A stretch of DNA of 64,000 nucleotides, taken from positions 697,183 through 761,182 of the forward strand of contig NZ_WTYB01000001.1 of the NCBI RefSeq assembly GCF_009828055.1. The letters are read 5' to 3'. The DNA comes from Erythrobacter ramosus (GTDB lineage: Bacteria; Pseudomonadota; Alphaproteobacteria; Sphingomonadales; Sphingomonadaceae). Below, one piece after another: positions 1-64,000 of this stretch. The notes beneath the pieces were generated by a model. That model searched no databases. It saw only the letters and a program-made list of their open reading frames with translations, and was not told the DNA's origin. Position 1 is the stretch's first letter, and every line of letters begins with the position of its first letter. Both the position numbers and the translations under genes were made by a program.

Positions 1-557
1 CCGGCAGCATCGGCATGGGCAAATCGACCGTCGCGGCGATGTTCGCCGAGGCAGGGATCCCGGTGTTCGACGCCGATGCCGAGGTCCGCGCGATGCAGGG
101 GCCGGGCGGGGAGCTGGTCTCGGCGATTGAGGCCGCCTTCCCCGGATCGACCGGACCGGAGGGCGTTGACCGTGACCGACTCGGCCATCAGGTCTTCGCC
201 GACAAAGCGGCGCTCGCGCGGTTGGAGGCCATCGTCCACCCCGCTGTCGCCGCCAAGCGTGCTGCCTTTCTTGAACAGCACCATGACAAACGTGCCGTCG
301 TATTCGACATCCCGTTGCTGTTCGAACGCGGCGGGCACGAAGCGGTCGACACCATCGTCGTCGTCTCCGCGCCTGAAGCTGTCCAGCGCGCCCGCGTCCT
401 CGCCCGACCGGGCATGACGCCAGAGAAATTCGCGCACATCTTCGGCCTGCAACTGCACGACACCCACAAACGCGACCGCGCGCATCATGTCATCGACACC
501 GGCACCAGCCTTGATGACACCCGCGCGCAGGTCGCCGCGCTGATTGCCGCGCTCTGA
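1..557 (+). CDS. coaE: Dephospho-CoA kinase, 5' end cut by window edge
   Basis: Last step of coenzyme A synthesis: ATP-dependent phosphorylation of the ribose 3'-OH of dephospho-CoA in the cytoplasm. The reading frame is open from base 3, where a P-loop reading GSIGMGKS is already under way, so only about ten N-terminal residues lie outside the window; 184 residues are visible, against about 200 for the family. The second CoaE signature, DIPLLFERGG, is present near residue 100. The ATG at 15 lies inside the P-loop and is not the start. dnaQ follows 63 bp downstream on the same strand, a common alphaproteobacterial order. Confidence 0.95.
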   Translation, partial: GSIGMGKSTVAAMFAEAGIPVFDADAEVRAMQGPGGELVSAIEAAFPGSTGPEGVDRDRLGHQVFADKAALARLEAIVHPAVAAKRAAFLEQHHDKRAVVFDIPLLFERGGHEAVDTIVVVSAPEAVQRARVLARPGMTPEKFAHIFGLQLHDTHKRDRAHHVIDTGTSLDDTRAQVAALIAAL

Positions 558-620
558 TTGCTGCAATTTGATTGCAAGCACCCCTTGCAAGTGCCCGAAC
601 ATGGGAGGATAGTCCGCCCA

Positions 621-1325
621 ATGCGCGAGATTATCTTCGACACCGAAACCACCGGACTCGATCCCAAGACAGGGGACCGCATGGTGGAAATCGGCTGCAT
701 CGAGATGATCGGCCGGGTCGAAACGGGCCGCACATTTCACGCCTATTTCAACCCTGATCGCGATATGCCGCCCGAGGCTGAGCGCGTCCACGGCCTCAGC
801 GCCGCATTCCTCGCCACCAAGCCGCGTTTTGCCGAAACGGCGGACGCCTTGCTCGAATTTCTCGGCGATTCCGATCTGGTCGCGCACAATGCCGGGTTCG
901 ATTTCGGCTTCCTCAACAACGAGCTGGAATTGCTGGGCCGCGCCCCGATCAGCCTTGACCGAATGGTCGATACCGTCGCCCTCGCGCGCAAGAAGCACCC
1001 CGGCGCCAAACTCAGTCTGGATGCGCTGTGCACCCGTTACGGGATCGACCGGAGCCACCGGGTCAAGCACGGCGCGCTGCTTGATGCCGAATTGCTCGCG
1101 CAGGTCTATGTCGAACTCACCGGCGGGCGGCAGATCGGGCTTGGCCTCGCGCCGGCCGATTCTGGCGCAGGCCTTGCGGCCCAACCCACCACCAATGCGC
1201 CTTGGCACCGGCCTTCTGCCGACAAGCCCCGGCGCGAACCACGCCTTCATGTTGCCAGCCCGGAGGAGCTGGAACGTCATCGCGCCTTCATCGCCGGAAT
1301 CGCCGAGGCGATCTGGACACGGTGA
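621..1325 (+). CDS. dnaQ: DNA polymerase III epsilon subunit (3'-5' proofreading exonuclease)
   Basis: Proofreading subunit of the replicative polymerase, 234 aa. All three exonuclease motifs are visible: ExoI DTETTG with catalytic Asp7/Glu9, ExoII HNAGFDFGFLNNEL around residue 90, and ExoIII HGALLDAELLAQVY (DEDDh type) around residue 150. The remaining C-terminal tail is where epsilon normally binds the alpha subunit. The start at ATG 621 places MREIIFDTETTG at the N terminus and has GGGAGGA twelve bases upstream. An in-frame TTG at 558 would add a tail with no family resemblance and is not used. Confidence 0.95.
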   Translation: MREIIFDTETTGLDPKTGDRMVEIGCIEMIGRVETGRTFHAYFNPDRDMPPEAERVHGLSAAFLATKPRFAETADALLEFLGDSDLVAHNAGFDFGFLNNELELLGRAPISLDRMVDTVALARKKHPGAKLSLDALCTRYGIDRSHRVKHGALLDAELLAQVYVELTGGRQIGLGLAPADSGAGLAAQPTTNAPWHRPSADKPRREPRLHVASPEELERHRAFIAGIAEAIWTR

Positions 1326-1388
1326 AGCCTAAGCGCGACTCATCGCCTTACATTGGGCTCCTCAACCTGGACGGGAGGACTATACTTC

Positions 1389-1955
1389 ATGGATATTCGG
1401 ATTTCGGGCCACCAGATGGACACCGGCGCAGCCTTGCAGGAACATGCGGCTGACCGCCTCGGCGCAGTCGTCGACAAGTATTTCGACCGTGCGATCTCCA
1501 GCCACGTGACCTTTGGCAAAGCCCCCGCGGGCGCTTTCAGCTGCGACATCGTCACCCACGTGATGCAGGGCCTGATCCTGAAAGCACAAGGCTCGGCCTA
1601 CGACGCCCATGTCGCCTTCGACGATGCGATGGCCAAGATCGAAAAGCAGCTGCGCCGCTACAAGCGCCGGTTGACCGACCGCCATGAACAGGCCGATCAC
1701 GCGCGCGGCGAGGAAGAAGCCGCCTACACAATCTTCGCCGTCGAGGAAGACGAGGAAGAGGAAGTGGTAGCCGACGCTCCGCTGGTCATCGCCGAAACCC
1801 GTGTCGACATCCCCACCGCCAGCGTTGCGGACGCGGTGATGATGCTCGACCTCAGGAACACCGGCGCGCTGTTCTTCAAAAATGCTGGCACCGGACGGCA
1901 TAATATGGTTTACCGGCGCGCCGATGGCTCTATCGGATGGGTGGAGCCGAAATAG
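1389..1955 (+). CDS. hpf: Ribosome hibernation promoting factor, long form
   Basis: Binds the 30S subunit and promotes 100S dimers in stationary phase. The protein is 188 aa: an N-terminal S30AE/YfiA-like domain (about residues 1-100, beginning MDIRISGHQMDTG), an acidic linker near residue 120, and the C-terminal dimerisation domain typical of long HPF (last 60 residues, ending GSIGWVEPK). GGGAGGAC lies directly upstream at the right spacing for ATG 1389. ptsN follows 160 bp downstream; the hpf-ptsN pair is a conserved proteobacterial neighbourhood, usually near rpoN, which is not present here. Confidence 0.93.
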   Translation: MDIRISGHQMDTGAALQEHAADRLGAVVDKYFDRAISSHVTFGKAPAGAFSCDIVTHVMQGLILKAQGSAYDAHVAFDDAMAKIEKQLRRYKRRLTDRHEQADHARGEEEAAYTIFAVEEDEEEEVVADAPLVIAETRVDIPTASVADAVMMLDLRNTGALFFKNAGTGRHNMVYRRADGSIGWVEPK

Positions 1956-2115
1956 GGCCTGAATCAGCGGTGGCCGTAAGGGCGAAGGCCGCACTTCAAA
2001 GGCTCAGGCGGCGGAAGCAGGAGGGGTTTCGCCCCGTTCCGGCGGTGCCTTGAAAAGCATAGCCGGCCCGGATTTTCGCCACCCACGCGCGCTCGCAATC
2101 GGGATTTGCACAAGC

Positions 2116-2577
2116 ATGGACGTCAACCTGGCTCTCTCACCGCAGGCGATTGCCTTCGCCCGGCTCGATACCAAGCCCAAGGTGCTGGCCCGAATGGCCC
2201 AGCTTCTCAGCTCGGCTTACGGGCTGGATGAAGGCGAGGTGCTGGAAAGTCTCGAAGCGCGTGAAGCCTTGGGCAGTACCGGGTTTGGGCGCGGCGTGGC
2301 GATCCCGCATTGCCGCTCCAAGGATATCCGCCGCCCGTCGCTCGCAGTGATCCGGCTCGACACGCCGATCGACTTTGCGGCGGCTGACGCGCGCCCGGTG
2401 TCATTGGTGTGCGGATTGGTCTCGCCCGAGAATGCCGGGGCGACGCATCTCCACGCGCTGGCCGCGATTTCGCGCCTGACGCGGGATGAGACGATGCTCC
2501 AGATGCTCGCCGATGCGCCTGACACCGATGCGGCCTATGCGCTGCTGACCAACCAATTCCTGCGCACCGCGGCCTGA
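2116..2577 (+). CDS. ptsN: Nitrogen PTS enzyme IIA (EIIA-Ntr)
   Basis: Regulatory phosphoprotein of the nitrogen PTS, phosphorylated from PtsP/NPr and acting on partners such as potassium transporters and stress pathways. It is 153 aa, the usual length. The EIIA fold signature GRGVAIPHCR is present with phospho-acceptor His65. The start chosen is ATG 2116 (MDVNLALSPQ), which matches the normal N terminus; the frame is open upstream to a TTG at 2050 but that extension looks non-coding. The enzyme I and NPr genes are not in the window. Confidence 0.92.
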   Translation: MDVNLALSPQAIAFARLDTKPKVLARMAQLLSSAYGLDEGEVLESLEAREALGSTGFGRGVAIPHCRSKDIRRPSLAVIRLDTPIDFAAADARPVSLVCGLVSPENAGATHLHALAAISRLTRDETMLQMLADAPDTDAAYALLTNQFLRTAA

Positions 2578-2593
2578 TCCGCGCCGATTTTCC

Positions 2594-3082
2594 ATGCCCG
2601 GGAGTGACGGATTTCCTTCGGCGAGTGGGGCCCAGCAGCACTACCGGGCGCTGGAGCGGCTCTATGCCTCGGCCCCGGTCAACGCCAAGTTCGCCAGCAG
2701 CCTGAACATCACGGGTGAGGGGCAGTCGCGGTTGCGCTTCACTGTCACGCCTGAGGATTACCACGCGGCGGGCGCGGCGCATGGGACGATCTATTTCAAG
2801 ATGCTCGACGATGCGGCCTTCTACGCCGCCAATTCGCTGGTGACCGACCGCTTCTTGCTCACCACCAGCTTCAATCTGTTCTTTTCAAAGCCAGTGCGCG
2901 CCGGGATTGTCACCGCCGAGGGTCGCTGGGTCAGCGGCCGCCGCCGTGTCTTCGTTGCCGAGGCACGGCTGGTGGCCGAGGAGGGTGACGAGATCGGGCG
3001 CGGTACCGGCACCTTCATGCGCAGCCGCATCGCGCTGTCCAGCCTGCCGGGTTACGCCGCTGACGGCCCGTCCGGGTTGTGA
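2594..3082 (+). CDS. PaaI-family hotdog-fold thioesterase
   Basis: Predicted acyl-CoA thioesterase of 162 aa. The hotdog core is recognisable around residues 40-150: AHGTIYFKMLDDAAFYAA forms the helix-containing active-site segment and FNLFFSKPVRAG the following strand. Substrate cannot be inferred. It starts 17 bp after ptsN and its stop is followed at once by the GTG of the DUF1491 gene, so these genes probably share a transcript. Confidence 0.8.
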   Translation: MPGSDGFPSASGAQQHYRALERLYASAPVNAKFASSLNITGEGQSRLRFTVTPEDYHAAGAAHGTIYFKMLDDAAFYAANSLVTDRFLLTTSFNLFFSKPVRAGIVTAEGRWVSGRRRVFVAEARLVAEEGDEIGRGTGTFMRSRIALSSLPGYAADGPSGL

Positions 3083-3083
3083 T

Positions 3084-3425
3084 GTGAACGACCGGCTCCC
3101 CGCGCATCTCGAAGCCAGCGCGATCCTGCGCCTGGCCGAGTCGCAAGGCGGCTATGCCACGGTGCTTGCCAAGGGGGAGCGGGACGCAGGGACGATCCTC
3201 TTGGTAATGCTGTGTCGCGGAGAGGCCGGTGTGCTTTACGAAAGGATGCCCCAACTGGACGGTTCGCGCCTTTTTATTGCCGCAAAGCGGGAAAACCCTG
3301 ATAATACTCAGGAATTCTCCGAATATCTGGCCCGAAGGCGGATCCAGGACCAAGATATGTGGCTAATCGAGGTAGACATCGCGGATCCTGAACGGTTCGT
3401 CGCTCAGTTGAACGATTCGCGTTGA
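3084..3425 (+). CDS. DUF1491 family protein
   Basis: Small protein of 113 aa and unknown function. It resembles the alphaproteobacterial DUF1491 family: an N-terminal block RLPAHLEASAILRLAESQGG, a central beta segment, and a C-terminal DMWLIEVDIADPERF. No catalytic motif or membrane segment is visible. The start is GTG at 3084, one base after the thioesterase stop; the frame is open further upstream only as an overlap of that gene. Co-transcription with the thioesterase is likely. Confidence 0.75.
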   Translation: MNDRLPAHLEASAILRLAESQGGYATVLAKGERDAGTILLVMLCRGEAGVLYERMPQLDGSRLFIAAKRENPDNTQEFSEYLARRRIQDQDMWLIEVDIADPERFVAQLNDSR

Positions 3426-3617
3426 CGTAAACGGCAAGGTGGCTATCGGCCCCGCTCAATTCCTCGCGCAGGCTGGCAGGGCGGCAATTCGGTCGTAACC
3501 TACAGCACGCAGACGGGGAGCGGCCGGCAGGCTTCTTTGAACCCCCACATCCCGATTTCATCCGGATAAGGTTCCCGCCTGCGACTGTGCGCGCTCACCG
3601 CCTAATTTGTAGATTGA

Positions 3618-4265
3618 ATGCGCCGTAAGACTGCCACGATTGTCGCGATTGCCGGGCTGGCTTTCGCAACCACAATGTTTCCGAGCGGCCGCGATGCCGC
3701 CGCGCTGGCGCAAGCCGCCACGGATCAGCCCACTCTCCCCGCTTTGGCCGAACAGGTCGAGCTCGTCCCTGAAGCGATCAGCTTCGTCTCCGAGCCGGTG
3801 GTGCAACCCCTCCCCGCCGAGACGCAATCGCCGACGCTGACGGAAGCCGGATCGCTCACTGAGCTGGTCGGCATGGTCGATACCGACGCTCCGATGAACG
3901 AACAGCTGCGCTGCCTTGCTGGCGCGGTCTATTTCGAAGCCCGCGGTGAGCCGCTGGCAGGCCAGCTGGCCGTTGCGCAGGTGATCATCAACCGCACCGA
4001 AGACGGCCGCTTCCCGCGTTCCTATTGCGGCGTTGTCGCCCAGCCGGGTCAATTCTCCTTCATGCGCGGAAGCCGGATGCCCTCCTTCCCCACCGGCACC
4101 GCCGCGTGGGATCGCGCCGTCGCTGTCGCACAAATCGCGCATCAGGGCCTGTGGGAATCGGAAGCGGGCAATGCCGTGTTCTTCCACGCCCGCTACGTCC
4201 GTCCGACCTGGAGCCGCACCAAGACGCGGCTGGCGCAGATAGACACGCATATTTTCTATCGGTGA
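3618..4265 (+). CDS. SleB-type cell wall hydrolase (Hydrolase_2), exported
   Basis: Predicted peptidoglycan hydrolase of 215 aa. A hydrophobic N-terminal segment (residues 6-22) indicates export. The C-terminal half (about residues 95-215) is a SleB/CwlJ-like domain with the catalytic Glu in AVYFEARGE near residue 106, VIINRTEDGRFP, and GQFSFMRGSRMP. A proline-rich, low-complexity stretch joins the two. It stands alone with about 190 bp of non-coding DNA upstream. Role in division or wall turnover is inference. Confidence 0.85.
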   Translation: MRRKTATIVAIAGLAFATTMFPSGRDAAALAQAATDQPTLPALAEQVELVPEAISFVSEPVVQPLPAETQSPTLTEAGSLTELVGMVDTDAPMNEQLRCLAGAVYFEARGEPLAGQLAVAQVIINRTEDGRFPRSYCGVVAQPGQFSFMRGSRMPSFPTGTAAWDRAVAVAQIAHQGLWESEAGNAVFFHARYVRPTWSRTKTRLAQIDTHIFYR

Positions 4266-4439
4266 TCCTCGCGGCGTCCTTGTTGCCCTATCGCTTCGCT
4301 ACTTGAGGGCATTCGCCCTTGCGGCGCTGCGCACCGATTGCGGTGACGAGTTCGGCGTTCTGCTCTGATCGGCCCATAGGGCCGCAAGGGCGACCGCCCG
4401 CCCGCAGCCGCTCGCGCGTAGCGCGAAACGCGGCGAGGA
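4266..4439. other. Intergenic region with GC-rich palindromes
   Basis: Convergent gap of 174 bp between the wall hydrolase and xth. It holds a CGGCCC-ATA-GGGCCG hairpin at 4370-4384 and other short palindromes such as CGCGCGTAGCGCG near 4415. Similar stems occur in the gap at 63072-63338. No T-tract marks a clear intrinsic terminator, and I see no convincing small gene. Confidence 0.5.
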
Positions 4440-5234
4440 TTACAAAGAAAGCTGTAACCAAACAGGCGCGTGGTCGCTCGCTTTCTCCCGCCCGCGATGC
4501 ACCTTGTCGACGCCGCAGGCTTCCAGCCGGTCGGCGCATTCGGGTGACAGCAGGATGTGGTCGATCCGGAAGCCGTGGTCACGCTGCCAGGCGCCCGCCT
4601 GATAGTCCCAATAGGTCCACACACCCCCGCGCGGGTTGTGGGTGCGCAGCGCGTCTGTCCACCCGTCAGCGAGGAAGCGGGCATAGGCGGCGCGGCTTTC
4701 GGGCTGCATCAGCGCGTCGCTCGCCATCGCCTTCACCGACCAGACGTCGTCATCTTCGGGGATCACATTGAAATCGCCGAGAACCACGGTGGGCACTTCC
4801 TCAGCCCAGATTTCGGCCATCCGCGCGCGCAGCTTTTCCATCCACGCCAGCTTGTAGGTGAATTTCGGCCCCGGATGCGGGTTGCCGTTGGGCAGGTACA
4901 GGCAGGCGACGCGCACGCCGCTAACGTCCGCTTCAAGATAGCGCGCCTGTTCCTCGTCGCCCTCATTCGGGCCAGGGATGCCGAGACCGCGCTGCACTTC
5001 GGTAAGGGTGTAGCCCGCAGCCGTATCGACCAGAATGGCGACCCCGTTGAAGCTCTTCTGCCCGTGCCAGATCGCGGAGTAACCCAGCGCCTCGATCTCA
5101 GCGGCAGGGAAGCCTTCGTCCTGCGACTTGATCTCCTGCAAGCAGGCGACCGCCGGGCGGGTTTCTTCCAGCCATTCGAGCAGACGCGGCAGGCGCGCCT
5201 TGATACCGTTAATGTTGAAGGTGGCGATTTTCAT
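4440..5234 (-). CDS. xth: Exodeoxyribonuclease III / AP endonuclease
   Basis: Base-excision-repair AP endonuclease with 3'-5' exonuclease activity, 264 aa, the normal length. Exonuclease-endonuclease-phosphatase signatures are complete: FNINGIKARLPRLLEWL at the N terminus, metal-binding Glu in CLQEIKSQD, YLPNGNP, GDFNVIPEDDDVW, RIDHILLS and the terminal SDHAPVW. Divalent-metal cytoplasmic enzyme. erpA lies upstream on the same strand with a gap of 38 bp. Confidence 0.95.
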   Translation of the reverse strand: MKIATFNINGIKARLPRLLEWLEETRPAVACLQEIKSQDEGFPAAEIEALGYSAIWHGQKSFNGVAILVDTAAGYTLTEVQRGLGIPGPNEGDEEQARYLEADVSGVRVACLYLPNGNPHPGPKFTYKLAWMEKLRARMAEIWAEEVPTVVLGDFNVIPEDDDVWSVKAMASDALMQPESRAAYARFLADGWTDALRTHNPRGGVWTYWDYQAGAWQRDHGFRIDHILLSPECADRLEACGVDKVHRGREKASDHAPVWLQLSL

Positions 5235-5272
5235 GGCCGCTCTGATGCCTCAAAGCGCCGCGCGGGTCTAAC

Positions 5273-5605
5273 CTAAATCCCGAAACTCGCCCCGCAACCG
5301 CAGCCAGCGGCGGCTTGCGGGTTTTCGACCTTGAAGGCCGCGCCGCCCAGTGATTCGACGAAATCGACCGTGCTGCCCGCGATCAGATCCAGGCTGACGG
5401 AATCGACCACCAGCTTCACGCCATCGGTTTCCGAGATCGAGTCATCCGCCTCGGGCCCGTCGGCCAAGTCGAACTTGTACTGGAAGCCCGAACAGCCCCC
5501 GCCTTCCACAGCCAGCCGCAGGATCGCGGGGCGCGATTGCTTGCTGGCGATCAGCGCGACGCGCTTGGCGGCGGACGGGGTGAGGATCAGGGGCTCGGCG
5601 GTCAT
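5273..5605 (-). CDS. erpA: Iron-sulfur cluster insertion protein ErpA / HesB family
   Basis: A-type carrier that delivers Fe-S clusters to apo-proteins; 110 aa. The three family cysteines are present: GGGCSGFQYKF in the first half and the C-terminal GCGCG. The nearby SAAKRVALIASKQ and FKVENPQA are also typical. ATG 5605 has GAGAG just upstream; an ATG three codons earlier (5614) is possible. ErpA, SufA and IscA are hard to separate by eye; I prefer ErpA because no suf or isc genes adjoin. Confidence 0.85.
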   Translation of the reverse strand: MTAEPLILTPSAAKRVALIASKQSRPAILRLAVEGGGCSGFQYKFDLADGPEADDSISETDGVKLVVDSVSLDLIAGSTVDFVESLGGAAFKVENPQAAAGCGCGASFGI

Positions 5606-5644
5606 AGCTCTCATTTAGGGCGCGCAGACGCGTTCCTCAAGCGG

Positions 5645-6076
5645 TCACACTGCCTGAATGTAATTGCGCAGCGCTTCGGCCTCGTGCTGCACCTCGTCCA
5701 TCTTGTGCTTCACGAGGTCGCCGATCGAGATGAAGGCGATCAATTGTCCCCCCTCGACCACCGGAAAGTGGCGGAAGCGGCGGCGGGTCATCAGGCTCAG
5801 CGCATCGTCGATCGTCGTGGCCGGCTCTACGGTAATCGCCGGCGATGTCATGATTTGCTCGACCGGCAAATCGAGGCACGCCCCACCATGGTCGGCAAGC
5901 CGATAGATCACATCGCGTTCCGACACGATGCCAACCACCTTGCCATCACGCAGGACCGGCAGCGCACCGATGCGCCGGGTGGCCAGAATGGCAACCGCAT
6001 GGCTCACCGGGGTGGTGACGTCGCAGGCGATGATGTCAGATGAGCCGCGATGGGCGATGATTCGAGCAATGGTCAT
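5645..6076 (-). CDS. CBS-domain pair protein
   Basis: Cytoplasmic protein of 143 aa made almost wholly of two CBS domains (about residues 10-65 and 75-130); repeats of the type GALPVLRDGKVVGIVSERD and FRHFPVVEGGQLIAFISI mark each. Stand-alone CBS pairs bind adenosyl ligands and act as energy or redox sensors; the partner is unknown. ATG 6076 is preceded by GAGAGAGGGAG at good spacing, so the longer open frame to 6208 is not used. It ends 31 bp before erpA. Confidence 0.85.
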   Translation of the reverse strand: MTIARIIAHRGSSDIIACDVTTPVSHAVAILATRRIGALPVLRDGKVVGIVSERDVIYRLADHGGACLDLPVEQIMTSPAITVEPATTIDDALSLMTRRRFRHFPVVEGGQLIAFISIGDLVKHKMDEVQHEAEALRNYIQAV

Positions 6077-6222
6077 AACGACTCCCTCTCTCTCAGACCG
6101 GGAAGGTGCCATGATCGCAGCCAAAAAGCGAATCCGCGTGAGCACTCGTCTTGCACCGCACGTATCAGGCCTTGCAGCTTTCGCGCGTTGCCAAGCGGGC
6201 AGCGGCACGCCATGTCGGGCGC

Positions 6223-6534
6223 ATGACGCGCAAATCCCCGCTCGACGATCCTGTGAACGCCGCCCACGCCTGGGCGCGGTATCGGCAGATCATGAAGGTT
6301 CTCCTGGCCGCGACCATCCTGACCGTGGCCATCGCGATGGGCCTGCTATTTGCCTATAATGGCATGATTTCGGTGCATTTCTACATCGCTGTGGCGCTGG
6401 GGATAAGCCTCACCATGCTGCTTGGCGGCGGGCTGATGGGGCTGGTGTTCCTCAGCAACGGCACGGGGCACGACGAATCGGTCGACAATCAGCTTCCGGG
6501 CAAGGACGAGTTCTGGTCGCCGAAGGATGATTAG
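6223..6534 (+). CDS. Small two-TM membrane protein
   Basis: Unrecognised inner-membrane protein of 103 aa. After a charged N-terminal segment there are two hydrophobic stretches (about residues 24-44 and 50-75), then a hydrophilic tail ending [13 protein letters not shown]. The start at ATG 6223 ([10 protein letters not shown]) gives a normal topology; the frame is open further upstream but that part is basic and unlike a protein. It converges on the ferredoxin-like gene with a 4-bp overlap of the 3' ends. Confidence 0.7.
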
Positions 6535-6944
6535 GAGGGCGGGTTGAGGCGGAAGTCCTCGACCGGCACTCCGCCCACCAGATGCTCCTGAATGATCCGT
6601 TCGAGCACCTTGGGGCTGCACGAATGGTACCACACCCCGTCCGGCCACACGACCGCGACCGGCCCTGCCGCACAGATTTGCAGGCAATCGGCCTTGGAGC
6701 GCTGCACGCCCCCACCTTCGCCGCGCTTGCTTTCGTCGGTGCGCTGCGGGCCGACTAGCCCCAGCTCCTTCAGGCGTGACTTCAGAAAACCCCACGCTTC
6801 CTCGCCGTCCTTGCGCGAACAGCACTTCTGCTTGTCCGATACCGAACACAGCATGATGTGGCGGGTGATCTGCGTGCCCTTGGCCGGATCGCCATAATGC
6901 TTGGCGAGCGCGGTTTGCGCCGAGAGCAGTTCCTGGCGGCTCAC
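6531..6944 (-). CDS. Thioredoxin-fold [2Fe-2S] ferredoxin-like protein
   Basis: Soluble protein of 137 aa resembling the Aquifex-type 2Fe-2S ferredoxins. Candidate ligands are in [13 protein letters not shown] and in [18 protein letters not shown], whose C-x3-C-x2-GP pattern is family-typical. Its role may be electron transfer; no partner enzyme is obvious. It begins with GTG at 6944, overlapping the stop of the S9 peptidase gene (GTGA), so translation is probably coupled. Confidence 0.8.
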
Positions 6945-9091
6945 TTCGCCGCCTCAGCCTTCAACCAGCGATCCAGCCACGCGAACACGGTGTTGTGCCA
7001 TTGCAGCGAGTTCTTCGCGCCCAGCACCCAGTGGTTTTCATCCGGGAAGACCAGCAATTGCGACGGGATGCCGCGTTCCTGCAAGGCGGTGAAGCTCATC
7101 AGGCCTTGGCTGTAGGAAACGCGGAAGTCCTTTTCGCCGGTGACGACCAACATCGGGGTTTTCCACTTGGCGACGTGGTTTGCAGGGTTCCACTTTTCGT
7201 AGGTGTCCCGCGCTTCATCATAAGATCCGCCGAAGTCCCAGCGGGGGAACCACAATTCCTCGGTCGAATAATACATGCTGCGCATATCGAACAGGCCGTC
7301 GTGCTGGACGATGCACTTGAAGCGATCGGGCCATTGTCCGGCGATCCAGTTGACCATGTAACCGCCGTAGCTCGCCCCCATCGCGCAGGCCCGGTCCCCG
7401 TCGATCTGGGAGTCGAGCTTGAGCGCGGCATCGAGGCCCTTCTGCAAGTCCTCCAGCGGCCCCCCGCCCCAATCCTTGTTGATCGCATCGGTGAAGGTCT
7501 GCCCGTATCCGGTGCTCCCGTGGAAATCGACCGAGATAACGGCGTAGCCTTGCGAGGCGGTAACGCGCGGGTTCCAGCGGTTCGACCAGGCATCGTTGAA
7601 GCTACCCTGCGGTCCGCCGTGGATATAGAGCAGCGCCGGGATCGGCCCGGTCTGATCCGCAAGCCGCGTGATCTGGCCCCACACCGTGTCGCCATTGGCA
7701 CCTTTGAAGCTGAAGCGGCGGGTGACGATGCTGGCAAGGCCGCCCATGCGGGTGGTCGCCACATCGGTCAGCGGGCGAGCCTGACCCATGCCGTCCGACA
7801 GATAAAGCTCAGCCGGCTGCCCGAGCGAATCGCGGGTGAACAGCGCCCGGCCCCCCGGCAGCGGCACGAGATTTGCGATATGCGCCTCGTTCCCGGCCAT
7901 CAGATTGAGTTCGGTGACCTTGCCGGTCTTGGGATCGATGTTGAAGGCCGGGGTGTCGAGCACCTTTTGCGCGGTGGCGATCAGGTGCTTGCCGTCTGCG
8001 CTCCAGGCGAGGCTGGCGAAGCTGAGGTCGGTGTCCTTGGTCAGATTGCGGCTCTCACCAGTGGAGAGATCGAGCAACTGTACCGCCAGCTTGTCCGCCT
8101 CGTAAGTCGGGCGCTCCATCGCCAGCCATGCGAGATAGCGACCATCGGGCGAGACGACGGGGGTGGTATCGGTCGCCTTGTTGCTGGCGGTCAGCAGCTT
8201 GGGGGCAGCACCTGACAGGACAGAAGCGTAGATATCGAGATTGGTCGAAGTGGGCTCCGCCGCGTTGGAAAGGCGCGCAGTGAAATAGAGCGCGCTGCCA
8301 TCGGGGGTGAAGGCGATTTCCTCTGCCCCGCCAAACGGCATGGTGGGGGTGTCGGCGGTGATGCCAGTGGCGGGATCGGTGCCGTCGACCGGAACACCCT
8401 CGCCCTGCGCGACGCCATTCTTCAGCGGGAAGGTGAAGATGCGGTTGGGTGTGCCAGGCGTCGCCCAGCGGTCCCAGTGGCGCACGAAGCCATCCTTGGC
8501 GTCATACAGCCTGCCGGTGCCGGGGCCGGGGAGGTGCTGCGGCTTGGCATCCGCGCAGCCGAAGGTCGGGCAATCCCGCGCGACTTCGCCCCACAGGGCG
8601 ATGGCGGTGCCATTGGGGGCGAGCTTGAACCCGGCGATCGCGGCATGGGGTGCGTCCTCGACCATCTGCTGGGTGCCAACCGTCCCATCCTTCGCCAGCG
8701 TCACCCGCCACACGCGGCTGCGCTGCGGCGCGCCTGCATCGGGATGCGCGCTGCTGAGGAAATAGAGCTGGCCGTCAGCGCCGAAAGCGAGATCGCTGCC
8801 CTTGAGCGGGAGCGTCAGCGCGGTCGGCGCGGCGCCCGGCGTGCTCAGATCGAGCAGATAGTGGGCGGCGCTGCGCGACAGGCTCTCGGGATCGGTGATG
8901 GTGACACTGTAGACCGCCAGCGTGCCTGCGGCATTGACCACCGGCGCACCCAGACGCGGCAGGGTGACCAGATCCGCAGCGCTCATCGGCGGCGCGGTAA
9001 CGCCCGGGATGGTGGAGGTGTCCTGCGCGGCAAGCGGCGCGGCGATAAGGGCGGCGGCGATGACAGCGCCGAAAGCAGTGAGGTTACGCAT
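6941..9091 (-). CDS. S9 family prolyl oligopeptidase-type serine peptidase, exported
   Basis: 716 aa with a clear signal peptide (residues 1-22, cleavage near PLAAQ), a beta-propeller N-terminal part and a C-terminal alpha/beta-hydrolase domain. The catalytic triad is visible: Ser in GASYGGYM (about residue 574), Asp in GEKDFRVSY (about 654) and His in DENHW (about 685). It resembles dipeptidyl- or acylaminoacyl-peptidases acting on periplasmic peptides. The ferredoxin-like gene overlaps its 3' end; a 53-bp gap separates it from the DUF2497 gene upstream. Confidence 0.9.
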
Positions 9092-9144
9092 GGCGGCGGG
9101 ATTAGCCCGCCTTTGCCGATCCGGCTAGCCTTTGGGCACCAGTA

Positions 9145-9645
9145 TCAGCGGCGCTTGCCGACGATCCGGGCGATTTCCGCCTGCACGAGGCTTTCGACCA
9201 TGGTGGGCAAGTTGGCTTCGAGCCACTCGGCCAGCATCGGGCGCAGCAATTCGCGGGTCAGGCCTTCGAGCGAGGTTTCGCCCGAACGCACGATCTGCGG
9301 CCTCGCGCCGGGCTCCGCCAGCATCGCCAGCGCAGCAAGGTTTTCCTGCATCGCATCGCGCACCGTCTCGGCAATCAGCGGGGTTTCGTCCGTTTGATCG
9401 AGCGGGAGCGCCGAAGGCTCGGCCTGGTATTCCATTTCGGACAGGTCGAGCACTTCGTCCGTAGCATCAGCGGCATCGCGGACCTGATGAGTGCGGGCGA
9501 GCGGGGCGGGCTCAGCCTCGGACTCTTCGGACACCAGCATCCGCCGACGCCGGGCTTCCAGCGCACCGACGCGGTTATCGCGCGCGATCACTTTCTTGAT
9601 CGATTCAAGGATTTCTTCGACCGAAGCTTCGTTATCCTGCGCCAT
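9145..9645 (-). CDS. popZ: DUF2497 / PopZ-like polar organising protein
   Basis: 166 aa with the layout of alphaproteobacterial PopZ: a short N-terminal helix (EASVEEILESIKKVIARDN), an acidic, disordered centre, and a conserved C-terminal oligomerisation block (LLRPMLAEWLEANLPTMVE, followed by an EIARI segment). In Caulobacter PopZ forms the polar scaffold that anchors ParB/parS. The N- and C-terminal blocks are what I see; polar function here is by family. tolC lies 44 bp upstream on the same strand. Confidence 0.75.
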   Translation of the reverse strand: MAQDNEASVEEILESIKKVIARDNRVGALEARRRRMLVSEESEAEPAPLARTHQVRDAADATDEVLDLSEMEYQAEPSALPLDQTDETPLIAETVRDAMQENLAALAMLAEPGARPQIVRSGETSLEGLTRELLRPMLAEWLEANLPTMVESLVQAEIARIVGKRR

Positions 9646-9689
9646 TTATCGCCCCGTCGTCATACCGCCCAGCCCTTCCCGAATCGCAC

Positions 9690-11162
9690 TCACTCACCGG
9701 GCAGCAATTGCGGGCCGATTGTTGCGTTGGCGGGGGGAATGTCAACGGTTCTGGTCGATTTCGGCTCAGCCTTGGGGTCGCGGTCCCAGTCCCACATCTT
9801 GCTGCTGACCCGGTCCGCGTTGATCTGCGGATCGTAGAGCACACCGGCATCAAGGTTGAGATCGCGCGCTTCGGCCCGGCCCATCAGCGCCAGCAGGTTG
9901 AAGCCCGCGACATAGGCATTGCGCCGCGCCGTCACCAACTGCGCGCGGGCGTTGACCAGTTCCTGTTCGGCATTGAGCACGTCGAGGATTTGGCGGTTGC
10001 CGATCGAGTTCTCCGCGCGCACGCCTTCAAGGCTGAGTTCGGCAGCTTCGACCGCGGACTGCGCGCTCTTGATGATGGCGCCCGCAGCCAGCCAATTGGA
10101 ATAGGTCGCGCGGGTTTCAGCGATGATCTGACGCTCGGCCGCGATTACATCCTCAAGCGCGGCGGATTCGCGCGCGCCGGCCTGGCGCTTTTGTGCGGCG
10201 GGCAGGCCGCCTTGGAACAGCGGGATCGTCACCCGCACTCCGGCATTGGCGGTCTTTTCGCTCTGTGCGAAGTTAGCCGAAACCGGGCCGCCCAGCGTTC
10301 CGAAGAAGTCGCTGTAATCGCCGTTCACGAATACGTTGACCGACGGCAACCGGCCACTGCCTGCCGCCTTGGTGTCGAACCCGGCGGCCTGCGCGCGCTG
10401 CTTGGCCGCATCGAGGTTGGGGTTGTTTTCCAGCGCCGCGACAATGGCATCGCCGACGGTGTCGGGGAGGCCGGGCAGCGGCGGCGGGGCTTCGAGTTCG
10501 CCGGGCTCGTTGCCGACCAGCCGGATATAGGTTTCCCGCGCGGCGATCAGATTGGCTTCGGCCCCTTGCAGATCGCCTTCCGCCACCGCGAGGCGCGAGC
10601 GTGACTGGGCCACGTCGGTGATGGTGAGATCGCCGATCTGGAACCGGTCACTGGTCGCTTCCAGATTGGTCCGCAGCACGGCGACATTGTTGCGCGCCAG
10701 CGCCACCAGCGCCTCAGTCCGCAGCACGTCCATGTAAGATGCGACGACCTGGCTGAAAATCGTGCTTTCGGTGTTGCGCAGATCGGCCTGCCCCGCCTCG
10801 ACCCGCTCCTTGGCGGCGGCGATTCCGTTGCGCACCGCTCCGCCCGAATAGACCGGCACCAACAGCTGCGCATTTACGCCCAAGTTGCGTTCCGGCGCGG
10901 TGAACGAGTTTGCCGATTGCTGGATGAACTCAATATGCGTCGCCGTGACCGCGACCGAGGGCAGACCCTGCGCGCGGTTGATCGGCACGCCTTCGTCGAT
11001 CGCGCGCTGGGTGGCGCGGGCGGATTCGAGCGTCGGGTTGGTGGTGTAAGCCGCCGCCAGCGCATCACGCAGGTTATCGGCCTGCGCGGGCGCTGCCATG
11101 CTGGCGAGCACCAGCAGGCTGGCCGAACCGGCCCAGATCAGCGAGGCGGGCTTGCGGTTCAC
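9690..11162 (-). CDS. tolC: TolC family outer membrane efflux/secretion channel
   Basis: 490 aa outer-membrane channel for type I secretion or tripartite efflux. A signal peptide (LLVLASMAAPAQA) is followed by two OEP repeats of long helices and beta strands, for example YVAGFNLLALMGR near the C terminus and LLVPVYSGGAVRNGIAAAKE near residue 100. It starts with GTG 11162 overlapping the stop of the pcm-like gene (GTGA), so both are translated from one message. No inner-membrane pump or adaptor lies next to it; the channel presumably serves pumps encoded elsewhere. Confidence 0.92.
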   Translation of the reverse strand: MNRKPASLIWAGSASLLVLASMAAPAQADNLRDALAAAYTTNPTLESARATQRAIDEGVPINRAQGLPSVAVTATHIEFIQQSANSFTAPERNLGVNAQLLVPVYSGGAVRNGIAAAKERVEAGQADLRNTESTIFSQVVASYMDVLRTEALVALARNNVAVLRTNLEATSDRFQIGDLTITDVAQSRSRLAVAEGDLQGAEANLIAARETYIRLVGNEPGELEAPPPLPGLPDTVGDAIVAALENNPNLDAAKQRAQAAGFDTKAAGSGRLPSVNVFVNGDYSDFFGTLGGPVSANFAQSEKTANAGVRVTIPLFQGGLPAAQKRQAGARESAALEDVIAAERQIIAETRATYSNWLAAGAIIKSAQSAVEAAELSLEGVRAENSIGNRQILDVLNAEQELVNARAQLVTARRNAYVAGFNLLALMGRAEARDLNLDAGVLYDPQINADRVSSKMWDWDRDPKAEPKSTRTVDIPPANATIGPQLLPGE

Positions 11163-11773
11163 GCGAAGGTCCAGGTCTTGGGCGCGTCGAAGGCGTGGAG
11201 CACGGGGATGCCGAGATCCTCGACCGGTTGGAGGTTGACCTTGCCTGCCACCTTGCGGCCCGTGGCCAGCCGCGTGACCTGCCGCAGCACGAGGCCGGTG
11301 ACGATCCGGCCTTCATCAGTCAGCTGGGCGGCGAGGGTATCGGGCAGCTGCTCGATCGCGCCATCGATCACGATAAGCGAATAGGCGCCGGTGCCGCTTG
11401 CGTTCACCGCCTCTGCTGCGGTGATCTGGTGGAGTTCAGCCACCAGCGGGCGCAGCAGCACGGCGAGGTAATCGGTGCCGCCGCCGACCACCAGCACGCG
11501 GTCATCCGGCATCGGTGCGGCTTCGAGCAGCAGCTTGCCATAGAACAGGGGTGCCGCGAGGTGGCCCGCCCCCTCTCCCTTGGCGCCCAGCATCACCGCA
11601 CGGTCGATATAGGCCTGCGCAGCCTTGTCCGTGGGGAGGAAATCCTCACGCGGGACAGCGATCATGCGCGCCAGCACATATTCCTCGTTCACCCCGCTGG
11701 TGCGCAGCTGGCTGTCGATCATGGCGCGGCGCGCAAGATGAGTATCGGGCAAAGTGGTGGTCATGGTGTTCAT
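11159..11773 (-). CDS. Protein-L-isoaspartate O-methyltransferase family protein, divergent
   Basis: 204 aa related to Pcm (repair of isoaspartyl residues using SAM). The N-terminal half is typical (ARRAMIDSQLRTSGV, VPREDFLP). The SAM-binding loop reads VLVVGGGTDYLAVLL, with Asp where a Gly is usual, and the segment after it is shorter than in true Pcm, so activity is uncertain. Start: ATG 11773 (MNTMTTT), with ATG 11764 as alternative; both lie just downstream of the promoter and dyad at 11788-11811. It overlaps tolC by 4 bp, an arrangement I recall as common in sphingomonads. Confidence 0.75.
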   Translation of the reverse strand: MNTMTTTLPDTHLARRAMIDSQLRTSGVNEEYVLARMIAVPREDFLPTDKAAQAYIDRAVMLGAKGEGAGHLAAPLFYGKLLLEAAPMPDDRVLVVGGGTDYLAVLLRPLVAELHQITAAEAVNASGTGAYSLIVIDGAIEQLPDTLAAQLTDEGRIVTGLVLRQVTRLATGRKVAGKVNLQPVEDLGIPVLHAFDAPKTWTFA

Positions 11774-11787
11774 CGTCTCTCGGGCTA

Positions 11788-11818
11788 ACTGTATTAGTGA
11801 CACAATACAGTCCGTCAA
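11788..11818 (-). promoter_or_regulatory. Promoter with 8-bp dyad operator for the pcm-like gene and tolC
   Basis: Reading leftward, TTGACG (11818-11813) and TAATAC (11796-11791) are separated by 16 bp. A perfect inverted repeat ACTGTATT-N8-AATACAGT occupies 11788-11811, covering the spacer and the -10 element. A repressor bound there would block the polymerase. The layout resembles TetR- or MarR-family operators, but no such regulator gene is adjacent. The predicted transcript start lies only about 10 bases before ATG 11773. Confidence 0.6.
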
Positions 11819-11936
11819 CCCTCTCCTTAAACGCGCGCGGCCCCGGTTCCAAGGCCTTTGACCTTGCTTGCGCAGAGTGCTTAGGGGAGCGCCGGACCCT
11901 TCGGGATTGTATTCGACTTAATGAGGGATGGCTTCG

Positions 11937-13352
11937 ATGAGTGACATGACGGCAGCTGGGCAGGACGTGCGGATCGAGACGGATTCGCTGGGCGAAGTGG
12001 CGGTTCCGGCGCATGTCCATTGGGGCGCACAGACGCAGCGCTCGATCGTCAACTTCCCGATCGGCGGCGAGAAGATGCCGCCGGCGCTGGTGCGGGCGCT
12101 GGGAATTCAGAAGCTTGCGGCGGCCAAGGCCAACATGAAGCTCGGCGTGCTCGATACCAAGCTGGGCGAGGCGATTGTCGCTGCCGCGCGTGAAGTGATC
12201 GACGGAACGCTGGCCGACCAGTTCCCGCTGGTGGTGTGGCAAACGGGGAGCGGCACACAGTCGAACATGAACGCCAACGAGGTGATCGCCAGCCGCGCAA
12301 ACGAGATGCTCACCGGCAACAAGGGCGGCAAGTCCCCGGTTCACCCCAATGATCACTGCAATATGGGCCAGTCGTCCAACGACACCTTCCCCACCGCGAT
12401 GCACATCGCTGCGGCAAGCGAAGCGCTCGATCACCTGATTCCGGCCTTGCAGAAGCTCCACGGCGCGCTCGACGCCAAGGCGCAGGAATTCGCCGACATC
12501 GTCAAGATCGGCCGCACCCACTTGCAGGACGCCACCCCGATGACGCTGGGGCAGGAATTCTCGGGCTACGCCAAGCAGGTCGAATACGGCATCACCCGCG
12601 TGCGTGCGGCGCTGCCGCGGGTGCTGGAGCTGGCGCAGGGCGGCACGGCGGTCGGCACCGGGATCAACGCCAAGGTCGGGTTCGATGTCGCCTTCGCTGC
12701 CGAGGCTGCTGCCGAAACCGGCCACGCCTTCGTGACCGCGCCCAACAAGTTTGAAGCATTGGCCGCGCATGATGCGATGGTCGAGATTTCGGGCGCTTTG
12801 AACGTGCTCGCCGTCAGTCTGATGAAAATTGCCAACGACATCCGCCTGCTCGGCTCCGGCCCGCGTTCGGGCCTTGGCGAACTCTCCCTGCCCGCTAACG
12901 AGCCGGGTTCGTCAATCATGCCGGGCAAGGTCAACCCGACCCAGTGCGAAGCGATGACGATGGTTGCCGCCCAGGTGATGGGCAATCACATGACCGTGAC
13001 CGTCGCCGGATCTCACGGGCATCTCGAACTCAACGTGTTCAAGCCGGTGATCATCTACAACGTGCTGCAATCGATGAAGCTGCTGGGCGATGCCAGCCAT
13101 GCCTTCACCGACAATTGCGTGGTCGGAATCGAGGCGAACATGGACCGCATCACCCAGCTGCTCAACGAAAGCCTGATGCTGGTGACCGCCCTGAACCCGC
13201 ATATCGGATACGACAACGCCGCCAAGATCGCGAAGAAGGCGCACGCCGAAGGGACGACCTTGAAGGCAGCGGCGCTGGCATTGGGCCTGCTCACCGAGGA
13301 GCAGTTTGCCGAGTGGGTGGTGCCGGCAGACATGATTCGTCCCCGGGATTGA
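11937..13352 (+). CDS. fumC: Fumarate hydratase class II
   Basis: TCA-cycle enzyme converting fumarate and L-malate; iron-free homotetramer. 471 aa, normal length. The superfamily signature [16 protein letters not shown] with catalytic Ser lies near residue 324, and [14 protein letters not shown] near residue 104 forms the substrate pocket. GAGGG at 11923-11927 favours ATG 11937 over the ATG at 11928, which abuts it. It is divergent from the pcm-tolC operon. Confidence 0.95.
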
Positions 13353-13409
13353 GCATGGCAAGTCGTTCGGCGTGTCTGAACAGCCGTTCATAATTCGACC
13401 AAGACCTGA

Positions 13410-13457
13410 CCCCGCCCGACAATAGGCGCCAGTGCCAGTGGCGCTGAGCGGGCGGGG
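13410..13457. terminator. Hairpin downstream of fumC
   Basis: Outer stem CCCCGCCCG (13410-13418) with CGGGCGGGG (13449-13457), and an inner stem GCGCCA (13426-13431) with TGGCGC (13439-13444). It lies 57 bp after the fumC stop and just before the histidine kinase gene. There is no run of T, so it may be a weak terminator or a processing/stability structure. Confidence 0.45.
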
Positions 13458-13478
13458 GCGTTATCGCTGGCCGTCACA

Positions 13479-14735
13479 ATGGCAACGAACCCGACCAGCG
13501 ACGCAGCTCTTGATCCACCCACCCCCACCGTGTCTTTCCGCACGGTGCTGTTTTCGATGGTGGTGCTGTGGGCAACCTACTTCGCGCTCACCACGGTCCG
13601 CGCGCTGGTGATGGATTTCGGTCTCCAGTTCGAACTCGGCTGGCGGCGGCTTTTGGTCACGGGGGTTGGCGTTCTGCTGACGCTGGTGCTGTGGCTGCTG
13701 CTGCGCCTGTTCGATAACCGCCCCTTGTGGCTCAAGATCTCGGGCGCGATTGTGCTGGCTATGCCGGTGGCCTTGGCGATCGGGCAGGTGAATTACGTTG
13801 TCTTCAAGGACATGGAATTCGCCCAGCGGCAGGCCTATGCTGAGCGGTACAACCTCAATCTGCGACGCGACGAATCCGGCAATCTGCTGATCGACGTGCC
13901 GGTGCGCCGCGCCGATCCTGCTGCGGGCGGAACTGATGATCAGTCCGCTGATTCGCAGAGCGTGCTGATCGAGGAAGCGGAAACCTATGCGGATTTCTGG
14001 CGCAAGCTGCTCGACGTCGCACTGGGGCGGTACTTCCTGTTGCTAGCTTGGGCATCGACCTATTTTGCCTTGCTCGCCGGCGTCCAGGCGCGTGCGGCGC
14101 AGCAGCGCGAGAACAAGTTCCGCTCTGCCGCCAAGGCCGCCGAATTGCTGTCCTTGCGCTATCAAGTGAACCCGCATTTCCTGTTCAACACGCTGAATTC
14201 GCTGTCCGCGCTGGTGATGACCGGCAAGGCCGACCGGGCCGAGCGGATGATCCAGACGATCAGTCGTTTCTATCGCCACTCGCTGGCGACTGAGCCAACC
14301 GCCGATGTCGCCCTGCGCGATGAATTCGACCTGCAAAAGCTCTACCTCGATATCGAAGCGGTGCGCTTCCCGACGCGGCTGGTGTGCGTGTTCGATCTTC
14401 CGCTGGAGCTTGAGGAAGCCCGTGTGCCGGGGATGATCCTGCAACCGCTGGTCGAAAACTCGGTCAAATACGCCGTCTCGCCGGTGTCGCGCCCGGTGAC
14501 AATCACCCTCGCCGCGCGCGAGGAGTTTGATCGGTTGGTGATCACCGTCAGCGATGACGGCCCGGGCGTACCGCCGGGGACGCCGCACGGGTTCGGCATC
14601 GGCCTTGCCAATGTGCGCGACCGGTTGGAGGCCCGCTTCGGCCCCGACATCGGCTTTTCCTCCGCCCCTGTGCCGGGCGGCTACCGCACCGAAATCCGCA
14701 TCCCCCTGACCAGAATGACAGCCCGCCATGCCTGA
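13479..14735 (+). CDS. LytS/AlgZ-type sensor histidine kinase
   Basis: 418 aa inner-membrane sensor. Hydrophobic segments near residues 22-42, 52-75, 83-105 and 185-205 form the sensor part. The kinase belongs to the His_kinase (PF06580) type: phospho-acceptor His in NPHFLFNTLNSLSALV near residue 232, then an HATPase domain with LQPLVENSVKYAV and DDGPGVPPGTPHGFGIGLAN. Its 3' end overlaps the response regulator by 8 bp, so the two form one module. The signal is unknown. Confidence 0.9.
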   Translation: MATNPTSDAALDPPTPTVSFRTVLFSMVVLWATYFALTTVRALVMDFGLQFELGWRRLLVTGVGVLLTLVLWLLLRLFDNRPLWLKISGAIVLAMPVALAIGQVNYVVFKDMEFAQRQAYAERYNLNLRRDESGNLLIDVPVRRADPAAGGTDDQSADSQSVLIEEAETYADFWRKLLDVALGRYFLLLAWASTYFALLAGVQARAAQQRENKFRSAAKAAELLSLRYQVNPHFLFNTLNSLSALVMTGKADRAERMIQTISRFYRHSLATEPTADVALRDEFDLQKLYLDIEAVRFPTRLVCVFDLPLELEEARVPGMILQPLVENSVKYAVSPVSRPVTITLAAREEFDRLVITVSDDGPGVPPGTPHGFGIGLANVRDRLEARFGPDIGFSSAPVPGGYRTEIRIPLTRMTARHA

Positions 14736-15483
14736 GACCGACACTGAAACCACTGCGCTGCGCACCCTGATCGTCGATGACGAGCCGCTCGCGGTTGAGC
14801 GGGTGCAGGTCATCTGCGCCGAAATCCCCGCCGTCCGCGTGGTCGGCACCGCCAGCGATGGCGCCGCGGCGCTGCGCCTTGCCGAGAAGCTCGAACCTGA
14901 TCTGGTGCTGCTCGACATGACCATGCCCGAATTGGACGGGCTGGGCGTTGCGCGCCATTTCGCCAATCAGCCGCAATCGCCGGTGGTGATCTTCGTGACC
15001 GCGCATGATCATTTTGCGGTTGAGGCATTCGATCTGGAAGCGGTCGATTACGTGCTGAAGCCGGTCTCGGCCGATCGGCTGGAACGCGCGATCGAGCGTG
15101 CCATCGCCCGCCGCGGCCAGCGCCGCCAGAAGGCGAGCCGCTATCTCGACGAATTGTGGGTGCCGCACCGGTCCGAGCTGCTGCGCATCGCGGTGAGCGA
15201 AGTCCACCAGATCGATGCCGAGCGTGACTATGTCCGCTTGCACGTTGGCGGACCGGAAGCGGGGCGCTCCTACCTGCTGCTCCAAACCATTGCCGGGCTG
15301 GAAGAACGGCTCGATCCCGAACAGTTCATCCGCATCCACCGTTCCACCATCCTGCGCCGCGATCATATTCGCGGACTGCGGCACGATGGCCTCGGCGTGT
15401 GGTCGGCGGAGCTCGTCAACGGCGAGGCGCTGCGCATCGGCCGGACCTATCTCGCGCGCGTCAAGGCTATGGCGGGAAGATAA
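14728..15483 (+). CDS. LytTR-family response regulator
   Basis: 251 aa partner of the overlapping histidine kinase. The receiver domain (residues 12-130) has the acidic pair VDDE, phospho-acceptor Asp63 in LLDMTMPELDG and the conserved Lys in VDYVLKPVSADRLE. The C-terminal part (about 150-250) is a LytTR DNA-binding domain, marked by ERDYVRLH and FIRIHRSTILRRDHI. LytTR proteins bind paired direct repeats; I did not find a clear target site nearby. Confidence 0.92.
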   Translation: MPETDTETTALRTLIVDDEPLAVERVQVICAEIPAVRVVGTASDGAAALRLAEKLEPDLVLLDMTMPELDGLGVARHFANQPQSPVVIFVTAHDHFAVEAFDLEAVDYVLKPVSADRLERAIERAIARRGQRRQKASRYLDELWVPHRSELLRIAVSEVHQIDAERDYVRLHVGGPEAGRSYLLLQTIAGLEERLDPEQFIRIHRSTILRRDHIRGLRHDGLGVWSAELVNGEALRIGRTYLARVKAMAGR

Positions 15484-15525
15484 AAAAACGGCCCGAACCC
15501 CAGGGACTGGAAGGGTTCGGGCCGT
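15481..15525 (-). terminator. Intrinsic terminator for the UrcA gene
   Basis: Perfect 13-bp stem: 15488-15500 (ACGGCCCGAACCC) pairs with 15513-15525, with a 12-base loop. The run of seven A at 15482-15488 becomes a U-tract for transcripts running leftward, so it terminates the minus-strand UrcA gene. The stem can also act on the response regulator mRNA coming from the other side, whose stop codon it abuts. Confidence 0.85.
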
Positions 15526-15567
15526 ATCGACTGCGCTTTGAGGTAAGGCGCAGGATTGCAGCTGCGG

Positions 15568-15891
15568 TTAGCCGCCGCGCTGCTGTTCGAGTGTCCGGGC
15601 GGCGACCTGTTGTTTGGCATCGCTGCGCGCCTTGGCGAGGCAGGCGAGGGCGTCCTGGCTCATCATCCGCGAACCGGTGGTCAGGCTGGTGGTGCGGCAC
15701 ACTTGGCGCACGGCTTTTTCGACGCGCTTGTCGAGGATCTTCTGACCCTTCGCCGTGCCCAGATCGATGTCCGCGGTGCTGACCCGGATTGTCGTCTTCT
15801 GGGTGTCACCGGCCAGCGCCGGGCTCATCGCCGCGCCGGCAAGGCCAAGCGCCGCAAGGGCATGTGTGAGTGTTTTCGCAAGGGGTTTCAT
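15568..15891 (-). CDS. UrcA family protein, exported
   Basis: 107 aa small periplasmic protein of unknown function. A signal peptide (about residues 1-27, ending SPALAG) is followed by the UrcA pattern: TIRVSTADIDLGTAKGQKIL, paired basic residues, and two cysteines in RQVCRTT and ALACLAKA that probably form a disulfide. UrcA proteins are numerous in Sphingomonadales and Caulobacterales. GGAGATGG precedes the start. A strong terminator follows. Confidence 0.85.
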   Translation of the reverse strand: MKPLAKTLTHALAALGLAGAAMSPALAGDTQKTTIRVSTADIDLGTAKGQKILDKRVEKAVRQVCRTTSLTTGSRMMSQDALACLAKARSDAKQQVAARTLEQQRGG

Positions 15892-16121
15892 GTTCCATCT
15901 CCTCCATCTCGCAGGGGCCTAAGATCGGGCGGGGGTCCGATCCGGCGGGGTGCCAAGCGCCCTGCTGAAACCCTTGATACGCCCCCTTCCTGTCGCCCGC
16001 ATTCGGCCTTCGATCAACCCGTGTACCGCCGTCGACAGACGCGGCAGCCCGATGACCAATGGTGCTGATGGCGGGACAAATGGCGGTTCCCAATCGACCA
16101 GCGCAGCGCCATAGTGGCGCC

Positions 16122-16394
16122 ATGGGTTGGTCCACCGTCATCATCTTTCTGCTGGGAATCGGAAACTTCGCGATCAACCGCGCTGTGTTCAAAAGCGGTC
16201 ACCCGCTGTTCGCGCGCCTGCCGCAGGTCAGCCAGACGCTGGGCAGCCGCGCTGCATTGGTGAGCGAGTTTGCGGTGCTGTTCTTCGCGCTGCTGCTCTC
16301 GGTCGAAGGCTGGCCGGGCTATGCCTGGGCCTATGCCGCCTACACTGTCTTCAATGCCGGTGCCGCTTGGTTGATCCTGAGCGGGCGGGTATAG
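16122..16394 (+). CDS. Small membrane protein, unknown function
   Basis: 90 aa with three hydrophobic segments (about residues 2-18, 43-63 and 66-86). No family recognised. Start chosen at ATG 16122 (MGWSTVIIFLLGIGNF), which puts a membrane helix at the N terminus; the frame is open to 16059 but that part is polar and repetitive. It lies 34 bp upstream of the lipid kinase gene on the same strand. Confidence 0.65.
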   Translation: MGWSTVIIFLLGIGNFAINRAVFKSGHPLFARLPQVSQTLGSRAALVSEFAVLFFALLLSVEGWPGYAWAYAAYTVFNAGAAWLILSGRV

Positions 16395-16428
16395 CGTCCA
16401 AACCGGGGGCGCCGGAGCACAAACGACA

Positions 16429-17283
16429 ATGGATTCGCACACCCCCTGCTGGCTCGTGGTCAACCCTGCAAGCGGGAGCAATGACCAGACCTCCGCCGAA
16501 ACGCTGACCGCCGCATTGACGGCGCGCGGTTGGCCGGTCGAGCGGGTGGTGGCCTTTCCCGACGATCCCCTGCCCGATGCCGGAGCGCTGGATGCGGCCG
16601 GGATCGCGCATGTGGTGATCTACACCGGCGACGGCACCATGAACACGCTGATCAATCAACTGTCAGGATGGGGCGGCACGGTGCTGGCGCTGCCGGGCGG
16701 AACGATGAATCTGCTGCCGCTGCGGCTTCACCGGACGACGGACCTCGACACGATTCTCGACATCGTTGCTGGCGGCGGTGCGCGGGCGCGGCGGTTGGAC
16801 TGTGTGCGCTGCGAGGCCGGGCTGGCACTGGCGGGGTTGCTGGTCGGTCCGGGCACCGCGTGGAGCCGTGTGCGCGAATCGATGCGCAAGGTCGACATTG
16901 CGAGCATGGCGAAGGAAACGGTCGAGGCGCTGCGCCACACCACCACCGGGGCAGGCGTCATGCTAGCCGACAGGCGGCTATCGCGCGACGGCGGCTATCC
17001 GCTGGTCGAACTGACCCCCGGCGAGCACGGTGTGCAGATCGACGGATACTTCGCCGATGCCGCGCTCGACTATGCCGGGCAGGCTTGGGCCCTGCTGCGC
17101 CGCCGCTTCCGCGAAGGGCCGCACGACCGGCTCGGGATTGCCGACAGCATCACGCTTGTCAGCGCCGATGGCAGCCCGCTGGCCTGCCTGATCGACGGTG
17201 AGCCGGGCGAATGCCCCTCCGGTTCGCGCTTCTCGGTCGAACCATGCGGGGTGGATCTGCTGGCGACGTCGCATGAGCTCTGA
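16429..17283 (+). CDS. Diacylglycerol kinase family lipid kinase
   Basis: 284 aa. The DAGK catalytic domain is recognisable: NPASGS at residues 12-17, the nucleotide-binding TGDGTMN near residue 68 and LPGGTMNLL near residue 90. Such proteins phosphorylate diacylglycerol, sphingosine-like bases or polyprenols; in a sphingolipid-making bacterium a sphingoid substrate is conceivable but not shown. Its last 11 bp overlap the phosphoesterase gene, implying one transcript. Confidence 0.85.
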   Translation: MDSHTPCWLVVNPASGSNDQTSAETLTAALTARGWPVERVVAFPDDPLPDAGALDAAGIAHVVIYTGDGTMNTLINQLSGWGGTVLALPGGTMNLLPLRLHRTTDLDTILDIVAGGGARARRLDCVRCEAGLALAGLLVGPGTAWSRVRESMRKVDIASMAKETVEALRHTTTGAGVMLADRRLSRDGGYPLVELTPGEHGVQIDGYFADAALDYAGQAWALLRRRFREGPHDRLGIADSITLVSADGSPLACLIDGEPGECPSGSRFSVEPCGVDLLATSHEL

Positions 17284-18133
17284 CCGGCTGCGCCTGTTCC
17301 ACCTGTCCGACATCCACTTCGGGCTGGAGGACCGCGATGCGCTGGCATGGGTGCGCGACGAGATCGCTGCAAAGCGCCCCGCTGCGGTGATCATTACGGG
17401 CGATCACACGATGCGCGCGCGCCATCACGAATTCGCCGCCGCGACCCGCTGGATCACCGCGCTCGACGTTCCGGTGACGATCAGCATCGGCAATCACGAC
17501 ATGCCCTATTTCAACCTGATCGAGCGCTTTTTTGATCCCTATAAGCGGTTCGAGGGGATGAAGTCGCTGGTTGAGCGCGAAATCGACCTACCAGGGCTGG
17601 CGATCGTGCCGCTCAAGACCGTGCGGCGCTGGCAGCCGCGCATGAACTGGTCGAAAGGCTGGGTGACCGCCCCGGCGCTGGCCGATTGCCTTGATGCGCT
17701 CGACCGGCTGCCTGCCGGAACGCGGGCGCTGGTGGCGGTGCACCACCCGCTGCGCGAGGCCGGAACGCACGGCACGGCGCTGACCCGCGGGGGCGAGAAT
17801 GCCCTGCGCGAACTGGCGCGGCGCGGGGTGCTCGGGGTGCTGTCGGGCCATGTCCATGACGCTTTCGACATCGCTGAGCCGACCAGCGAAGGCCCTGTCC
17901 GCATGATTGGCGCGGGCACCCTGTCCGAACGCACCCGCTCAACCCCGCCCAGCTTCAACGAGTTGACGTGGGACGGCGTGCAGCTGGAGGTGGCGGTGCG
18001 CAATCTCGAAGGTGTGCCGACGCCCGACATGCTGATCGAGGATGTCCCCGAGGATGCCACCCCGCCGCGCACGCCGGGCGAACCGGTCGCTCCGGTCGAT
18101 CGTGTCCCCCCCGTCGATCCGCCGGTGCATTGA
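17273..18133 (+). CDS. Calcineurin-like metallophosphoesterase
   Basis: 286 aa. All metal-binding motifs are present in order: LSDIHFG, ITGDHT (the GD motif), IGNHDM, VAVHHPL and SGHVHD. Substrate could be a phosphodiester, nucleotide or lipid pyrophosphate; its overlap with the lipid kinase gene suggests a linked lipid role, which is inference. A proline-rich C-terminal tail (last 25 residues) is probably disordered. ATG 17273 gives the correct N terminus just before LRLFHLSDIH. Confidence 0.88.
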   Translation: MSSDRLRLFHLSDIHFGLEDRDALAWVRDEIAAKRPAAVIITGDHTMRARHHEFAAATRWITALDVPVTISIGNHDMPYFNLIERFFDPYKRFEGMKSLVEREIDLPGLAIVPLKTVRRWQPRMNWSKGWVTAPALADCLDALDRLPAGTRALVAVHHPLREAGTHGTALTRGGENALRELARRGVLGVLSGHVHDAFDIAEPTSEGPVRMIGAGTLSERTRSTPPSFNELTWDGVQLEVAVRNLEGVPTPDMLIEDVPEDATPPRTPGEPVAPVDRVPPVDPPVH

Positions 18134-18325
18134 TCGGCGTGCATCGGTAACATTTCGGGGCTGCGCCTTAACCTTTTCCCTAGGATTGGCCTTAAGGTTT
18201 TGTTGGTCAAATCGCGGATGCAGGCTGGGATGGCATGCACGCGCTGGCCCTTTCCTGCCTGCCCTGTTCAACCGACGGTCGCTTGGGGCAAGTCTCCCCC
18301 CAGTGCGGCTGGTGCGAAGAAGGGA

Positions 18326-18529
18326 ATGGCGATGGATTTGATCAAGGCGATGACCTTCGGCGCGATCCTGTCTGCGACGATTGCGCTGGTGGTCGGCTCA
18401 CAAGGATCGAGCGCCGGTCCTCTGGCGATTCATGCGGTGCACTTCGCAGATGCCAAAATGTACTGGTCGTGGCCGATCTTCCTTTCGGCGAGCGGGTTGG
18501 CTTTCGGGATCTCACTGCTGCAACGTTGA
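18326..18529 (+). CDS. Small two-TM membrane protein
   Basis: 67 aa, unrecognised. Two hydrophobic helices: about residues 8-25 (MTFGAILSATIALVVG) and 48-65 (WPIFLSASGLAFGISLL). GAAGAAGGG stands 5 bp before ATG 18326; ATG 18332 is an alternative. It lies alone between the phosphoesterase and a strong terminator. Confidence 0.65.
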   Translation: MAMDLIKAMTFGAILSATIALVVGSQGSSAGPLAIHAVHFADAKMYWSWPIFLSASGLAFGISLLQR

Positions 18530-18555
18530 GTGCCCGAGTCTCCCGGGCGGCAAAA

Positions 18556-18590
18556 GAAAAGGGCGGCTCCCTTCCGGGGCCGCCCTTTTC
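18556..18590. terminator. Bidirectional intrinsic terminator
   Basis: Perfect 12-bp stem GAAAAGGGCGGC (18556-18567) with GCCGCCCTTTTC (18579-18590). T-rich on the + side and A-rich on the left, so it serves both the small membrane protein on + and rpsI on -, whose stop is 22 bp away. Confidence 0.9.
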
Positions 18591-18611
18591 TGTATCCCTT
18601 GCGGGAAGAGC

Positions 18612-19127
18612 TTAACGCTTCGAGAACTGGAAGCTGCGGCGAGCCTTGGCCTTGCCGTACTTCTTACGCTCGACCACGCGGCTGTCGCGGGTGAGGAAGC
18701 CTTCCGCCTTCACTGCGCTGCGCAGTTCCGGTTCGTACTTGCTCAGCGCCTGAGCGATGCCATGCTTCACAGCGCCGGCCTGACCCGACAACCCGCCACC
18801 GCGCACGGTGCAGATCACATCGTACTGGCCGGTGCGGTCCGTGATGGTGAAGGGCTGGTTGATCACCAGACGCAGGGTCGGACGCGCGAAATAGGTTTCC
18901 TGATCGCGGCCGTTGATGGTGATCTTGCCGGTGCCCGGCTTGACCCACACGCGGGCAACCGCATCCTTGCGGCGACCGGTGGCATAGGACCGGCCCTGCG
19001 CGTCGATTTCACGGTCACGCAGCGGCATGGCAACGCGGGCGATTTCAGCAGCGTCGCCCTGCGGCACGCCAGCGGCGATGTCCTTCAGATCGGCGAGATC
19101 CGAGACGGTGGTGGTTTCATCGGACAT
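18612..19127 (-). CDS. rpsI: 30S ribosomal protein S9
   Basis: 171 aa. The S9 core begins near residue 45 ([19 protein letters not shown]) and ends with the invariant SKR that reaches the P-site tRNA. The N-terminal extension of about 40 residues ([16 protein letters not shown]) is longer than in E. coli S9 but common in alphaproteobacteria. Its ATG overlaps the rplM stop by one base, the standard L13-S9 operon. Confidence 0.97.
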
Positions 19128-19606
19128 TATGCGGCCACCTTGTTCTTGCGGTTCATGGAAGCGACGTCGAGCACCTGCGGCTTCTGGCCGTCATGCGGGT
19201 GTTCGGTGCCGACATAGAGGTGCAGCGCACGCATCTGATCACGGCCGAGCGGGCCGCGCGGGATCATCCGCTCGATCGCCTTTTCAAGCACACGCTCGGG
19301 GAAACGACCGCCGAGCACCTTGGCCGGGGTGGTTTCCTTGATGCCGCCGGGGTGACCGGTGTGCTTGTAATAGATCTTGTTGCCCATCTTGTTGCCGGTG
19401 AACTTCACCTTCTCAACGTTGATGATGATTACGTGATCGCCGCAATCGACGTGCGGGGTGTAGGTCGGCTTGGTCTTGCCGCGCAGGATGTTGGCGACGA
19501 TCGCGGCGAGGCGACCGACGACGAGACCGTCGGCGTCGATGATGTGCCAGTTCTTTTCGACCTCGGCCGGTTTGATCGACCGGGTCTGCTTGCTGAGCGC
19601 CTTCAT
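19127..19606 (-). CDS. rplM: 50S ribosomal protein L13
   Basis: 159 aa. L13 signatures are visible: [16 protein letters not shown] near the N terminus and [10 protein letters not shown] with LHLYVG. ATG 19606 has AAGGACA upstream; the frame continues open to 19792 but without ribosomal similarity. A plausible promoter (TTGACT, 17 bp, CATCTG) lies in the 158-bp gap after cutA, so transcription is probably independent of cutA. Confidence 0.97.
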
Positions 19607-19764
19607 GGCATGTGTCCTTGGTTCGAAACTGTTCTGCCGGCAAATGTCCGGGAGAATCGCCCCCACGCGGCACACGGCCGAGCGGAGAAGTGGGGCGCAG
19701 ATGTCGCCGACACCCGTAAAAGTCAAGCAAAAGCGCCATTTCGCGATGCGGTAAAATAATACCG

Positions 19765-20082
19765 CTAGTTGGAAACGGCTCCGGCCAGCCATGTGAGCGT
19801 TGCCGGATGGGCCTCATCGACGCGCCAACCGAGAATGGCGGGCGTATCGTAGGGATGCAGCTCACCGACCCGCTCGACCACGTCATCCAGCCGCTCGGCG
19901 ATGGTTTTGAACAGCACGGCGGTCTCGGTGCCCGAAGCGCGGGTCCCCTCCCACACGAAGCGGGATTCGATAGTGCCTAGGATATTGGCGCAGGCGATAA
20001 GCCCTTCATCGAGCAGCGTGTCGGCAGCGGCGCGGGCGCTTTCAACGTCGGGGAAGGGGCACCACACAAGCGCGGCGGCCAT
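19765..20082 (-). CDS. cutA: Divalent cation tolerance protein CutA
   Basis: 105 aa trimeric PII-like protein; the exact role is unsettled despite the historical copper-tolerance name. Family features: [17 protein letters not shown] at the start, [14 protein letters not shown] in the middle and [10 protein letters not shown] near the end. Its ATG overlaps the ctaA stop (ATGA), so it is co-translated with heme A synthase, where copper/cytochrome-oxidase assembly could link the two (inference). Confidence 0.9.
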
Positions 20083-21164
20083 CAGGCGGTCACTCCGCCT
20101 TGCCGTGCGACTCCGTTGCTATGCATTGCCCAGACCGTCGCTGCCACCGTCAGCGCGCCGACCAGTTGGTGCGCGGCGGCGATCCACAGGGAGACCCCGC
20201 TCATCACGGTCGCAATCCCCAGCAGCACCATCGTCCCGAAGGCGGTGTGCACCGCAATGCTCGCGAACCGATCCGTCTTGCGCACCGCCCGTCCCAGCCA
20301 CACCAGCGCCGCGACGGCCACCCACGCCCACCAGCGGTGGAGGAAATGGAGCAGGAAGGGATCATGCGTCACCGTCCACAGCGCGCCTTGCGACCAGTCC
20401 ACCTCGGGCAGCAGCCGCCCGTTCATCAGCGGCCAGTCATTGGCGGCAAGACCCGCATTGAGCCCAGCCACCCACGCGCCGAGCAGCAGCTGGACAAATA
20501 ATACGCCCGCTACCAGCGCCGCCCCCGCCGTCAGCGGTGCCGATCGCGCAGCAGGATCGCGGGCGAGCAGGCGCAAATCGCGCGACGTCCACACCAGCCC
20601 TGCCAGCAGGAACAGCGCCGTCAGCAAATGCGCTGAGAGGCGGAAATGGCTCACATCCGTCAGGTTGGTATTCCCGACGCCCGAGGACACCATGTACCAG
20701 CCCAGCGCCCCCTGCCCGAGGATCAGCGTGAACATCGCCGCCAGCCGCCAGCCATAACCCGCCGGGATCGCCCGCCGCGCCGCAAACACGATCAGCGGCA
20801 GCAGATAAGCGAGCCCGATCACCCGTCCGAGGATGCGGTGAAACCATTCCCAGAAGAAGATGAACTTGAATGCGGCCAGATCCATGCCGGCCGGGCCGCT
20901 TTCCATCCGGAACTCGGCGGTGAGCCGGTATTTGGCGAATTCGGTCTGCCATGCCGCCTCATTCAAGGGCGGGAGGATGCCGCTGACCACGTTCCATTCA
21001 GTGATCGAAAGGCCGCTCTCCGTCAGCCGGGTAATCCCGCCGACGACCACGATGCCCACCACCAGCAGCGCAACCAGCTCCAGCCAGCGCGCAATCGCCA
21101 GGGGCCGGGCGCGGGTTTGCGGGGCGGGCTTGAACAGGTTCGACACGGAGGCGGAGGTGGCCAT
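20082..21164 (-). CDS. ctaA: Heme A synthase, COX15/CtaA family
   Basis: Converts heme O to heme A for aa3-type cytochrome oxidase. 360 aa with about eight membrane helices; characteristic GGITRLTESGLSITEWNVV after the first helix, histidine ligands in FHRILGRVIGL and LHRWWAWVA. ATG 21164 (MATSASVSNLF) is chosen; the open frame runs on to 21254 without membrane-protein character. Followed by overlapping cutA. Confidence 0.92.
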   Translation of the reverse strand: MATSASVSNLFKPAPQTRARPLAIARWLELVALLVVGIVVVGGITRLTESGLSITEWNVVSGILPPLNEAAWQTEFAKYRLTAEFRMESGPAGMDLAAFKFIFFWEWFHRILGRVIGLAYLLPLIVFAARRAIPAGYGWRLAAMFTLILGQGALGWYMVSSGVGNTNLTDVSHFRLSAHLLTALFLLAGLVWTSRDLRLLARDPAARSAPLTAGAALVAGVLFVQLLLGAWVAGLNAGLAANDWPLMNGRLLPEVDWSQGALWTVTHDPFLLHFLHRWWAWVAVAALVWLGRAVRKTDRFASIAVHTAFGTMVLLGIATVMSGVSLWIAAAHQLVGALTVAATVWAMHSNGVARQGGVTA

Positions 21165-21253
21165 AGTGGCTCGCTCTTTGTGCCGCGCGCCGCGCCAGTG
21201 CAAGCCTGTTCGGCGCAAATGCAAATGCTCTGCGCGCAAGTCCGCCTTGCACA

Positions 21254-21270
21254 ATGTAACAACATTACAT
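21254..21270. promoter_or_regulatory. Dyad between ctaA and merC-like gene, Zur/Fur-like
   Basis: ATGTAA-CAACA-TTACAT, a perfect 6-bp inverted repeat 16 bp before the ATG of the MerC protein. AT-rich dyads of this shape are typical of zinc or iron regulators in alphaproteobacteria; assignment to Zur is a guess from shape and from the MerC neighbour. Confidence 0.4.
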
Positions 21271-21286
21271 ATGTGCGGCTGAGATC

Positions 21287-21676
21287 ATGCCCCACAATGC
21301 GCTTCCCCCTGCGAGTCGGACCTCGCTCCGTCGCCGACTCGATCAGCTGGGAATCGGGCTGGCGGGCCTGTGCGCGGTGCATTGTCTGGCCACGCTGTTT
21401 CTGGTTTCGGCGCTGGGGCTGGGCGGGCATTTCCTGCTGGAAGAAAACATCCACCGTATCGGCCTGCTGCTGGCGCTGATCGTGGCAGCGGTTGCGATCG
21501 GCTGGGGTCTGCTGCGCCACGGGCGGATGCTGCCGTTCCTGGTCGCAGTGGTCGGTCTGGTGCTGATGGCAGCCGCGCTGGTGGTGCCGCATGGGACCAA
21601 CGAATTCCTGCTGACGCTGGTGGGCGTGGCGCTGGTCTCGGTCGGCCATGTGCTGAACCTGCGCGCCGCACGCTGA
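21287..21676 (+). CDS. MerC domain-containing membrane protein
   Basis: 129 aa with four predicted membrane helices (about residues 22-45, 55-73, 80-97, 103-122). The cysteine pair CAVHC in the first helix matches the metal-binding pair of MerC. In sphingomonads MerC-like proteins are often metal-regulated rather than part of a mercury operon; there is no merA or merR here. The dyad at 21254-21270 lies directly upstream. Confidence 0.8.
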   Translation: MPHNALPPASRTSLRRRLDQLGIGLAGLCAVHCLATLFLVSALGLGGHFLLEENIHRIGLLLALIVAAVAIGWGLLRHGRMLPFLVAVVGLVLMAAALVVPHGTNEFLLTLVGVALVSVGHVLNLRAAR

Positions 21677-21736
21677 CGCGCTCATCCAAACGCAGCCTCT
21701 CAAAACACTTGGGTTGCAGCCTTGGCCTGAGCGCCT

Positions 21737-22726
21737 ATGTCCCGTGCCATGACGAAGAGCCTTACCCTGAACGGCGCGCCGCACCGTTCCGCCGCCGCCA
21801 CCATCGCCGATCTGGTCCGCGAACTCGACCTTGCGCCCGAGAAAGTCGCGGTGGAACGCAACGGCGAAATCGTCCCGCGCTCGACGCTGAGTGACGCGCC
21901 ACTGGCGGATGGCGACAGGCTGGAAATCGTGCACTTCGTCGGCGGGGGCGATCACGCCGCGGATACCTGGACCGTAGCGGGTCGCACCTTCACCTCGCGG
22001 CTGATCGTCGGCACCGGCAAGTACAAGAGCTTCGAACAGAACGCGGCAGCCGTTGAGGCTTCGGGCGCAGAGATCGTCACCGTCGCGGTGCGGCGCGTGA
22101 ACGTCTCCGATCCCAAAGCGCCGATGCTGACCGATTTCATCGATCCCAAGAAAATCACCTACCTCCCCAACACCGCCGGCTGCTTCACCGGCGAGGATGC
22201 GGTGCGCACCTTGCGGTTGGCGCGTGAGGCTGGGGGCTGGGATCTGGTCAAGCTTGAGGTTTTGGGCGAAGCGCGGACGCTTTATCCCGATATGCGCGAG
22301 ACGCTGAAGGCGACAGAAGTACTGGCCAAGGAGGGCTTCTTGCCCATGGTCTATTGCGCCGATGATCCGATTGCGGCGAAGCAGTTAGAAGACGCGGGCG
22401 CGGTGGCGATCATGCCGCTCGGCGCGCCAATCGGTTCGGGTCTCGGCATCCAGAACCGGGTGATGATCCGCCTGATCGTCGAGGGCGCGAAGGTGCCGGT
22501 ACTGGTCGATGCGGGCGTCGGCACGGCGTCCGACGCAGCGGTCGGCATGGAGCTCGGCTGCGACGGGATCCTGATGAACACCGCCATCGCCGAGGCGAAA
22601 GACCCGATCCGCATGGCCCGCGCCATGAAACTCGCGGTCGAGGCCGGGCGCGAGGCCTATCTGGCGGGCCGTATGGCGCGGCGGATGTATGCGGACCCCT
22701 CCTCCCCGCTCGCGGGATTGATCTAA
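21737..22726 (+). CDS. thiG: Fused sulfur carrier ThiS / thiazole synthase ThiG
   Basis: 329 aa bifunctional protein of thiamine synthesis. Residues 1-70 are a ThiS ubiquitin-like domain ending in the diglycine motif (IVHFVGGG); from about residue 80 ThiG follows, starting [20 protein letters not shown]. The Schiff-base Lys in DLVKLEVLG lies near residue 171, and [14 protein letters not shown] and [12 protein letters not shown] complete the barrel. The ThiS diglycine, normally a free C terminus, is internal here. ATG 21749 is an alternative start. No other thi genes adjoin. Confidence 0.93.
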
Positions 22727-22728
22727 AG

Positions 22729-22869
22729 GGGTTCGCGCCAAGTCGCCAAGGGGCCAAGATGGGTCACTTGCGGCGAAGCCGCATTTCTCATTGACTATGG
22801 CGCAAGTTGAAAGACTGCGCCTGCGGCGCGGGCTGCCCTCTTGGCCCCTTGGCGACTTGGCGCGAACCC
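22729..22869. repeat. Perfect 31-bp inverted repeat enclosing 79 bp
   Basis: 22729-22759 is the exact reverse complement of 22839-22869. Each arm consists largely of tandem units CGCCAAGT, CGCCAAGG, GGCCAAGA. The interior (22760-22838) is non-coding, with a small GCGGC-GAA-GCCGC hairpin. The element begins 2 bp after the thiSG stop and could form a very stable 31-bp stem acting as terminator, or be a MITE-like mobile repeat. No target-site duplication is evident. Confidence 0.85.
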
Positions 22870-22879
22870 ACCTGACTAC

Positions 22880-22894
22880 CTAACCTTAAATTAA
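22880..22894 (+). promoter_or_regulatory. Near-consensus CtrA box
   Basis: CTAA-N7-TTAA followed by CC, one mismatch from the CtrA consensus TTAA-N7-TTAA, 45 bp before the start of the unknown gene at 22939. CtrA is the cell-cycle master regulator of alphaproteobacteria. Evidence is the motif only. Confidence 0.4.
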
Positions 22895-22938
22895 CCATGC
22901 TCTGCGACAGTTCTCCCTGTCTGAAGGAGACATGCGCC

Positions 22939-23451
22939 ATGATGATGCCGATTGCCGAAATGCGGGAATTTGCCGGGTTCGCCCCGGCCGAACAGCGTTA
23001 CATCAAGCGCAGCCTCGACATCGGCCTCGCCCGCACCGACGCGTTCCGCCGCTGGGGCCGCAGCGAGAGCGAGAATACCGCGATCCGCCGCCAATATGTC
23101 GCCTATCAGGATCTGAAGTCCCTGCGCGCGCTGATCCCGCACGAAGGCACCCCGCAGGAGGTCGAACGCTTCCTCGGCAAGCTGGTGCGGGTTGCTGCCT
23201 TCGATCTGGAGCAGGAGCGGCTGGGGTGCTTTTCGGCTTTCCGGTTCCTCTATGAACGCCTGCTCGGTGCCCGCGCGCGGCCCTATCTGCCCGCCGCCTT
23301 CTGCGCTGCCGCCGCACTGCCCTCGATCCGCCCGGAACGCCGCAAGCTGCTGCTACAAAGCTTGAGCGAAGCCGCAGCCACCGCGCCCGGCTGGTCGACA
23401 CGCGAGCCGGGGTTCCTTCCCGAATATGTGGACGACTTCGAAGCGGCATAA
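22939..23451 (+). CDS. Conserved-looking hypothetical protein
   Basis: 170 aa soluble protein, not recognised. Largely helical and rich in Arg/Ala/Leu; no signal peptide or membrane segment. A block near the N terminus (AEQRYIKRSLDIGLARTDAF) looks like a helical repeat. GAAGGAGA stands 8 bp before ATG 22939, supporting the start. A near-CtrA box lies upstream. A gene for a small ribbon-helix-helix protein follows 18 bp later and may be in the same transcript. Confidence 0.7.
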   Translation: MMMPIAEMREFAGFAPAEQRYIKRSLDIGLARTDAFRRWGRSESENTAIRRQYVAYQDLKSLRALIPHEGTPQEVERFLGKLVRVAAFDLEQERLGCFSAFRFLYERLLGARARPYLPAAFCAAAALPSIRPERRKLLLQSLSEAAATAPGWSTREPGFLPEYVDDFEAA

Positions 23452-23469
23452 GTGTAGATGGGGGCAAGC

Positions 23470-23706
23470 ATGGACTCCCCCTATCACCCCCCGGTCAAAC
23501 GCTCGCTGAGTATTGCGGGCCACCAGACCTCGATCAGCCTTGAACCGCTGTTCTGGGACATGCTGAAGAGCGCAGCCGCACGCGAGGGGCTGGCGATTGC
23601 CGCCTTGGTTGCCCGCATAGATGCCGAGCGGATCAAGTCACCCACGCCTCCGGGTCTGGCCAGTGCGATCCGGGTGTGGCTGGTGGTGAAAAGCCCCCTC
23701 CCTTGA
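23470..23706 (+). CDS. Ribbon-helix-helix domain protein
   Basis: 78 aa. Resembles the RHH_4 family: VKRSLSIAGHQTSISLEPLF as the strand and first helix, followed by FWDMLKSAAAREGLAIAALV. Probably a DNA-binding dimer; target unknown. GGGG precedes ATG 23470; ATG 23458 is an in-frame alternative. Its last codons overlap the terminator of the convergent murA gene. Confidence 0.72.
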   Translation: MDSPYHPPVKRSLSIAGHQTSISLEPLFWDMLKSAAAREGLAIAALVARIDAERIKSPTPPGLASAIRVWLVVKSPLP

Positions 23707-23715
23707 GGGAGGGGA
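23694..23715 (-). terminator. Intrinsic terminator for murA
   Basis: Stem CCCCTCCC (23695-23702) with GGGAGGGG (23707-23714) and a TTGA loop. On the minus strand the stem is followed by GGCTTTTC, a short U-tract. It lies 10 bp past the murA stop and within the 3' end of the convergent ribbon-helix-helix gene. Confidence 0.75.
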
Positions 23716-23723
23716 GTAAAGGC

Positions 23724-25004
23724 TCAATCATCCACCCGTTCGATATCCGCTCCCACCAGCTGCAACTTCTCTTCCAGCCGCTCATACCCGCGATCAAGGT
23801 GATAGAGCCGCCGCACGGTCGTCTCCCCCTCGGCAGCGAGTGCAGCGATGACTAGGCTCATCGAGGCGCGCAGATCGGTCGCCATGACTTCCGCGCCGGT
23901 CAGGCGATCGACACCCTTGACGATCGCGGTGCGGCCTTCGGTGGTGATGTCCGCGCCCATGCGTGCCAGTTCCGGCACGTGCATGAAGCGGTTTTCGAAG
24001 ATCGTTTCCTTCAGCACGCTTGCGCCTTCGGCCTTGCACAATAGCGCCATCAGCTGCGCCTGCATATCGGTGGCAAGGCCGGGGTAGGGCGCGGTGGTGA
24101 GGTTGGTCGCTTTCAGCGCGCCGTTCGCGCCCACGGTGATGCTCTTGGCGTCCCACGTCACGTCGCAGCCAATGGCCTGCAAAGCGTGGATCGTCGCCAT
24201 CATGTCGTCAGCCTTGGCGCCTTCCAAGCGCACTTCGCCCCCCGTGATCGCGGCAGCGCAGGCGTAGGAGCCGGCCTCGATCCGGTCAGGCATGACGCGG
24301 TAGGTCGCGCCGTGCAGCCGCTTCACGCCGTGGATAGTGAGGTTGGAGGTGCCGATCCCTTCGATCTCTGCGCCCATCGCGACGAGCATGTTGCAGAGGT
24401 CGACGATCTCCGGCTCACGCGCGGCGTTGAACAAGCGGCTGGTGCCGTTCGCCAGCACCGCGGCCATCAGCGCATTTTCGGTCGCGCCGACGCTCACCAC
24501 CGGGAAGTCGAAGTCCCCGCCCGGCATCCCGCCATCGGGCTGGATCGCGCGGACGTAACCGGCCGCCAGCTCGATCTTGGCCCCGAAGGCTTCCAACGCC
24601 TTGAGGTGCAAATCGATCGGGCGGTTCCCGATCGCGCAGCCGCCGGGCATTGAGACAGTCGCCTCGCCGCTGCGGGCGAGCATCGGGCCGAGCACCAGGA
24701 TCGACGCGCGCATCTTGCGCACCAGATCATAGGGGGCAACGTTCGAAGTGATCCGCGTCGCCTCAAGGCTCATCACCCGGCCGAAATCCTCCGGGCGCGT
24801 GCCCTGGATCACCGTCGTGACGCCAAACTGATTCATCAGGTGCTGGAACCCGTCGATATCCGCCAGCCGCGGCAGGTTGCGCAGCGTCAGCGGTTCCTCG
24901 GTCAGCAGCGCGCATGGAATGAGCGTCAACGCCGCATTCTTCGCGCCGGAGATCGGGATGGTGCCGGAAAGGCGGTTGCCGCCGCGGATGATGAGTTTGT
25001 CCAT
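23724..25004 (-). CDS. murA: UDP-N-acetylglucosamine 1-carboxyvinyltransferase
   Basis: First committed step of peptidoglycan synthesis: enolpyruvyl transfer from PEP to UDP-GlcNAc; target of fosfomycin. 426 aa, normal length. The active-site loop carries the catalytic Cys ([14 protein letters not shown], near residue 121), and the N terminus has ISGAKNAAL with the substrate-binding Lys. Monocistronic, with its own terminator. Confidence 0.96.
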
Positions 25005-25139
25005 GATTCCGCCTTAGCGAAAAGTGCCTTTCGTGCAACTCGCCGGGGCCGGTTTCCGATCAATCATTGACCTCGGTTATGGCGCAAGGCACGAGGCGCG
25101 GGACACAAGGCAACCAGAAGCAAGCAACGAGGGCAGTGC

Positions 25140-26018
25140 ATGTCTCCCAAGCCGATCCGGAAAGCCGTTTTCCCCGTAGCCGGTCTTGGCACCCGCTTCC
25201 TGCCCGCCACCAAGGTGGTGCCCAAGGAGCTGCTTCCTGTCGTTGATCGTCCGCTGATCCAGTATGCGGTGGACGAAGCGCGCGAGGCGGGGATCGAACA
25301 GATGATCTTCGTCACCGGGCGCGGGAAGACCGGGATTGTCGAACACTTCGACATCGCGTTTGAACTCGAACAGACGTTGAGCGAGCGCGGCAAGGACCTG
25401 TCGGTGCTCGATTGCACCCGCGCCACGCCCGGCGATATCATCGCGGTGCGCCAGCAGGTGCCGCTGGGCTTGGGCCACGCGATCTGGTGCGCCCGTGCGA
25501 TTGTCGGGGACGAGCCGTTTGCGATCTTCCTCCCTGACGAGCTGATGGTCGCCCGCGAAGGCGGCACCGGATGCATGAAGCAGATGGTCGAGGCATATGA
25601 GCAGGTTGGCGGAAACCTCATCTCCGTGCTCGAAGTGCCGATGGCGCAGGTCTCGTCTTATGGCGTGATCGACCCCGGCGCTGCGAATGGCGCGCTGACC
25701 GAGGTGCGCGGGCTGGTGGAGAAGCCGCGCCAAGCCGACGCGCCATCCAACAAGATCGTCTCGGGCCGCTACATCCTCCAGCCCGAGGTGATGCGGGTGC
25801 TGGAGAACCAGGGCAAGGGCGCGGGCGGCGAGATCCAGCTGACCGACGCGATGGCCAAGATGATCGGCACCCAGCCGTTTCATGCCGTGACCTTCGACGG
25901 CGCCCGGTACGACTGCGGCAGCAAGGTCGGGTTCGTCGAAGCGACCCTCGCCATCGCGCTCGCACGCCCCGACATGGGCGCGGAGGTGCGGGCGATTGCG
26001 CTGGACTTGCTGAAGTAG
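25140..26018 (+). CDS. galU: UTP-glucose-1-phosphate uridylyltransferase
   Basis: Makes UDP-glucose for surface polysaccharides. 292 aa. The nucleotidyltransferase signature GLGTRFLPATKVVPKE is at residues 15-30; FVTGRGK and the metal-binding LPDEL follow. Divergent from murA. The 199 bp after its stop hold no gene; a GC-rich imperfect palindrome near 26095-26120 may terminate it. Confidence 0.95.
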   Translation: MSPKPIRKAVFPVAGLGTRFLPATKVVPKELLPVVDRPLIQYAVDEAREAGIEQMIFVTGRGKTGIVEHFDIAFELEQTLSERGKDLSVLDCTRATPGDIIAVRQQVPLGLGHAIWCARAIVGDEPFAIFLPDELMVAREGGTGCMKQMVEAYEQVGGNLISVLEVPMAQVSSYGVIDPGAANGALTEVRGLVEKPRQADAPSNKIVSGRYILQPEVMRVLENQGKGAGGEIQLTDAMAKMIGTQPFHAVTFDGARYDCGSKVGFVEATLAIALARPDMGAEVRAIALDLLK

Positions 26019-26217
26019 CCCTGCCCGCCCGCCATTCCGTTCAGGTTCGCAGGCTCTTGAGACACATGAGACACTGTCCAGAACAGGAAAACCCCCCGCC
26101 CGCACGCGGCTGCGGGGCGGCGAACAAGCGGTAGTTCAAGGCAGCGAGCGGGGACCATCGCCCGCGATCCTGCCACCGGCACGCCGAGTAGGAAAGCGCG
26201 CCGCCTGTCTCTTCGCC

Positions 26218-29166
26218 CTATCCCTTCGCCTTACGGGCCACGCGCCTGTTGGTCTGGCGGTTCCGGGCCGCGCCGAGCCGCTCCAGCGGGTTCACAAGCG
26301 CTTCGTAGCGCCCGAACAGGTGTTCCACCCGGTCGCGGTCGCTGGCGAAGGGGGCGGGGCGGTAGAGGCGATCCACGGCGGTATCGAGCGCGGTGTGCGC
26401 CTTGCGCAAGTTCGCGGGCATGGTGTCGGGATCATAGAGATCGGCCAGACTCGACGTGGGATGCGCGGCGCGGGCATCAAGCACGGCTTGCGCCAACGCT
26501 CCGACCTTCTCGCGCTGCGCTGGTGAAGTGTCTGGCCACGGGAAGGTGTTGTAGACCAACCCAATCGAATAGCGGTAATCGCTCTTGAGCCTTCCGCCCA
26601 TGTGTCCGAGCCATGCCATGTGGGCGCGGCTGGTCAGGATGGCGAAGTCGAAAAAAGAGGCATGGGGCATGAACAGGCAACTGTCATGCGCGACGCTCTC
26701 CGCAGGGCAAAAGCCAAAGGGGATGAAGTCCCTTCGCTCGGATGAATGTCGGGGAATCAGAACGTAGGGCTGTTCCGTGTGCCTTATTTCTCCAAACAAG
26801 CCGGGGTATTCTGCTAACTGTTGGGTCGCCCGCCTGCTACTTGCTGCCCGATATTCTCTGTTCCTTTTGAGCCGCTCCATGATCGGGGGGATGGACTTGA
26901 TGGTCGCCGGGGCGGCATCCCGGAGCCAAAGGCAAAACCGATAGTTTCCATCAATGAAGTCTTTCGCCCCGAACAACGGCCTGACCAGATTGGCCGCCTC
27001 TGGATATGCTGCCAACAGTTCCGAGCGCTCTTGAGCCGAGAGAATGAGATTGCCGTCATCGTTCGGCATGTTTCCGAAAACGATTGCGGGACGTGGGGAA
27101 AGCGGGCGTGTCGTTTCAACGACTACAAGATGCCTGTTCGCCACTCCGCGCGCATCGAACAGATATGCCGTCAGCGCGCCGTGCTGACTTTCCACCGGAT
27201 CGCCCTTGATGTCGGGATAGGAAAACAGCCGTTTCTCCGCTGGTTCATTGTCGCGGTGCGCCAACCCCACGATAACCACATGGACATGGGCCTTGCCGCG
27301 CGCCTCGCTGCCCCAGCTGAAGGTGCGGTGGGCAAAGGCAATCTCCAGCCCGAAGCGGTCGAACAGGATCGGCCAAAGCTGCGCGACCTGTTCGCCCTGA
27401 CAGATCGAGTTGGTCGAAACGAAGGCGATCCGGATGCGGCGGTTGCCGGGGCGAGCCGAGCCACCACCACTGCTCCTGTTTTCGTCATGCTGAACTTGTT
27501 TCAGCATCCATTCGTCGGCTGGATCCGGTGCCGGAGGCGGGATGGACCCTGAAACACGTTCAGGGTGACGGGGGTTGGTGAAAGGCGAGGAAGTGCCATG
27601 CAGATATTGCCCGGCCTTGATAAACCACGCCGCGACATAATCGAGCGTGCCGCCGCTACCCCCAAGGCCTGCAATCTTGCGCACCTGTTCGCGCTGAAGC
27701 TGGCTCTGGAATTTCGCGCCGACGAAAGGCGGGTTGCCCATAATGTAGCTGCACTGCTCTGGCGCAAGCAGCGCGCTCCAATCCGTTTCCAGCGCGTCGG
27801 CATGGAGAATGTGGGCGGAATCCCTGAGCGGGATGCGGGCGTAATTGAGCCGGAACGCCTCGTTGATCGCATTGTTGGCGATATGGTCCATCATCCACAT
27901 GGCCACCTCGGCAATGCGCGCCGGGAATTCCTCGTATTCGATGCCGTAGAACTGATCGACTGTGACACGGGATAACAGCGCCGCGTCAATCTGCTGGTCG
28001 CCATATTGGGCCTTCAAAGCCTCCAGCTCCAGCCGCCGGATTTCGCGGTAGGCAATGACAAGAAAATTGCCGCAGCCGCAGGCGGGATCGAAGAATGTGA
28101 GGCGCGCGAGCTTGTGCTGGAATTCGCTCAAAGCCTTGTCGCGGCCGGTGCGCCGGGCGATGATGCTGGCTAGCTCCGCCTTCAGATCATCGAGAAACAG
28201 CGGACCGATCACCTTCAGGATATTGGCCTCGGTCGTGTAGTGCGCCCCCTTGGCCCGGCGTTCCTTGGCATCCATGACCGACTGGAACAGCGAGCCGAAA
28301 ATGGCGGGTGAAACCCCGGACCAATCATGGCGGCACGCGTCCAGCAGGTGCTCGCGCATTGTCGCATCGAATTTCGGGATGCGCAGCCGATCTTTGAAGA
28401 GTGCGCCATTCACATAAGGAAAGGCGTCGAGCTCTGCCGCCGTGCCTGCCAGTCGCTGGCCTTCTGGCGTGTCGAGAATGTCGAACAATTCAGCGAGCAC
28501 ACTGCCGGTGTCGCTGCCATCGGACCGTGTGTCGTTTTCCAGTAGTTGGAGGAAAATGTCTTTCGGCTGGAAAATCCCGGTATCGTCCGCAAACAAGCAG
28601 AACAGCAGCCGGACAAGCAGTTGCTCCAGATCGTGGCCAGTGTAGCCCGATGCCTCCAACGCATCATGGAGCTTGCCCATAAGCTCCGCCGCCTTGATGG
28701 TGACGCCCGCCTGCGTTTCGAAGCTGACTTTGCGGCCCAGCATGAAATCGAAGGCGGTGATGTGCTTGTGCAGGTCTTTCAGGTGGAACTGGAGTTCGGC
28801 GCCCGTCTCCAGATCGAGCAGCCGCCAGCGTTGGAAATCGCAGGTGAGCACCCAGCGCGGCTGGTCTGTGGAATGGATGCCTTGGACGTAGTCGAGCGCT
28901 TGGCCTTGCGCCTTGTCGAGATCGAGATTGCTGCTTTTCTGTTCGACCAGCAGCGTGCCGGGCCAGAACAGGTCAATGAAGCCGTGCTTTTGCTTCAGCA
29001 GCTTCACCCGCTGTTCGTAGATCGCCACCTGCTTGCGCTTGATACCGAAGATTTCGAAGAATTCGTTGTAGAAGGTTTGCGTCTCGCCCTTCTCGTAATG
29101 GGCGTGCTGCCATTCCTCGCTAAACGCCTTGGCGCGCCGTTTGATTTCGTCCCAGCCGAGCCTCAT
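26218..29166 (-). CDS. MmeI-like type IIL restriction-modification enzyme with repeat insertion
   Basis: 982 aa single-chain DNA methyltransferase and nuclease. The N-terminal nuclease motif D65-X9-E75-X-K77 (in FIDLFWPGTLLVEQK) has the same spacing as in MmeI. SAM motif I FFDPACGCGNF is near residue 360 and the catalytic motif IV MGNPPF near 474, typical of N6-adenine methylation; target-recognition and helical domains follow. About 52 residues (526-577) are encoded by an inserted palindromic repeat. Parts of the gene fall to about 50% GC, well below its neighbours, which suggests acquisition. Such enzymes cut beside their site and protect by methylating one strand. No other defence gene adjoins. 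Confidence 0.88.
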   Translation of the reverse strand: MRLGWDEIKRRAKAFSEEWQHAHYEKGETQTFYNEFFEIFGIKRKQVAIYEQRVKLLKQKHGFIDLFWPGTLLVEQKSSNLDLDKAQGQALDYVQGIHSTDQPRWVLTCDFQRWRLLDLETGAELQFHLKDLHKHITAFDFMLGRKVSFETQAGVTIKAAELMGKLHDALEASGYTGHDLEQLLVRLLFCLFADDTGIFQPKDIFLQLLENDTRSDGSDTGSVLAELFDILDTPEGQRLAGTAAELDAFPYVNGALFKDRLRIPKFDATMREHLLDACRHDWSGVSPAIFGSLFQSVMDAKERRAKGAHYTTEANILKVIGPLFLDDLKAELASIIARRTGRDKALSEFQHKLARLTFFDPACGCGNFLVIAYREIRRLELEALKAQYGDQQIDAALLSRVTVDQFYGIEYEEFPARIAEVAMWMMDHIANNAINEAFRLNYARIPLRDSAHILHADALETDWSALLAPEQCSYIMGNPPFVGAKFQSQLQREQVRKIAGLGGSGGTLDYVAAWFIKAGQYLHGTSSPFTNPRHPERVSGSIPPPAPDPADEWMLKQVQHDENRSSGGGSARPGNRRIRIAFVSTNSICQGEQVAQLWPILFDRFGLEIAFAHRTFSWGSEARGKAHVHVVIVGLAHRDNEPAEKRLFSYPDIKGDPVESQHGALTAYLFDARGVANRHLVVVETTRPLSPRPAIVFGNMPNDDGNLILSAQERSELLAAYPEAANLVRPLFGAKDFIDGNYRFCLWLRDAAPATIKSIPPIMERLKRNREYRAASSRRATQQLAEYPGLFGEIRHTEQPYVLIPRHSSERRDFIPFGFCPAESVAHDSCLFMPHASFFDFAILTSRAHMAWLGHMGGRLKSDYRYSIGLVYNTFPWPDTSPAQREKVGALAQAVLDARAAHPTSSLADLYDPDTMPANLRKAHTALDTAVDRLYRPAPFASDRDRVEHLFGRYEALVNPLERLGAARNRQTNRRVARKAKG
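27484..27569. repeat. Palindromic coding repeat inside the MmeI-like gene
   Basis: Two 26-base arms, 27484-27509 and 27544-27569, are inverted copies with five differences. Each arm is itself a hairpin (ATGCTGAA-N4-TTCAGCAT and ACCCTGAA-N4-TTCAGGGT), and the differences are compensatory within each arm. On the minus strand it encodes residues such as RHPERVSGSI and WMLKQVQHDE, which I recognise as the usual translation of a repeat common in sphingomonad genomes. The reading frame of the host gene is kept. Confidence 0.85.
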
Positions 29167-29219
29167 CCGGCGAGAGCTAAGCCAAACCGCTTTGCGATAA
29201 CAGGGAAATCATCAACGGG

Positions 29220-30515
29220 TCATGCCGCCGTCACCCGCAGCGGCAAAGTCTTCAGCCCGCCCACAAAGGTGCTGCTGGCGCGCTTGGCCTCGCCCGCTGG
29301 TTCCACGCTCGCGACCCGGTCGAGCAGGGCTTCGAACAGGATGCGCATCTCCAGCCGCGCCAGATGCAGGCCGAGGCACTGGTGCGCGCCTGCGCCGAAC
29401 GCGAGGTGCCGGTTGGGGGAGCGCGCCGCGTCAAACCGGCGCGGGTCGGGGAATTGCGCGGGGTCATGGTTGGCGGCGACGTAGTTGATCATCAGCCAGT
29501 CGCCCTGCTTCACCTGCTGCCCGCCGAGCTCCACATCCTCGGCGGCGGTGCGCATGAAGTGCTGGACGGGGGAGGTCCAGCGGATCGCTTCCTCAACGAT
29601 GCCGGGCAGGAGCGAGCGGTCGGCCTTGACCCGCGCCCATTGCTCCGGGTCATTCGCCAAGGCCTGCATCGCGCCCGCTGTGCTGGCGCTGGTGGTGTCG
29701 TGCCCGGCGGTGGCGACGATGATGTAGTAACCCGCCATGTCGCGCGGCGGCAGCGGCTGGCCGTCCACCAGCGCATTGGCGATGACGCTTGCGACATCCT
29801 CGGTCGGGTGCTTGCGGCGATCCTCGGCGATGCCGGCGAAGTAATCCTCGAAAGTTTTCACCGCGCCCGCGACGATCTGCACCACCTGCTCAGGCGTCAT
29901 CTTGTCCATGCCGGAGCCCGACAGATCCTTGTCCTGCCCGCCGAACAATTGCTGGGTAAGCATCTGCATCCGGAACTCGTCCTCCGGCGGGACGCCGAGG
30001 ATCTGCATGACGACGCGCAAGGGGTAGGGGCCGGAGACTTCCTTCACGAAGTCGACCTCGCCGGAGCCGTTTTCGAGCATCCGGTCCACCGTCCGCGCCG
30101 CCAACGCGCGCAACTCGTCCTCCAGCCGCGCGAGGTTCCTCGGCATGAACCATTCCTGGGTCAGCTTGCGATACTTGGGATGGATCGGCGCGTCGAACAC
30201 CACCAGCGAATCGACCAGCATGTTCGAGCCGGTGGCGGCGCGGCTGAATTCGATGGCCTGATTGAAGCTGAAGACGACCGGGCGCGGGTTGTTGAGGAAG
30301 GCGGCATTGTCCTTCGATATGCGCATCACATCGTCATAGCTGGTGACGAGCCAGAAGGGATCGAACAGCCCCGGCGTGTCGGGCTGCACCTTGGCCACCG
30401 GGGTGGCGGCGCGGATGTGATCGAAGGTGTCGAGCAGCCCGTCCCATTCGGCGTAGGCGTGGGGGTCGATGACCTTGCGGGCGATGTCGCCGGGGAGGAT
30501 CGCCTCGCCGCTCAT
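29220..30515 (-). CDS. Cytochrome P450
   Basis: 431 aa soluble bacterial P450. Heme-ligand loop FGAGAHQCLG with the Cys near residue 377; I-helix oxygen-binding AGHDTTS; K-helix EEAIRW. Its start overlaps the stop of the acyl-CoA synthetase gene by 4 bp (ATGA), so both act in one pathway. Substrate is unknown; pairing with a CoA ligase suggests an acid such as a fatty, terpenoid or steroid side-chain acid. No ferredoxin is adjacent. Confidence 0.92.
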   Translation of the reverse strand: MSGEAILPGDIARKVIDPHAYAEWDGLLDTFDHIRAATPVAKVQPDTPGLFDPFWLVTSYDDVMRISKDNAAFLNNPRPVVFSFNQAIEFSRAATGSNMLVDSLVVFDAPIHPKYRKLTQEWFMPRNLARLEDELRALAARTVDRMLENGSGEVDFVKEVSGPYPLRVVMQILGVPPEDEFRMQMLTQQLFGGQDKDLSGSGMDKMTPEQVVQIVAGAVKTFEDYFAGIAEDRRKHPTEDVASVIANALVDGQPLPPRDMAGYYIIVATAGHDTTSASTAGAMQALANDPEQWARVKADRSLLPGIVEEAIRWTSPVQHFMRTAAEDVELGGQQVKQGDWLMINYVAANHDPAQFPDPRRFDAARSPNRHLAFGAGAHQCLGLHLARLEMRILFEALLDRVASVEPAGEAKRASSTFVGGLKTLPLRVTAA

Positions 30516-32059
30516 GCTGCGGTTTCTTTCGCCTTGGCCGCGTATTCATCGCGCAACTCGCGCTTGTAGAGCTTGCCGTTGGCTTCGCGCGGCAGTTCGG
30601 GGCGGAAGTCGAACAGCTTGGGCATCTTGATCTTGGAGAGGCTGGCGCTGAGGAAATCCCTGAGTTCCGCCTCCAGCCCCGGCCCGGCGTCGGCCATATC
30701 CTTGGGCTGCACCACCGCCACCACCTTCTCGCCCAGGTCAGGGCAAGGCGCGCCGATCACGGCGGCGTCCATCACCTTGGGGTGGGTGACGAGCAGGTTC
30801 TCGATCTCCTGCGGGTAGATGTTCACCCCGCCGGAGATGATCATGTGGCTCTTGCGGTCGGTCAGGAACAGGAAGCCGTCGCTGTCGAGATGGCCGATAT
30901 CGCCGAGCGTCATCCACCCGCTGGGATGCATCGCCTCGGCGGTCTTAGCCGGGTCATTGTGGTAGGTGGGCAGGTTGACGTTCTCGAAGAAGATCAGCCC
31001 GTCCTGCCCCGCAGGAAGCTCCTCGCCCTCGGGCCCGCAGACGTGGACCTTGCCGTGCACCGCGATGCCGACCGTGCCGGGCTTGGCGAGCCAATGTTCG
31101 GACTTCACCAGCGTCATCCCGATCATCTCGGAGCCGGCGTAGTATTCGTTCACAATCGGGCCCCACCATTCGATCATCTCGCGCTTGATCGGCACCGGGC
31201 AAGGCGCGGCGGCGTGGAGCGCGCGCATGTGGCTGGAGAGGTCGTAACGGGTGCGCACCGCCGGATCGAGCTTGAGGAAGCGCACGAAATGGGTCGGCAC
31301 CCATTGGCTGTCGGTCACCTTGTAGCGCTCGATCGCCTTCAGCGCCTCTTCGGGGTCGAACTTCTCCATCATGACCACGGTGCCGCCGAGCCGGTGGACG
31401 ATCGAGCACCAGCCGATGGGGGCGGCGTGGTAGAGCGGGGCGGGCGACAGATAGACCATCGTGCCATCCGCCGGCATGCCTGCGCCCATGGTGGCGAGGC
31501 CGAGCAGCGGGACGGGCGCCATCGGATCGGGATCTTCGGGCGGAGCGGGGCGGATGCCCTTGGGGCGGCCGGTGGTGCCCGAGGAATAGAGCATCACCAT
31601 CCCGGCGCGCTGATCGGGGATCGGGGTGGTCGGCTGCGCGGCCAGTGCCGCGGCGAAATCTTCCGCGTCGCCTGAATCCATCATCAGCACTTCCAGGCCC
31701 GGACACTCCTTGCGGATATCGCCGAGAATCTCGGTGAAATAGCCGCTGGTGATCAGCAGCGACGCCTGCGCATCGCGGATGATATAGGCAGCCTCAGGCG
31801 CGGTCAGGCGCGAGGAGATTGGCACCAGCATCGTGCCCGCGCGCTGCGAGCCCCAGATGATCGTGAAATACTCGATCCGGTTTTCCAGCAGCACCGCAAA
31901 GGCATCGCCCTGCTTGATCCCCCGGGCGCGCAGCAGGTGGGCAAAGCGGTTCGATTCCGCTTCCATTTCGCCATAGGTGATCTGCTGGCCCGACCCGGTC
32001 ATGATGACAGCGGGATGATCGGGACGGGTCGCGGCGTGCGCGATCGGATGCATCGACAT
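30512..32059 (-). CDS. AMP-binding acyl-CoA synthetase
   Basis: 515 aa ANL-superfamily CoA ligase: activates a carboxylic acid as acyl-AMP, then acyl-CoA. The P-loop YSSGTTGRPKGI is near residue 157; the hinge region reads LTDRKSHMIISGGVNIYPQE and the C-terminal catalytic Lys lies in PREANGKLYKRE. Start at ATG 32059 (MSMHPIAHAAT), preceded by GGGAGAGAG. Forms a two-gene operon with the P450. Confidence 0.9.
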   Translation of the reverse strand: MSMHPIAHAATRPDHPAVIMTGSGQQITYGEMEAESNRFAHLLRARGIKQGDAFAVLLENRIEYFTIIWGSQRAGTMLVPISSRLTAPEAAYIIRDAQASLLITSGYFTEILGDIRKECPGLEVLMMDSGDAEDFAAALAAQPTTPIPDQRAGMVMLYSSGTTGRPKGIRPAPPEDPDPMAPVPLLGLATMGAGMPADGTMVYLSPAPLYHAAPIGWCSIVHRLGGTVVMMEKFDPEEALKAIERYKVTDSQWVPTHFVRFLKLDPAVRTRYDLSSHMRALHAAAPCPVPIKREMIEWWGPIVNEYYAGSEMIGMTLVKSEHWLAKPGTVGIAVHGKVHVCGPEGEELPAGQDGLIFFENVNLPTYHNDPAKTAEAMHPSGWMTLGDIGHLDSDGFLFLTDRKSHMIISGGVNIYPQEIENLLVTHPKVMDAAVIGAPCPDLGEKVVAVVQPKDMADAGPGLEAELRDFLSASLSKIKMPKLFDFRPELPREANGKLYKRELRDEYAAKAKETAA

Positions 32060-32197
32060 GTGTTCTCTCTCCCTTGCCATTTGCATGGCTTGGTGAGGAA
32101 ATTACGCGAGGCGCGCTGCCCCGCAAGCAAAAACGGTATGGAAAATGCTACTCATCGCGCGACGTGTCGCCTGCGAAGCGTGCACGGACGGAAGGCA

Positions 32198-32227
32198 CAA
32201 AAAAAGGCGGCGGGTAAACCCGCCGCC
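32198..32227 (-). terminator. Intrinsic terminator for the M23 peptidase gene
   Basis: Stem GGCGGCGGG (32206-32214) with CCCGCCGCC (32219-32227), four-base loop. The A-run at 32199-32205 is a U-tract for leftward transcription. It lies about 90 bp past the M23 peptidase stop and insulates the downstream synthetase-P450 operon. Confidence 0.85.
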
Positions 32228-32315
32228 AATGATCGGACACCCTCTCCAATGTCCGGCCCACTTACAGCGGGCAATCTCGTGAAGCTTACTCGCCGGAGCC
32301 TATAGTGAGGGTCGC

Positions 32316-33056
32316 TTATTCGCCACCCTGGCCGGTCAGACGCGCATCGCGGGCATAAGCCAACTGTGCTTCGCTCTCTACCATATACGGAATCGGATTG
32401 ACTGCAAGACCCTCGACGCGGACTTCGTAATGCAGGTGCGGACCGGTCGAACGGCCGGTCGAACCGACGTAGCCGATAAGGTCGCCCTTCTTCACATTGT
32501 CGCCCGCAGCCACTGCGAGACGCGAGAGGTGGGCGTAGCGCGTTTCCATCGCAGCGCCGTGATTGATGCTGATGTAGAGGCCATAGCTCGAATACCAGTC
32601 CGCGCGGCCGATCACGCCGTCAGCAGTGGCATAGACCGGGGTGCCGGTCGGCGCAGCGAGATCGATCCCGGCGTGGGCGCGGCGTCCGCCGAGCACCGGG
32701 TGGGTGCGCATTCCAAAGCCGCTGGTCAGCGATGCGCCTTCAAGCGGCATACGCGACGGCACCGAAACGGCACGCTGCGGAATCGGGGAGGAATAGGCGG
32801 TCACCTCTTCGCCGGAGCCGAACGTGGGGCTGGTCCGCTCCATCGCGGTCCAGCTGGAGAAGATCGACTTGAAGCGGGCATCGCCCGTGTCGACCACTTC
32901 GGGCTGACCTTCGCGGAGCGGCTGGGTCACGTCAGCGCTGGCAGTAGTGGTGGCGGAATTGGCGGTGTTGGCGAGCGCCGGAGCGGCAGCGGAAACCAGA
33001 ATGGCTGAAGCAGCTGACACAGCAAGCTTCAACATGTGGCGCACGGCAAATTTCAT
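32316..33056 (-). CDS. M23 family (LytM-like) peptidase, exported
   Basis: 246 aa. Signal peptide (residues 1-30, ending APALA), a low-complexity linker, then a LytM domain from about residue 115: THPVLGGRRAHAGIDLAAP with zinc ligands His and Asp, and the C-terminal HLHYEVR. Likely a peptidoglycan endopeptidase or an EnvC/NlpD-like activator. ATG 33056 is chosen because it starts the signal peptide; an in-frame ATG at 33104 would bury it. Confidence 0.9.
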   Translation of the reverse strand: MKFAVRHMLKLAVSAASAILVSAAAPALANTANSATTTASADVTQPLREGQPEVVDTGDARFKSIFSSWTAMERTSPTFGSGEEVTAYSSPIPQRAVSVPSRMPLEGASLTSGFGMRTHPVLGGRRAHAGIDLAAPTGTPVYATADGVIGRADWYSSYGLYISINHGAAMETRYAHLSRLAVAAGDNVKKGDLIGYVGSTGRSTGPHLHYEVRVEGLAVNPIPYMVESEAQLAYARDARLTGQGGE

Positions 33057-33149
33057 ACTGACCCGGTTCCCGATAGCGGCTTTCGCCGTTGGATGCCCCA
33101 GCACGTCTGTTGCGCGCCTTTGTTGAAGCGTTGTTATCCGGGTGAGTCG

Positions 33150-33941
33150 TTAATGCGCAATCTCTGCATAGAAACCACGCGACAAACCGGCTGCAAGACG
33201 CGCTGAGTCGTTGAACGGCGGCTTAACGTGACCTTTGAAGTGCCGCTTTACGAGGTTTTGCCAAAGGGATTCGGGCTCGGACTGCGTTAGTTGGGCGCAT
33301 CGCAAAAAGTGTTTGGTGCCTGCCGCGACATGGCGGATTTCGTCGTCAAGTATCCGCGTGAGGATTTTGGCGCCGCCTTCATCGCCGCTCGCACGGACCC
33401 GGTCGAGGGTCGCGGGCGTTACATCCAGCCCCCGCGCTTCGAGCACCATCGGCACCACGGCGAGCCGCGCGGCGACATCATCGCGGGTGGCATGGGCCGC
33501 TTCCCACAGCCCGGCATGGGCGGGAAGCGCGCCGTAATGGCTGCCGAGCTGTTCGAGTTTCCGCGCCAAGAGGGCGAAATGCATCGCCTCATCCGCTGCC
33601 ACATCCATGAAATCGCTGACGAATTCGCGCCCCATTTCGGCCCCGAACCGCCCCGCCATATCGAGCGCCAGATCAATCGCGACGAATTCGATATGGGCAA
33701 GGCTGTGCCACAGCGCGATTCGCCCACGTTCGCTGCCGCCCTTGCGCCGCTTGGGCATCTGGCCGGGCGCCAGCAATTCGGGCGCGTCGGGCCAGGCGGG
33801 CTGGTCCGGCATCGCCACGTCGAACTCCCACGTCAGCGCGCCTTTGCGCCAGTCCCGCGCCACCTGCCGGGTGGCGAAGCACTTGGCACGCGGGTCGGCG
33901 GTCAGCAGGGCTGAACGGATGGCGCGGGCAATCGTTGTCAT
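33150..33941 (-). CDS. DUF455 family ferritin-like protein
   Basis: 263 aa. Helical ferritin-like protein related to MiaE; potential di-iron ligands are seen in HIEFVAIDLA, DEAMHFALL and DDEIRHVAAG. Function of DUF455 proteins is unknown. It lies 9 bp downstream of the bcp gene on the same strand, so it probably shares the glnE-bcp transcript. Confidence 0.85.
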   Translation of the reverse strand: MTTIARAIRSALLTADPRAKCFATRQVARDWRKGALTWEFDVAMPDQPAWPDAPELLAPGQMPKRRKGGSERGRIALWHSLAHIEFVAIDLALDMAGRFGAEMGREFVSDFMDVAADEAMHFALLARKLEQLGSHYGALPAHAGLWEAAHATRDDVAARLAVVPMVLEARGLDVTPATLDRVRASGDEGGAKILTRILDDEIRHVAAGTKHFLRCAQLTQSEPESLWQNLVKRHFKGHVKPPFNDSARLAAGLSRGFYAEIAH

Positions 33942-33950
33942 GATGGTGCG

Positions 33951-34424
33951 TTAGAGCGCTTTAGCTACCGCCAGAACCTCTTCGGCGTGACCAGCGACCT
34001 TCACCTTGTCCCAGATGCGCGCGATTTTCCCGTCCGCGCCCACCAGATAGGTCGAGCGGACCATGCCCATATAGGTCTTGCCGTACATCTGCTTTTCCGC
34101 CCACACGCCGAGCGCATCGGACAGCCCGCCTTCTTCTGCATCACTCGCCAGCGGGGCGGTGAGGCCGTGCTTGGCGATGAACTTGGCGTGCTTCTTGGCC
34201 GGGTCTTTGCTGACGCCGAGCAGCTTCGTGCCTGCCGCTTCGAACTCAGCCTTCAGCGCGGAGAAATCCTTGTTCTCGGTAGTGCAGCCGGGGGTGTCGT
34301 CCTTGGGGTAGAAGAAGATCACCAGCTTCGATCCGGCGAAGTCGGAGGGCTTCACGTGGCCGCCCTCGGGGGTTTCCATGGCGATATCGGGGATGGCGTC
34401 ACCGACGCCGGGGAAATTGCTCAT
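33951..34424 (-). CDS. bcp: Thioredoxin-dependent peroxiredoxin (BCP type)
   Basis: 157 aa. Peroxidatic Cys in FYPKDDTPGCTTENKDF near residue 46; this BCP lacks the resolving Cys five residues later (Glu-Asn-Lys instead), so resolution must involve thioredoxin or another protein. ATG 34424 overlaps the glnE stop (ATGA) and has AGGAG upstream inside glnE. Reduces peroxides and lipid hydroperoxides in the cytoplasm. Confidence 0.92.
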   Translation of the reverse strand: MSNFPGVGDAIPDIAMETPEGGHVKPSDFAGSKLVIFFYPKDDTPGCTTENKDFSALKAEFEAAGTKLLGVSKDPAKKHAKFIAKHGLTAPLASDAEEGGLSDALGVWAEKQMYGKTYMGMVRSTYLVGADGKIARIWDKVKVAGHAEEVLAVAKAL

Positions 34425-37180
34425 GCGGGATTCTCCTGTTTGGTAGCGAGAATGTCTGTGCCCAAGATTTGTTTCCACGCCTGCGCGACCTCTTGGCGCG
34501 CGGCGGCGAAGGCTTCCAGCAAGCCCTCGTAGCTTTCACACCCGCACGCCCGCGCCAGCGCACGCGCGCCGCTCGGCGGAGGTTCGCGGCCATCGGGGGC
34601 AAGCAGGCGTCCGGCGACCAGCATCCGGCTCATCAGCGCGTGCGGCGCGGCAAGATCGGCGGGGAGCAGGCCGGCCGCAATCAGCCCCTCAAGCGCCGTG
34701 GCAAGATCGGGATCGAGCGCGCGGCGCGCGGTCTCGGCCAGCGGGGTGCCGTCTGCTGCTTCGCCTTTCAATTGCAGATAGTGGACGAGGAATTCGATAT
34801 CGACGAGGCCGCCGCGTGCCAGCTTGGCATCGATCGGACCGCTGGCGGGTTTGTGCTTCGCCATCTCGGCGCGCATCTCGAGCACGGCATCGCGCAGGGC
34901 TGCCCGGTCACGCGGCGCGTGCAAGACTTCGGCGAGCACGTCCTCCAGCTCGGCGCGCGCTTGCGGCGAACCATAGAGCACCCGCGCACGGGCGAGCGCC
35001 ATATGCTCCCACGTCCACGCCGCTTCGCGTTGGTACTTGCCGAACGCCGCGCAGCTGACCGCCAGTGGCCCCTGGTTGCCCTGCGGCCTGAGCCGCGTAT
35101 CGACCTCGTACAGCGCTCCTTGCGCGGTCGGCACCGAAAGCGCGGCGCTGACCCGGCTGGCGAGACGGTTGTAATAGACCGTCGCTCCCAGCGGCCGCGC
35201 ACCGTCCGATTGCGCGGCGAAATCGCCGGTGAACAGATAGACAATATCGAGATCGGAGGCATGGGTCAGCGCCCCGCCGCCCAGCCGCCCGAGGCCGAGG
35301 ATCAGTAACTCGCTATCCGGCACTCGCCCATGCTTGGCCGCGAATTCCTGCACCGTCGCCTGCGCCGCGAGTTGCATCGCGGCTTCGGCGGTGCGCGACA
35401 GGGCGCGGGCGATGTCGAGCGGGTCGGCCAGCCCTTCGATCAGCTGGATGCCCAGCGCAAAGCGGATCTCCCCGGTGATGATCCGGATGGCATCGAGCAG
35501 CGCTTCGTAATCCGCCCGGATCGCCGCCCCGCGCATCCGCGCCATGATCTGCGGCACGTCTCCCGGCAGGTCGAGCGCGTCGCGATCGATCAGCGTGTCG
35601 AGCAGTTCGGGCTTGCGCGCCAATTCGTCCGACAGCACCGGGGCAAGGGTCAGCGCCGCCACCAACCGCCGGGTGAGATCGGGCCGCGCGTCGAGCAGGC
35701 GGAAGGTCGTGATCGCCGATGGCACGCTTTCGATGATGCGCTCCCACCGGTTGATTGCGCGCATCGGATCGTCGCTGGCTGCCATCGCTTGGAGCAGCGC
35801 GGGAGCGAGCCGGTCCCATGCCGCCACGGCCTGCGGGCTGCGGATCGCCGCGTGGCGCCCGTCGCGCCAAGTCTCGATCCGTTCGGCGAGGGTATCAGGC
35901 TCGGGATAGCCCCATTGCCCGAGCTGATGGGTCAGCGCGCTTACCGGCATGGCAACCGGCACCGCCACGGCTTCGGGCTGGCCGATCAGTTCTTCGTAAA
36001 TGCGCGCGGTGCGGGCAGTGATTGCGGTCAATTCCGCCACCAGCGCCGCGCCGTCCGCCAGCCCATCAAGCTGCGCGACATTGTCGAGCGCCGCGCAGTC
36101 GGGCAGCGCGTGGGTCTGGCGGTCATTGACCATCTGCAGGCGGTGTTCGACCTGCCGCAGCCGGTCATAGGCCGCGCCTAAGGTGGCGGCGTTTTCGGAT
36201 GTGATCCACCCGGCGCTCGCCAACGCATCAAGCGCGGCGCGGGTGCCGCGCACCCTGAGCGATGTGTCGCGGCCGCCGTGGATCAGCTGGTGGGTCTGGG
36301 CGTAGAACTCGATCTCGCGAATGCCGCCGCGCCCGCGCTTCACGTCGAAGCCGGGGCCGGGGGCCGGCGGGCCCTCGTGGCTGTCACGGATGCGCTGGGT
36401 GAGCGCGCGAATCTCCTCGATCGCACCGAAATCAAGCTGGGCGCGCCATACGAAGGGGCGGATCTGGCTGAGGAAATCCTCGCCCGCCGCGATGTCCCCC
36501 GCCGCCGCACGGGCGCGGGTGAAGGCCGCCCGCTCCCACGCGAGTGCGTGCCCCTGATAATGGGTCATGGCCGAACCGACGGGGACGCACAGCGGGCTGA
36601 CCTCGCTATTGGGCCGCAGCCGCAGATCGACCCGCAGCGCGTAGCCATCGGCGGTGCTGGACGAGAGCAGTGCCACGATTCGGCGCGCGTAACGCTGCGC
36701 CGCTTCGCCGGGATCATCGGAGGCGCGGCGGGCGAGACGCTCGCGGTCGAACAGCAGGATCGGGTCAATGTCGGAGGAATAGTTGAGCTCGCCTGCACCC
36801 TGCTTGCCGAGGGCCAATGCAATGAAGCCATCGGCCGTGTCGGAATCGGTGCGTTCGGCAATCGCGGTGCGGATCGCACAGTCCAGTGCGCGGTCGGCGA
36901 AAGCCGTGAGTTCGCTTACCACCTGCGCCAGGGGGAAGGCTCCGGCGAGATCGCCGACCGCCAGCGCCGCCGCCAGCGCCAGCCGCTCACGCCGGGGCGC
37001 GACTTCGGCGTCACCCCCATCGCCCTGTGCCTGCGCCCATGCCAGCGCCGCCTCGCCATTACCGGCGGCGAGCAGCGCGGCCAGTTCCGGCTGGCGGTCC
37101 AGCGCCCGCGCCAGAAACGGCGCGTGATTGCGGGCGCGGTGGAGCGCGTGCTCCCAGTCCAGGTTTCGGTTCTCTCCCAT
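34421..37180 (-). CDS. glnE: Bifunctional glutamine synthetase adenylyltransferase/removase
   Basis: 919 aa. Adds or removes AMP on glutamine synthetase according to PII state. Both nucleotidyltransferase domains are intact: the N-terminal one with LGKQGAGELNYSSDIDPIL (about residue 125) and the C-terminal one with GLGRLGGGALTHASDLDIVY (about residue 635). First gene of glnE-bcp-DUF455; 50 bp separate it from the divergent deiminase gene. Confidence 0.95.
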   Translation of the reverse strand: MGENRNLDWEHALHRARNHAPFLARALDRQPELAALLAAGNGEAALAWAQAQGDGGDAEVAPRRERLALAAALAVGDLAGAFPLAQVVSELTAFADRALDCAIRTAIAERTDSDTADGFIALALGKQGAGELNYSSDIDPILLFDRERLARRASDDPGEAAQRYARRIVALLSSSTADGYALRVDLRLRPNSEVSPLCVPVGSAMTHYQGHALAWERAAFTRARAAAGDIAAGEDFLSQIRPFVWRAQLDFGAIEEIRALTQRIRDSHEGPPAPGPGFDVKRGRGGIREIEFYAQTHQLIHGGRDTSLRVRGTRAALDALASAGWITSENAATLGAAYDRLRQVEHRLQMVNDRQTHALPDCAALDNVAQLDGLADGAALVAELTAITARTARIYEELIGQPEAVAVPVAMPVSALTHQLGQWGYPEPDTLAERIETWRDGRHAAIRSPQAVAAWDRLAPALLQAMAASDDPMRAINRWERIIESVPSAITTFRLLDARPDLTRRLVAALTLAPVLSDELARKPELLDTLIDRDALDLPGDVPQIMARMRGAAIRADYEALLDAIRIITGEIRFALGIQLIEGLADPLDIARALSRTAEAAMQLAAQATVQEFAAKHGRVPDSELLILGLGRLGGGALTHASDLDIVYLFTGDFAAQSDGARPLGATVYYNRLASRVSAALSVPTAQGALYEVDTRLRPQGNQGPLAVSCAAFGKYQREAAWTWEHMALARARVLYGSPQARAELEDVLAEVLHAPRDRAALRDAVLEMRAEMAKHKPASGPIDAKLARGGLVDIEFLVHYLQLKGEAADGTPLAETARRALDPDLATALEGLIAAGLLPADLAAPHALMSRMLVAGRLLAPDGREPPPSGARALARACGCESYEGLLEAFAAARQEVAQAWKQILGTDILATKQENPA

Positions 37181-37230
37181 CGCCTGCCTCTCTGGCCCCG
37201 CTGCGCTTGCGTGTCCACCGAGGCTCTGCG

Positions 37231-38232
37231 ATGGGGCGCGGCATGACCATGATCATGCCCCCCGAATGGGCCCCGCAGGACTGGCTATGGATCGGCTTCC
37301 CGCATCTCGCCGAGGAATGGCCCGGTTGGTTCGAACCCGCACAGGTGCAGATGGCGGCCTTCGCCAGTGCTGTGGCGGAGAGCGGACAAGAAGTGCGACT
37401 GCTGGTGCGCGACGAGGCCAACGAAACCCGCGCCCGCTCGCTGGTCAGCAGCAAGGTGTCGCTCGAACGCCGCGTCTATGGCGATGTCTGGCTGCGCGAC
37501 ACCGGCCCGCTGGTGGTGTCGGACAGGGCCGAGCGCACCGCGCGCCGGTTCGGCTTCAACGGCTGGGGCGGCAAGTATCTCATGCCGGGTGATCAGGAGA
37601 TCGGCGCGGAATTGGCGCGGGATGCAGGGCTAGCGCTCACCCACACGCCGATGATCCTCGAAGGCGGCGCGGTGGATGGCGACGGCACCGGGCTGGTCGC
37701 GACGACCGAGCAATGCCTGCTCAACCCCAACCGCAATCCGCAAATGACGCGCGCCGAGATCGAGGCGGAACTTAGCCAGCAGCTCGGGTTCACCCGCGTG
37801 CTGTGGCTGGGCGATGGTCTGATCAACGACCACACCGATGGCCATGTCGATAACCTCGCGCGGTTCGTCGGCCCGAACCGGCTGGTGGTGCCGGAGGCGA
37901 CCGGCGCAGACGATCCCAATGCCGCGATCTACGCCGACGCCGCTGCCCGCGCCCAAGCTGCTGGGGTGGAGGTGGTGCGCATCCCCTCTCCGGGCCTGCT
38001 GACCCGCGACGGAGTGATCGAGCCCGCCAGTTATGTGAACTTCGCGATCACCAGTCACCTCGTGGTGGTGCCGACCTTCGGCTCGCCCCATGATGCGGAG
38101 GGAGTCGCCGCCATCGCTGCGCTGTTCCCCGACCGTGACACCATCGGCCTGCCGGGCGAGGCAGTGCTGGCGGGCGGGGGCGGATTCCACTGCGCCAGCC
38201 AGCAGATGCCCTCGCTGGCGGAGTCAAGTTAA
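37231..38232 (+). CDS. Agmatine deiminase family protein
   Basis: 333 aa PAD_porph-type amidinotransferase fold. Catalytic residues are visible: Glu in LEGGAVDGDG, His in NDHTDGHVDNLARF and nucleophilic Cys in GGGGFHCASQQMP near the C terminus. Probably hydrolyses agmatine to N-carbamoylputrescine for polyamine synthesis; peptidyl-arginine activity is the alternative. ATG 37231 has GAGG upstream; ATG 37243 is possible. Confidence 0.88.
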   Translation: MGRGMTMIMPPEWAPQDWLWIGFPHLAEEWPGWFEPAQVQMAAFASAVAESGQEVRLLVRDEANETRARSLVSSKVSLERRVYGDVWLRDTGPLVVSDRAERTARRFGFNGWGGKYLMPGDQEIGAELARDAGLALTHTPMILEGGAVDGDGTGLVATTEQCLLNPNRNPQMTRAEIEAELSQQLGFTRVLWLGDGLINDHTDGHVDNLARFVGPNRLVVPEATGADDPNAAIYADAAARAQAAGVEVVRIPSPGLLTRDGVIEPASYVNFAITSHLVVVPTFGSPHDAEGVAAIAALFPDRDTIGLPGEAVLAGGGGFHCASQQMPSLAESS

Positions 38233-38267
38233 CGGTTCGTTAGCACATTGGGGCGAAGGTGCAGGTC

Positions 38268-38402
38268 ATGACCCGCGCACTCGCCCTTGCTTTGCCGCTC
38301 GCCGCTGCGACCCGCATCGATTCGATCGATCTGGCGCGGCGGGTGATCGTGCTGGGCTGCGCTGCGGCTCTCATCCTTGCAGGGCAGGCGCTGCCGTTCT
38401 GA
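38268..38402 (+). CDS. Possible 44-residue membrane peptide
   Basis: Open frame of 44 codons plus stop. It starts MTRALALALPLAAATRIDS and ends with a hydrophobic stretch around VIVLGCAAALILAG. GAAGG lies 8 bp upstream of the ATG. Two hydrophobic segments fit a small membrane protein, but alanine/leucine-rich frames arise easily at this GC content; coding status is uncertain. Confidence 0.4.
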   Translation: MTRALALALPLAAATRIDSIDLARRVIVLGCAAALILAGQALPF

Positions 38403-38469
38403 AATCCCGCGCGTAACCGGATCACGGTTTGACGCGAACCCATCCTCGCAACGTGACGAGGATGACCCC

Positions 38470-39246
38470 ATGACCCGCCAACACACCCTTACCGCTGCGC
38501 TGGGCTGTCTTGCCATGCTCGGCGCGGCTGCGCTTGTGTGGCCGCAGAGCGCGCCCGCTGTGGCCGGGGCCAAGGCTGATGCGCCCACTATCGCTGCTGC
38601 GGGCGAGCCGGTGCTGCTCGAGCTATTCACCAGTCAGGGCTGTTCGTCCTGCCCCCCGGCGGACCGGTTAGCGGAGAAGCTGGCGACCCATCCCAATCTG
38701 GTCGTGATCGCCCGGCCGGTGACCTATTGGGACCGGCTCGGCTGGAAGGACACCTTGGCGCGCGAGGATAACACGACGCTGCAACAGGATTACGCCCGCC
38801 GCGGGCTGGCCGGGCGCAACGGGGTCTATACCCCGCAGCTGGTGGTGGACGGCAGCTTCGGCGCGGTCGGATCGCGGTCCGAAGATATCGCCGCCGGGAT
38901 CAAGCGCTACGGCAGCGCAGGCGATGCCGCGATCCGGGTCGCGAAGCGCGACGCGGGCGGCTTCGCGGTCAGCCTCTCCGGCACGGGGGAGGGTAAAGGC
39001 GAGCTGGTGCTGGTCGCCGTGACCCGCAAGGTGACGGTCGGGATCGGCAGCGGCGAGAATGGCGGGCGCAAGGTCGGCTACACCAACGTCCTGCGCGCCG
39101 AACGCAAGATCGCCAATTGGCAGGGCGGCACAGCGAGTGTCGCGATTCGTGCCGATCAGCTCAAGGTGGCGGGGGCCGATGCCTATGCGCTGGTGCTGCG
39201 CGCACCGGGCGGCGGCAATGTGTTCGCGGCGCGCTGGCTACCCTAA
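38470..39246 (+). CDS. DUF1223 thioredoxin-like secreted protein
   Basis: 258 aa. N-terminal signal (residues 1-32), then a thioredoxin-like domain starting LLELFTSQGCSSCPPADRL with a CxxC motif, and a beta-rich C-terminal part. DUF1223 proteins are of unknown function; the CxxC suggests periplasmic redox or copper binding. GAGGATGA precedes ATG 38470. Its stop overlaps the convergent TauE gene. Confidence 0.85.
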   Translation: MTRQHTLTAALGCLAMLGAAALVWPQSAPAVAGAKADAPTIAAAGEPVLLELFTSQGCSSCPPADRLAEKLATHPNLVVIARPVTYWDRLGWKDTLAREDNTTLQQDYARRGLAGRNGVYTPQLVVDGSFGAVGSRSEDIAAGIKRYGSAGDAAIRVAKRDAGGFAVSLSGTGEGKGELVLVAVTRKVTVGIGSGENGGRKVGYTNVLRAERKIANWQGGTASVAIRADQLKVAGADAYALVLRAPGGGNVFAARWLP

Positions 39247-39986
39247 ATCAGGCGCACAAATGCCGCCGCCGCTGCCCCGCCGAGGATCAGGCCCACTGTC
39301 ACTCGCCACAGCGAATCGCTGATCCGCCCAGATACCCGCGCGCCCAGCCGATTGCCCAGAATGATCATGGGTAGCATCAGCAGCGCGAACAGCAGCAATT
39401 CCGGTCGCAGGATGCCGAGCCAGGTTGCGCTGGCCAGACCCGCGCAGGCCGCGATGGTGAAGATCAGCTGCATCGATGCCTTGATGGTCGGACGCGGCAG
39501 GTCTCGCCCGGCATAGTAAGGCACCACCGGCGGCCCGGGCATCCCGGCATAGCCTGTCATCAGCCCGCTCAGCACGCCGACGCCGCCCGTCACCAGGCGC
39601 CCCGGCACGGCCGCACCGCGCTTCGGCAGCAGGATCGCGACAAAGGCGCTGAGAGCGATCAGCGCGATGGCCAGCCGCGCGACATCCTTGCCGGTCAACG
39701 ACAGGGCATACAGCCCGAGCGGCGTGGTCAGCACCACGATGCCGCCGATCGCCCACGCGGTCGGCTCGGCATCGCGGACAAGGCTGCGGATCTCGGTCGC
39801 GCCGATCATCAACGACAGCGCGTTGGCGAGCACCACCGCCTCGACCGGAGGGAGCGCCAACGCCAGCACCGGCACCAGCAGGATCGCCATGCCGAACCCG
39901 GTGAGGCCGCGCACGAAGGCAGACCCCAGCGCCGCTGCCAGCGCAACGGCGATTTGCAGCGCGGTAAAGCCCCCGAAAATCTCCAC
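39243..39986 (-). CDS. TauE/SafE family sulfite exporter-like permease
   Basis: 247 aa with seven to eight membrane helices. The family repeat is visible (FVRGLTGFGMAIL and GVLSGLMTGYAGMPGPP). Exports small organic or inorganic sulfur anions in known members. Start GTG 39986, four bases after the DUF305 stop; no better start is in frame. Third gene of thrS-DUF305-TauE. Confidence 0.85.
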   Translation of the reverse strand: MEIFGGFTALQIAVALAAALGSAFVRGLTGFGMAILLVPVLALALPPVEAVVLANALSLMIGATEIRSLVRDAEPTAWAIGGIVVLTTPLGLYALSLTGKDVARLAIALIALSAFVAILLPKRGAAVPGRLVTGGVGVLSGLMTGYAGMPGPPVVPYYAGRDLPRPTIKASMQLIFTIAACAGLASATWLGILRPELLLFALLMLPMIILGNRLGARVSGRISDSLWRVTVGLILGGAAAAAFVRLI

Positions 39987-39990
39987 GCGG

Positions 39991-40398
39991 CTACTGGACG
40001 CCGCGCGCCTTGAGCCACGCCTGCATCTCGGCAATCTCGGCCTTCTGCGCGGCGATCACCCGGGCGGCGAGATCGCGGGCCTGTTCGTCCTTGGCGTATT
40101 TCAGCGCCACTTCCGACATCTCGACCGCGCCCTGATGGTGGGCCAGCATCCCCTGCATGAAAGCGACATCCGCATCCGTCGGAATGTCGGCCATCCCGGC
40201 GTGCATCCTGTCGTTGACCGCCTTGTAAGCGGCCTGCGCCTCGGTCAGTTCCGACTTAGTCTCGCCGCCCATGTCGTGGCCCGAATGGTCCATCGCCGAA
40301 TGGTCGACGGCAGCGGGCTTGGCGGTGGCGTCGGTGTCCGCGCCGCAAGCGGCTAGCAGGACAAGCGCCGCGGGCGCGAGGATGACAATCGCTTTCAT
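39991..40398 (-). CDS. DUF305 lipoprotein
   Basis: 135 aa. Lipobox LLAAC near residue 18 predicts a lipid-anchored periplasmic protein. The DUF305 domain has the HHQGAVEMSEVA core and the ferritin-like helices; His/Met-rich stretch DHSAMDHSGHDMGG resembles metal-binding tails. Copper handling is suspected for this family. ATG 40398 is preceded by GGAGAATTG; its start lies 2 bp from the thrS stop. Confidence 0.85.
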   Translation of the reverse strand: MKAIVILAPAALVLLAACGADTDATAKPAAVDHSAMDHSGHDMGGETKSELTEAQAAYKAVNDRMHAGMADIPTDADVAFMQGMLAHHQGAVEMSEVALKYAKDEQARDLAARVIAAQKAEIAEMQAWLKARGVQ

Positions 40399-40400
40399 AG

Positions 40401-42404
40401 TCAATTCTCCGACTTGAGATCCGGCGGTGTGCCTTCGCCCTTCAGCATCGCGATCGCTTCGGCGAGGCTCATCACCTTCTGGTGCTCCGCTCCCAACGTG
40501 CGGACGGCGACGGTGCCTTCCTCAGCCTCGCGCTTGCCGACCACCAGGAGGTGCGGGACCTTCGCCAGCGAGTGTTCGCGCACCTTGTAGTTGATCTTCT
40601 CGTTGCGGGTGTCGGTTTCGACCCGGATGCCCGCCGCTTTCAGCTGCGCCTCGACTTCGTGGGCATAGCCATCCGCGTCCGAAACGATGGTCGCGACCAC
40701 TGCCTGCACCGGCGCGAGCCATGCAGGCAGACGTCCTGCGAAATGCTCGATCAGGATGCCGATGAAGCGCTCATACGAACCGAAGATCGCGCGGTGGAGC
40801 ATCACCGGGCGGTGCTTTTCGCCGTCCTCGCCGATGTAGTTGGCGTCCAAGCGTTCAGGCAGCACGCGGTCCGACTGGATCGTGCCGACCTGCCAGGTCC
40901 GCCCGATCGCGTCGGTCAGGTGCCATTCGAGCTTGGGAGCATAGAACGCGCCTTCGCCGGGAAGTTCCTCCCATTCAAGGCCGTTGGCGGTGAGCGCATC
41001 GCGCAATTCCTGCTCGGCCTTGTCCCAATCCGCCTCGCTGCCGAAGCGCTTTTCGGGGCGTAGCGCGAGCTTGATGTCATAGGTGAAACCGAAGTCGCGA
41101 TAGACCGAATCGGCCAGCGCGAGGAAGCTCTGCACTTCGGCCACGACCTGCGCCTCGGTGCAGAAGATATGCGCATCATCCTGCGTGAACTGGCGCACGC
41201 GCATCAGCCCGTGCAGCGCGCCGTGGGGTTCGTTGCGGTGGCAGCAGCCCATCTCGCCCAGCCGGATCGGCAGATCGCGGTACGAGGTGATGCCCTGCTT
41301 GAACACCATCACGTGTGCGGGGCAGTTCATCGGCTTGATCGCGAGCCATTCGGCATCGTCCGCAACCTTGGGCGAGGCAGCACCGCTGTCCTCGTCCACT
41401 TCGGGCACCATGTCGGGCACCGCGAACATGTTCTGCGCGTACTTCCCCCAGTGGCCCGACTGGGTCCATTGGCGCACGTCCATCAGCTGCGGGGTCTTGA
41501 TCTCGCGGTAGCCAGAACCGTCCATCTTGCGACGCATATAGGCTTCAAGTTCGCGCCAGATGCGGTAGCCCTTGGGGTGCCAGAAGACGCTTCCGTGCGC
41601 TTCTTCCTGCAAGTGGAACAGGTCCATCTCGCGCCCCAGCTTGCGGTGGTCGCGCTTGGCGGCTTCTTCGAGGCGCGTGAGGTGGGCGTTCAGCTGCTTC
41701 TTGTTGAGCCAGCCGGTGCCGTAGATGCGGGTGAGCTGCGCATTGTTCTGATCGCCGCGCCAGTAAGCGCCCGCAACGCGCATCAGCTTGAAGGCATCGG
41801 GATCGAGCTTGCCGGTGGAGGGGAGGTGCGGCCCGCGGCACATGTCGAGCCAGTCGGAGCCTGACCAATAGACCGTCAGCTCCTCGCCCTCGGGCAGTTC
41901 CTTGGCCCATTCCGCCTTGAAGGTTTCGCCCTCGCCGGCCCACTTGGCGATGAGGTCCTCGCGGCTCCACACCTCGCGGCGCAACGGCTTGTCGGCGCGG
42001 ATGATGCGGCGCATTTCCTCCTCGATGGCGGGAAGATCGTCCATGCTGAACGGCTCGCGGCTCTCCGGCGCCTTCACGTCGTAATAGAAGCCATCGTCCG
42101 TCGAAGGGCCGAAGGTGATCTGCGTGCCGGGGAACAGCGCCTGCACCGCCTCGGCCAGCACGTGGGCATAATCGTGGCGGGCGAGTTCGAGCGCATCGGC
42201 CTCGTCCCGCGCGGTGACCAGCGCCAGCTCGGCGTCGCCATCGAAGGGGCGGGTGAGATCGCGCAACTCGCCATCGACACGCGCCGCCAGCGCCGCCTTG
42301 GCAAGGCCGGGGCCGATGGCTGCGGCGATATCGGCAGGGGTCGATCCCGCAGGCACTTCGCGCACCGATCCATCGGGCAGGCTGATCTTGAGCAGTTCGG
42401 TCAT
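40401..42404 (-). CDS. thrS: Threonyl-tRNA synthetase
   Basis: 667 aa class II synthetase. In order: TGS domain (1-62), the HxxxH editing domain with [12 protein letters not shown], the catalytic core (about 265-550) with motif 2 [14 protein letters not shown] and zinc Cys in [10 protein letters not shown], and the anticodon-binding domain at the C terminus. A threonine-rich leader ORF and stem structures lie upstream (42534-42608), suggesting attenuation by Thr-tRNA charging. First gene of an operon with DUF305 and TauE. Confidence 0.96.
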
Positions 42405-42499
42405 CGTCGCAGTTCCGTCTCGTTTGGGCGCGCCTTAGGGCAAAGGCAGGCGCACCGGAAGAGCGGTGTTGAGCGATTACCGGTCAGGGAAGGACACCG

Positions 42500-42571
42500 C
42501 GCCGCCCCCAAACCGGGCGGCGGGCTGCCGGACTTAAGCCGCGCGCCGCCGCCCCCGGATGGTAGTCCGGG
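42500..42571 (-). promoter_or_regulatory. Candidate transcription attenuator of thrS
   Basis: Four mutually exclusive segments, read leftward: 1 = 42571-42566 (CCCGGA), 2 = 42559-42546 (TCCGGG running into GGGCGGCGG), 3 = 42523-42515 (CCGCCGCCC), 4 = 42507-42500 (GGGCGGCG). 1:2 and 3:4 can form together, or 2:3 instead (9 GC pairs). A ribosome held in the Thr codons would cover segment 1 and favour 2:3. The 3:4 stem has no U-tract, so control could also be Rho-dependent. Confidence 0.6.
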
Positions 42572-42608
42572 TCGTCGTGGTGCGGGTTGTGGTCAACAGC
42601 ATGGCCAT
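42534..42608 (-). CDS. Threonine-rich leader peptide of thrS
   Basis: 24 codons from ATG 42608 to TAA 42536-42534, 130 bp before thrS. After MAMLL come nine threonines in eleven codons, interrupted by two Arg, using ACC, ACA, ACG and ACT; then Ile, basic residues and Ala-Ala. GGAGG at 42627-42623 is 14 bp upstream, rather distant. The composition is what leader peptides of amino-acid-responsive operons look like (compare thrL). Confidence 0.7.
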   Translation of the reverse strand: MAMLLTTTRTTTTRTTIRGRRRAA

Positions 42609-42703
42609 GGCGGCAAGATTAGCCTCCAACAGCGAAAAGTCACGCGCAAGTTGATGAAGCACACCTTGGAGCGGGCTTTCGGACCCGGGAATGGAAAGCT
42701 TCC

Positions 42704-42737
42704 TTGACAGGAGCGGCGACTCAAATGTAAAGTCGCC
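42704..42737 (+). promoter_or_regulatory. Promoter with dyad for the XRE/membrane-protein operon
   Basis: TTGACA at 42704-42709 and a weak TGTAAA about 16 bp on. A perfect inverted repeat GGCGACT (42715-42721) with AGTCGCC (42731-42737) surrounds the -10. The XRE regulator encoded in the operon could bind here and repress itself (inference). Confidence 0.5.
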
Positions 42738-42763
42738 TTGTCATTATGCAAAAGGAGCTTTCC

Positions 42764-42928
42764 ATGACCCGCATCAACGAGGCACTGCTGCTCGGCTTTG
42801 TGCTGATCGGTATCGCGCTGCTCGCAGTAGTCGATGTGATCCCCGAACAGGTCGCGCAGTATGCCCCGCTGGCGATGGTGCCGTGGATCATCCGTCGCGG
42901 TTCAGGCTGCACGCTTCGGAAGGCCTGA
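42764..42928 (+). CDS. Small membrane protein, first gene of XRE operon
   Basis: 54 aa. Strong AAAGGAGC eight bases before ATG 42764. One clear helix (LLLGFVLIGIALLAVVDVI) and a second weaker hydrophobic stretch near APLAMVPWII; C-terminal tail GSGCTLRKA. Not recognised. Three bases separate it from the next gene. Confidence 0.7.
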   Translation: MTRINEALLLGFVLIGIALLAVVDVIPEQVAQYAPLAMVPWIIRRGSGCTLRKA

Positions 42929-42931
42929 GGC

Positions 42932-43357
42932 ATGGCGCGCAATCCCGCCACCATTCGTTACAACCGGCGCATGGCCGCTATCATGGCGGTCTATATTGCC
43001 GGGATCATGCTCGCGAGCCTTGTGATCGACCGCGCCGCGCCGCTCGGACCCATAACGATCGGGCTCACCCTGCTCCCCGGCCTCGCCATTGTTGCCGCAA
43101 TCGGTGCCATTGGCCGCTTCCTCACCGAACTCGCCGACGAATATCTGCGGATGTTGGAAGTGCGCAAGGTGATCATCGCTACCGGCGTTACCCTCGCGAT
43201 CACCAGCGTATGGGGGTTGCTCGAGCTCTATTCCGCCAGCCTGCCGCGTCTGCCTGTCTTCTACGTGTTCCCGATCTGGTGCGGCGGGCTGTTCGTCGGT
43301 CAGATCGTCAACCGCTTCTGGCTCGGCGACGATGACGACGTGGGCGGCTGCGCGTGA
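42932..43357 (+). CDS. Four-TM membrane protein (DUF2178-like)
   Basis: 141 aa. Hydrophobic helices near residues 17-34, 44-64, 82-104 and 112-130; acidic C terminus LGDDDDVGG. Loosely resembles membrane proteins found beside small XRE regulators; I cannot assign a function. Its stop overlaps the GTG of the XRE gene, so translation is coupled. Confidence 0.75.
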   Translation: MARNPATIRYNRRMAAIMAVYIAGIMLASLVIDRAAPLGPITIGLTLLPGLAIVAAIGAIGRFLTELADEYLRMLEVRKVIIATGVTLAITSVWGLLELYSASLPRLPVFYVFPIWCGGLFVGQIVNRFWLGDDDDVGGCA

Positions 43358-43557
43358 ACAACCGCCTGAAGGTGCTGCGCGCCGAGCGGGACTGGAGCCA
43401 GCAGGATCTGGCCGACCGGCTGGGCGTGTCGCGGCAAAGCGTCAATGCCATCGAGAAGGGCCGTTACGACCCCTCGCTCCCGCTCGCCTTCACCATTGCC
43501 GATGTGTTCGGCCTGCCGATCGAAGCCATTTTCCTCAGAGACGGAGATTCCGAATGA
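43354..43557 (+). CDS. XRE-family (Cro/C1-type) transcriptional regulator
   Basis: 67 aa single helix-turn-helix protein: ERDWSQQDLADRLGVSRQSV is helices 1-3, ending GLPIEAIFLRDG. Very short regulators of this kind (YozG-like) occur next to membrane proteins in many bacteria. Starts with GTG 43354 overlapping the membrane gene and overlaps the hydrolase gene at its 3' end by 4 bp. Confidence 0.88.
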   Translation: MNNRLKVLRAERDWSQQDLADRLGVSRQSVNAIEKGRYDPSLPLAFTIADVFGLPIEAIFLRDGDSE

Positions 43558-44408
43558 CCCGTGCCATGTTCGCTGCGCTTGCCGCCCTGTGCCTCCCCGC
43601 CGCTGCTTTCGCCGAGGAGGCCTGCCCGCCGTTCGAGGTGACCGGCTCCGGACCCGATCTGGTGCTGGTGCCCGGCCTTGGTTCGTCGCCCGCCGTGTGG
43701 GACGGTGTGAAGGACAGTCTCGCCAAGGATTACCGCGTGCATCTCGTCCACGTCGCAGGCTTTGCCGGACGCGCGCCCGAGGGCGACCCGGCCACGCTGG
43801 TTGCCCGCACCGAGGCGGAGGTGATCCGCCATCTCGATTGCCAGAAGGTCGCCCGCGCCGCTTATGCCGGCCATTCGCTCGGCGGGTTCCTTGGCCTGAT
43901 GCTGGCCGCTGACCACCCCGACCGGATTTCCCGCGTCGTCGTGGTCGATTCGCTGCCGTTCTATCCGCTGATTTTCGATGCCAGGCTCACGCCCGAGCGC
44001 ACCGCCGCGCAAGCGGGCGTCATCCGCGATTCGATGCTGGCGATGGACGAGGTGACCTTTGCCGCCAGCCAGCGCACAGGCGTGCAGTCGCTGGTGCGCG
44101 AGACGAGCTTTCACGAGCAGGTGGTCGGGTGGTCGCTAACCAGCGACCGCGCGAGCTTTGCAGGCGCATTTCACACCTTGATGACCACCGACATGCGCCC
44201 GCGCCTCGGCGAGATCACCGTGCCCGTCACCGTGCTCGCCGCCGCCAACGCCTACGCCCCGCGCGACCGGGTCGAGGCGCTTTTCGCCCCGGCCTATGCC
44301 GGGCTGCCGGGCGTGAAGCTGACCTATATCGAGGACAGCTTCCACTTCATAATGTTCGATCAGCCCGCGGCGTTCGAAAAGGCGCTGCGGGCGGGATTGG
44401 GGGATTAA
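43554..44408 (+). CDS. Alpha/beta hydrolase, exported
   Basis: 284 aa. Signal peptide (residues 1-20, ending AAAFA), oxyanion region LVPGLGSSP, nucleophile elbow AGHSLGG and a late His in EDSFHFIMFDQP. Esterase or lipase-like; substrate unknown. Fourth gene of the XRE operon through an ATGA overlap; its stop overlaps the convergent phoD remnant. Confidence 0.82.
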   Translation: MTRAMFAALAALCLPAAAFAEEACPPFEVTGSGPDLVLVPGLGSSPAVWDGVKDSLAKDYRVHLVHVAGFAGRAPEGDPATLVARTEAEVIRHLDCQKVARAAYAGHSLGGFLGLMLAADHPDRISRVVVVDSLPFYPLIFDARLTPERTAAQAGVIRDSMLAMDEVTFAASQRTGVQSLVRETSFHEQVVGWSLTSDRASFAGAFHTLMTTDMRPRLGEITVPVTVLAAANAYAPRDRVEALFAPAYAGLPGVKLTYIEDSFHFIMFDQPAAFEKALRAGLGD

Positions 44409-46081
44409 ACTGCCAGCGTGCCTGAGCCCTTGTCGGTTGCGATCCGCTTCGTGCCTGCGAGCGTTGTCGAACGCTGCTTCACGCCGGTGCTGAAGCGGTA
44501 TTCGGTTGTCGCGCGGGCGGTGGTCAGTTCGACCACCATGTAACCGCGCTGCGCGGTGTCGGCCCATTTGAGCTGTTCGTTCTCCGCCACCAGCGCGGCG
44601 GCCAGCACATCGGGCTTGATGGTGCTGAGGTAACTTTCGAAACCAGGCGAACTGACCGAGCAGACGCCCAGCTCCACGCCGACCTTCGCGCCGTCCTGCG
44701 TCAGGTCGAAGGCCCAGCCGTTGTGGGTGTCGCCGGCCAGCACGATCAGGTTCGCATCCGCCGCCAGCGCCGCCTTGAACACCCGCTCGCGCGCGGCGGG
44801 ATAGCCGTCCCACGCGTCCATGTTGAGCGGCAGGCCCGCCTTGCTCGCCATGGCGGAGGCGGTGAGACGCTGGCGGACATAATCGGGCAAGCCGTCGCCG
44901 ATCTGGGCGTAAAGCGATTGCGGGCTTTTCAGATTGCCGATCAGCACTTGCTGCACCAGCACCTGCCAAGCGGTGCCTTTGGCGGTGGAGGCGGCGAGGC
45001 CTTCTGCAAGCCACGCATCCTGTGCCTGTCCGAGCAGCTGGCGTTCGGGATTGGCCCACTCGCCCGTCCGGAACGCGTCGAGGGCGGCGATGTCGGCTTG
45101 CGGATCGGTTTTGCCTGCCAGCACGGTTTCAAGGCTGAACTGTTTCTCGCGCCCCTCCAGCCGGGTATCGAGCCGGAACAGCGTCGCCAGATCGCCGACC
45201 TGATAGGCGGCATAGGGCGCATCCGACACCGGCATCCATTCGCGGTAGGCCTGCTTGGCGGCGGCCTTGCGCGCGGCCCAGTCACCCTCGGTCTCGCTCT
45301 GATGGTTCTGCGCGCCGTCCTTGTAGCTGTCGTTCGCGCTTTCGTGATCGTCCCACACGGCGATCATCGGCAGCACCTGATGCAACCGCTGGCAATCGGG
45401 ATCGGCGCGGTAGGTGGCGTAGCGCAGGCGGTAATCGGTGAGCGCGACGATCTCGGTCGTCGGTGCCAACACGCGCTCGGGGTTGGCCGCACCGGTATCG
45501 GGATAGGTGCCCGCGGCATATTCGTAGATGTAATCGCCCAGGTGCACCGCGAGGTCGGCGTCATTCGCTTCGGCGACGTGGCCGTAGGCGTTGAACCAGC
45601 CAAACCCGAAGTTGGAGCAGGAGAACACCGCGAGGCGGAACGTCGCGGACGGCCCTTCAGGCAGAGTGCGGGTGCGGCCTACGGGCGAAGCGGCGCCACC
45701 GGGCGCGAGGAAGCGGTAGAAATACCAGCGATCCGGCGACAGGCCTGTCACCACGCCCTTGGCGCACCAGTCGCGCGCCGGGGAAGCAGCAACGCTGCCC
45801 TCGGCAATCGGCTTGGCGAAGTCCTCGGTCTCGCTCACCTGCCATGTCAGGGCGGTTTCCGCTTCGGCGACGTAGCGGGTCCACAGCAGCACGCTGGTGG
45901 CCTAAGGCTCCCCGCTGGCGACATTGTGCGTGAAGCCGGTGCCGAAGCTGCGCGCGGCGAGTGGGGTCGCTGCCAAGGCGGCGGAAGCCCCCGCAAGCGT
46001 GAACAGGTTGCGGCGCGTCAGAGCGCCTGAGGACATGGGGGGCGAGGGGGCCGGCTGGGCGGCAGAATCGGTTTTGAACAT
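44405..46081 (-). pseudogene. phoD: phoD-type alkaline phosphatase interrupted by one in-frame stop
   Basis: A 559-codon frame running from ATG 46081 (twin-arginine-type N terminus, LTRRNLFTLAGASAALAA) to the TAA at 44407-44405 is broken by a single TAG at 45904-45902. Before it the family pattern reads FTHNVASGEP, after it ATSVLLWTRYVAEAE, which is exactly continuous PhoD sequence. Metal-site motifs downstream are intact (HLGDYIYEY, WDDHESANDSY, LAGDTHNGW). No frameshift. GTG 45892 could start a protein lacking the export signal. One C-to-T change from CAG would give this TAG. A sequencing error is possible. Confidence 0.8.
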
Positions 46082-46176
46082 GGCGTGTCGCGTAATCCTC
46101 TCCCGTTGCGCTGCTGTGACAGTCGCACGCCGACAATGGTTGCCTTTGCGCCTCCGGGCAAGGCATGGTTGTGCGC

Positions 46177-46923
46177 ATGACCGATCATCTGCACCACACC
46201 CTCTATGATGGCCGCCGCGTGGCCTTCCGCTACACGCATGGCGCCCAAGACTCCGGGGGCCCGTGCCTCGTATTCCTGCCCGGCTACATGTCCGACATGA
46301 GCGGCAGCAAGGCGACCGCGCTGTTTGCCGAAGCGCAGGAAAAGGGTCGGGCCTGCCTGCTGCTCGACTATTCGGGCTGCGGGTTGAGCGACGGCGATTT
46401 TGCCGAAGGGATGCTGAGCGGCTGGCGGGACGAGGTGCTGGCGCTGGTCGCAAGCTACACGCGCGGACCGCTGCTGCTGGTCGGATCGTCGATGGGCGGA
46501 TGGCTGATGCTGCTGGTGGCCGAGCATCTGAAGCATCGCCTCGCCGGGTTGATCGGTATCGCCCCCGCGCCTGATTTCACCCGCTGGGGTTATACCGAGG
46601 AACAGCGCGCGGCGCTGGCAGCGGGCGAGACGATCTTCGAGCCCAACCCCTACGGCCCCGAACCCACGCCGACTTACGCCAAGTTCTTCGCCGATGCCGA
46701 ATGCCACCTGCGGCTTGAGAGCGGCATCGCCATCACCTGCCCGGTGCGGCTGCTGCACGGCAAGGCGGACGCCGACGTGCCGTGGGAGGTCAGCCTCAAG
46801 CTGAAAGCGGCGCTGCGGTCGGACGATGTTCAGGTGACTCTGATAGAAGACGGCGACCACCGCCTGTCGCGCCCCGCCGACATTGCCGCCCTCAAGGCCA
46901 TCGTGGCCGAATTTTACGGATAG
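46177..46923 (+). CDS. Alpha/beta hydrolase (ABHD10/BEM46-like)
   Basis: 248 aa cytoplasmic serine hydrolase. Nucleophile elbow GSSMGGW near residue 111, Asp in HGKADADVPW and His in EDGDHRLSRP. The family includes thioesterases acting on acylated proteins or glucuronides; substrate here unknown. ATG 46177 chosen; ATG 46165 is four codons upstream and equally possible. The TPR gene starts 5 bp after its stop. Confidence 0.82.
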   Translation: MTDHLHHTLYDGRRVAFRYTHGAQDSGGPCLVFLPGYMSDMSGSKATALFAEAQEKGRACLLLDYSGCGLSDGDFAEGMLSGWRDEVLALVASYTRGPLLLVGSSMGGWLMLLVAEHLKHRLAGLIGIAPAPDFTRWGYTEEQRAALAAGETIFEPNPYGPEPTPTYAKFFADAECHLRLESGIAITCPVRLLHGKADADVPWEVSLKLKAALRSDDVQVTLIEDGDHRLSRPADIAALKAIVAEFYG

Positions 46924-46928
46924 ATCAT

Positions 46929-47786
46929 TTGTCCCTGCTCCTCGCACTGCTGCTTCAGGTTGGCCCCAATCCTATGGCCGGAGGGATGGCGGGTGACGAC
47001 TTGATGCGCGACCGTCCGCCCCGTGCCGATGGGGTGAAGGGCGATATCAATGCCACCAGCGCTTGGCTCCAGACCTGCCTTGATCAGCTGGCTGAAGACC
47101 CGGCGCGCGCGCACACTATGGCGCAGATCCGCCGGAGCGAGACCAAGGGCGCGGACCGCGTGCTCGCCAATCACTGCCTCGGCACCGCTGCGAGCGAGCT
47201 GGGGCTGTGGCAGGATGCGCGCACCGCTTTCCTCGCCGCGCGCGATGGAACGCCTTCGGATGAAGCCCGCACCCGCGCGCGCTTTGCCGCGCTCGCCGGG
47301 AATGCCGCACTGGCGGGCGGGGATGCCGAAGGCGCGCTCACCCTTTTGACCGAAGCCGAGGCTGATGCGCGCGCTGCCGGTTTCGCCCCACTTGAAGCCA
47401 TCGCCGCAACCGACCGTGCCCGCGCGCTGGTGGCCTTGTCGCGCGGCGAGGACGCGCTGGGCGCATTGGAAGCGGCGACCACGCTTGCGCCGGAACGGCC
47501 CGAGGGCTGGCTGCTGAAAGCCACCCTGATGCGGCGGCTCGATCGGCTGCCCGAGGCGCAGACTGCGATTGAACGCGCCGCCCTGCTCACTCCGGGTGAT
47601 CCGGATATCGGGCTTGAAGCCGGAGTGATCGCGATCCTCGCCGGGCGTGATGATGCCGCACGGGCAAGCTGGCAATCCGTGCTCGCTCTCGCGCCCGAAA
47701 GTCGTGCCGCCGTGACAGCCAAGGATTACCTTGCGCAGCTTGGTCCGGCAGGCGAGACTGCGCCCGAGGAGGTTCCGCAATCATGA
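46929..47786 (+). CDS. Tetratricopeptide-repeat protein, probably exported
   Basis: 285 aa. Three to five TPR-like helical pairs (for example residues 105-240; GWLLKATLMRRLDRLPEAQ). The start is uncertain: TTG 46929 gives a signal-peptide-like LSLLLALLLQVG; an ATG at 46974 would remove it. It overlaps the flavin-dependent oxidoreductase gene by 4 bp. Function unknown beyond protein-protein interaction. Confidence 0.7.
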   Translation: MSLLLALLLQVGPNPMAGGMAGDDLMRDRPPRADGVKGDINATSAWLQTCLDQLAEDPARAHTMAQIRRSETKGADRVLANHCLGTAASELGLWQDARTAFLAARDGTPSDEARTRARFAALAGNAALAGGDAEGALTLLTEAEADARAAGFAPLEAIAATDRARALVALSRGEDALGALEAATTLAPERPEGWLLKATLMRRLDRLPEAQTAIERAALLTPGDPDIGLEAGVIAILAGRDDAARASWQSVLALAPESRAAVTAKDYLAQLGPAGETAPEEVPQS

Positions 47787-48778
47787 CCCGATTTTCCGTG
47801 CTCGATCTCGTACCGGTGCGCGAAGGCGGCACGCTCTCAGAAGCCTTCGCCGACACCACTGCGCTTGCCCGCGCTGCCGAGGCGCTGGGGTGTGACCGCT
47901 TCTGGGTTGCCGAACATCACGCGATGGACGGGATCGCGGGCGGGGCGACCTCGGTCGTGCTCGCCCATATCGGCAATGCCACCAGCCGCATCCGCATAGG
48001 ATCGGGCGGGATCATGCTGCCCAACCACACGCCGTTCCAGATCGCCGAGCAGTTCGGCACGCTGGACGCGCTGTTCCCTGGCCGGATCGACCTCGGCCTC
48101 GGCCGCGCGCCGGGGGCTGGGCCGGAATTGCAGCGGGCTTTGCGTAAGAACCTCCATCAGGCCGCCGAATACTTCCCGCAGGACGTGGTCGAATTGCGCG
48201 CGCTGCTGACCGGGGACTACGACCTGCCGATCCACGCCACGCCGGGCCTTGGCGCGCAGGTTGAACTGTGGATGCTGGGATCGAGCCTGTTCGGCGCGCA
48301 GCTCGCCGCGAAGCTGGGCCTGCCCTATGCCTTCGCCGCCCACTTCGCGCCCGATCATCTGGACGCCGCGCTCGCCGTCTACCGCCGCGATTTCCAGCCG
48401 TCAGAAGCGCTGGCCAAGCCGCATGTGATGGTGGCGATGAACGTGTTCGCCGCCGAGACCGAAGCCGAAGCGCGCCTGCTCGCATCGAGCCAGCAGCAGA
48501 GCTTCGTGCGACTGCGCAGCGGCTCGCCCGGCAAACTGCCGCCGCCGATTGAAGGCTATACCGACACACTGCCCGTGCAGGCACAGGCGATGCTCGCCCA
48601 TCTGGGGCAGGCCGCAGCCGTTGGCACGCCAGCGCAGGTGCGTGAACAGGTCGCCGCCTTCGTCGCCCGCACCGGCGCTGACGAGATCTTGCTGTGCGGG
48701 GCGACCTATGACGCAGCGGCGCGTATCCGCAGCCTCGAACTCACTCTGGAAGCCTGCGAAACCGTCCTCGCGGCGTAA
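47783..48778 (+). CDS. LLM class flavin-dependent oxidoreductase
   Basis: 331 aa bacterial luciferase-like TIM barrel, MsnO8 type. Seen: RFWVAEHHAMDGIAG, RIRIGSGGIMLPNHTPF and GRIDLGLGRAPG. Uses FMNH2 from a separate reductase, or F420 in some lineages; substrate unknown. Last of a three-gene run after the hydrolase and TPR genes. Confidence 0.88.
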   Translation: MTRFSVLDLVPVREGGTLSEAFADTTALARAAEALGCDRFWVAEHHAMDGIAGGATSVVLAHIGNATSRIRIGSGGIMLPNHTPFQIAEQFGTLDALFPGRIDLGLGRAPGAGPELQRALRKNLHQAAEYFPQDVVELRALLTGDYDLPIHATPGLGAQVELWMLGSSLFGAQLAAKLGLPYAFAAHFAPDHLDAALAVYRRDFQPSEALAKPHVMVAMNVFAAETEAEARLLASSQQQSFVRLRSGSPGKLPPPIEGYTDTLPVQAQAMLAHLGQAAAVGTPAQVREQVAAFVARTGADEILLCGATYDAAARIRSLELTLEACETVLAA

Positions 48779-48911
48779 CACTGCGCAATCATCATCACGC
48801 TTGCGCTAGACGCACGAAAGCGGGTATCGCCCAAGACACGATAACAACAATCCGGAACAACAATATTGCGCGTGAAGCGCGGCCGGAGCGCAGGATGAGC
48901 AGGAGCCAAAA

Positions 48912-51900
48912 ATGGGGTCCAAGACCGTTGCCGCCGCGGCGCCCAAATCCACGGGCCGCGCGTTGATCAAGGCCTTGCGCCTACAGCTTGAGGCCTCGCT
49001 GCTTCCCGGTGACGCCCCGGTCGAGAAGGCCGCGCTGGAAGAGGCCGCCGCTTGGTTGCTCGCCGCTGCCGCCACCCGCGCGCCCGGCCAATCGCTGGTC
49101 CAGATCGAATCCGCGACCGGCGACCGGCGCCACCTGCGGATCGCCATCATCAATGACGACATGCCGTTTCTGGTCGATTCGATTGCGGCGGCGATTGCGG
49201 CGCAGGGGCTGGCGATTGACCGGCTGCTGCACCCCGTCATCCCGGTCGAGCGCGATGGCGCAGGTGGGATCACCGGGCTGGGCAAGGACGGCATCCGCGA
49301 ATCGCTGATCTATATCGAAACCCCGCGTGTCGATGCCCGTCAGCGGCGCGACCTGCTCGAAGCGCTGCAATCCACGCTCGCCGATGTCCATGCCGCGGTG
49401 AGCGATTGGCCCGCGATGCAGACCGCGATCAACGCCGATGCGGCGCTGGCCGGGGCGATTGATCCCGAAGCGGGCGCGCTGCTCGGCTGGTTGGGCGGTG
49501 GGATGCTGACCCAGCTCGGCCACATCACCCGCCACCGTGACGGGACGACCGCCGAGCAGCTCGGCATCTGCCGCGCTTCGGCGGGCGAGCTGCTCGCCGA
49601 AGTCAGCTACACCCGCGCGTTCGAGTGGTTCGACCGGCACGAAGCCGCTGGCACGCCCAAAGCGCTACTGGCGATCAAGTCCAATGTGCAGGCGCGCGTG
49701 CACCGGAAAAGCCCGCTCGATCTGTTCATCGTACCCGTGCGCGAAGGCGGCGCGATTACCGCGCTGTCGATCCATGCCGGGCTGTGGACCAGCGCGGCGC
49801 TGAACGCGCGGCCGAGCGAAGTGCCGGTGCTGCGCGCGATGGTGGCGGGCATGACCCAGCGGCTCGGCTTCGATCCCGCGGGGCATAATGGCAAGGCGCT
49901 GGTGCATGCCTTCACCTCGCTGCCCAATGACCTTTTGACCGCCTTCGAACCTGCGCGCGTCGCCGATCTGGTGACCGCCAAGATGGCGCTGATCGACCGT
50001 CCGCGCCCGCGCCTCATCATGGTGCGCGCCACGCTCGAGCGGCACGTGTTCGCCTTCGTATGGCTGCCGCGCGATCAGCTGTCGACCGATGTGCGCTTGC
50101 AGATTCAGGCGATGCTGCTCGGCACCCCCGGCGCGGCGCTGCTTGACTGGAGCCTTGAGGTCGAAAGCTCCTCGCTCGCGTTGCTGCGTTTCCTCGTCGA
50201 TGTGCGCGCTTGCGCCGATCTGCCCGATGATGCCGCGATCGAAGCGCAACTGGTTGATCTGCTGCGCGGCTGGAACGAGGCTGTCGCAGGCCATCTTACC
50301 GCCAGCGAGGAAGAAGGCCGCGCCGCTGCGCTCGCCGCGCGTTATGCGCCTGCCTTCCCGACCGGATACCGCCTGACCTACGGCCCGCAGGAAGCCGCGC
50401 GTGACATCGCCAAGCTACGCACGCTCGCGGTGGCCGAAGGCGAAGTGACCCGTGCCACCCGCACCGTGCGGCTCTACCGGCTGGATGGTGACGGGGCCGA
50501 TACGTTGCGGCTGAAGGTCTATGTGATGACCGGCACGCTGGCGCTGTCTGATGCGGTCCCGGCGCTGGAGAACTTCGGCTTCCGGGTCGCTGCCGAAGTG
50601 CCGACCTTCCTGACCGATGCCAGCCTCGGCTCAATCCACGATTTCATCCTCACCGTGCCCGCCGGACGCGATGCGGGCGCGCTGCTAGACCGTGCAGGCC
50701 TGATCGAAGGCGCGCTGGCCGAGGTGCTGAATGGCGCAGGCGAGGACGATCCGTTCAACCGCCTGATCCCCGCCGCTGGCCTCGCCCCGCGCAGCGCTAA
50801 CTGGCTGCGCGCGGTCTATCGCTATCTGCGCCAGACCGGGGTGAGCTACACGATCTACACCGTGGTCGACGCGCTGGTCGCCGCGCCGCAGGTGACGCGG
50901 GCGATGATCGACCTGTTCGCCGCACGTCACGATCCGACCTTCGCCGGTGATCGGAACGAGGCGATTGCCGCCGCGCAAAGCGCCTTCACGCGCGGCCTCG
51001 CCAAGGTCACCGCGATCAATGACGACCGCCTGCTCAGGCTCTACCGCGCGGTGATCGACGCGGTGCTGCGCACCAATGCCTTCGCGCCTGCTGCAATCGA
51101 GGCGCTGGCGTTCAAGATCGATTCCGCGCTGGTCCCCGGCCTGCCCAAGCCCGTGCCGTGGCGCGAAATCTTCGTCTATTCGCGGCGGGTCGAGGGTATT
51201 CACCTGCGCTCGGGCGCGGTGGCGCGCGGGGGGCTGCGCTGGTCAGACCGGCGCGACGACTTCCGCACCGAAATCCTCGGCCTGATGAAAGCCCAGCGCG
51301 TGAAGAACGCCGTGATCGTGCCGACCGGCGCGAAGGGCGGGTTCTATCCCAAGCAGCTCCCGTCCCCCGCGATCGACCGCGAAGGTTGGGCGGCTGAGGG
51401 CCGCGCCGCTTATGAAATCTTCATCCGCACGCTGCTGTCGGTCACCGACAACATCGTTGGCGGGACAGTTGTTCACCCCGACTGCGTGCAGGTGCTCGAC
51501 GGTGAAGACCCCTATTTTGTCGTCGCCGCCGACAAGGGCACCGCAACCTTCTCCGACATCGCCAACGGGATCGCGCAAAGCCGTGATTTCTGGCTGGACG
51601 ACGCCTTCGCCAGCGGCGGGTCGAACGGATACGACCACAAGGCGATGGGCATCACCGCGCGCGGCGCATGGGTTTCGGTCCAGCGCCACTTCCGCGAGAT
51701 GGGCATCGACGTGCAGATCCAGAGCGTCACCGTGGCCGGCTGCGGCGATATGTCGGGCGATGTGTTCGGCAACGGGATGCTGCTGTCCAAGGCGCTGAAG
51801 CTGGTCGCCGCCTTCGATCACCGCCACATCTTCATCGACCCCTCGCCCGATCCGCTCGCCAGCTGGAAAGAGCGCAAACGGATGTTCGAACTCCCGCGGT

Positions 51901-53618
51901 CGAGCTGGGACGATTACGATACGTCGCTGATCTCCAAGGGCGGGGGCGTGTTCCCGCGCTCGGCCAAGGTGATCAAGCTGCCCAAGCAGGCGCGTGAAGT
52001 GCTGGGGATCGAGGCGAAGGAGATCGAGCCTGAAGCCCTGATCAGCGCGATCCTGCGCGCTCCGGTCGACCTGATGTGGTTCGGCGGGATCGGCACCTAT
52101 GTGAAGGCGCCGCAGGAGAACAACATCGCGGTCGGTGATCCGGCCAATGATGGCTTGCGTGTCGATGCCACCGAAGTGCGCGCCCGCGTGATCGGTGAGG
52201 GCGCAAACCTCGGCGTGACGCAGGCCGGACGCATCGCGTTCTCGCTGGCGGGAGGCCGTATCAACACCGACTTCATCGACAATTCGGCCGGCGTCGATTG
52301 CTCGGACAACGAGGTCAATATCAAGATCGCGCTGGCGGCGGCAACCGCTTCGGGCAAGCTCGCCCCCAAGAAGCGTAACACCTTGCTCGCCGCGATGACG
52401 GATGAAGTCGCCGCGCTGGTGCTCGAAGACAACCGCTTGCAGGCGCTCGCGCTGTCGGTTGCGTCGAGCGGCGGGGCGGGCGCCACGGCGTCTTACATCC
52501 GCCTGATCGAGCGGCTGGAAGAAGTCAGCGATTTCGACCGCCGCACCGAAGGCCTTGCCGATGGCGAGACTCTGAGCCGCCGCGCGGCGGACGGGCAGGG
52601 GCTGACCCGCCCCGAACTCGCGGTGCTGCTATCCTCGGCCAAGCTGGCGCTGCAATCGGCGATCGAGGCGAGCACGCTGCCCGATGATCCGGTGCTTGAG
52701 CCTGTGCTGCTGGCGCGTTTCCCCTCTGCCATGCGCAAGGCCTATGCCGCCGAGATTCGCGGCCACCGGCTGCGGTCCGAGATGATTTCGACCAGCTTGT
52801 CGAACCGCATCGTCAACCGGCTCGGCATGGTCCATCCCTTCGAGCTGGCTGAGGAAGAAGGCGTGGGCCTCGCCGAAGTTGCCGCCGCTTTCGTGGTGGC
52901 CGAGCGATTGTTCGGGCTCGACCCGCTGTGGCGCGAGCTTGATGCCGCCGACATCCCCGAAGCGGCCCGCCTGGTGCTATTCGACCGGCTGGCGGCGGCG
53001 GTCGGCAACCTGATGTCCGACGTGCTGCGCACCGCTTCGGGCAAGGTTGCCGCGGGCGCAATGATCGGCGAATTGCAGGATGGCGTGGCGGCGCTGGTTT
53101 CGGGCCGTGACGAATTGCTCACCGACGAACCGCGTGCGCGTTCATGGGCGCTGCGTGACCGCTTCGTCGCCGCCGGAGCGCCCGAGGCGCTGGCCGCCAA
53201 GGTCGCCAACCTGTTCGATTTCGACGGGGCGGTGGGTCTGGCGCAAGGCGCGCTCGTCGCCGGGATCGAGACCAAGCTGCTGACCCATGCCTTCACCGAT
53301 ATCGGCACCCGATTGGGGCTCGACTGGGCGCAGGGGACGGCGGCCTATATGTCACCGTCCGATGTATGGGAGCGGCTGCTGGTGTCCGGCCTCGCGCGCG
53401 ATTTCCAGCAGATGCGGATCGAGTTTCTGCGGCGGCTGATGCAGGCCAAGTCGGGTACGGACGATCCGCGCGGTGCGGTGGCCGAATGGGCCGAGCGCAA
53501 TGCGCAAGGCGTCGCTCAGTTCCGTGCGATGATTGCTCGCGCTCAGGCACGCCCGCCGGTGGGCGCGGCAATGCTGGCGCAAATCGCCAGCCAGGCGCGC
53601 AATCTGCTCGAACGGTAG
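48912..53618 (+). CDS. gdhB: NAD-specific glutamate dehydrogenase, 180-kDa type
   Basis: 1568 aa, the large GDH class found in Pseudomonas, Caulobacter and sphingomonads. Catabolic: glutamate to 2-oxoglutarate and ammonia with NAD. Regulatory ACT-like N-terminal half; catalytic core from about residue 735, with GGLRWSDRRDDFRTE and VPTGAKGGFYPK around residues 775-810, then the nucleotide-binding region with VAGCGDMSGDVFGNGM near residue 950. AGGAG seven bases before ATG 48912. Stands alone. Confidence 0.95.
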   Translation: MGSKTVAAAAPKSTGRALIKALRLQLEASLLPGDAPVEKAALEEAAAWLLAAAATRAPGQSLVQIESATGDRRHLRIAIINDDMPFLVDSIAAAIAAQGLAIDRLLHPVIPVERDGAGGITGLGKDGIRESLIYIETPRVDARQRRDLLEALQSTLADVHAAVSDWPAMQTAINADAALAGAIDPEAGALLGWLGGGMLTQLGHITRHRDGTTAEQLGICRASAGELLAEVSYTRAFEWFDRHEAAGTPKALLAIKSNVQARVHRKSPLDLFIVPVREGGAITALSIHAGLWTSAALNARPSEVPVLRAMVAGMTQRLGFDPAGHNGKALVHAFTSLPNDLLTAFEPARVADLVTAKMALIDRPRPRLIMVRATLERHVFAFVWLPRDQLSTDVRLQIQAMLLGTPGAALLDWSLEVESSSLALLRFLVDVRACADLPDDAAIEAQLVDLLRGWNEAVAGHLTASEEEGRAAALAARYAPAFPTGYRLTYGPQEAARDIAKLRTLAVAEGEVTRATRTVRLYRLDGDGADTLRLKVYVMTGTLALSDAVPALENFGFRVAAEVPTFLTDASLGSIHDFILTVPAGRDAGALLDRAGLIEGALAEVLNGAGEDDPFNRLIPAAGLAPRSANWLRAVYRYLRQTGVSYTIYTVVDALVAAPQVTRAMIDLFAARHDPTFAGDRNEAIAAAQSAFTRGLAKVTAINDDRLLRLYRAVIDAVLRTNAFAPAAIEALAFKIDSALVPGLPKPVPWREIFVYSRRVEGIHLRSGAVARGGLRWSDRRDDFRTEILGLMKAQRVKNAVIVPTGAKGGFYPKQLPSPAIDREGWAAEGRAAYEIFIRTLLSVTDNIVGGTVVHPDCVQVLDGEDPYFVVAADKGTATFSDIANGIAQSRDFWLDDAFASGGSNGYDHKAMGITARGAWVSVQRHFREMGIDVQIQSVTVAGCGDMSGDVFGNGMLLSKALKLVAAFDHRHIFIDPSPDPLASWKERKRMFELPRSSWDDYDTSLISKGGGVFPRSAKVIKLPKQAREVLGIEAKEIEPEALISAILRAPVDLMWFGGIGTYVKAPQENNIAVGDPANDGLRVDATEVRARVIGEGANLGVTQAGRIAFSLAGGRINTDFIDNSAGVDCSDNEVNIKIALAAATASGKLAPKKRNTLLAAMTDEVAALVLEDNRLQALALSVASSGGAGATASYIRLIERLEEVSDFDRRTEGLADGETLSRRAADGQGLTRPELAVLLSSAKLALQSAIEASTLPDDPVLEPVLLARFPSAMRKAYAAEIRGHRLRSEMISTSLSNRIVNRLGMVHPFELAEEEGVGLAEVAAAFVVAERLFGLDPLWRELDAADIPEAARLVLFDRLAAAVGNLMSDVLRTASGKVAAGAMIGELQDGVAALVSGRDELLTDEPRARSWALRDRFVAAGAPEALAAKVANLFDFDGAVGLAQGALVAGIETKLLTHAFTDIGTRLGLDWAQGTAAYMSPSDVWERLLVSGLARDFQQMRIEFLRRLMQAKSGTDDPRGAVAEWAERNAQGVAQFRAMIARAQARPPVGAAMLAQIASQARNLLER

Positions 53619-53701
53619 CACTCGTCGTTATGGCGGGTTGACCCTCCGGCTGTTTGCGCCACATCAAGGGCCGCAAGACGCCGGAGGGGCATAGCAAGCA
53701 C

Positions 53702-54946
53702 ATGAGTTCCACCAATCAGCACGCAGATGTGGTTATCGTCGGCACCGGCCACGGCGGGGCGCAGGCGGCGATTGCCTTGCGCCAGCACGGCCACGAAGGC
53801 TCGATCCTGATGATCGGCCGCGATGACGCACCGCCCTATGAACGCCCGCCGCTGTCGAAGGAGTATCTCGCCGGGGACAAGGGGTTCGAGCGGATCATGA
53901 TCCGGCCCGAGAAGTTCTGGGCGGAGAAAAACATCACCCTGCGCCTCGGCGCGGCGGTGACGGGGATCGATCCAGCCAAGCACACGCTCACTCTCAGCGA
54001 CGGTGCGCAGGTGACCTACCGCAAGCTGATCTGGTCAGGTGGCGGCGATCCGCGGCGCTTGCCGGTGCCGGGTGCGGTGTTGCCGGGCGTGTTCTACGTG
54101 CGCGACAAATCCGATGCCGATGCGATGATGCAGTCCCTCGCCGACGGGGCGAAGCGTGCGGTGGTGATCGGCGGCGGCTATATCGGGCTGGAGGCAGCCG
54201 CCGTGCTGCGCAAGCTCGGCTGCGAGGTGGTGCTGGTCGAAATGCTCCCCCGCCTGCTCGCGCGCGTGGCGGGGGAGGAATTGTCGACCTTCTATGCCGA
54301 GGAACACCGCCGTCAGGGCGTCGATGTGCGGCTGAGCACCGGCGTCCATGCGGTGCTGGGCGAGGAAGCGGGCCGGGTGACAGGCGTGCGGCTCGACAAT
54401 GGCGAGGAGGTCGCCTGCGACATGGTGATCGTCGGCATCGGGGTAGTGCCTGCTGTGGCGCCGCTGATCGCGGCGGGCGCGGCGGGAAGCAACGGGGTCG
54501 ATGTCGACTTCTGCTGCCGCACCACGCTCGATGACATCTACGCCATCGGGGACTGCGCCGCTCACGCCAACGACTTTGCAGATGGCGCGGTGATCCGCCT
54601 GGAATCGGTCCAGAACGCGCATGACATGGCGAACACTGTGGCCAAGGCGATCATGGGCGAGAAGGAGCCTTACCACGCGCTGCCGTGGTTCTGGTCGAAC
54701 CAGTATGATCTCAAGCTGCAAACCGCAGGGCTGAGCCTCGGCTTTGATGCGACTGTGCTGCGCGGCGATCCCGAGACTCGCAAGTTTACGGTGGTGTACC
54801 TCAAGGATAGCAAGCCGATCGCCTTCGACTGCGTGGGGACGATGAAGGACTATGTCCAGGCGCGGAAGCTGCTGGAAAGCGGGGCGGGCCGGATCGATCC
54901 GGCGCTGCTGGCTGACCCGGACGTGGCGATCAAGGATCTGATGTAA
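53702..54946 (+). CDS. FAD-dependent ferredoxin/rubredoxin reductase
   Basis: 414 aa pyridine-nucleotide reductase of the P450-ferredoxin-reductase type. FAD site [13 protein letters not shown] (slight variant of GxGxxG), NAD site [15 protein letters not shown], second FAD site [11 protein letters not shown], and C-terminal reductase domain. It may supply electrons to the P450s in this window, but no ferredoxin gene lies beside it. Its 3' end overlaps the convergent queG by 17 bp. Start ATG 53702 ([14 protein letters not shown]). Confidence 0.9.
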
Positions 54947-55991
54947 GCATCGCCAAAGCCCACTCGGCCGCCTCTGCCACCACCGGATCGGGGTCACCGG
55001 TTAACGCGCTGACCTGCGCGGTTAGCGCCCGATTGCCGCTATTTCCCGCTGCATAAAGGCAGTTGCGGATGAACCGGTCGCGCCCGATGCGCTTGATCGG
55101 CGAGCCGGAAAACAGCGACCGGAAGCCCGCATCATCCAGCGCCAGCAACTCGCCCAAGCGCGGGGCGACCAGTTCGGCGCGGGGGAGGAATTCGCGGATC
55201 GCCTGAGCTTGGCTCGCGAACTTGTTCCACGGGCAGACCGCAAGGCAATCGTCGCAGCCATAGATGCGGTTGCCGAGGCCCTCGCGGAATTCCTCCGCAA
55301 TCGGGCCTTTGTGTTCGATGGTAAGGTAGGAAATGCAGCGCCGCGCGTCCAAGCGGTAAGGCGCGGGGAAGGCGTCGGTCGGGCAGGCGTCGAGGCACGC
55401 GCGGCAGCTGCCGCATTGGTCGCGGTGCGGCTCGGCGGGGGCCAGGTCCAATGTCGTATAGATCGCCCCGAGGAACAGCCAGCTGCCATGCGTCGGGCTG
55501 ACGAGGTTGGTGTGCTTGCCCTGCCACCCGATCCCTGCCGCCTCGCCCAGCGGCTTTTCCATCACCGGGGCGGTGTCGACGAAGACTTTGACCTGTGCTT
55601 TCGGCACCTCGGCAACCAGCCAGCGGGCGAGGGCTTTCAGGCGCTTCTTGACCACATCGTGGTAGTCCTTGCCCTGCGCGTAAACCGAAATCCGCGCGTG
55701 CGTATCCGACCCCTCCAGCGCCAGCGGATCATGGGCCGGGGCGTAGCTCATCCCCAGCGCGATCACGCTGCGCGCCTCAGGCCACAGCCCCTGCGGCGAG
55801 CGGCGGTGGTCCAGCCGCGCGGCCATCCACTCCATCGAACCGTGCTGCCCTTCTCCCAGCCATTGCTCCAGTCGGGCAGACCGCAGTGGGTCTTCGCCTG
55901 CGCTGGCAAAGCCGCACACGGCGAAGCCCAAGGCGGTTGCCTCCCCCGCAATCCGGGCTGCAAGGTCAGATGCTACCGGAGCATTAACCAT
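54930..55991 (-). CDS. queG: Epoxyqueuosine reductase
   Basis: 353 aa. Last step of queuosine tRNA modification: cobalamin- and Fe-S-dependent reduction of epoxyqueuosine. Two 4Fe-4S motifs: [16 protein letters not shown] and [16 protein letters not shown]-like C-terminal repeat remains at the end. Convergent with the reductase gene. Confidence 0.95.
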
Positions 55992-56037
55992 ATTCGGAGA
56001 GGCTCCCGTTTAATCCTGACCGCTAACCGCGTAGGCT

Positions 56038-57048
56038 ATGGATATGGCGGTAAGCGATCACAACAAGGTGGGCAATCACGCGGAGGGCTTCAGCGCCATC
56101 CCGGCCGATGCACGCCCCCTCGCAATCGAAGCCCGCGGGCTGGTCAAAAGCTTTGACGGCACGCGCGCGGTTGATGGGGTGGACATTTTCGTCCCCGAAG
56201 GCGCGATTTACGGGATTCTCGGGCCCAACGGCGCGGGCAAGACCACGACGCTGCGGATGCTGCTCGGCATCATCGATCCCGACGAAGGCGTGCGCCGCGT
56301 GTTCGGGCATGACCGGCCGCATGATATCGGCCGGCTGATCGGCTATCTGCCGGAAGAGCGCGGGCTCTATCCAGCGATGAAGTGCATCGAGGCGATTGCC
56401 TTCATGGGCGCGCTGCGTGGGCTTCCGCTCAAAGAGGGCCGTAAACGCGCGGCCGAACTGCTCGAGCGCCACGAGCTTGGCTATGCCGCGGACCGCCAGA
56501 TCCGTCAGCTGTCGAAGGGCATGGCGCAGACCGTCCAGCTGCTCGGCACGCTGGTGCACCGTCCGCGATTGGTCGTGCTGGACGAGCCGTTCTCCGGCCT
56601 CGACGCGATCAATCAGGGCAAGCTGGAACTGATGATCCGCGCATTGGCCGAGGATGGCGTGACCGTGATCTTCTCGACCCATGTGATCCACCATGCCGAA
56701 CGCCTGTGCGAAGGCGTGGCGATCATTGCCGGGGGCAAGGTGCCTTACGCAGGGTCTGTCGAGGCCGCGCGCGACCGTATCCCGGCGCAGGTGCGGCTGG
56801 AGACGCGGGCGCGCGAGGGCGCATGGCTTTCGGCCTTGCCCGCTGACACCCGCCGCAATGGCGATTTCTTCCAGTTCCCGCTGCCCGAAAGCGGGATCGA
56901 ACCGCTGCTGCGCCAGCTGATCGAAGGCGAGGCGGGCATCCTGTCGCTCTCGATTGAGCGCGCTGGTCTGCACGATGCCTTCGTCGCCATTGCGGGTGAG
57001 GCCGCAGCGCGCCAGCTCGAAGCTGATAATCAGGGGAACCGCGCATGA
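56038..57048 (+). CDS. ABC transporter ATP-binding protein (NatA type)
   Basis: 336 aa. Walker A GPNGAGKTTTLR near residue 62, signature LSKGMAQTVQ and Walker B LVVLDEPFSGLDA. The C-terminal extension of about 90 residues is typical of NatA-like proteins. Overlaps the permease gene (ATGA); together a two-component exporter of sodium or small molecules. Confidence 0.92.
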   Translation: MDMAVSDHNKVGNHAEGFSAIPADARPLAIEARGLVKSFDGTRAVDGVDIFVPEGAIYGILGPNGAGKTTTLRMLLGIIDPDEGVRRVFGHDRPHDIGRLIGYLPEERGLYPAMKCIEAIAFMGALRGLPLKEGRKRAAELLERHELGYAADRQIRQLSKGMAQTVQLLGTLVHRPRLVVLDEPFSGLDAINQGKLELMIRALAEDGVTVIFSTHVIHHAERLCEGVAIIAGGKVPYAGSVEAARDRIPAQVRLETRAREGAWLSALPADTRRNGDFFQFPLPESGIEPLLRQLIEGEAGILSLSIERAGLHDAFVAIAGEAAARQLEADNQGNRA

Positions 57049-58337
57049 GCGATACCGAAATGCTTCGCCCGCGCCTCACCACGCTGGAAGCCGCCTGGGT
57101 CATCGCCCGGCGCGATTTCGTCGCGGTGCTGTTCAGCCGCGCGTTCCTGTTCTTCCTGCTCGGCCCGCTTTTCCCGGTGCTGATCGGGGGATTGGCGGGC
57201 AGTATCGGCGGGCAGGTGCAGCGCAATGCTGTCAGCATCGAGGTCGGGCTGGCGCTTTCGCCTGAGGACAACGCGGCGATGATCGCCGCAGCCGATGTCC
57301 TGCGCCCGCAACTGGCAGGGCAAGTGCCCGAATTGCGGGTGATCGAAGAAGCCGCGCAGGACAGCACCTTCGATGCGCGCGCCTTTCTGGATCAACGCCG
57401 CGGCAATTACGCCGCGATCCTGACCGGATCGCTGGCCGCGCCGCAACTGGTCGGCACGCAGGGTCAGATCGATCGCTGGTCGGGACCGATCGAATTGATT
57501 GCGGCGACAGCGAGCGGCGCTTCGCCCTCGCAGTTCCCCACGGCCACCAGCGAAGTGGTCGCCACTAGCGCTGCCTCTGAACGCACCAACCGGGTGCGCA
57601 CCGCTCAGGCAGCGCAGATGGTATTGTTCCTGCTGACGATGCTGCTGGGCGGCATGGTGCTGTCCAACCTCGCCGAGGAAAAGGGCAACAAGATCATCGA
57701 AATCCTCGCCGCCGCCTTGCCGATGGATGCTGTGTTCATGGGCAAGCTGTTCGCGATGCTCGGCGTGTCCTTCGTCGGGATTGCGGTGTGGGGCACGGTC
57801 GGCTGGGCGTTCTGGGCGATTGCCGAAGACGCGATTGTCACCGTCACCCAGACCAATTTCCGCGAACTGCCCGGCCCGGCGGTCGGCTGGCCGATGTTCA
57901 TGGTGCTGGGGCTGATCTACTTCACGATGGCCTATCTGCTGCTCGGCTCGTTGTTCCTGACGATTGGGGCGATGGCGGCTTCGGTGCGCGAGGTGCAGAC
58001 CCTGTCGATGCCGGTGACGATGCTGCAACTGATGGTGTTCTTTCTGTCGGCGGCCAATATCGGCCAGACCGGTACTCCGCTGGAGCTGGGGGCGATTGCC
58101 TTCCCCCTGTCCTCGCCTTTCGCCATGCTGGCCCGCGCCGCGCTCGAGGAGACCCTGTGGCCCCATGCGCTGGCGGTCTTGTGGCAGGGCGTTGCGGTGA
58201 TCCTGCTCGTCAAGGGAGGATCACTGCTGTTCCGCAAGCGGGTGATGAAGTCGGGTGGGGCCGGGCGTGCCAAGAAGAGCTGGTTCGCCCGGCGCGCGCC
58301 TGCCCCGTCTCAGCCTTCCTCTGGACCTGCCGAATAA
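57045..58337 (+). CDS. ABC transporter permease (NatB / ABC-2 type)
   Basis: 430 aa. One N-terminal helix (RAFLFFLLGPLFPVLIGG), a large extracytoplasmic domain (about 60-185), then five helices in the C-terminal half (for example MVLFLLTMLLGGMVLSNL). Conserved EEKGNKIIEIL after the second helix is characteristic of ABC-2/NatB permeases. Partner of the overlapping ATPase. Confidence 0.9.
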   Translation: MSDTEMLRPRLTTLEAAWVIARRDFVAVLFSRAFLFFLLGPLFPVLIGGLAGSIGGQVQRNAVSIEVGLALSPEDNAAMIAAADVLRPQLAGQVPELRVIEEAAQDSTFDARAFLDQRRGNYAAILTGSLAAPQLVGTQGQIDRWSGPIELIAATASGASPSQFPTATSEVVATSAASERTNRVRTAQAAQMVLFLLTMLLGGMVLSNLAEEKGNKIIEILAAALPMDAVFMGKLFAMLGVSFVGIAVWGTVGWAFWAIAEDAIVTVTQTNFRELPGPAVGWPMFMVLGLIYFTMAYLLLGSLFLTIGAMAASVREVQTLSMPVTMLQLMVFFLSAANIGQTGTPLELGAIAFPLSSPFAMLARAALEETLWPHALAVLWQGVAVILLVKGGSLLFRKRVMKSGGAGRAKKSWFARRAPAPSQPSSGPAE

Positions 58338-58359
58338 GTCTCCATTCGCAACTCACTAT

Positions 58360-58373
58360 TGACATTGCTGTCA
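58360..58373. promoter_or_regulatory. Dyad TGACA-N4-TGTCA upstream of the CYP153 gene
   Basis: Perfect 5-bp inverted repeat, overlapping a TTGACA -35-like hexamer at 58359-58364, 66 bp before the P450 start. TetR-type regulators of fatty-acid and sterol genes bind similar sites. I see no good -10. Confidence 0.45.
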
Positions 58374-58439
58374 GTTAGTCTGAGGATGCGACTCGGATCG
58401 GAGCGGCCCATGCACGAGGCTGCCTGACGGGAGACAGAC

Positions 58440-59792
58440 ATGGCCACCATCGCCCCCACTCCGCCCGCCGTTCAGCGCCCGCAAGTGCGCCGCGAGCCGA
58501 GTTCTTACGATGCGCTCAAAGCGCACTTCGCCGCCCATCCCGAAGAACGTCTCCGACACTCGCACCCGTGGGATGTGAGCCGCTCGGAAATCTATGCCGA
58601 GGATACGTGGCAGCCCGTTTTCGCCGAGATGCGCGCGGCGGGCCAGTTGCACTGGATCCCCGAAAGCCCGTTCGGCCCCTACTGGGCGGTGGTCGGCCAC
58701 AAGGCGATCCAGCATATCGAGGCGCTGCCCGAAACCTTCTCGTCGAGCTGGGAGCATGGCGGGATCACCATCCTCGAACGGCCTGATGATGCGCAGCTGG
58801 CCGAAATGGGCGTTGAGCGCCGCGAGCTGCCGATGTTCATTGCGATGGACCGCCCGCAGCACACCGGGCAGCGCCGCACCGTTGCGCCCAAGTTCACCCC
58901 CACCGCCATCACCGAGATGGAAGCGGAAATCCGCCAACGCACCGGCGAAGTGCTCGACCGCCTGCCGCGCGGCGAAGTGTTCGATTGGGTCGACACCGTC
59001 TCGATCGAACTCACCACCGGGATGCTCGCCATCCTGTTTGGCTTCCCGTGGGAAGACCGCCGCTTGCTGACCTTCTGGTCGGACTGGGCGGGCGATACTG
59101 AGCTTGGCGCGGTGCGGGCCCTGGATGAGACCCGCTGGGGCATCCTTCAGGAAATGGCGGCCTATTTCCAGACGCTCTGGATCGAGCGGACAATGGACAA
59201 GGAGCCGGGCAATGATCTCATCTCGATGATGATCCACTCGCCCGCGATGAACCAGATGAGCCCGGAGGAATTCATGGGCAATCTGGTGCTGCTGATCGTG
59301 GGCGGGAACGATACCACCCGCAACACCATGAGCGGCATCATCCACGCGCTCGACAAGTTCCCGGACCAGCGCAAGCTCTATGAAGAACGGCCGGAGCTGA
59401 TCCCCAATGCCGTGCAGGAAATCCTGCGGATGCAGGTGCCGCTGGCCCATATGCGACGCACCTGCACCGAGGACACCGAGGTGTTCGGCCAGACCATCAA
59501 GGCGGGCGACAAGGTGGTGCTGTGGTACATCAGCGCCAATCGCGATGGGGAAGTGTTCGACAACCCTGACAAGCTCGACATCACCCGCGAGAACGCCCGC
59601 CGCCACCTCGCCTTCGGCTACGGTATCCACCGCTGTGTCGGTGCGCGGCTGGCCGAACTGCAATTGCGGGTGCTGCTGGAAGAAATGCACAAGCGCCGCA
59701 TGCGGGTGCATGTTGCCGGCGATGTCGAGCGGGTGCGCGCCAACTTCGTCCACGGCTTCCGCAAGCTCGAGGTTGAGATCACAACTTTCTGA
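58440..59792 (+). CDS. Cytochrome P450, CYP153-like alkane hydroxylase
   Basis: 450 aa. Heme loop FGYGIHRCVG, I-helix GGNDTTRNTMSG and K-helix EILRMQ; the GGNDTTRN form together with the length is characteristic of CYP153, which terminally hydroxylates medium-chain alkanes and fatty acids. Neither a ferredoxin nor an AlkB gene is next to it; the reductase at 53702 could serve it. The dyad at 58360 suggests regulated expression. Confidence 0.85.
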   Translation: MATIAPTPPAVQRPQVRREPSSYDALKAHFAAHPEERLRHSHPWDVSRSEIYAEDTWQPVFAEMRAAGQLHWIPESPFGPYWAVVGHKAIQHIEALPETFSSSWEHGGITILERPDDAQLAEMGVERRELPMFIAMDRPQHTGQRRTVAPKFTPTAITEMEAEIRQRTGEVLDRLPRGEVFDWVDTVSIELTTGMLAILFGFPWEDRRLLTFWSDWAGDTELGAVRALDETRWGILQEMAAYFQTLWIERTMDKEPGNDLISMMIHSPAMNQMSPEEFMGNLVLLIVGGNDTTRNTMSGIIHALDKFPDQRKLYEERPELIPNAVQEILRMQVPLAHMRRTCTEDTEVFGQTIKAGDKVVLWYISANRDGEVFDNPDKLDITRENARRHLAFGYGIHRCVGARLAELQLRVLLEEMHKRRMRVHVAGDVERVRANFVHGFRKLEVEITTF

Positions 59793-59863
59793 TCACCGGA
59801 CGGGCAGGTGAAACTTCGGGCGTGTTCCGGGCGTATTAAGGACAGAACCTTCAAGACCCCCAG

Positions 59864-60367
59864 ATGGAACATGCCCCGATGCGCCTGCCTGTGATTGATC
59901 GCCGCCGCCTGCTCGCCATTGGCGCTGCGCTGCCGTTTATCAGCGCCTGCTCCGCCGCGCCCGCCGAAGCCAAGAACTACCCCAAGGGCAGAACCGAGGC
60001 CGAATGGCGCAAGGCGCTGACCAAGGACCAGTTCTATGTGCTGAGGCAGGCAGGGACGGAACGCGCGTTCACCTCGCCGCTCGACAAGGAAAAGCGCAAG
60101 GGCACCTTCGTGTGCGCAGGCTGCGCCAACCCGCTCTATGCCTCGGCGCACAAGTTCGACAGCCGCACCGGCTGGCCGAGTTTCTGGCAGGCGATCGACA
60201 AGGGCGCAGTCGGAACCTCGACCGATTACCTGATCGGCTACCCCCGCACCGAAGTGCACTGCGCCGATTGCGGCGGGCATCTGGGGCACATCTTCGATGA
60301 TGGCCCCAAGCCCACCGGCAAGCGCCACTGCATCAACGGGGTCGCGATGAAGTTTGTGCCTGCCTGA
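59864..60367 (+). CDS. msrB: Peptide-methionine (R)-S-oxide reductase, exported
   Basis: 167 aa. Twin-arginine-like start DRRRLLAIGAALPF with a lipobox-like ISAC near residue 26, so an envelope MsrB. Zinc cysteines CAGC and CADC; FDSRTGWPSF; catalytic Cys in KRHCINGVAM. Repairs methionine-R-sulfoxide in proteins. ATG 59879 would shorten it by five residues. Confidence 0.9.
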   Translation: MEHAPMRLPVIDRRRLLAIGAALPFISACSAAPAEAKNYPKGRTEAEWRKALTKDQFYVLRQAGTERAFTSPLDKEKRKGTFVCAGCANPLYASAHKFDSRTGWPSFWQAIDKGAVGTSTDYLIGYPRTEVHCADCGGHLGHIFDDGPKPTGKRHCINGVAMKFVPA

Positions 60368-60378
60368 TTTCTGGCAAG

Positions 60379-61020
60379 CTATTCGCCGAGTAGTGCCGGG
60401 GCCTGAAGCTGGGCAGCCAACCGCGCGAATTCACCGAGTGTGAAGGTGTCGTCGAACACCACCCCGTATTGGCGTTCACGCCGCCAGCGCACCTTGGCGC
60501 GGACTTCACGGGTCTTGTCCGTCAGGCCCGGCGCAGCGATCCGCACATTCTGGTCGATCGCCAGCAGCTGGTCGCAGGTGATCCGCGCACCCTGCTGCGA
60601 GAGGTTTTCGACCACCGCATCGAAACTGCCTGACAAGGTGTGGACCATCACCGGGAAGCACAGGCCGAGCCTGAGCCCGCGCTTGGGATAATCGCTCGCT
60701 TCGTTGACCAGTTGGCCGACTTGAACGCTTTGCGCAAAGGTGAAGCCGGCTTCGTTCTCTCGCTGCCACACGCAGCTGACTTCGTAGGTCGCGCCTGCGG
60801 GCATGTGCAGCGCGTAATCCTTGCAGCTGGGCAGGGCATGGAACAGGCGAACGCTCACCCCGGTTTCCGAAACGTCACGGATCACGCACACGAACTCACC
60901 CTGCGCCGAGACCAGTTTGGCCGCACGGATCAATAATGTGAAACGCGGCGCAGCGCGCTGGTCAGCGCCGGGCGTATCGGATGCCTCTTCGAGACGTACG
61001 GTATTCGTCGCTATGTCCAT
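60379..61020 (-). CDS. Tandem PilZ-domain protein
   Basis: 213 aa with two PilZ-like domains (about residues 20-100 and 110-200). The first has RAAPRFTLLIR and the DVSETGVSVR motif, the second ENLSQQGARI. PilZ proteins bind cyclic di-GMP; the first copy keeps the D/NxSxxG residues and lacks a clean RxxxR, so binding is uncertain. Start ATG 61020 (MDIATNTVRLEEA). Confidence 0.8.
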   Translation of the reverse strand: MDIATNTVRLEEASDTPGADQRAAPRFTLLIRAAKLVSAQGEFVCVIRDVSETGVSVRLFHALPSCKDYALHMPAGATYEVSCVWQRENEAGFTFAQSVQVGQLVNEASDYPKRGLRLGLCFPVMVHTLSGSFDAVVENLSQQGARITCDQLLAIDQNVRIAAPGLTDKTREVRAKVRWRRERQYGVVFDDTFTLGEFARLAAQLQAPALLGE

Positions 61021-61185
61021 GCCCTGTTGTCCCAACCCGACAGCCCCTGGTCCTGGCACTGGCGAGACATGTAGATGGGACGCGCCTGTCCCATGTTCTA
61101 AGAACTGACATAGGTAGAAGGCGTTAAGGGGGAGATAATGAGCGCCAAGGCATCAACGTGCGTTGCTTACGCTGAATGACGTATC

Positions 61186-61270
61186 TGGTACGGGCGGCGG
61201 GACTCGAACCCGCACGAGCAAAGCTCAGGGGATTTTAAGTCCCCGGCGTCTACCATTCCGCCACGCCCGC
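61186..61270 (-). tRNA. tRNA-Leu (anticodon UAA)
   Basis: 85 nt including encoded CCA (TGG at 61186-61188 on +). Acceptor GCGGGCG pairs with CGCCCGT; D-loop GGAATGGTAGACGC; anticodon loop CTTAAAA on 61239-61233 with UAA at 61237-61235; long variable arm TGAGCTTTGCTCG as expected for Leu; T-arm GGGTTCGAGTCCC. Reads UUA and UUG. No integrase or attachment duplication nearby. Confidence 0.95.
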
Positions 61271-61385
61271 ATCACAGCGCCCTTGCCACAGATTGCGGTT
61301 CCAATGCCAGAGCTTGCCCGAAAGCTTGCCAGTCGGCGTATCATCGCCCATTTCGGCCAGGATATTCACACAACAAGGGCGCAGC

Positions 61386-63071
61386 ATGGCGGGCGAAGCA
61401 TCTGACGCGCATTCGGTGGTGGCGACCATCCAGCCGGCGATCTCGCTGCTGGGCCTCGGCATCGGCGCGGCGCTGGCGAGCCGGGCACTGCGGCTCAACC
61501 CAATTGTCGGCTATCTCGGTCTGGGCCTGGGGCTAGCGAGCCTTGGCATGGCGCCTGATTTTCGCGGGCCGGTGGTCGCCGCGATGGCCGAGGCAGGGGT
61601 GATGTTCCTGCTGTTCAATCTCGGCCTGCACTTCTCGCTGGGGCGAATCCGGGCGGAGGCGGGCAATATCTTCGGCTTCGGCAGCTTGCAGATGGTGGTG
61701 GCGGGCGGGGCCTTTGCGGCGCTGTTCATCGCGTTCGGCTTGCCGCTGGCCTTCGCAATCATCGCGGGCTTCGGCATGGGCCTGTCTTCCACCGCCGTCG
61801 TGATCGGGCTGGTGCGTGAGCGTGGGCAAGAGGATTGCCCCGTCGGCCGCGCGGCGCAATCGATCCTGATCTTTCAGGATATTGCCGCGATCCTGCTACT
61901 GGTGACCGCAGGCGCGCTGGCGAGCGGCGGGGCGTTAGCGCCTGCGTTAGGGCTGGCGGGGGCAAAGGCGCTCGCCGCATTCGGGATCGCGGTGCTGTTC
62001 GCCCGCTACCTGACCGAGCCGCTGTTCAGCCTGATCGCCCGCGCCGGAACGACCGAGGTCTACACCGCCACAGCGCTGTTCATCGCGCTCGCCGCCGGGT
62101 GGGCGACGGGGATGGCGGGGCTATCGCTGACGCTGGGCGCGTTCCTCGGCGGGATGGCCGTGGCGGATTCGCGCTATCGGATTCTGGTGCAGACGGAGAT
62201 CGACGCGTTTCGCGGGCTGTTCCTGAGCTTCTTCTTCATCTCGGTCGGGCTCAGCATCGATCCGGCCTTACTGGTGGCGGACTGGATGCTGGTGGTGGGC
62301 GTGACGCTCGGCATGATCGTGCTCAAATGCGCCTTCAACGTAGTGGCCGCGCTGCTCAACCGCTGGTCGGTGCCGGGGTCGATCCAGCTCGGGTTCCTGC
62401 TCGGGCAGGGGAGCGAGTTCACGCTGGTGCTGTTGGCGCTGCCCGCGGTGGCTGGCCTTGCCGAGCCGCGGCTTGTGTCCGCGATGGTCACTGCGATCGC
62501 GATCAGCCTAGCGGTTACGCCGCTGGTGTCGAACATCGGGCGCAAGCTGGCCGGACGCCTACGCGCAGGGCCGCCGGACATGAAGCTGGCGGGTGATGAC
62601 GCGCCGGTGCTGATCATCGGCATGACGTCGGCGGGTCGTACGCTGGCCGATGCGCTGGCATACAATGAGATTGGCTACCTCGCGCTTGAGGCGGATCATG
62701 ATCGCTTCCAGATGGCACTGGCCGATGGCTACCACGTCCACCGCGCCAACCCGGCCGACCCGCGCAGCTGGGACGCGATTGGGATCGACCGGCGGCAAGT
62801 GCTGGTGGTTGCGACGGGCGATACCTCAGTCTCGCGTGAGGTCACGCCCTTGGCGCAGCAGCGAATGCCGGGGCTCGCGCGGATCATCGCGGTGCCGGGG
62901 CCGGACGAGATCGACGAGATCGCCGCGCTTGGTATGCTGCCGGTCGACATGAGCCTGAGCGGCGGGGGTGAGCGGCTGATCGAACTGGTCTTCGCCGCCT
63001 TGGGCGAACAACGCGCTCTGCCGGTGCCGAGCCTTGCCCATGACGAAGTGCGGCCGCTCAAGGTAGCGTGA
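61386..63071 (+). CDS. KefB-type monovalent cation:proton antiporter (CPA2)
   Basis: 561 aa: 12-13 membrane helices (to about residue 385) followed by a TrkA-N-like domain. In the latter the nucleotide-binding loop reads IIGMTSAGRTLADAL, so the middle Gly of GxGxxG is replaced. Probable role: potassium or sodium efflux coupled to proton uptake under osmotic or electrophile stress. AAGGGC before ATG 61386; the frame is open further to 61293. Confidence 0.88.
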   Translation: MAGEASDAHSVVATIQPAISLLGLGIGAALASRALRLNPIVGYLGLGLGLASLGMAPDFRGPVVAAMAEAGVMFLLFNLGLHFSLGRIRAEAGNIFGFGSLQMVVAGGAFAALFIAFGLPLAFAIIAGFGMGLSSTAVVIGLVRERGQEDCPVGRAAQSILIFQDIAAILLLVTAGALASGGALAPALGLAGAKALAAFGIAVLFARYLTEPLFSLIARAGTTEVYTATALFIALAAGWATGMAGLSLTLGAFLGGMAVADSRYRILVQTEIDAFRGLFLSFFFISVGLSIDPALLVADWMLVVGVTLGMIVLKCAFNVVAALLNRWSVPGSIQLGFLLGQGSEFTLVLLALPAVAGLAEPRLVSAMVTAIAISLAVTPLVSNIGRKLAGRLRAGPPDMKLAGDDAPVLIIGMTSAGRTLADALAYNEIGYLALEADHDRFQMALADGYHVHRANPADPRSWDAIGIDRRQVLVVATGDTSVSREVTPLAQQRMPGLARIIAVPGPDEIDEIAALGMLPVDMSLSGGGERLIELVFAALGEQRALPVPSLAHDEVRPLKVA

Positions 63072-63338
63072 TTTGTGTCGCGCACCCGCCTCCGCGGGTG
63101 CGTCCTCGGCGCTGTTTCAAGCCCCGCAGGCTTGCGCGCCTGCGGCTCGGGCGCGTGCCCTCGCGGCCCTTTGGGCCGGTTTGGCGGTGCTGGGAGCTAT
63201 CAGTGCGGTTGCAATCGGCGGACACACGGGTCCTTACGGCCGTGTAGGCCGATCATCGCAACGGCGGCAGTGCGGCTGTTCCTTGCGCTTCGTCACGAGG
63301 CGGTCCCGATAACCGCTCTTGGCGAAGCGCAGGGCCGC
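63072..63338. other. Intergenic region with a series of palindromes
   Basis: 267 bp between the antiporter and ihfB. Hairpins: CGCACCCGC-CTCC-GCGGGTGCG at 63081-63102, CCGCAGG-N8-CCTGCGG at 63124-63145, CGGCCC-TTT-GGGCCG at 63164-63178, and GGCC-N5-GGCC near 63230. The first may terminate the antiporter mRNA although it lacks a T-run. An open frame across the whole gap lacks protein character; I call no gene. Confidence 0.55.
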
Positions 63339-63617
63339 TTACTTGTTCAGCCGCTCGCGGATTTCCTTGCCGGCCTTGAAATAGGGCACGCGCTTGGAAG
63401 GCACGTCCACTGTTTCGCCGGTGCGCGGATTGCGCCCGCTGCGCGCTTCACGCTCTCGCGTAGAAAAGGCGCCAAAGCCGCGCAGTTCGACCCGGCCCCC
63501 CTCGGCCAGCCGTTGCGCGATTTCATCGAAGAAGATGTCAACCACCTGCTCGATTTCGTCCGCGCGAAGCTCTGGATTATCCTTGTGCAATTCCTGCAGC
63601 AATTCGGATCTGATCAT
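63339..63617 (-). CDS. ihfB: Integration host factor subunit beta
   Basis: 92 aa DNA-bending protein. HU/IHF signature GFGAFSTREREARSGRNPRTGE with the intercalating Pro; ends FKAGKEIRERLNK. Heterodimer partner of IhfA (not in window). Upstream gap of about 210 bp to the GntR gene. Confidence 0.93.
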   Translation of the reverse strand: MIRSELLQELHKDNPELRADEIEQVVDIFFDEIAQRLAEGGRVELRGFGAFSTREREARSGRNPRTGETVDVPSKRVPYFKAGKEIRERLNK

Positions 63618-63829
63618 GGCGATCTCCCGACGCCCATGGACGGTCTCGCCGCCATATCACGCCGTAAATGCGGGTTACCCCGTCGTTTCGTTTACGCGCC
63701 CCCGACCCGTGGGGCGGCCCCCTTTACTCTCAGCGCTGCAGTATATGCAACCCGTCGCTGAAGAGTGTGAACAAACTGTCAGAATTCGGGAAAGTCCGCA
63801 ACCTGCATTAATGTCAGTAAGCTAAAACC

Positions 63830-64000
63830 TTACAAAACGACCGCAAGATCGGCTGGATCAAGTCCGAGGCGTTGCATCCGGCTGCGGATTTCGGGCCATT
63901 CTTCGCGCAGGAACGTCTCGCGTTCGGCGGCGCGCAGCCGCTCGGCCGCGCCGCGCACGACATACATGCCGACGCCGCGCTGAACTTCGACGAGGCCGTC
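63830..64000 (-). CDS. GntR-family regulator, C-terminal part only
   Basis: 56 residues before the TAA at 63832-63830; the 5' part lies beyond the window. DGLVEVQRGVGMYVVRGA is the end of a GntR winged helix of YtrA type, followed by a short helical tail LREEWPEIRSRMQRLGLD. Short C-terminal tails like this mark the YtrA subfamily, often next to ABC transporters. Confidence 0.75.
   Translation of the reverse strand, partial: DGLVEVQRGVGMYVVRGAAERLRAAERETFLREEWPEIRSRMQRLGLDPADLAVVL

Follow-up and report, generated by a model that had tools for sequence, protein, structure and literature searches.

In the thrABC, trp and pheST attenuators of Escherichia coli, the regulatory codons are located in segment 1 of the leader RNA, the leader stop codon lies between segments 2 and 3, and alternative 2:3 and 3:4 pairings can form. 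E. coli thrS is controlled in another way: threonyl-tRNA synthetase binds to the thrS operator and represses translation, and no leader peptide is known to be involved. The locus described here lies in a window of 64,000 nucleotides from Erythrobacter ramosus (contig NZ_WTYB01000001.1); positions are those of the window, and the leader, its RNA segments, the promoter-like sequences and thrS are all on its (-) strand. It resembles the three E. coli attenuators in having the regulatory codons in segment 1, the stop codon between segments 2 and 3 and alternative 2:3 and 3:4 pairings, and differs from them in its target (thrS), the absence of a U-tract, two extra helices (4:X and 4′:5) and the lack of an Rfam match. 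With the E. coli thrS operator it would share control of thrS at the RNA level, which there takes the form of protein-binding translational repression.

Leaders of aminoacyl-tRNA synthetase genes have been proposed for pheST in gammaproteobacteria and for trpS and leuS in Streptomyces (PMC1262725), and for alaS and thrS in Streptomyces lividans (PMC8079986); autoregulation of E. coli thrS is also mentioned (PMC2965389). An earlier note on this DNA, made from the sequence alone, knew of no leader attenuation for thrS, a statement that has to be amended for S. lividans thrL; the literature searched contained no account of a Thr leader in front of thrS in Sphingomonadales. Like the present element, thrL is a Thr leader proposed for thrS with no U-rich stretch; its transcript is leaderless, as is predicted here. 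Unlike it, thrL has 18 amino acids, two Thr residues and one hairpin, and was described in one species; phylum and sequence are different, and the passages of the source drawn on here describe no covariation (PMC8079986). The uORFC-8-2 motif before cysS in Rhodobacterales, for which ribosome-mediated attenuation has been proposed, is likewise an alphaproteobacterial leader ORF with codons for the synthetase's own amino acid in a structured RNA. It differs in having two Cys codons and a terminal U run (an intrinsic terminator), in order, gene and sequence, and in that the excerpts drawn on mention no helix of the 4:X type (PMC8632094). Before trpS of Caulobacter, also an alphaproteobacterial synthetase gene though a different one, a small leader coding sequence was seen by ribosome profiling, with attenuation only suggested (PMC4117421). 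The trpL leader of Sinorhizobium meliloti is leaderless, its AUG being the 5′ end of the transcript; the locus here is similar in this respect, with a start that is predicted only, and is also alphaproteobacterial, but trpL has trpE as its target and gives rise to a known attenuator RNA, rnTrpL (PMC10117765). Finally, leader ORFs without clear terminators are described for the cys leaders of Mycobacterium, where Rho-dependent termination was suggested, and for the actinobacterial LEU element, where a pseudoknot was suggested; they concern other genes and another phylum, and are likened to our element by description (PMC1262725). No helix of the 4:X type appears in the portions of these sources that describe synthetase leaders.

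As the element would work like a classical attenuator but lacks the U-tract of an intrinsic terminator (see below), we treat it as a variant of that type. We consider it likely that the conserved Thr leader ORF and the covarying alternative stems before thrS constitute a ribosome-mediated attenuator. If this is correct, the element would be, as far as we could find, the first Thr leader for thrS with broad conservation and covariation behind it; it was seen in 34 of the 91 genera sampled from a single family. It would also suggest that searches relying on U-tracts miss attenuators in GC-rich alphaproteobacteria, and it raises the question of how ribosome stalling is communicated to RNA polymerase without an intrinsic terminator.

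The leader ORF had been noticed as a 24-codon reading frame rich in Thr about 130 bp before thrS, and is found at 42534..42608, encoding MAMLLTTTRTTTTRTTIRGRRRAA followed by a stop codon. Nine of the 11 codons from codon 6 to codon 16 specify Thr, and the stop codon is 129 nt from the thrS ATG at 42404. The downstream gene (40401..42404, 667 amino acids) has the domains TGS, tRNA_SAD, tRNA-synt_2b and HGTP_anticodon, the expected set of TGS, SAD, class II core and anticodon-binding domains for a threonyl-tRNA synthetase. A run of nine Thr codons in 11 was produced in none of 2000 dinucleotide shuffles of the 450 nt upstream of thrS. The folding energy of 42405-42640 by itself was ordinary (single-sequence folding, z -0.86), and the case therefore rests on comparison. 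A search of the whole window against Rfam at gathering score returned tRNA only, and no leader or T-box family; at 42380-42750 three matches fell far below their cut-offs, none of them to an attenuator.

To compare relatives, upstream regions of thrS were collected from named genomes, the same genus and the order, giving 273 loci with 257 distinct upstreams. The named-genome loci were the best 80 of 588 candidates, seven of them outside Sphingomonadales; the genus sample comprised 100 genomes of the window's genus, 96 of which had a thrS match; and for the order sample, 80 of the listed places, all of one family, that were then without a locus were added. The 273 loci include duplicates, namely the window itself (L001) and genomes present in two collections or taken twice, and non-redundant sets of 146, 123 and 58 sequences, the last including the window, were used for tests. 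A leader was scored where at least four Thr codons fell within 12 and the stop codon lay 100-170 nt before thrS; L087 and L095 were admitted by hand despite the distance rule. This filter misses L121, L126 and L186, which are found by the covariance model R1 described below, and the shortened form in L003 and L118. Scored as without a leader were also L265 and L268, in which the register is probably wrong, and L026, for which 101 nt of upstream sequence was available.

By this filter a Thr leader precedes thrS at 164 of 273 loci and in 151 of the 257 distinct upstreams. The frequency was 86/95 loci in the window's genus (duplicates counted), 22/24 in genus g6, 7/11 in g15, 6/6 in g27 and 0/6 in g5; among the named loci, 20 of 80 had the leader and 60 did not. 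ORFs with at least six Thr in 12 codons were present in 148 of 273 real upstreams versus 1 of 819 shuffles, so the Thr-rich ORF exceeds chance both locally and across loci. The leaders have a mean of 7.2 Thr codons, made up of ACC (496), ACT (178), ACG (163) and ACA (54). Because the third codon position varies within the conserved Thr run, it is the Thr residue that is kept, and not merely the nucleotides. The peptides also end similarly by eye, roughly M..x(T)5-8..RGR..A and stop, and the stop codon is 116-169 nt upstream of thrS in 122 of 123 non-redundant leader loci. In L121 and L126 the Thr run and stems are retained, and the reading frame continues beyond the usual stop.

The ACC run could in principle be a by-product of GC-richness or of a Val-rich ORF on the antisense strand. 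Such an ORF is indeed open opposite the leader, and at least six Val in 12 antisense codons occur at 118 of 273 loci; this richness is explained by ACC itself, which reads as GGT, a Val codon, on the opposite strand. Since the promoter-like sequence, the start, the RGR-type end and the distance to thrS are all conserved on the sense strand, we regard chance or antisense coding as very improbable.

A promoter-like sequence, P1, is positioned immediately before the leader. In the window it consists of a -35-like GTGACT (42638..42643) and a -10-like TAATCT (42616..42621) separated by a 16-bp spacer, with a discriminator of 7 nt before the leader ATG. The pattern TTGAC-N17-TAtnnn, including the TTGAC-like -35 element, was found upstream of the leader at 122 of 123 non-redundant loci; the spacer is 17 bp at 113 loci, and the -10 hexamer is 6-7 nt from the ATG in 103/122. 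Among 686 control ATGs taken from the opposite strand, 48 scored as well, in a comparison in which the leader scan was free to choose among in-frame starts and the control scan was not. The sequence GGAGG (42627-42623), which the earlier note had taken for a Shine-Dalgarno sequence with a weak 14-bp spacing, is probably not one: it sits between the -35-like and -10-like hexamers, and as part of a promoter spacer its distance from the ATG is no weak point. In Zymomonas mobilis, a member of the same order, the consensus mapped for sigma-A reads TTGNNN-17-TANNNN, followed by a discriminator of 6 bp (PMC7566282). P1 fits this consensus, which predicts a transcription start at the leader AUG or one base before it. 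The leader transcript thus likely begins at the AUG, with leaderless translation.

The four RNA segments first proposed from the single sequence are present, with coordinates right to within a base or so, and the Thr codons lie in segment 1 in the geometry of a classical attenuator, as had been suggested. Segment 1 (CCCGG, 42567..42571), located where the Thr codons end, has a possible partner at 42558-42554 in segment 2 (CCGGGGGCGGCGG, 42546..42558), which can alternatively pair with segment 3 (CCCGCCGCCC, 42515..42524). Segment 4 (GGGCGGCG, 42500..42507) pairs with segment 3 or, together with the loop (within 42514-42501), with a further segment, X (42482..42495). Segment 4′ (GCGGTGT, 42494..42500) pairs with segment 5 (ACACCGC, 42463..42469), which is followed by TCTTCC and no U-tract. 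A segment 6 (42453..42457) could pair weakly with 42468-42464 (69% of cells paired).

Folding of the trimmed 123-sequence alignment with RNAalifold yielded almost nothing, and the named helices were therefore counted cell by cell on a 58-sequence alignment (A1). L054, L058, L087, L088, L095 and L269 were omitted from A1 before the redundancy filter, L054 and L058 being judged by eye, and sequences similar to segment 1 (CCCGG or CCGGG) were seen by eye in rows of A1. Helix 3:4 was paired in 92.5% of cells, and 3:4 and 4′:5 together in 89.3%; in some rows of A1 segment 5 is shifted out of register, so that 4′:5 is undercounted. Double-change cells in these two helices numbered 54, against 22.8 in shuffled alignments, and the covariation score was reached in 0 of 500 shuffles; when the partners were slid, pairing fell to 33-57%. 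Columns 71-103 of 3:4, for example, hold 32 GC, 13 AU and 10 GU pairs with a change on both sides in 13 of 58 sequences, and columns 113-157 of 4′:5 hold 26 CG and 20 UA pairs.

Helix 4:X, in which the loop and segment 4 pair with the downstream CCUCCCGAAA, emerged when every pair of columns in the 123-sequence alignment was ranked: pairs of this then unnamed helix took ranks 1 and 4 (columns 99-122 and 96-125), and the pair 90-103 of 3:4 came lower. Pairs outside any helix were ranked as well, an effect that shared ancestry by itself can produce. In A1, 79.4% of 4:X cells were paired, with 38 double-change cells against 14.4 shuffled and a score reached in 0/500 shuffles. A near-constant mismatch is present at columns 103-122 (54/58), and sliding the partners gave 38-67% pairing, the 67% at a shift of one column. 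Helix 2:3 was paired in 86-92% of cells and is mostly invariant, and 2:3 and 5:6 together were only slightly above shuffles. The expectation that relatives would show covarying alternative stems was thus borne out for 3:4, and only weakly for the mostly invariant 2:3; on the evidence of the alignment, 4:X and 4′:5 are further covarying helices that had not been foreseen. An automatic hairpin search was also tried as a swap test and set aside, as it often mistook 4:X, a strong hairpin, for 3:4, so that per-helix averages were mixed; in this search the own partner beat a swapped one in 84/123 sequences for 2:3, 88/123 for loop plus 4:X and only 60/123 for 4′:5.

Helices 3:4 and 4:X are mutually exclusive, segment 4 being common to both. 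Helix 4′:5 is compatible with 3:4, and with 4:X it could form only as a pseudoknot, for which loop lengths of 1-4, 0-4 and 9-17 nt would be possible. When the window sequence was folded with the Thr codons covered, 2:3 and 4:X formed; with segment 2 covered, 3:4 formed. In masked folding of the 58 sequences, 3:4 reached an average probability of 0.65 for a ribosome on the stop codon and 0.30 for a stalled one; the corresponding values were 0.10 and 0.28 for 4:X, and 0 and 0.42 for 2:3. The direction of the predicted shift fits attenuation logic, and the swap is partial: in the stalled state, 16 of the 58 ensembles still give 3:4 a probability greater than 0.5.

The ORF, its conservation, the P1-like sequence and helices 3:4, 4:X and 4′:5 can all be read from the compared sequences, and suggest the following course of events. 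Transcription would start at the leader AUG, and translation would be leaderless. A ribosome reading through to the stop codon would cover segment 2, allowing 3:4 to form beside 4′:5; a ribosome stalled on the Thr codons would cover segment 1, so that 2:3 could form and segment 4 would be freed for 4:X. The least certain steps come last: the 3:4 state would end transcription ahead of thrS with no U-tract involved, most probably by way of Rho acting on the linker, and the 2:3/4:X state would let transcription into thrS. Low levels of charged Thr-tRNA would in this way lead to stalling on the Thr codons and to more threonyl-tRNA synthetase.

Transcription could be stopped in more than one way. 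In a fully classical attenuator, 3:4, or 4′:5 with its UCUUC tail, would be an intrinsic terminator and 2:3 the antiterminator, with no part for Rho. The geometry is classical, 3:4 is GC-rich and covarying, and a UCUUC-like sequence follows 4′:5, with an average of 2.8 T in 8 nt. However, a U-tract of at least five T in 8 nt occurs after 3:4 in 0/58 aligned sequences, as the earlier note had observed for the window, after 4:X in 2/58 and after 4′:5 in 3/58, and mapped intrinsic terminators of Zymomonas resemble those of E. coli (PMC7566282). A U-tract after a hairpin was thereby rejected, the simple model with 3:4 as an intrinsic terminator is not supported, and we consider the classical mechanism less likely than not. 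The linker between 4′ and 5, which contains X, is C-rich and G-poor (C 0.38, G 0.16; C exceeds G in 57/58 sequences), a composition that suits Rho and makes it our best guess. Predicted linker openness barely changes between the states (0.45 vs 0.43; more open without stalling in 72 of 121 loci), so that the step in which 4:X would screen this linker from Rho is conjectural. In its full form, the proposal of a family-wide sensor of threonine charging, in which a leaderless leader gates thrS without an intrinsic terminator through coupled 2:3/3:4 and 4:X/3:4 swaps and a possible H-type pseudoknot, with Rho as the gate, is again one that we put forward tentatively.

Alternatively, the leader stems could set access to the thrS start, or ribosomes could reinitiate at thrS, and leader genes acting on translation have been proposed elsewhere (PMC4833913; PMC1262725). 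The thrS start region is predicted to be equally open in the two states (0.49 in both, 121 loci), which gives no support to control of translation initiation, and a leader stop codon at the distance from thrS found in 122/123 loci is far for reinitiation. Translational control thus appears unlikely.

The distribution of the element was examined with R1, a covariance model built with the 3:4 and 4′:5 pairs supplied, whose E-values are rough. In the E. ramosus genome R1 found one strong copy, at the window site (E 9e-18; next 0.15). Of 199 genomes sampled from the family, 71 had a match, one each, and these belong to 34 of the 91 genera in the sample. In 70 of the 71 genomes the match precedes thrS and has the same orientation, and in the remaining genome the two are on different contigs; the end of the element is at most 60 nt from thrS in 66/71, and 553-569 nt away on the same strand in four. 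At the L186 locus, a 3′-5′ exonuclease-like gene (820-1500; Rv2179c-like, under the Pfam cut-off) lies between leader and thrS. A class-wide search with strict filters gave four matches in 289 genomes, three of them within the family; the sole match outside is weak (E 0.006) and lies in what is apparently coding sequence.

R1 was also run on 99 of the 109 loci without a leader. At L125, L134, L135, L136 and L143, all in the window's genus, the leader and segments 1-4 are absent and a good part of the block between segment 5 and thrS is kept; R1 finds these remnants weakly (E 0.02-0.13), and L125 and L135 retain a P1-like sequence by eye. L152 has no trace of the element. In L003 (1409-1469) and L118, a short Thr run and segment 2 stay and segments 3 to X are lost, and the ORF of this shortened element ends about 50 nt upstream of thrS. 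Segments 1-4 thus seem mostly to have been lost together, and these close relatives, two of which retain a P1-like sequence, are ready-made comparisons.

That the thrS-proximal block is kept where segments 1-4 are lost suggests a role of its own, and it seems to have one, perhaps as a promoter, P2. The pattern TTCCGG-N17-TAAGGC (42432..42460) is present at 96 of 123 leader loci and on the other strand at 3 of them. Between segment 6 and the start of thrS there is a conserved stretch at 42450-42425 (in relatives CTTGTGCCATGGCGCGCC); in some relatives it can pair as CCTGC-TTGTG-GCAGG or CCTT-TGTCCT-AAGG, and it may be a promoter, a hairpin or both. P2 was rejected as a standard sigma-70 promoter, the TTG..TA form of the Zymomonas consensus being found in just 2/123 loci. 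Putative P2 transcription, beginning near 42425, may drive thrS past the attenuator. A start of thrS transcription downstream of 42500, which the earlier note had named as counting against its proposal, is thus possible, and if P2 is strong the attenuator would tune part of thrS expression only. In a more radical version thrS is transcribed mainly from P2, and the P1 leader transcript is minor or acts in trans as a small RNA or peptide, for which Sinorhizobium trpL provides a precedent (PMC10117765). The strand bias of the pattern and the five loci that keep much of the block without segments 1-4 speak for this reading. Against it, the pattern was chosen after looking, it occurs at 13 of 97 loci without a leader, and the link between element and thrS holds in 70 of 71 genomes, so we think it rather unlikely and prefer attenuation in cis.

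The genes downstream of thrS had been thought to be coupled to threonine charging with it. In the window (39243-40404) an ORF for a DUF305 lipoprotein overlaps the end of thrS and is itself overlapped by an ORF for a TauE-like permease. The arrangement did not prove general, DUF305 being found at 17 and TauE at 61 of 131 long thrS loci. Elsewhere in the same genome, no obvious Trp leader precedes trpE. Before leuA (L281, C3), a 16-codon ORF, MTRNGLTLLRLMRPWA and stop, contains four Leu codons and stops 87 nt short of the predicted start of leuA; a TA hexamer lies 6 nt ahead of the ATG of this ORF, and by eye there is no U-tract. Judged from its sequence, this ORF is perhaps a Leu leader in the style of the Thr leader.
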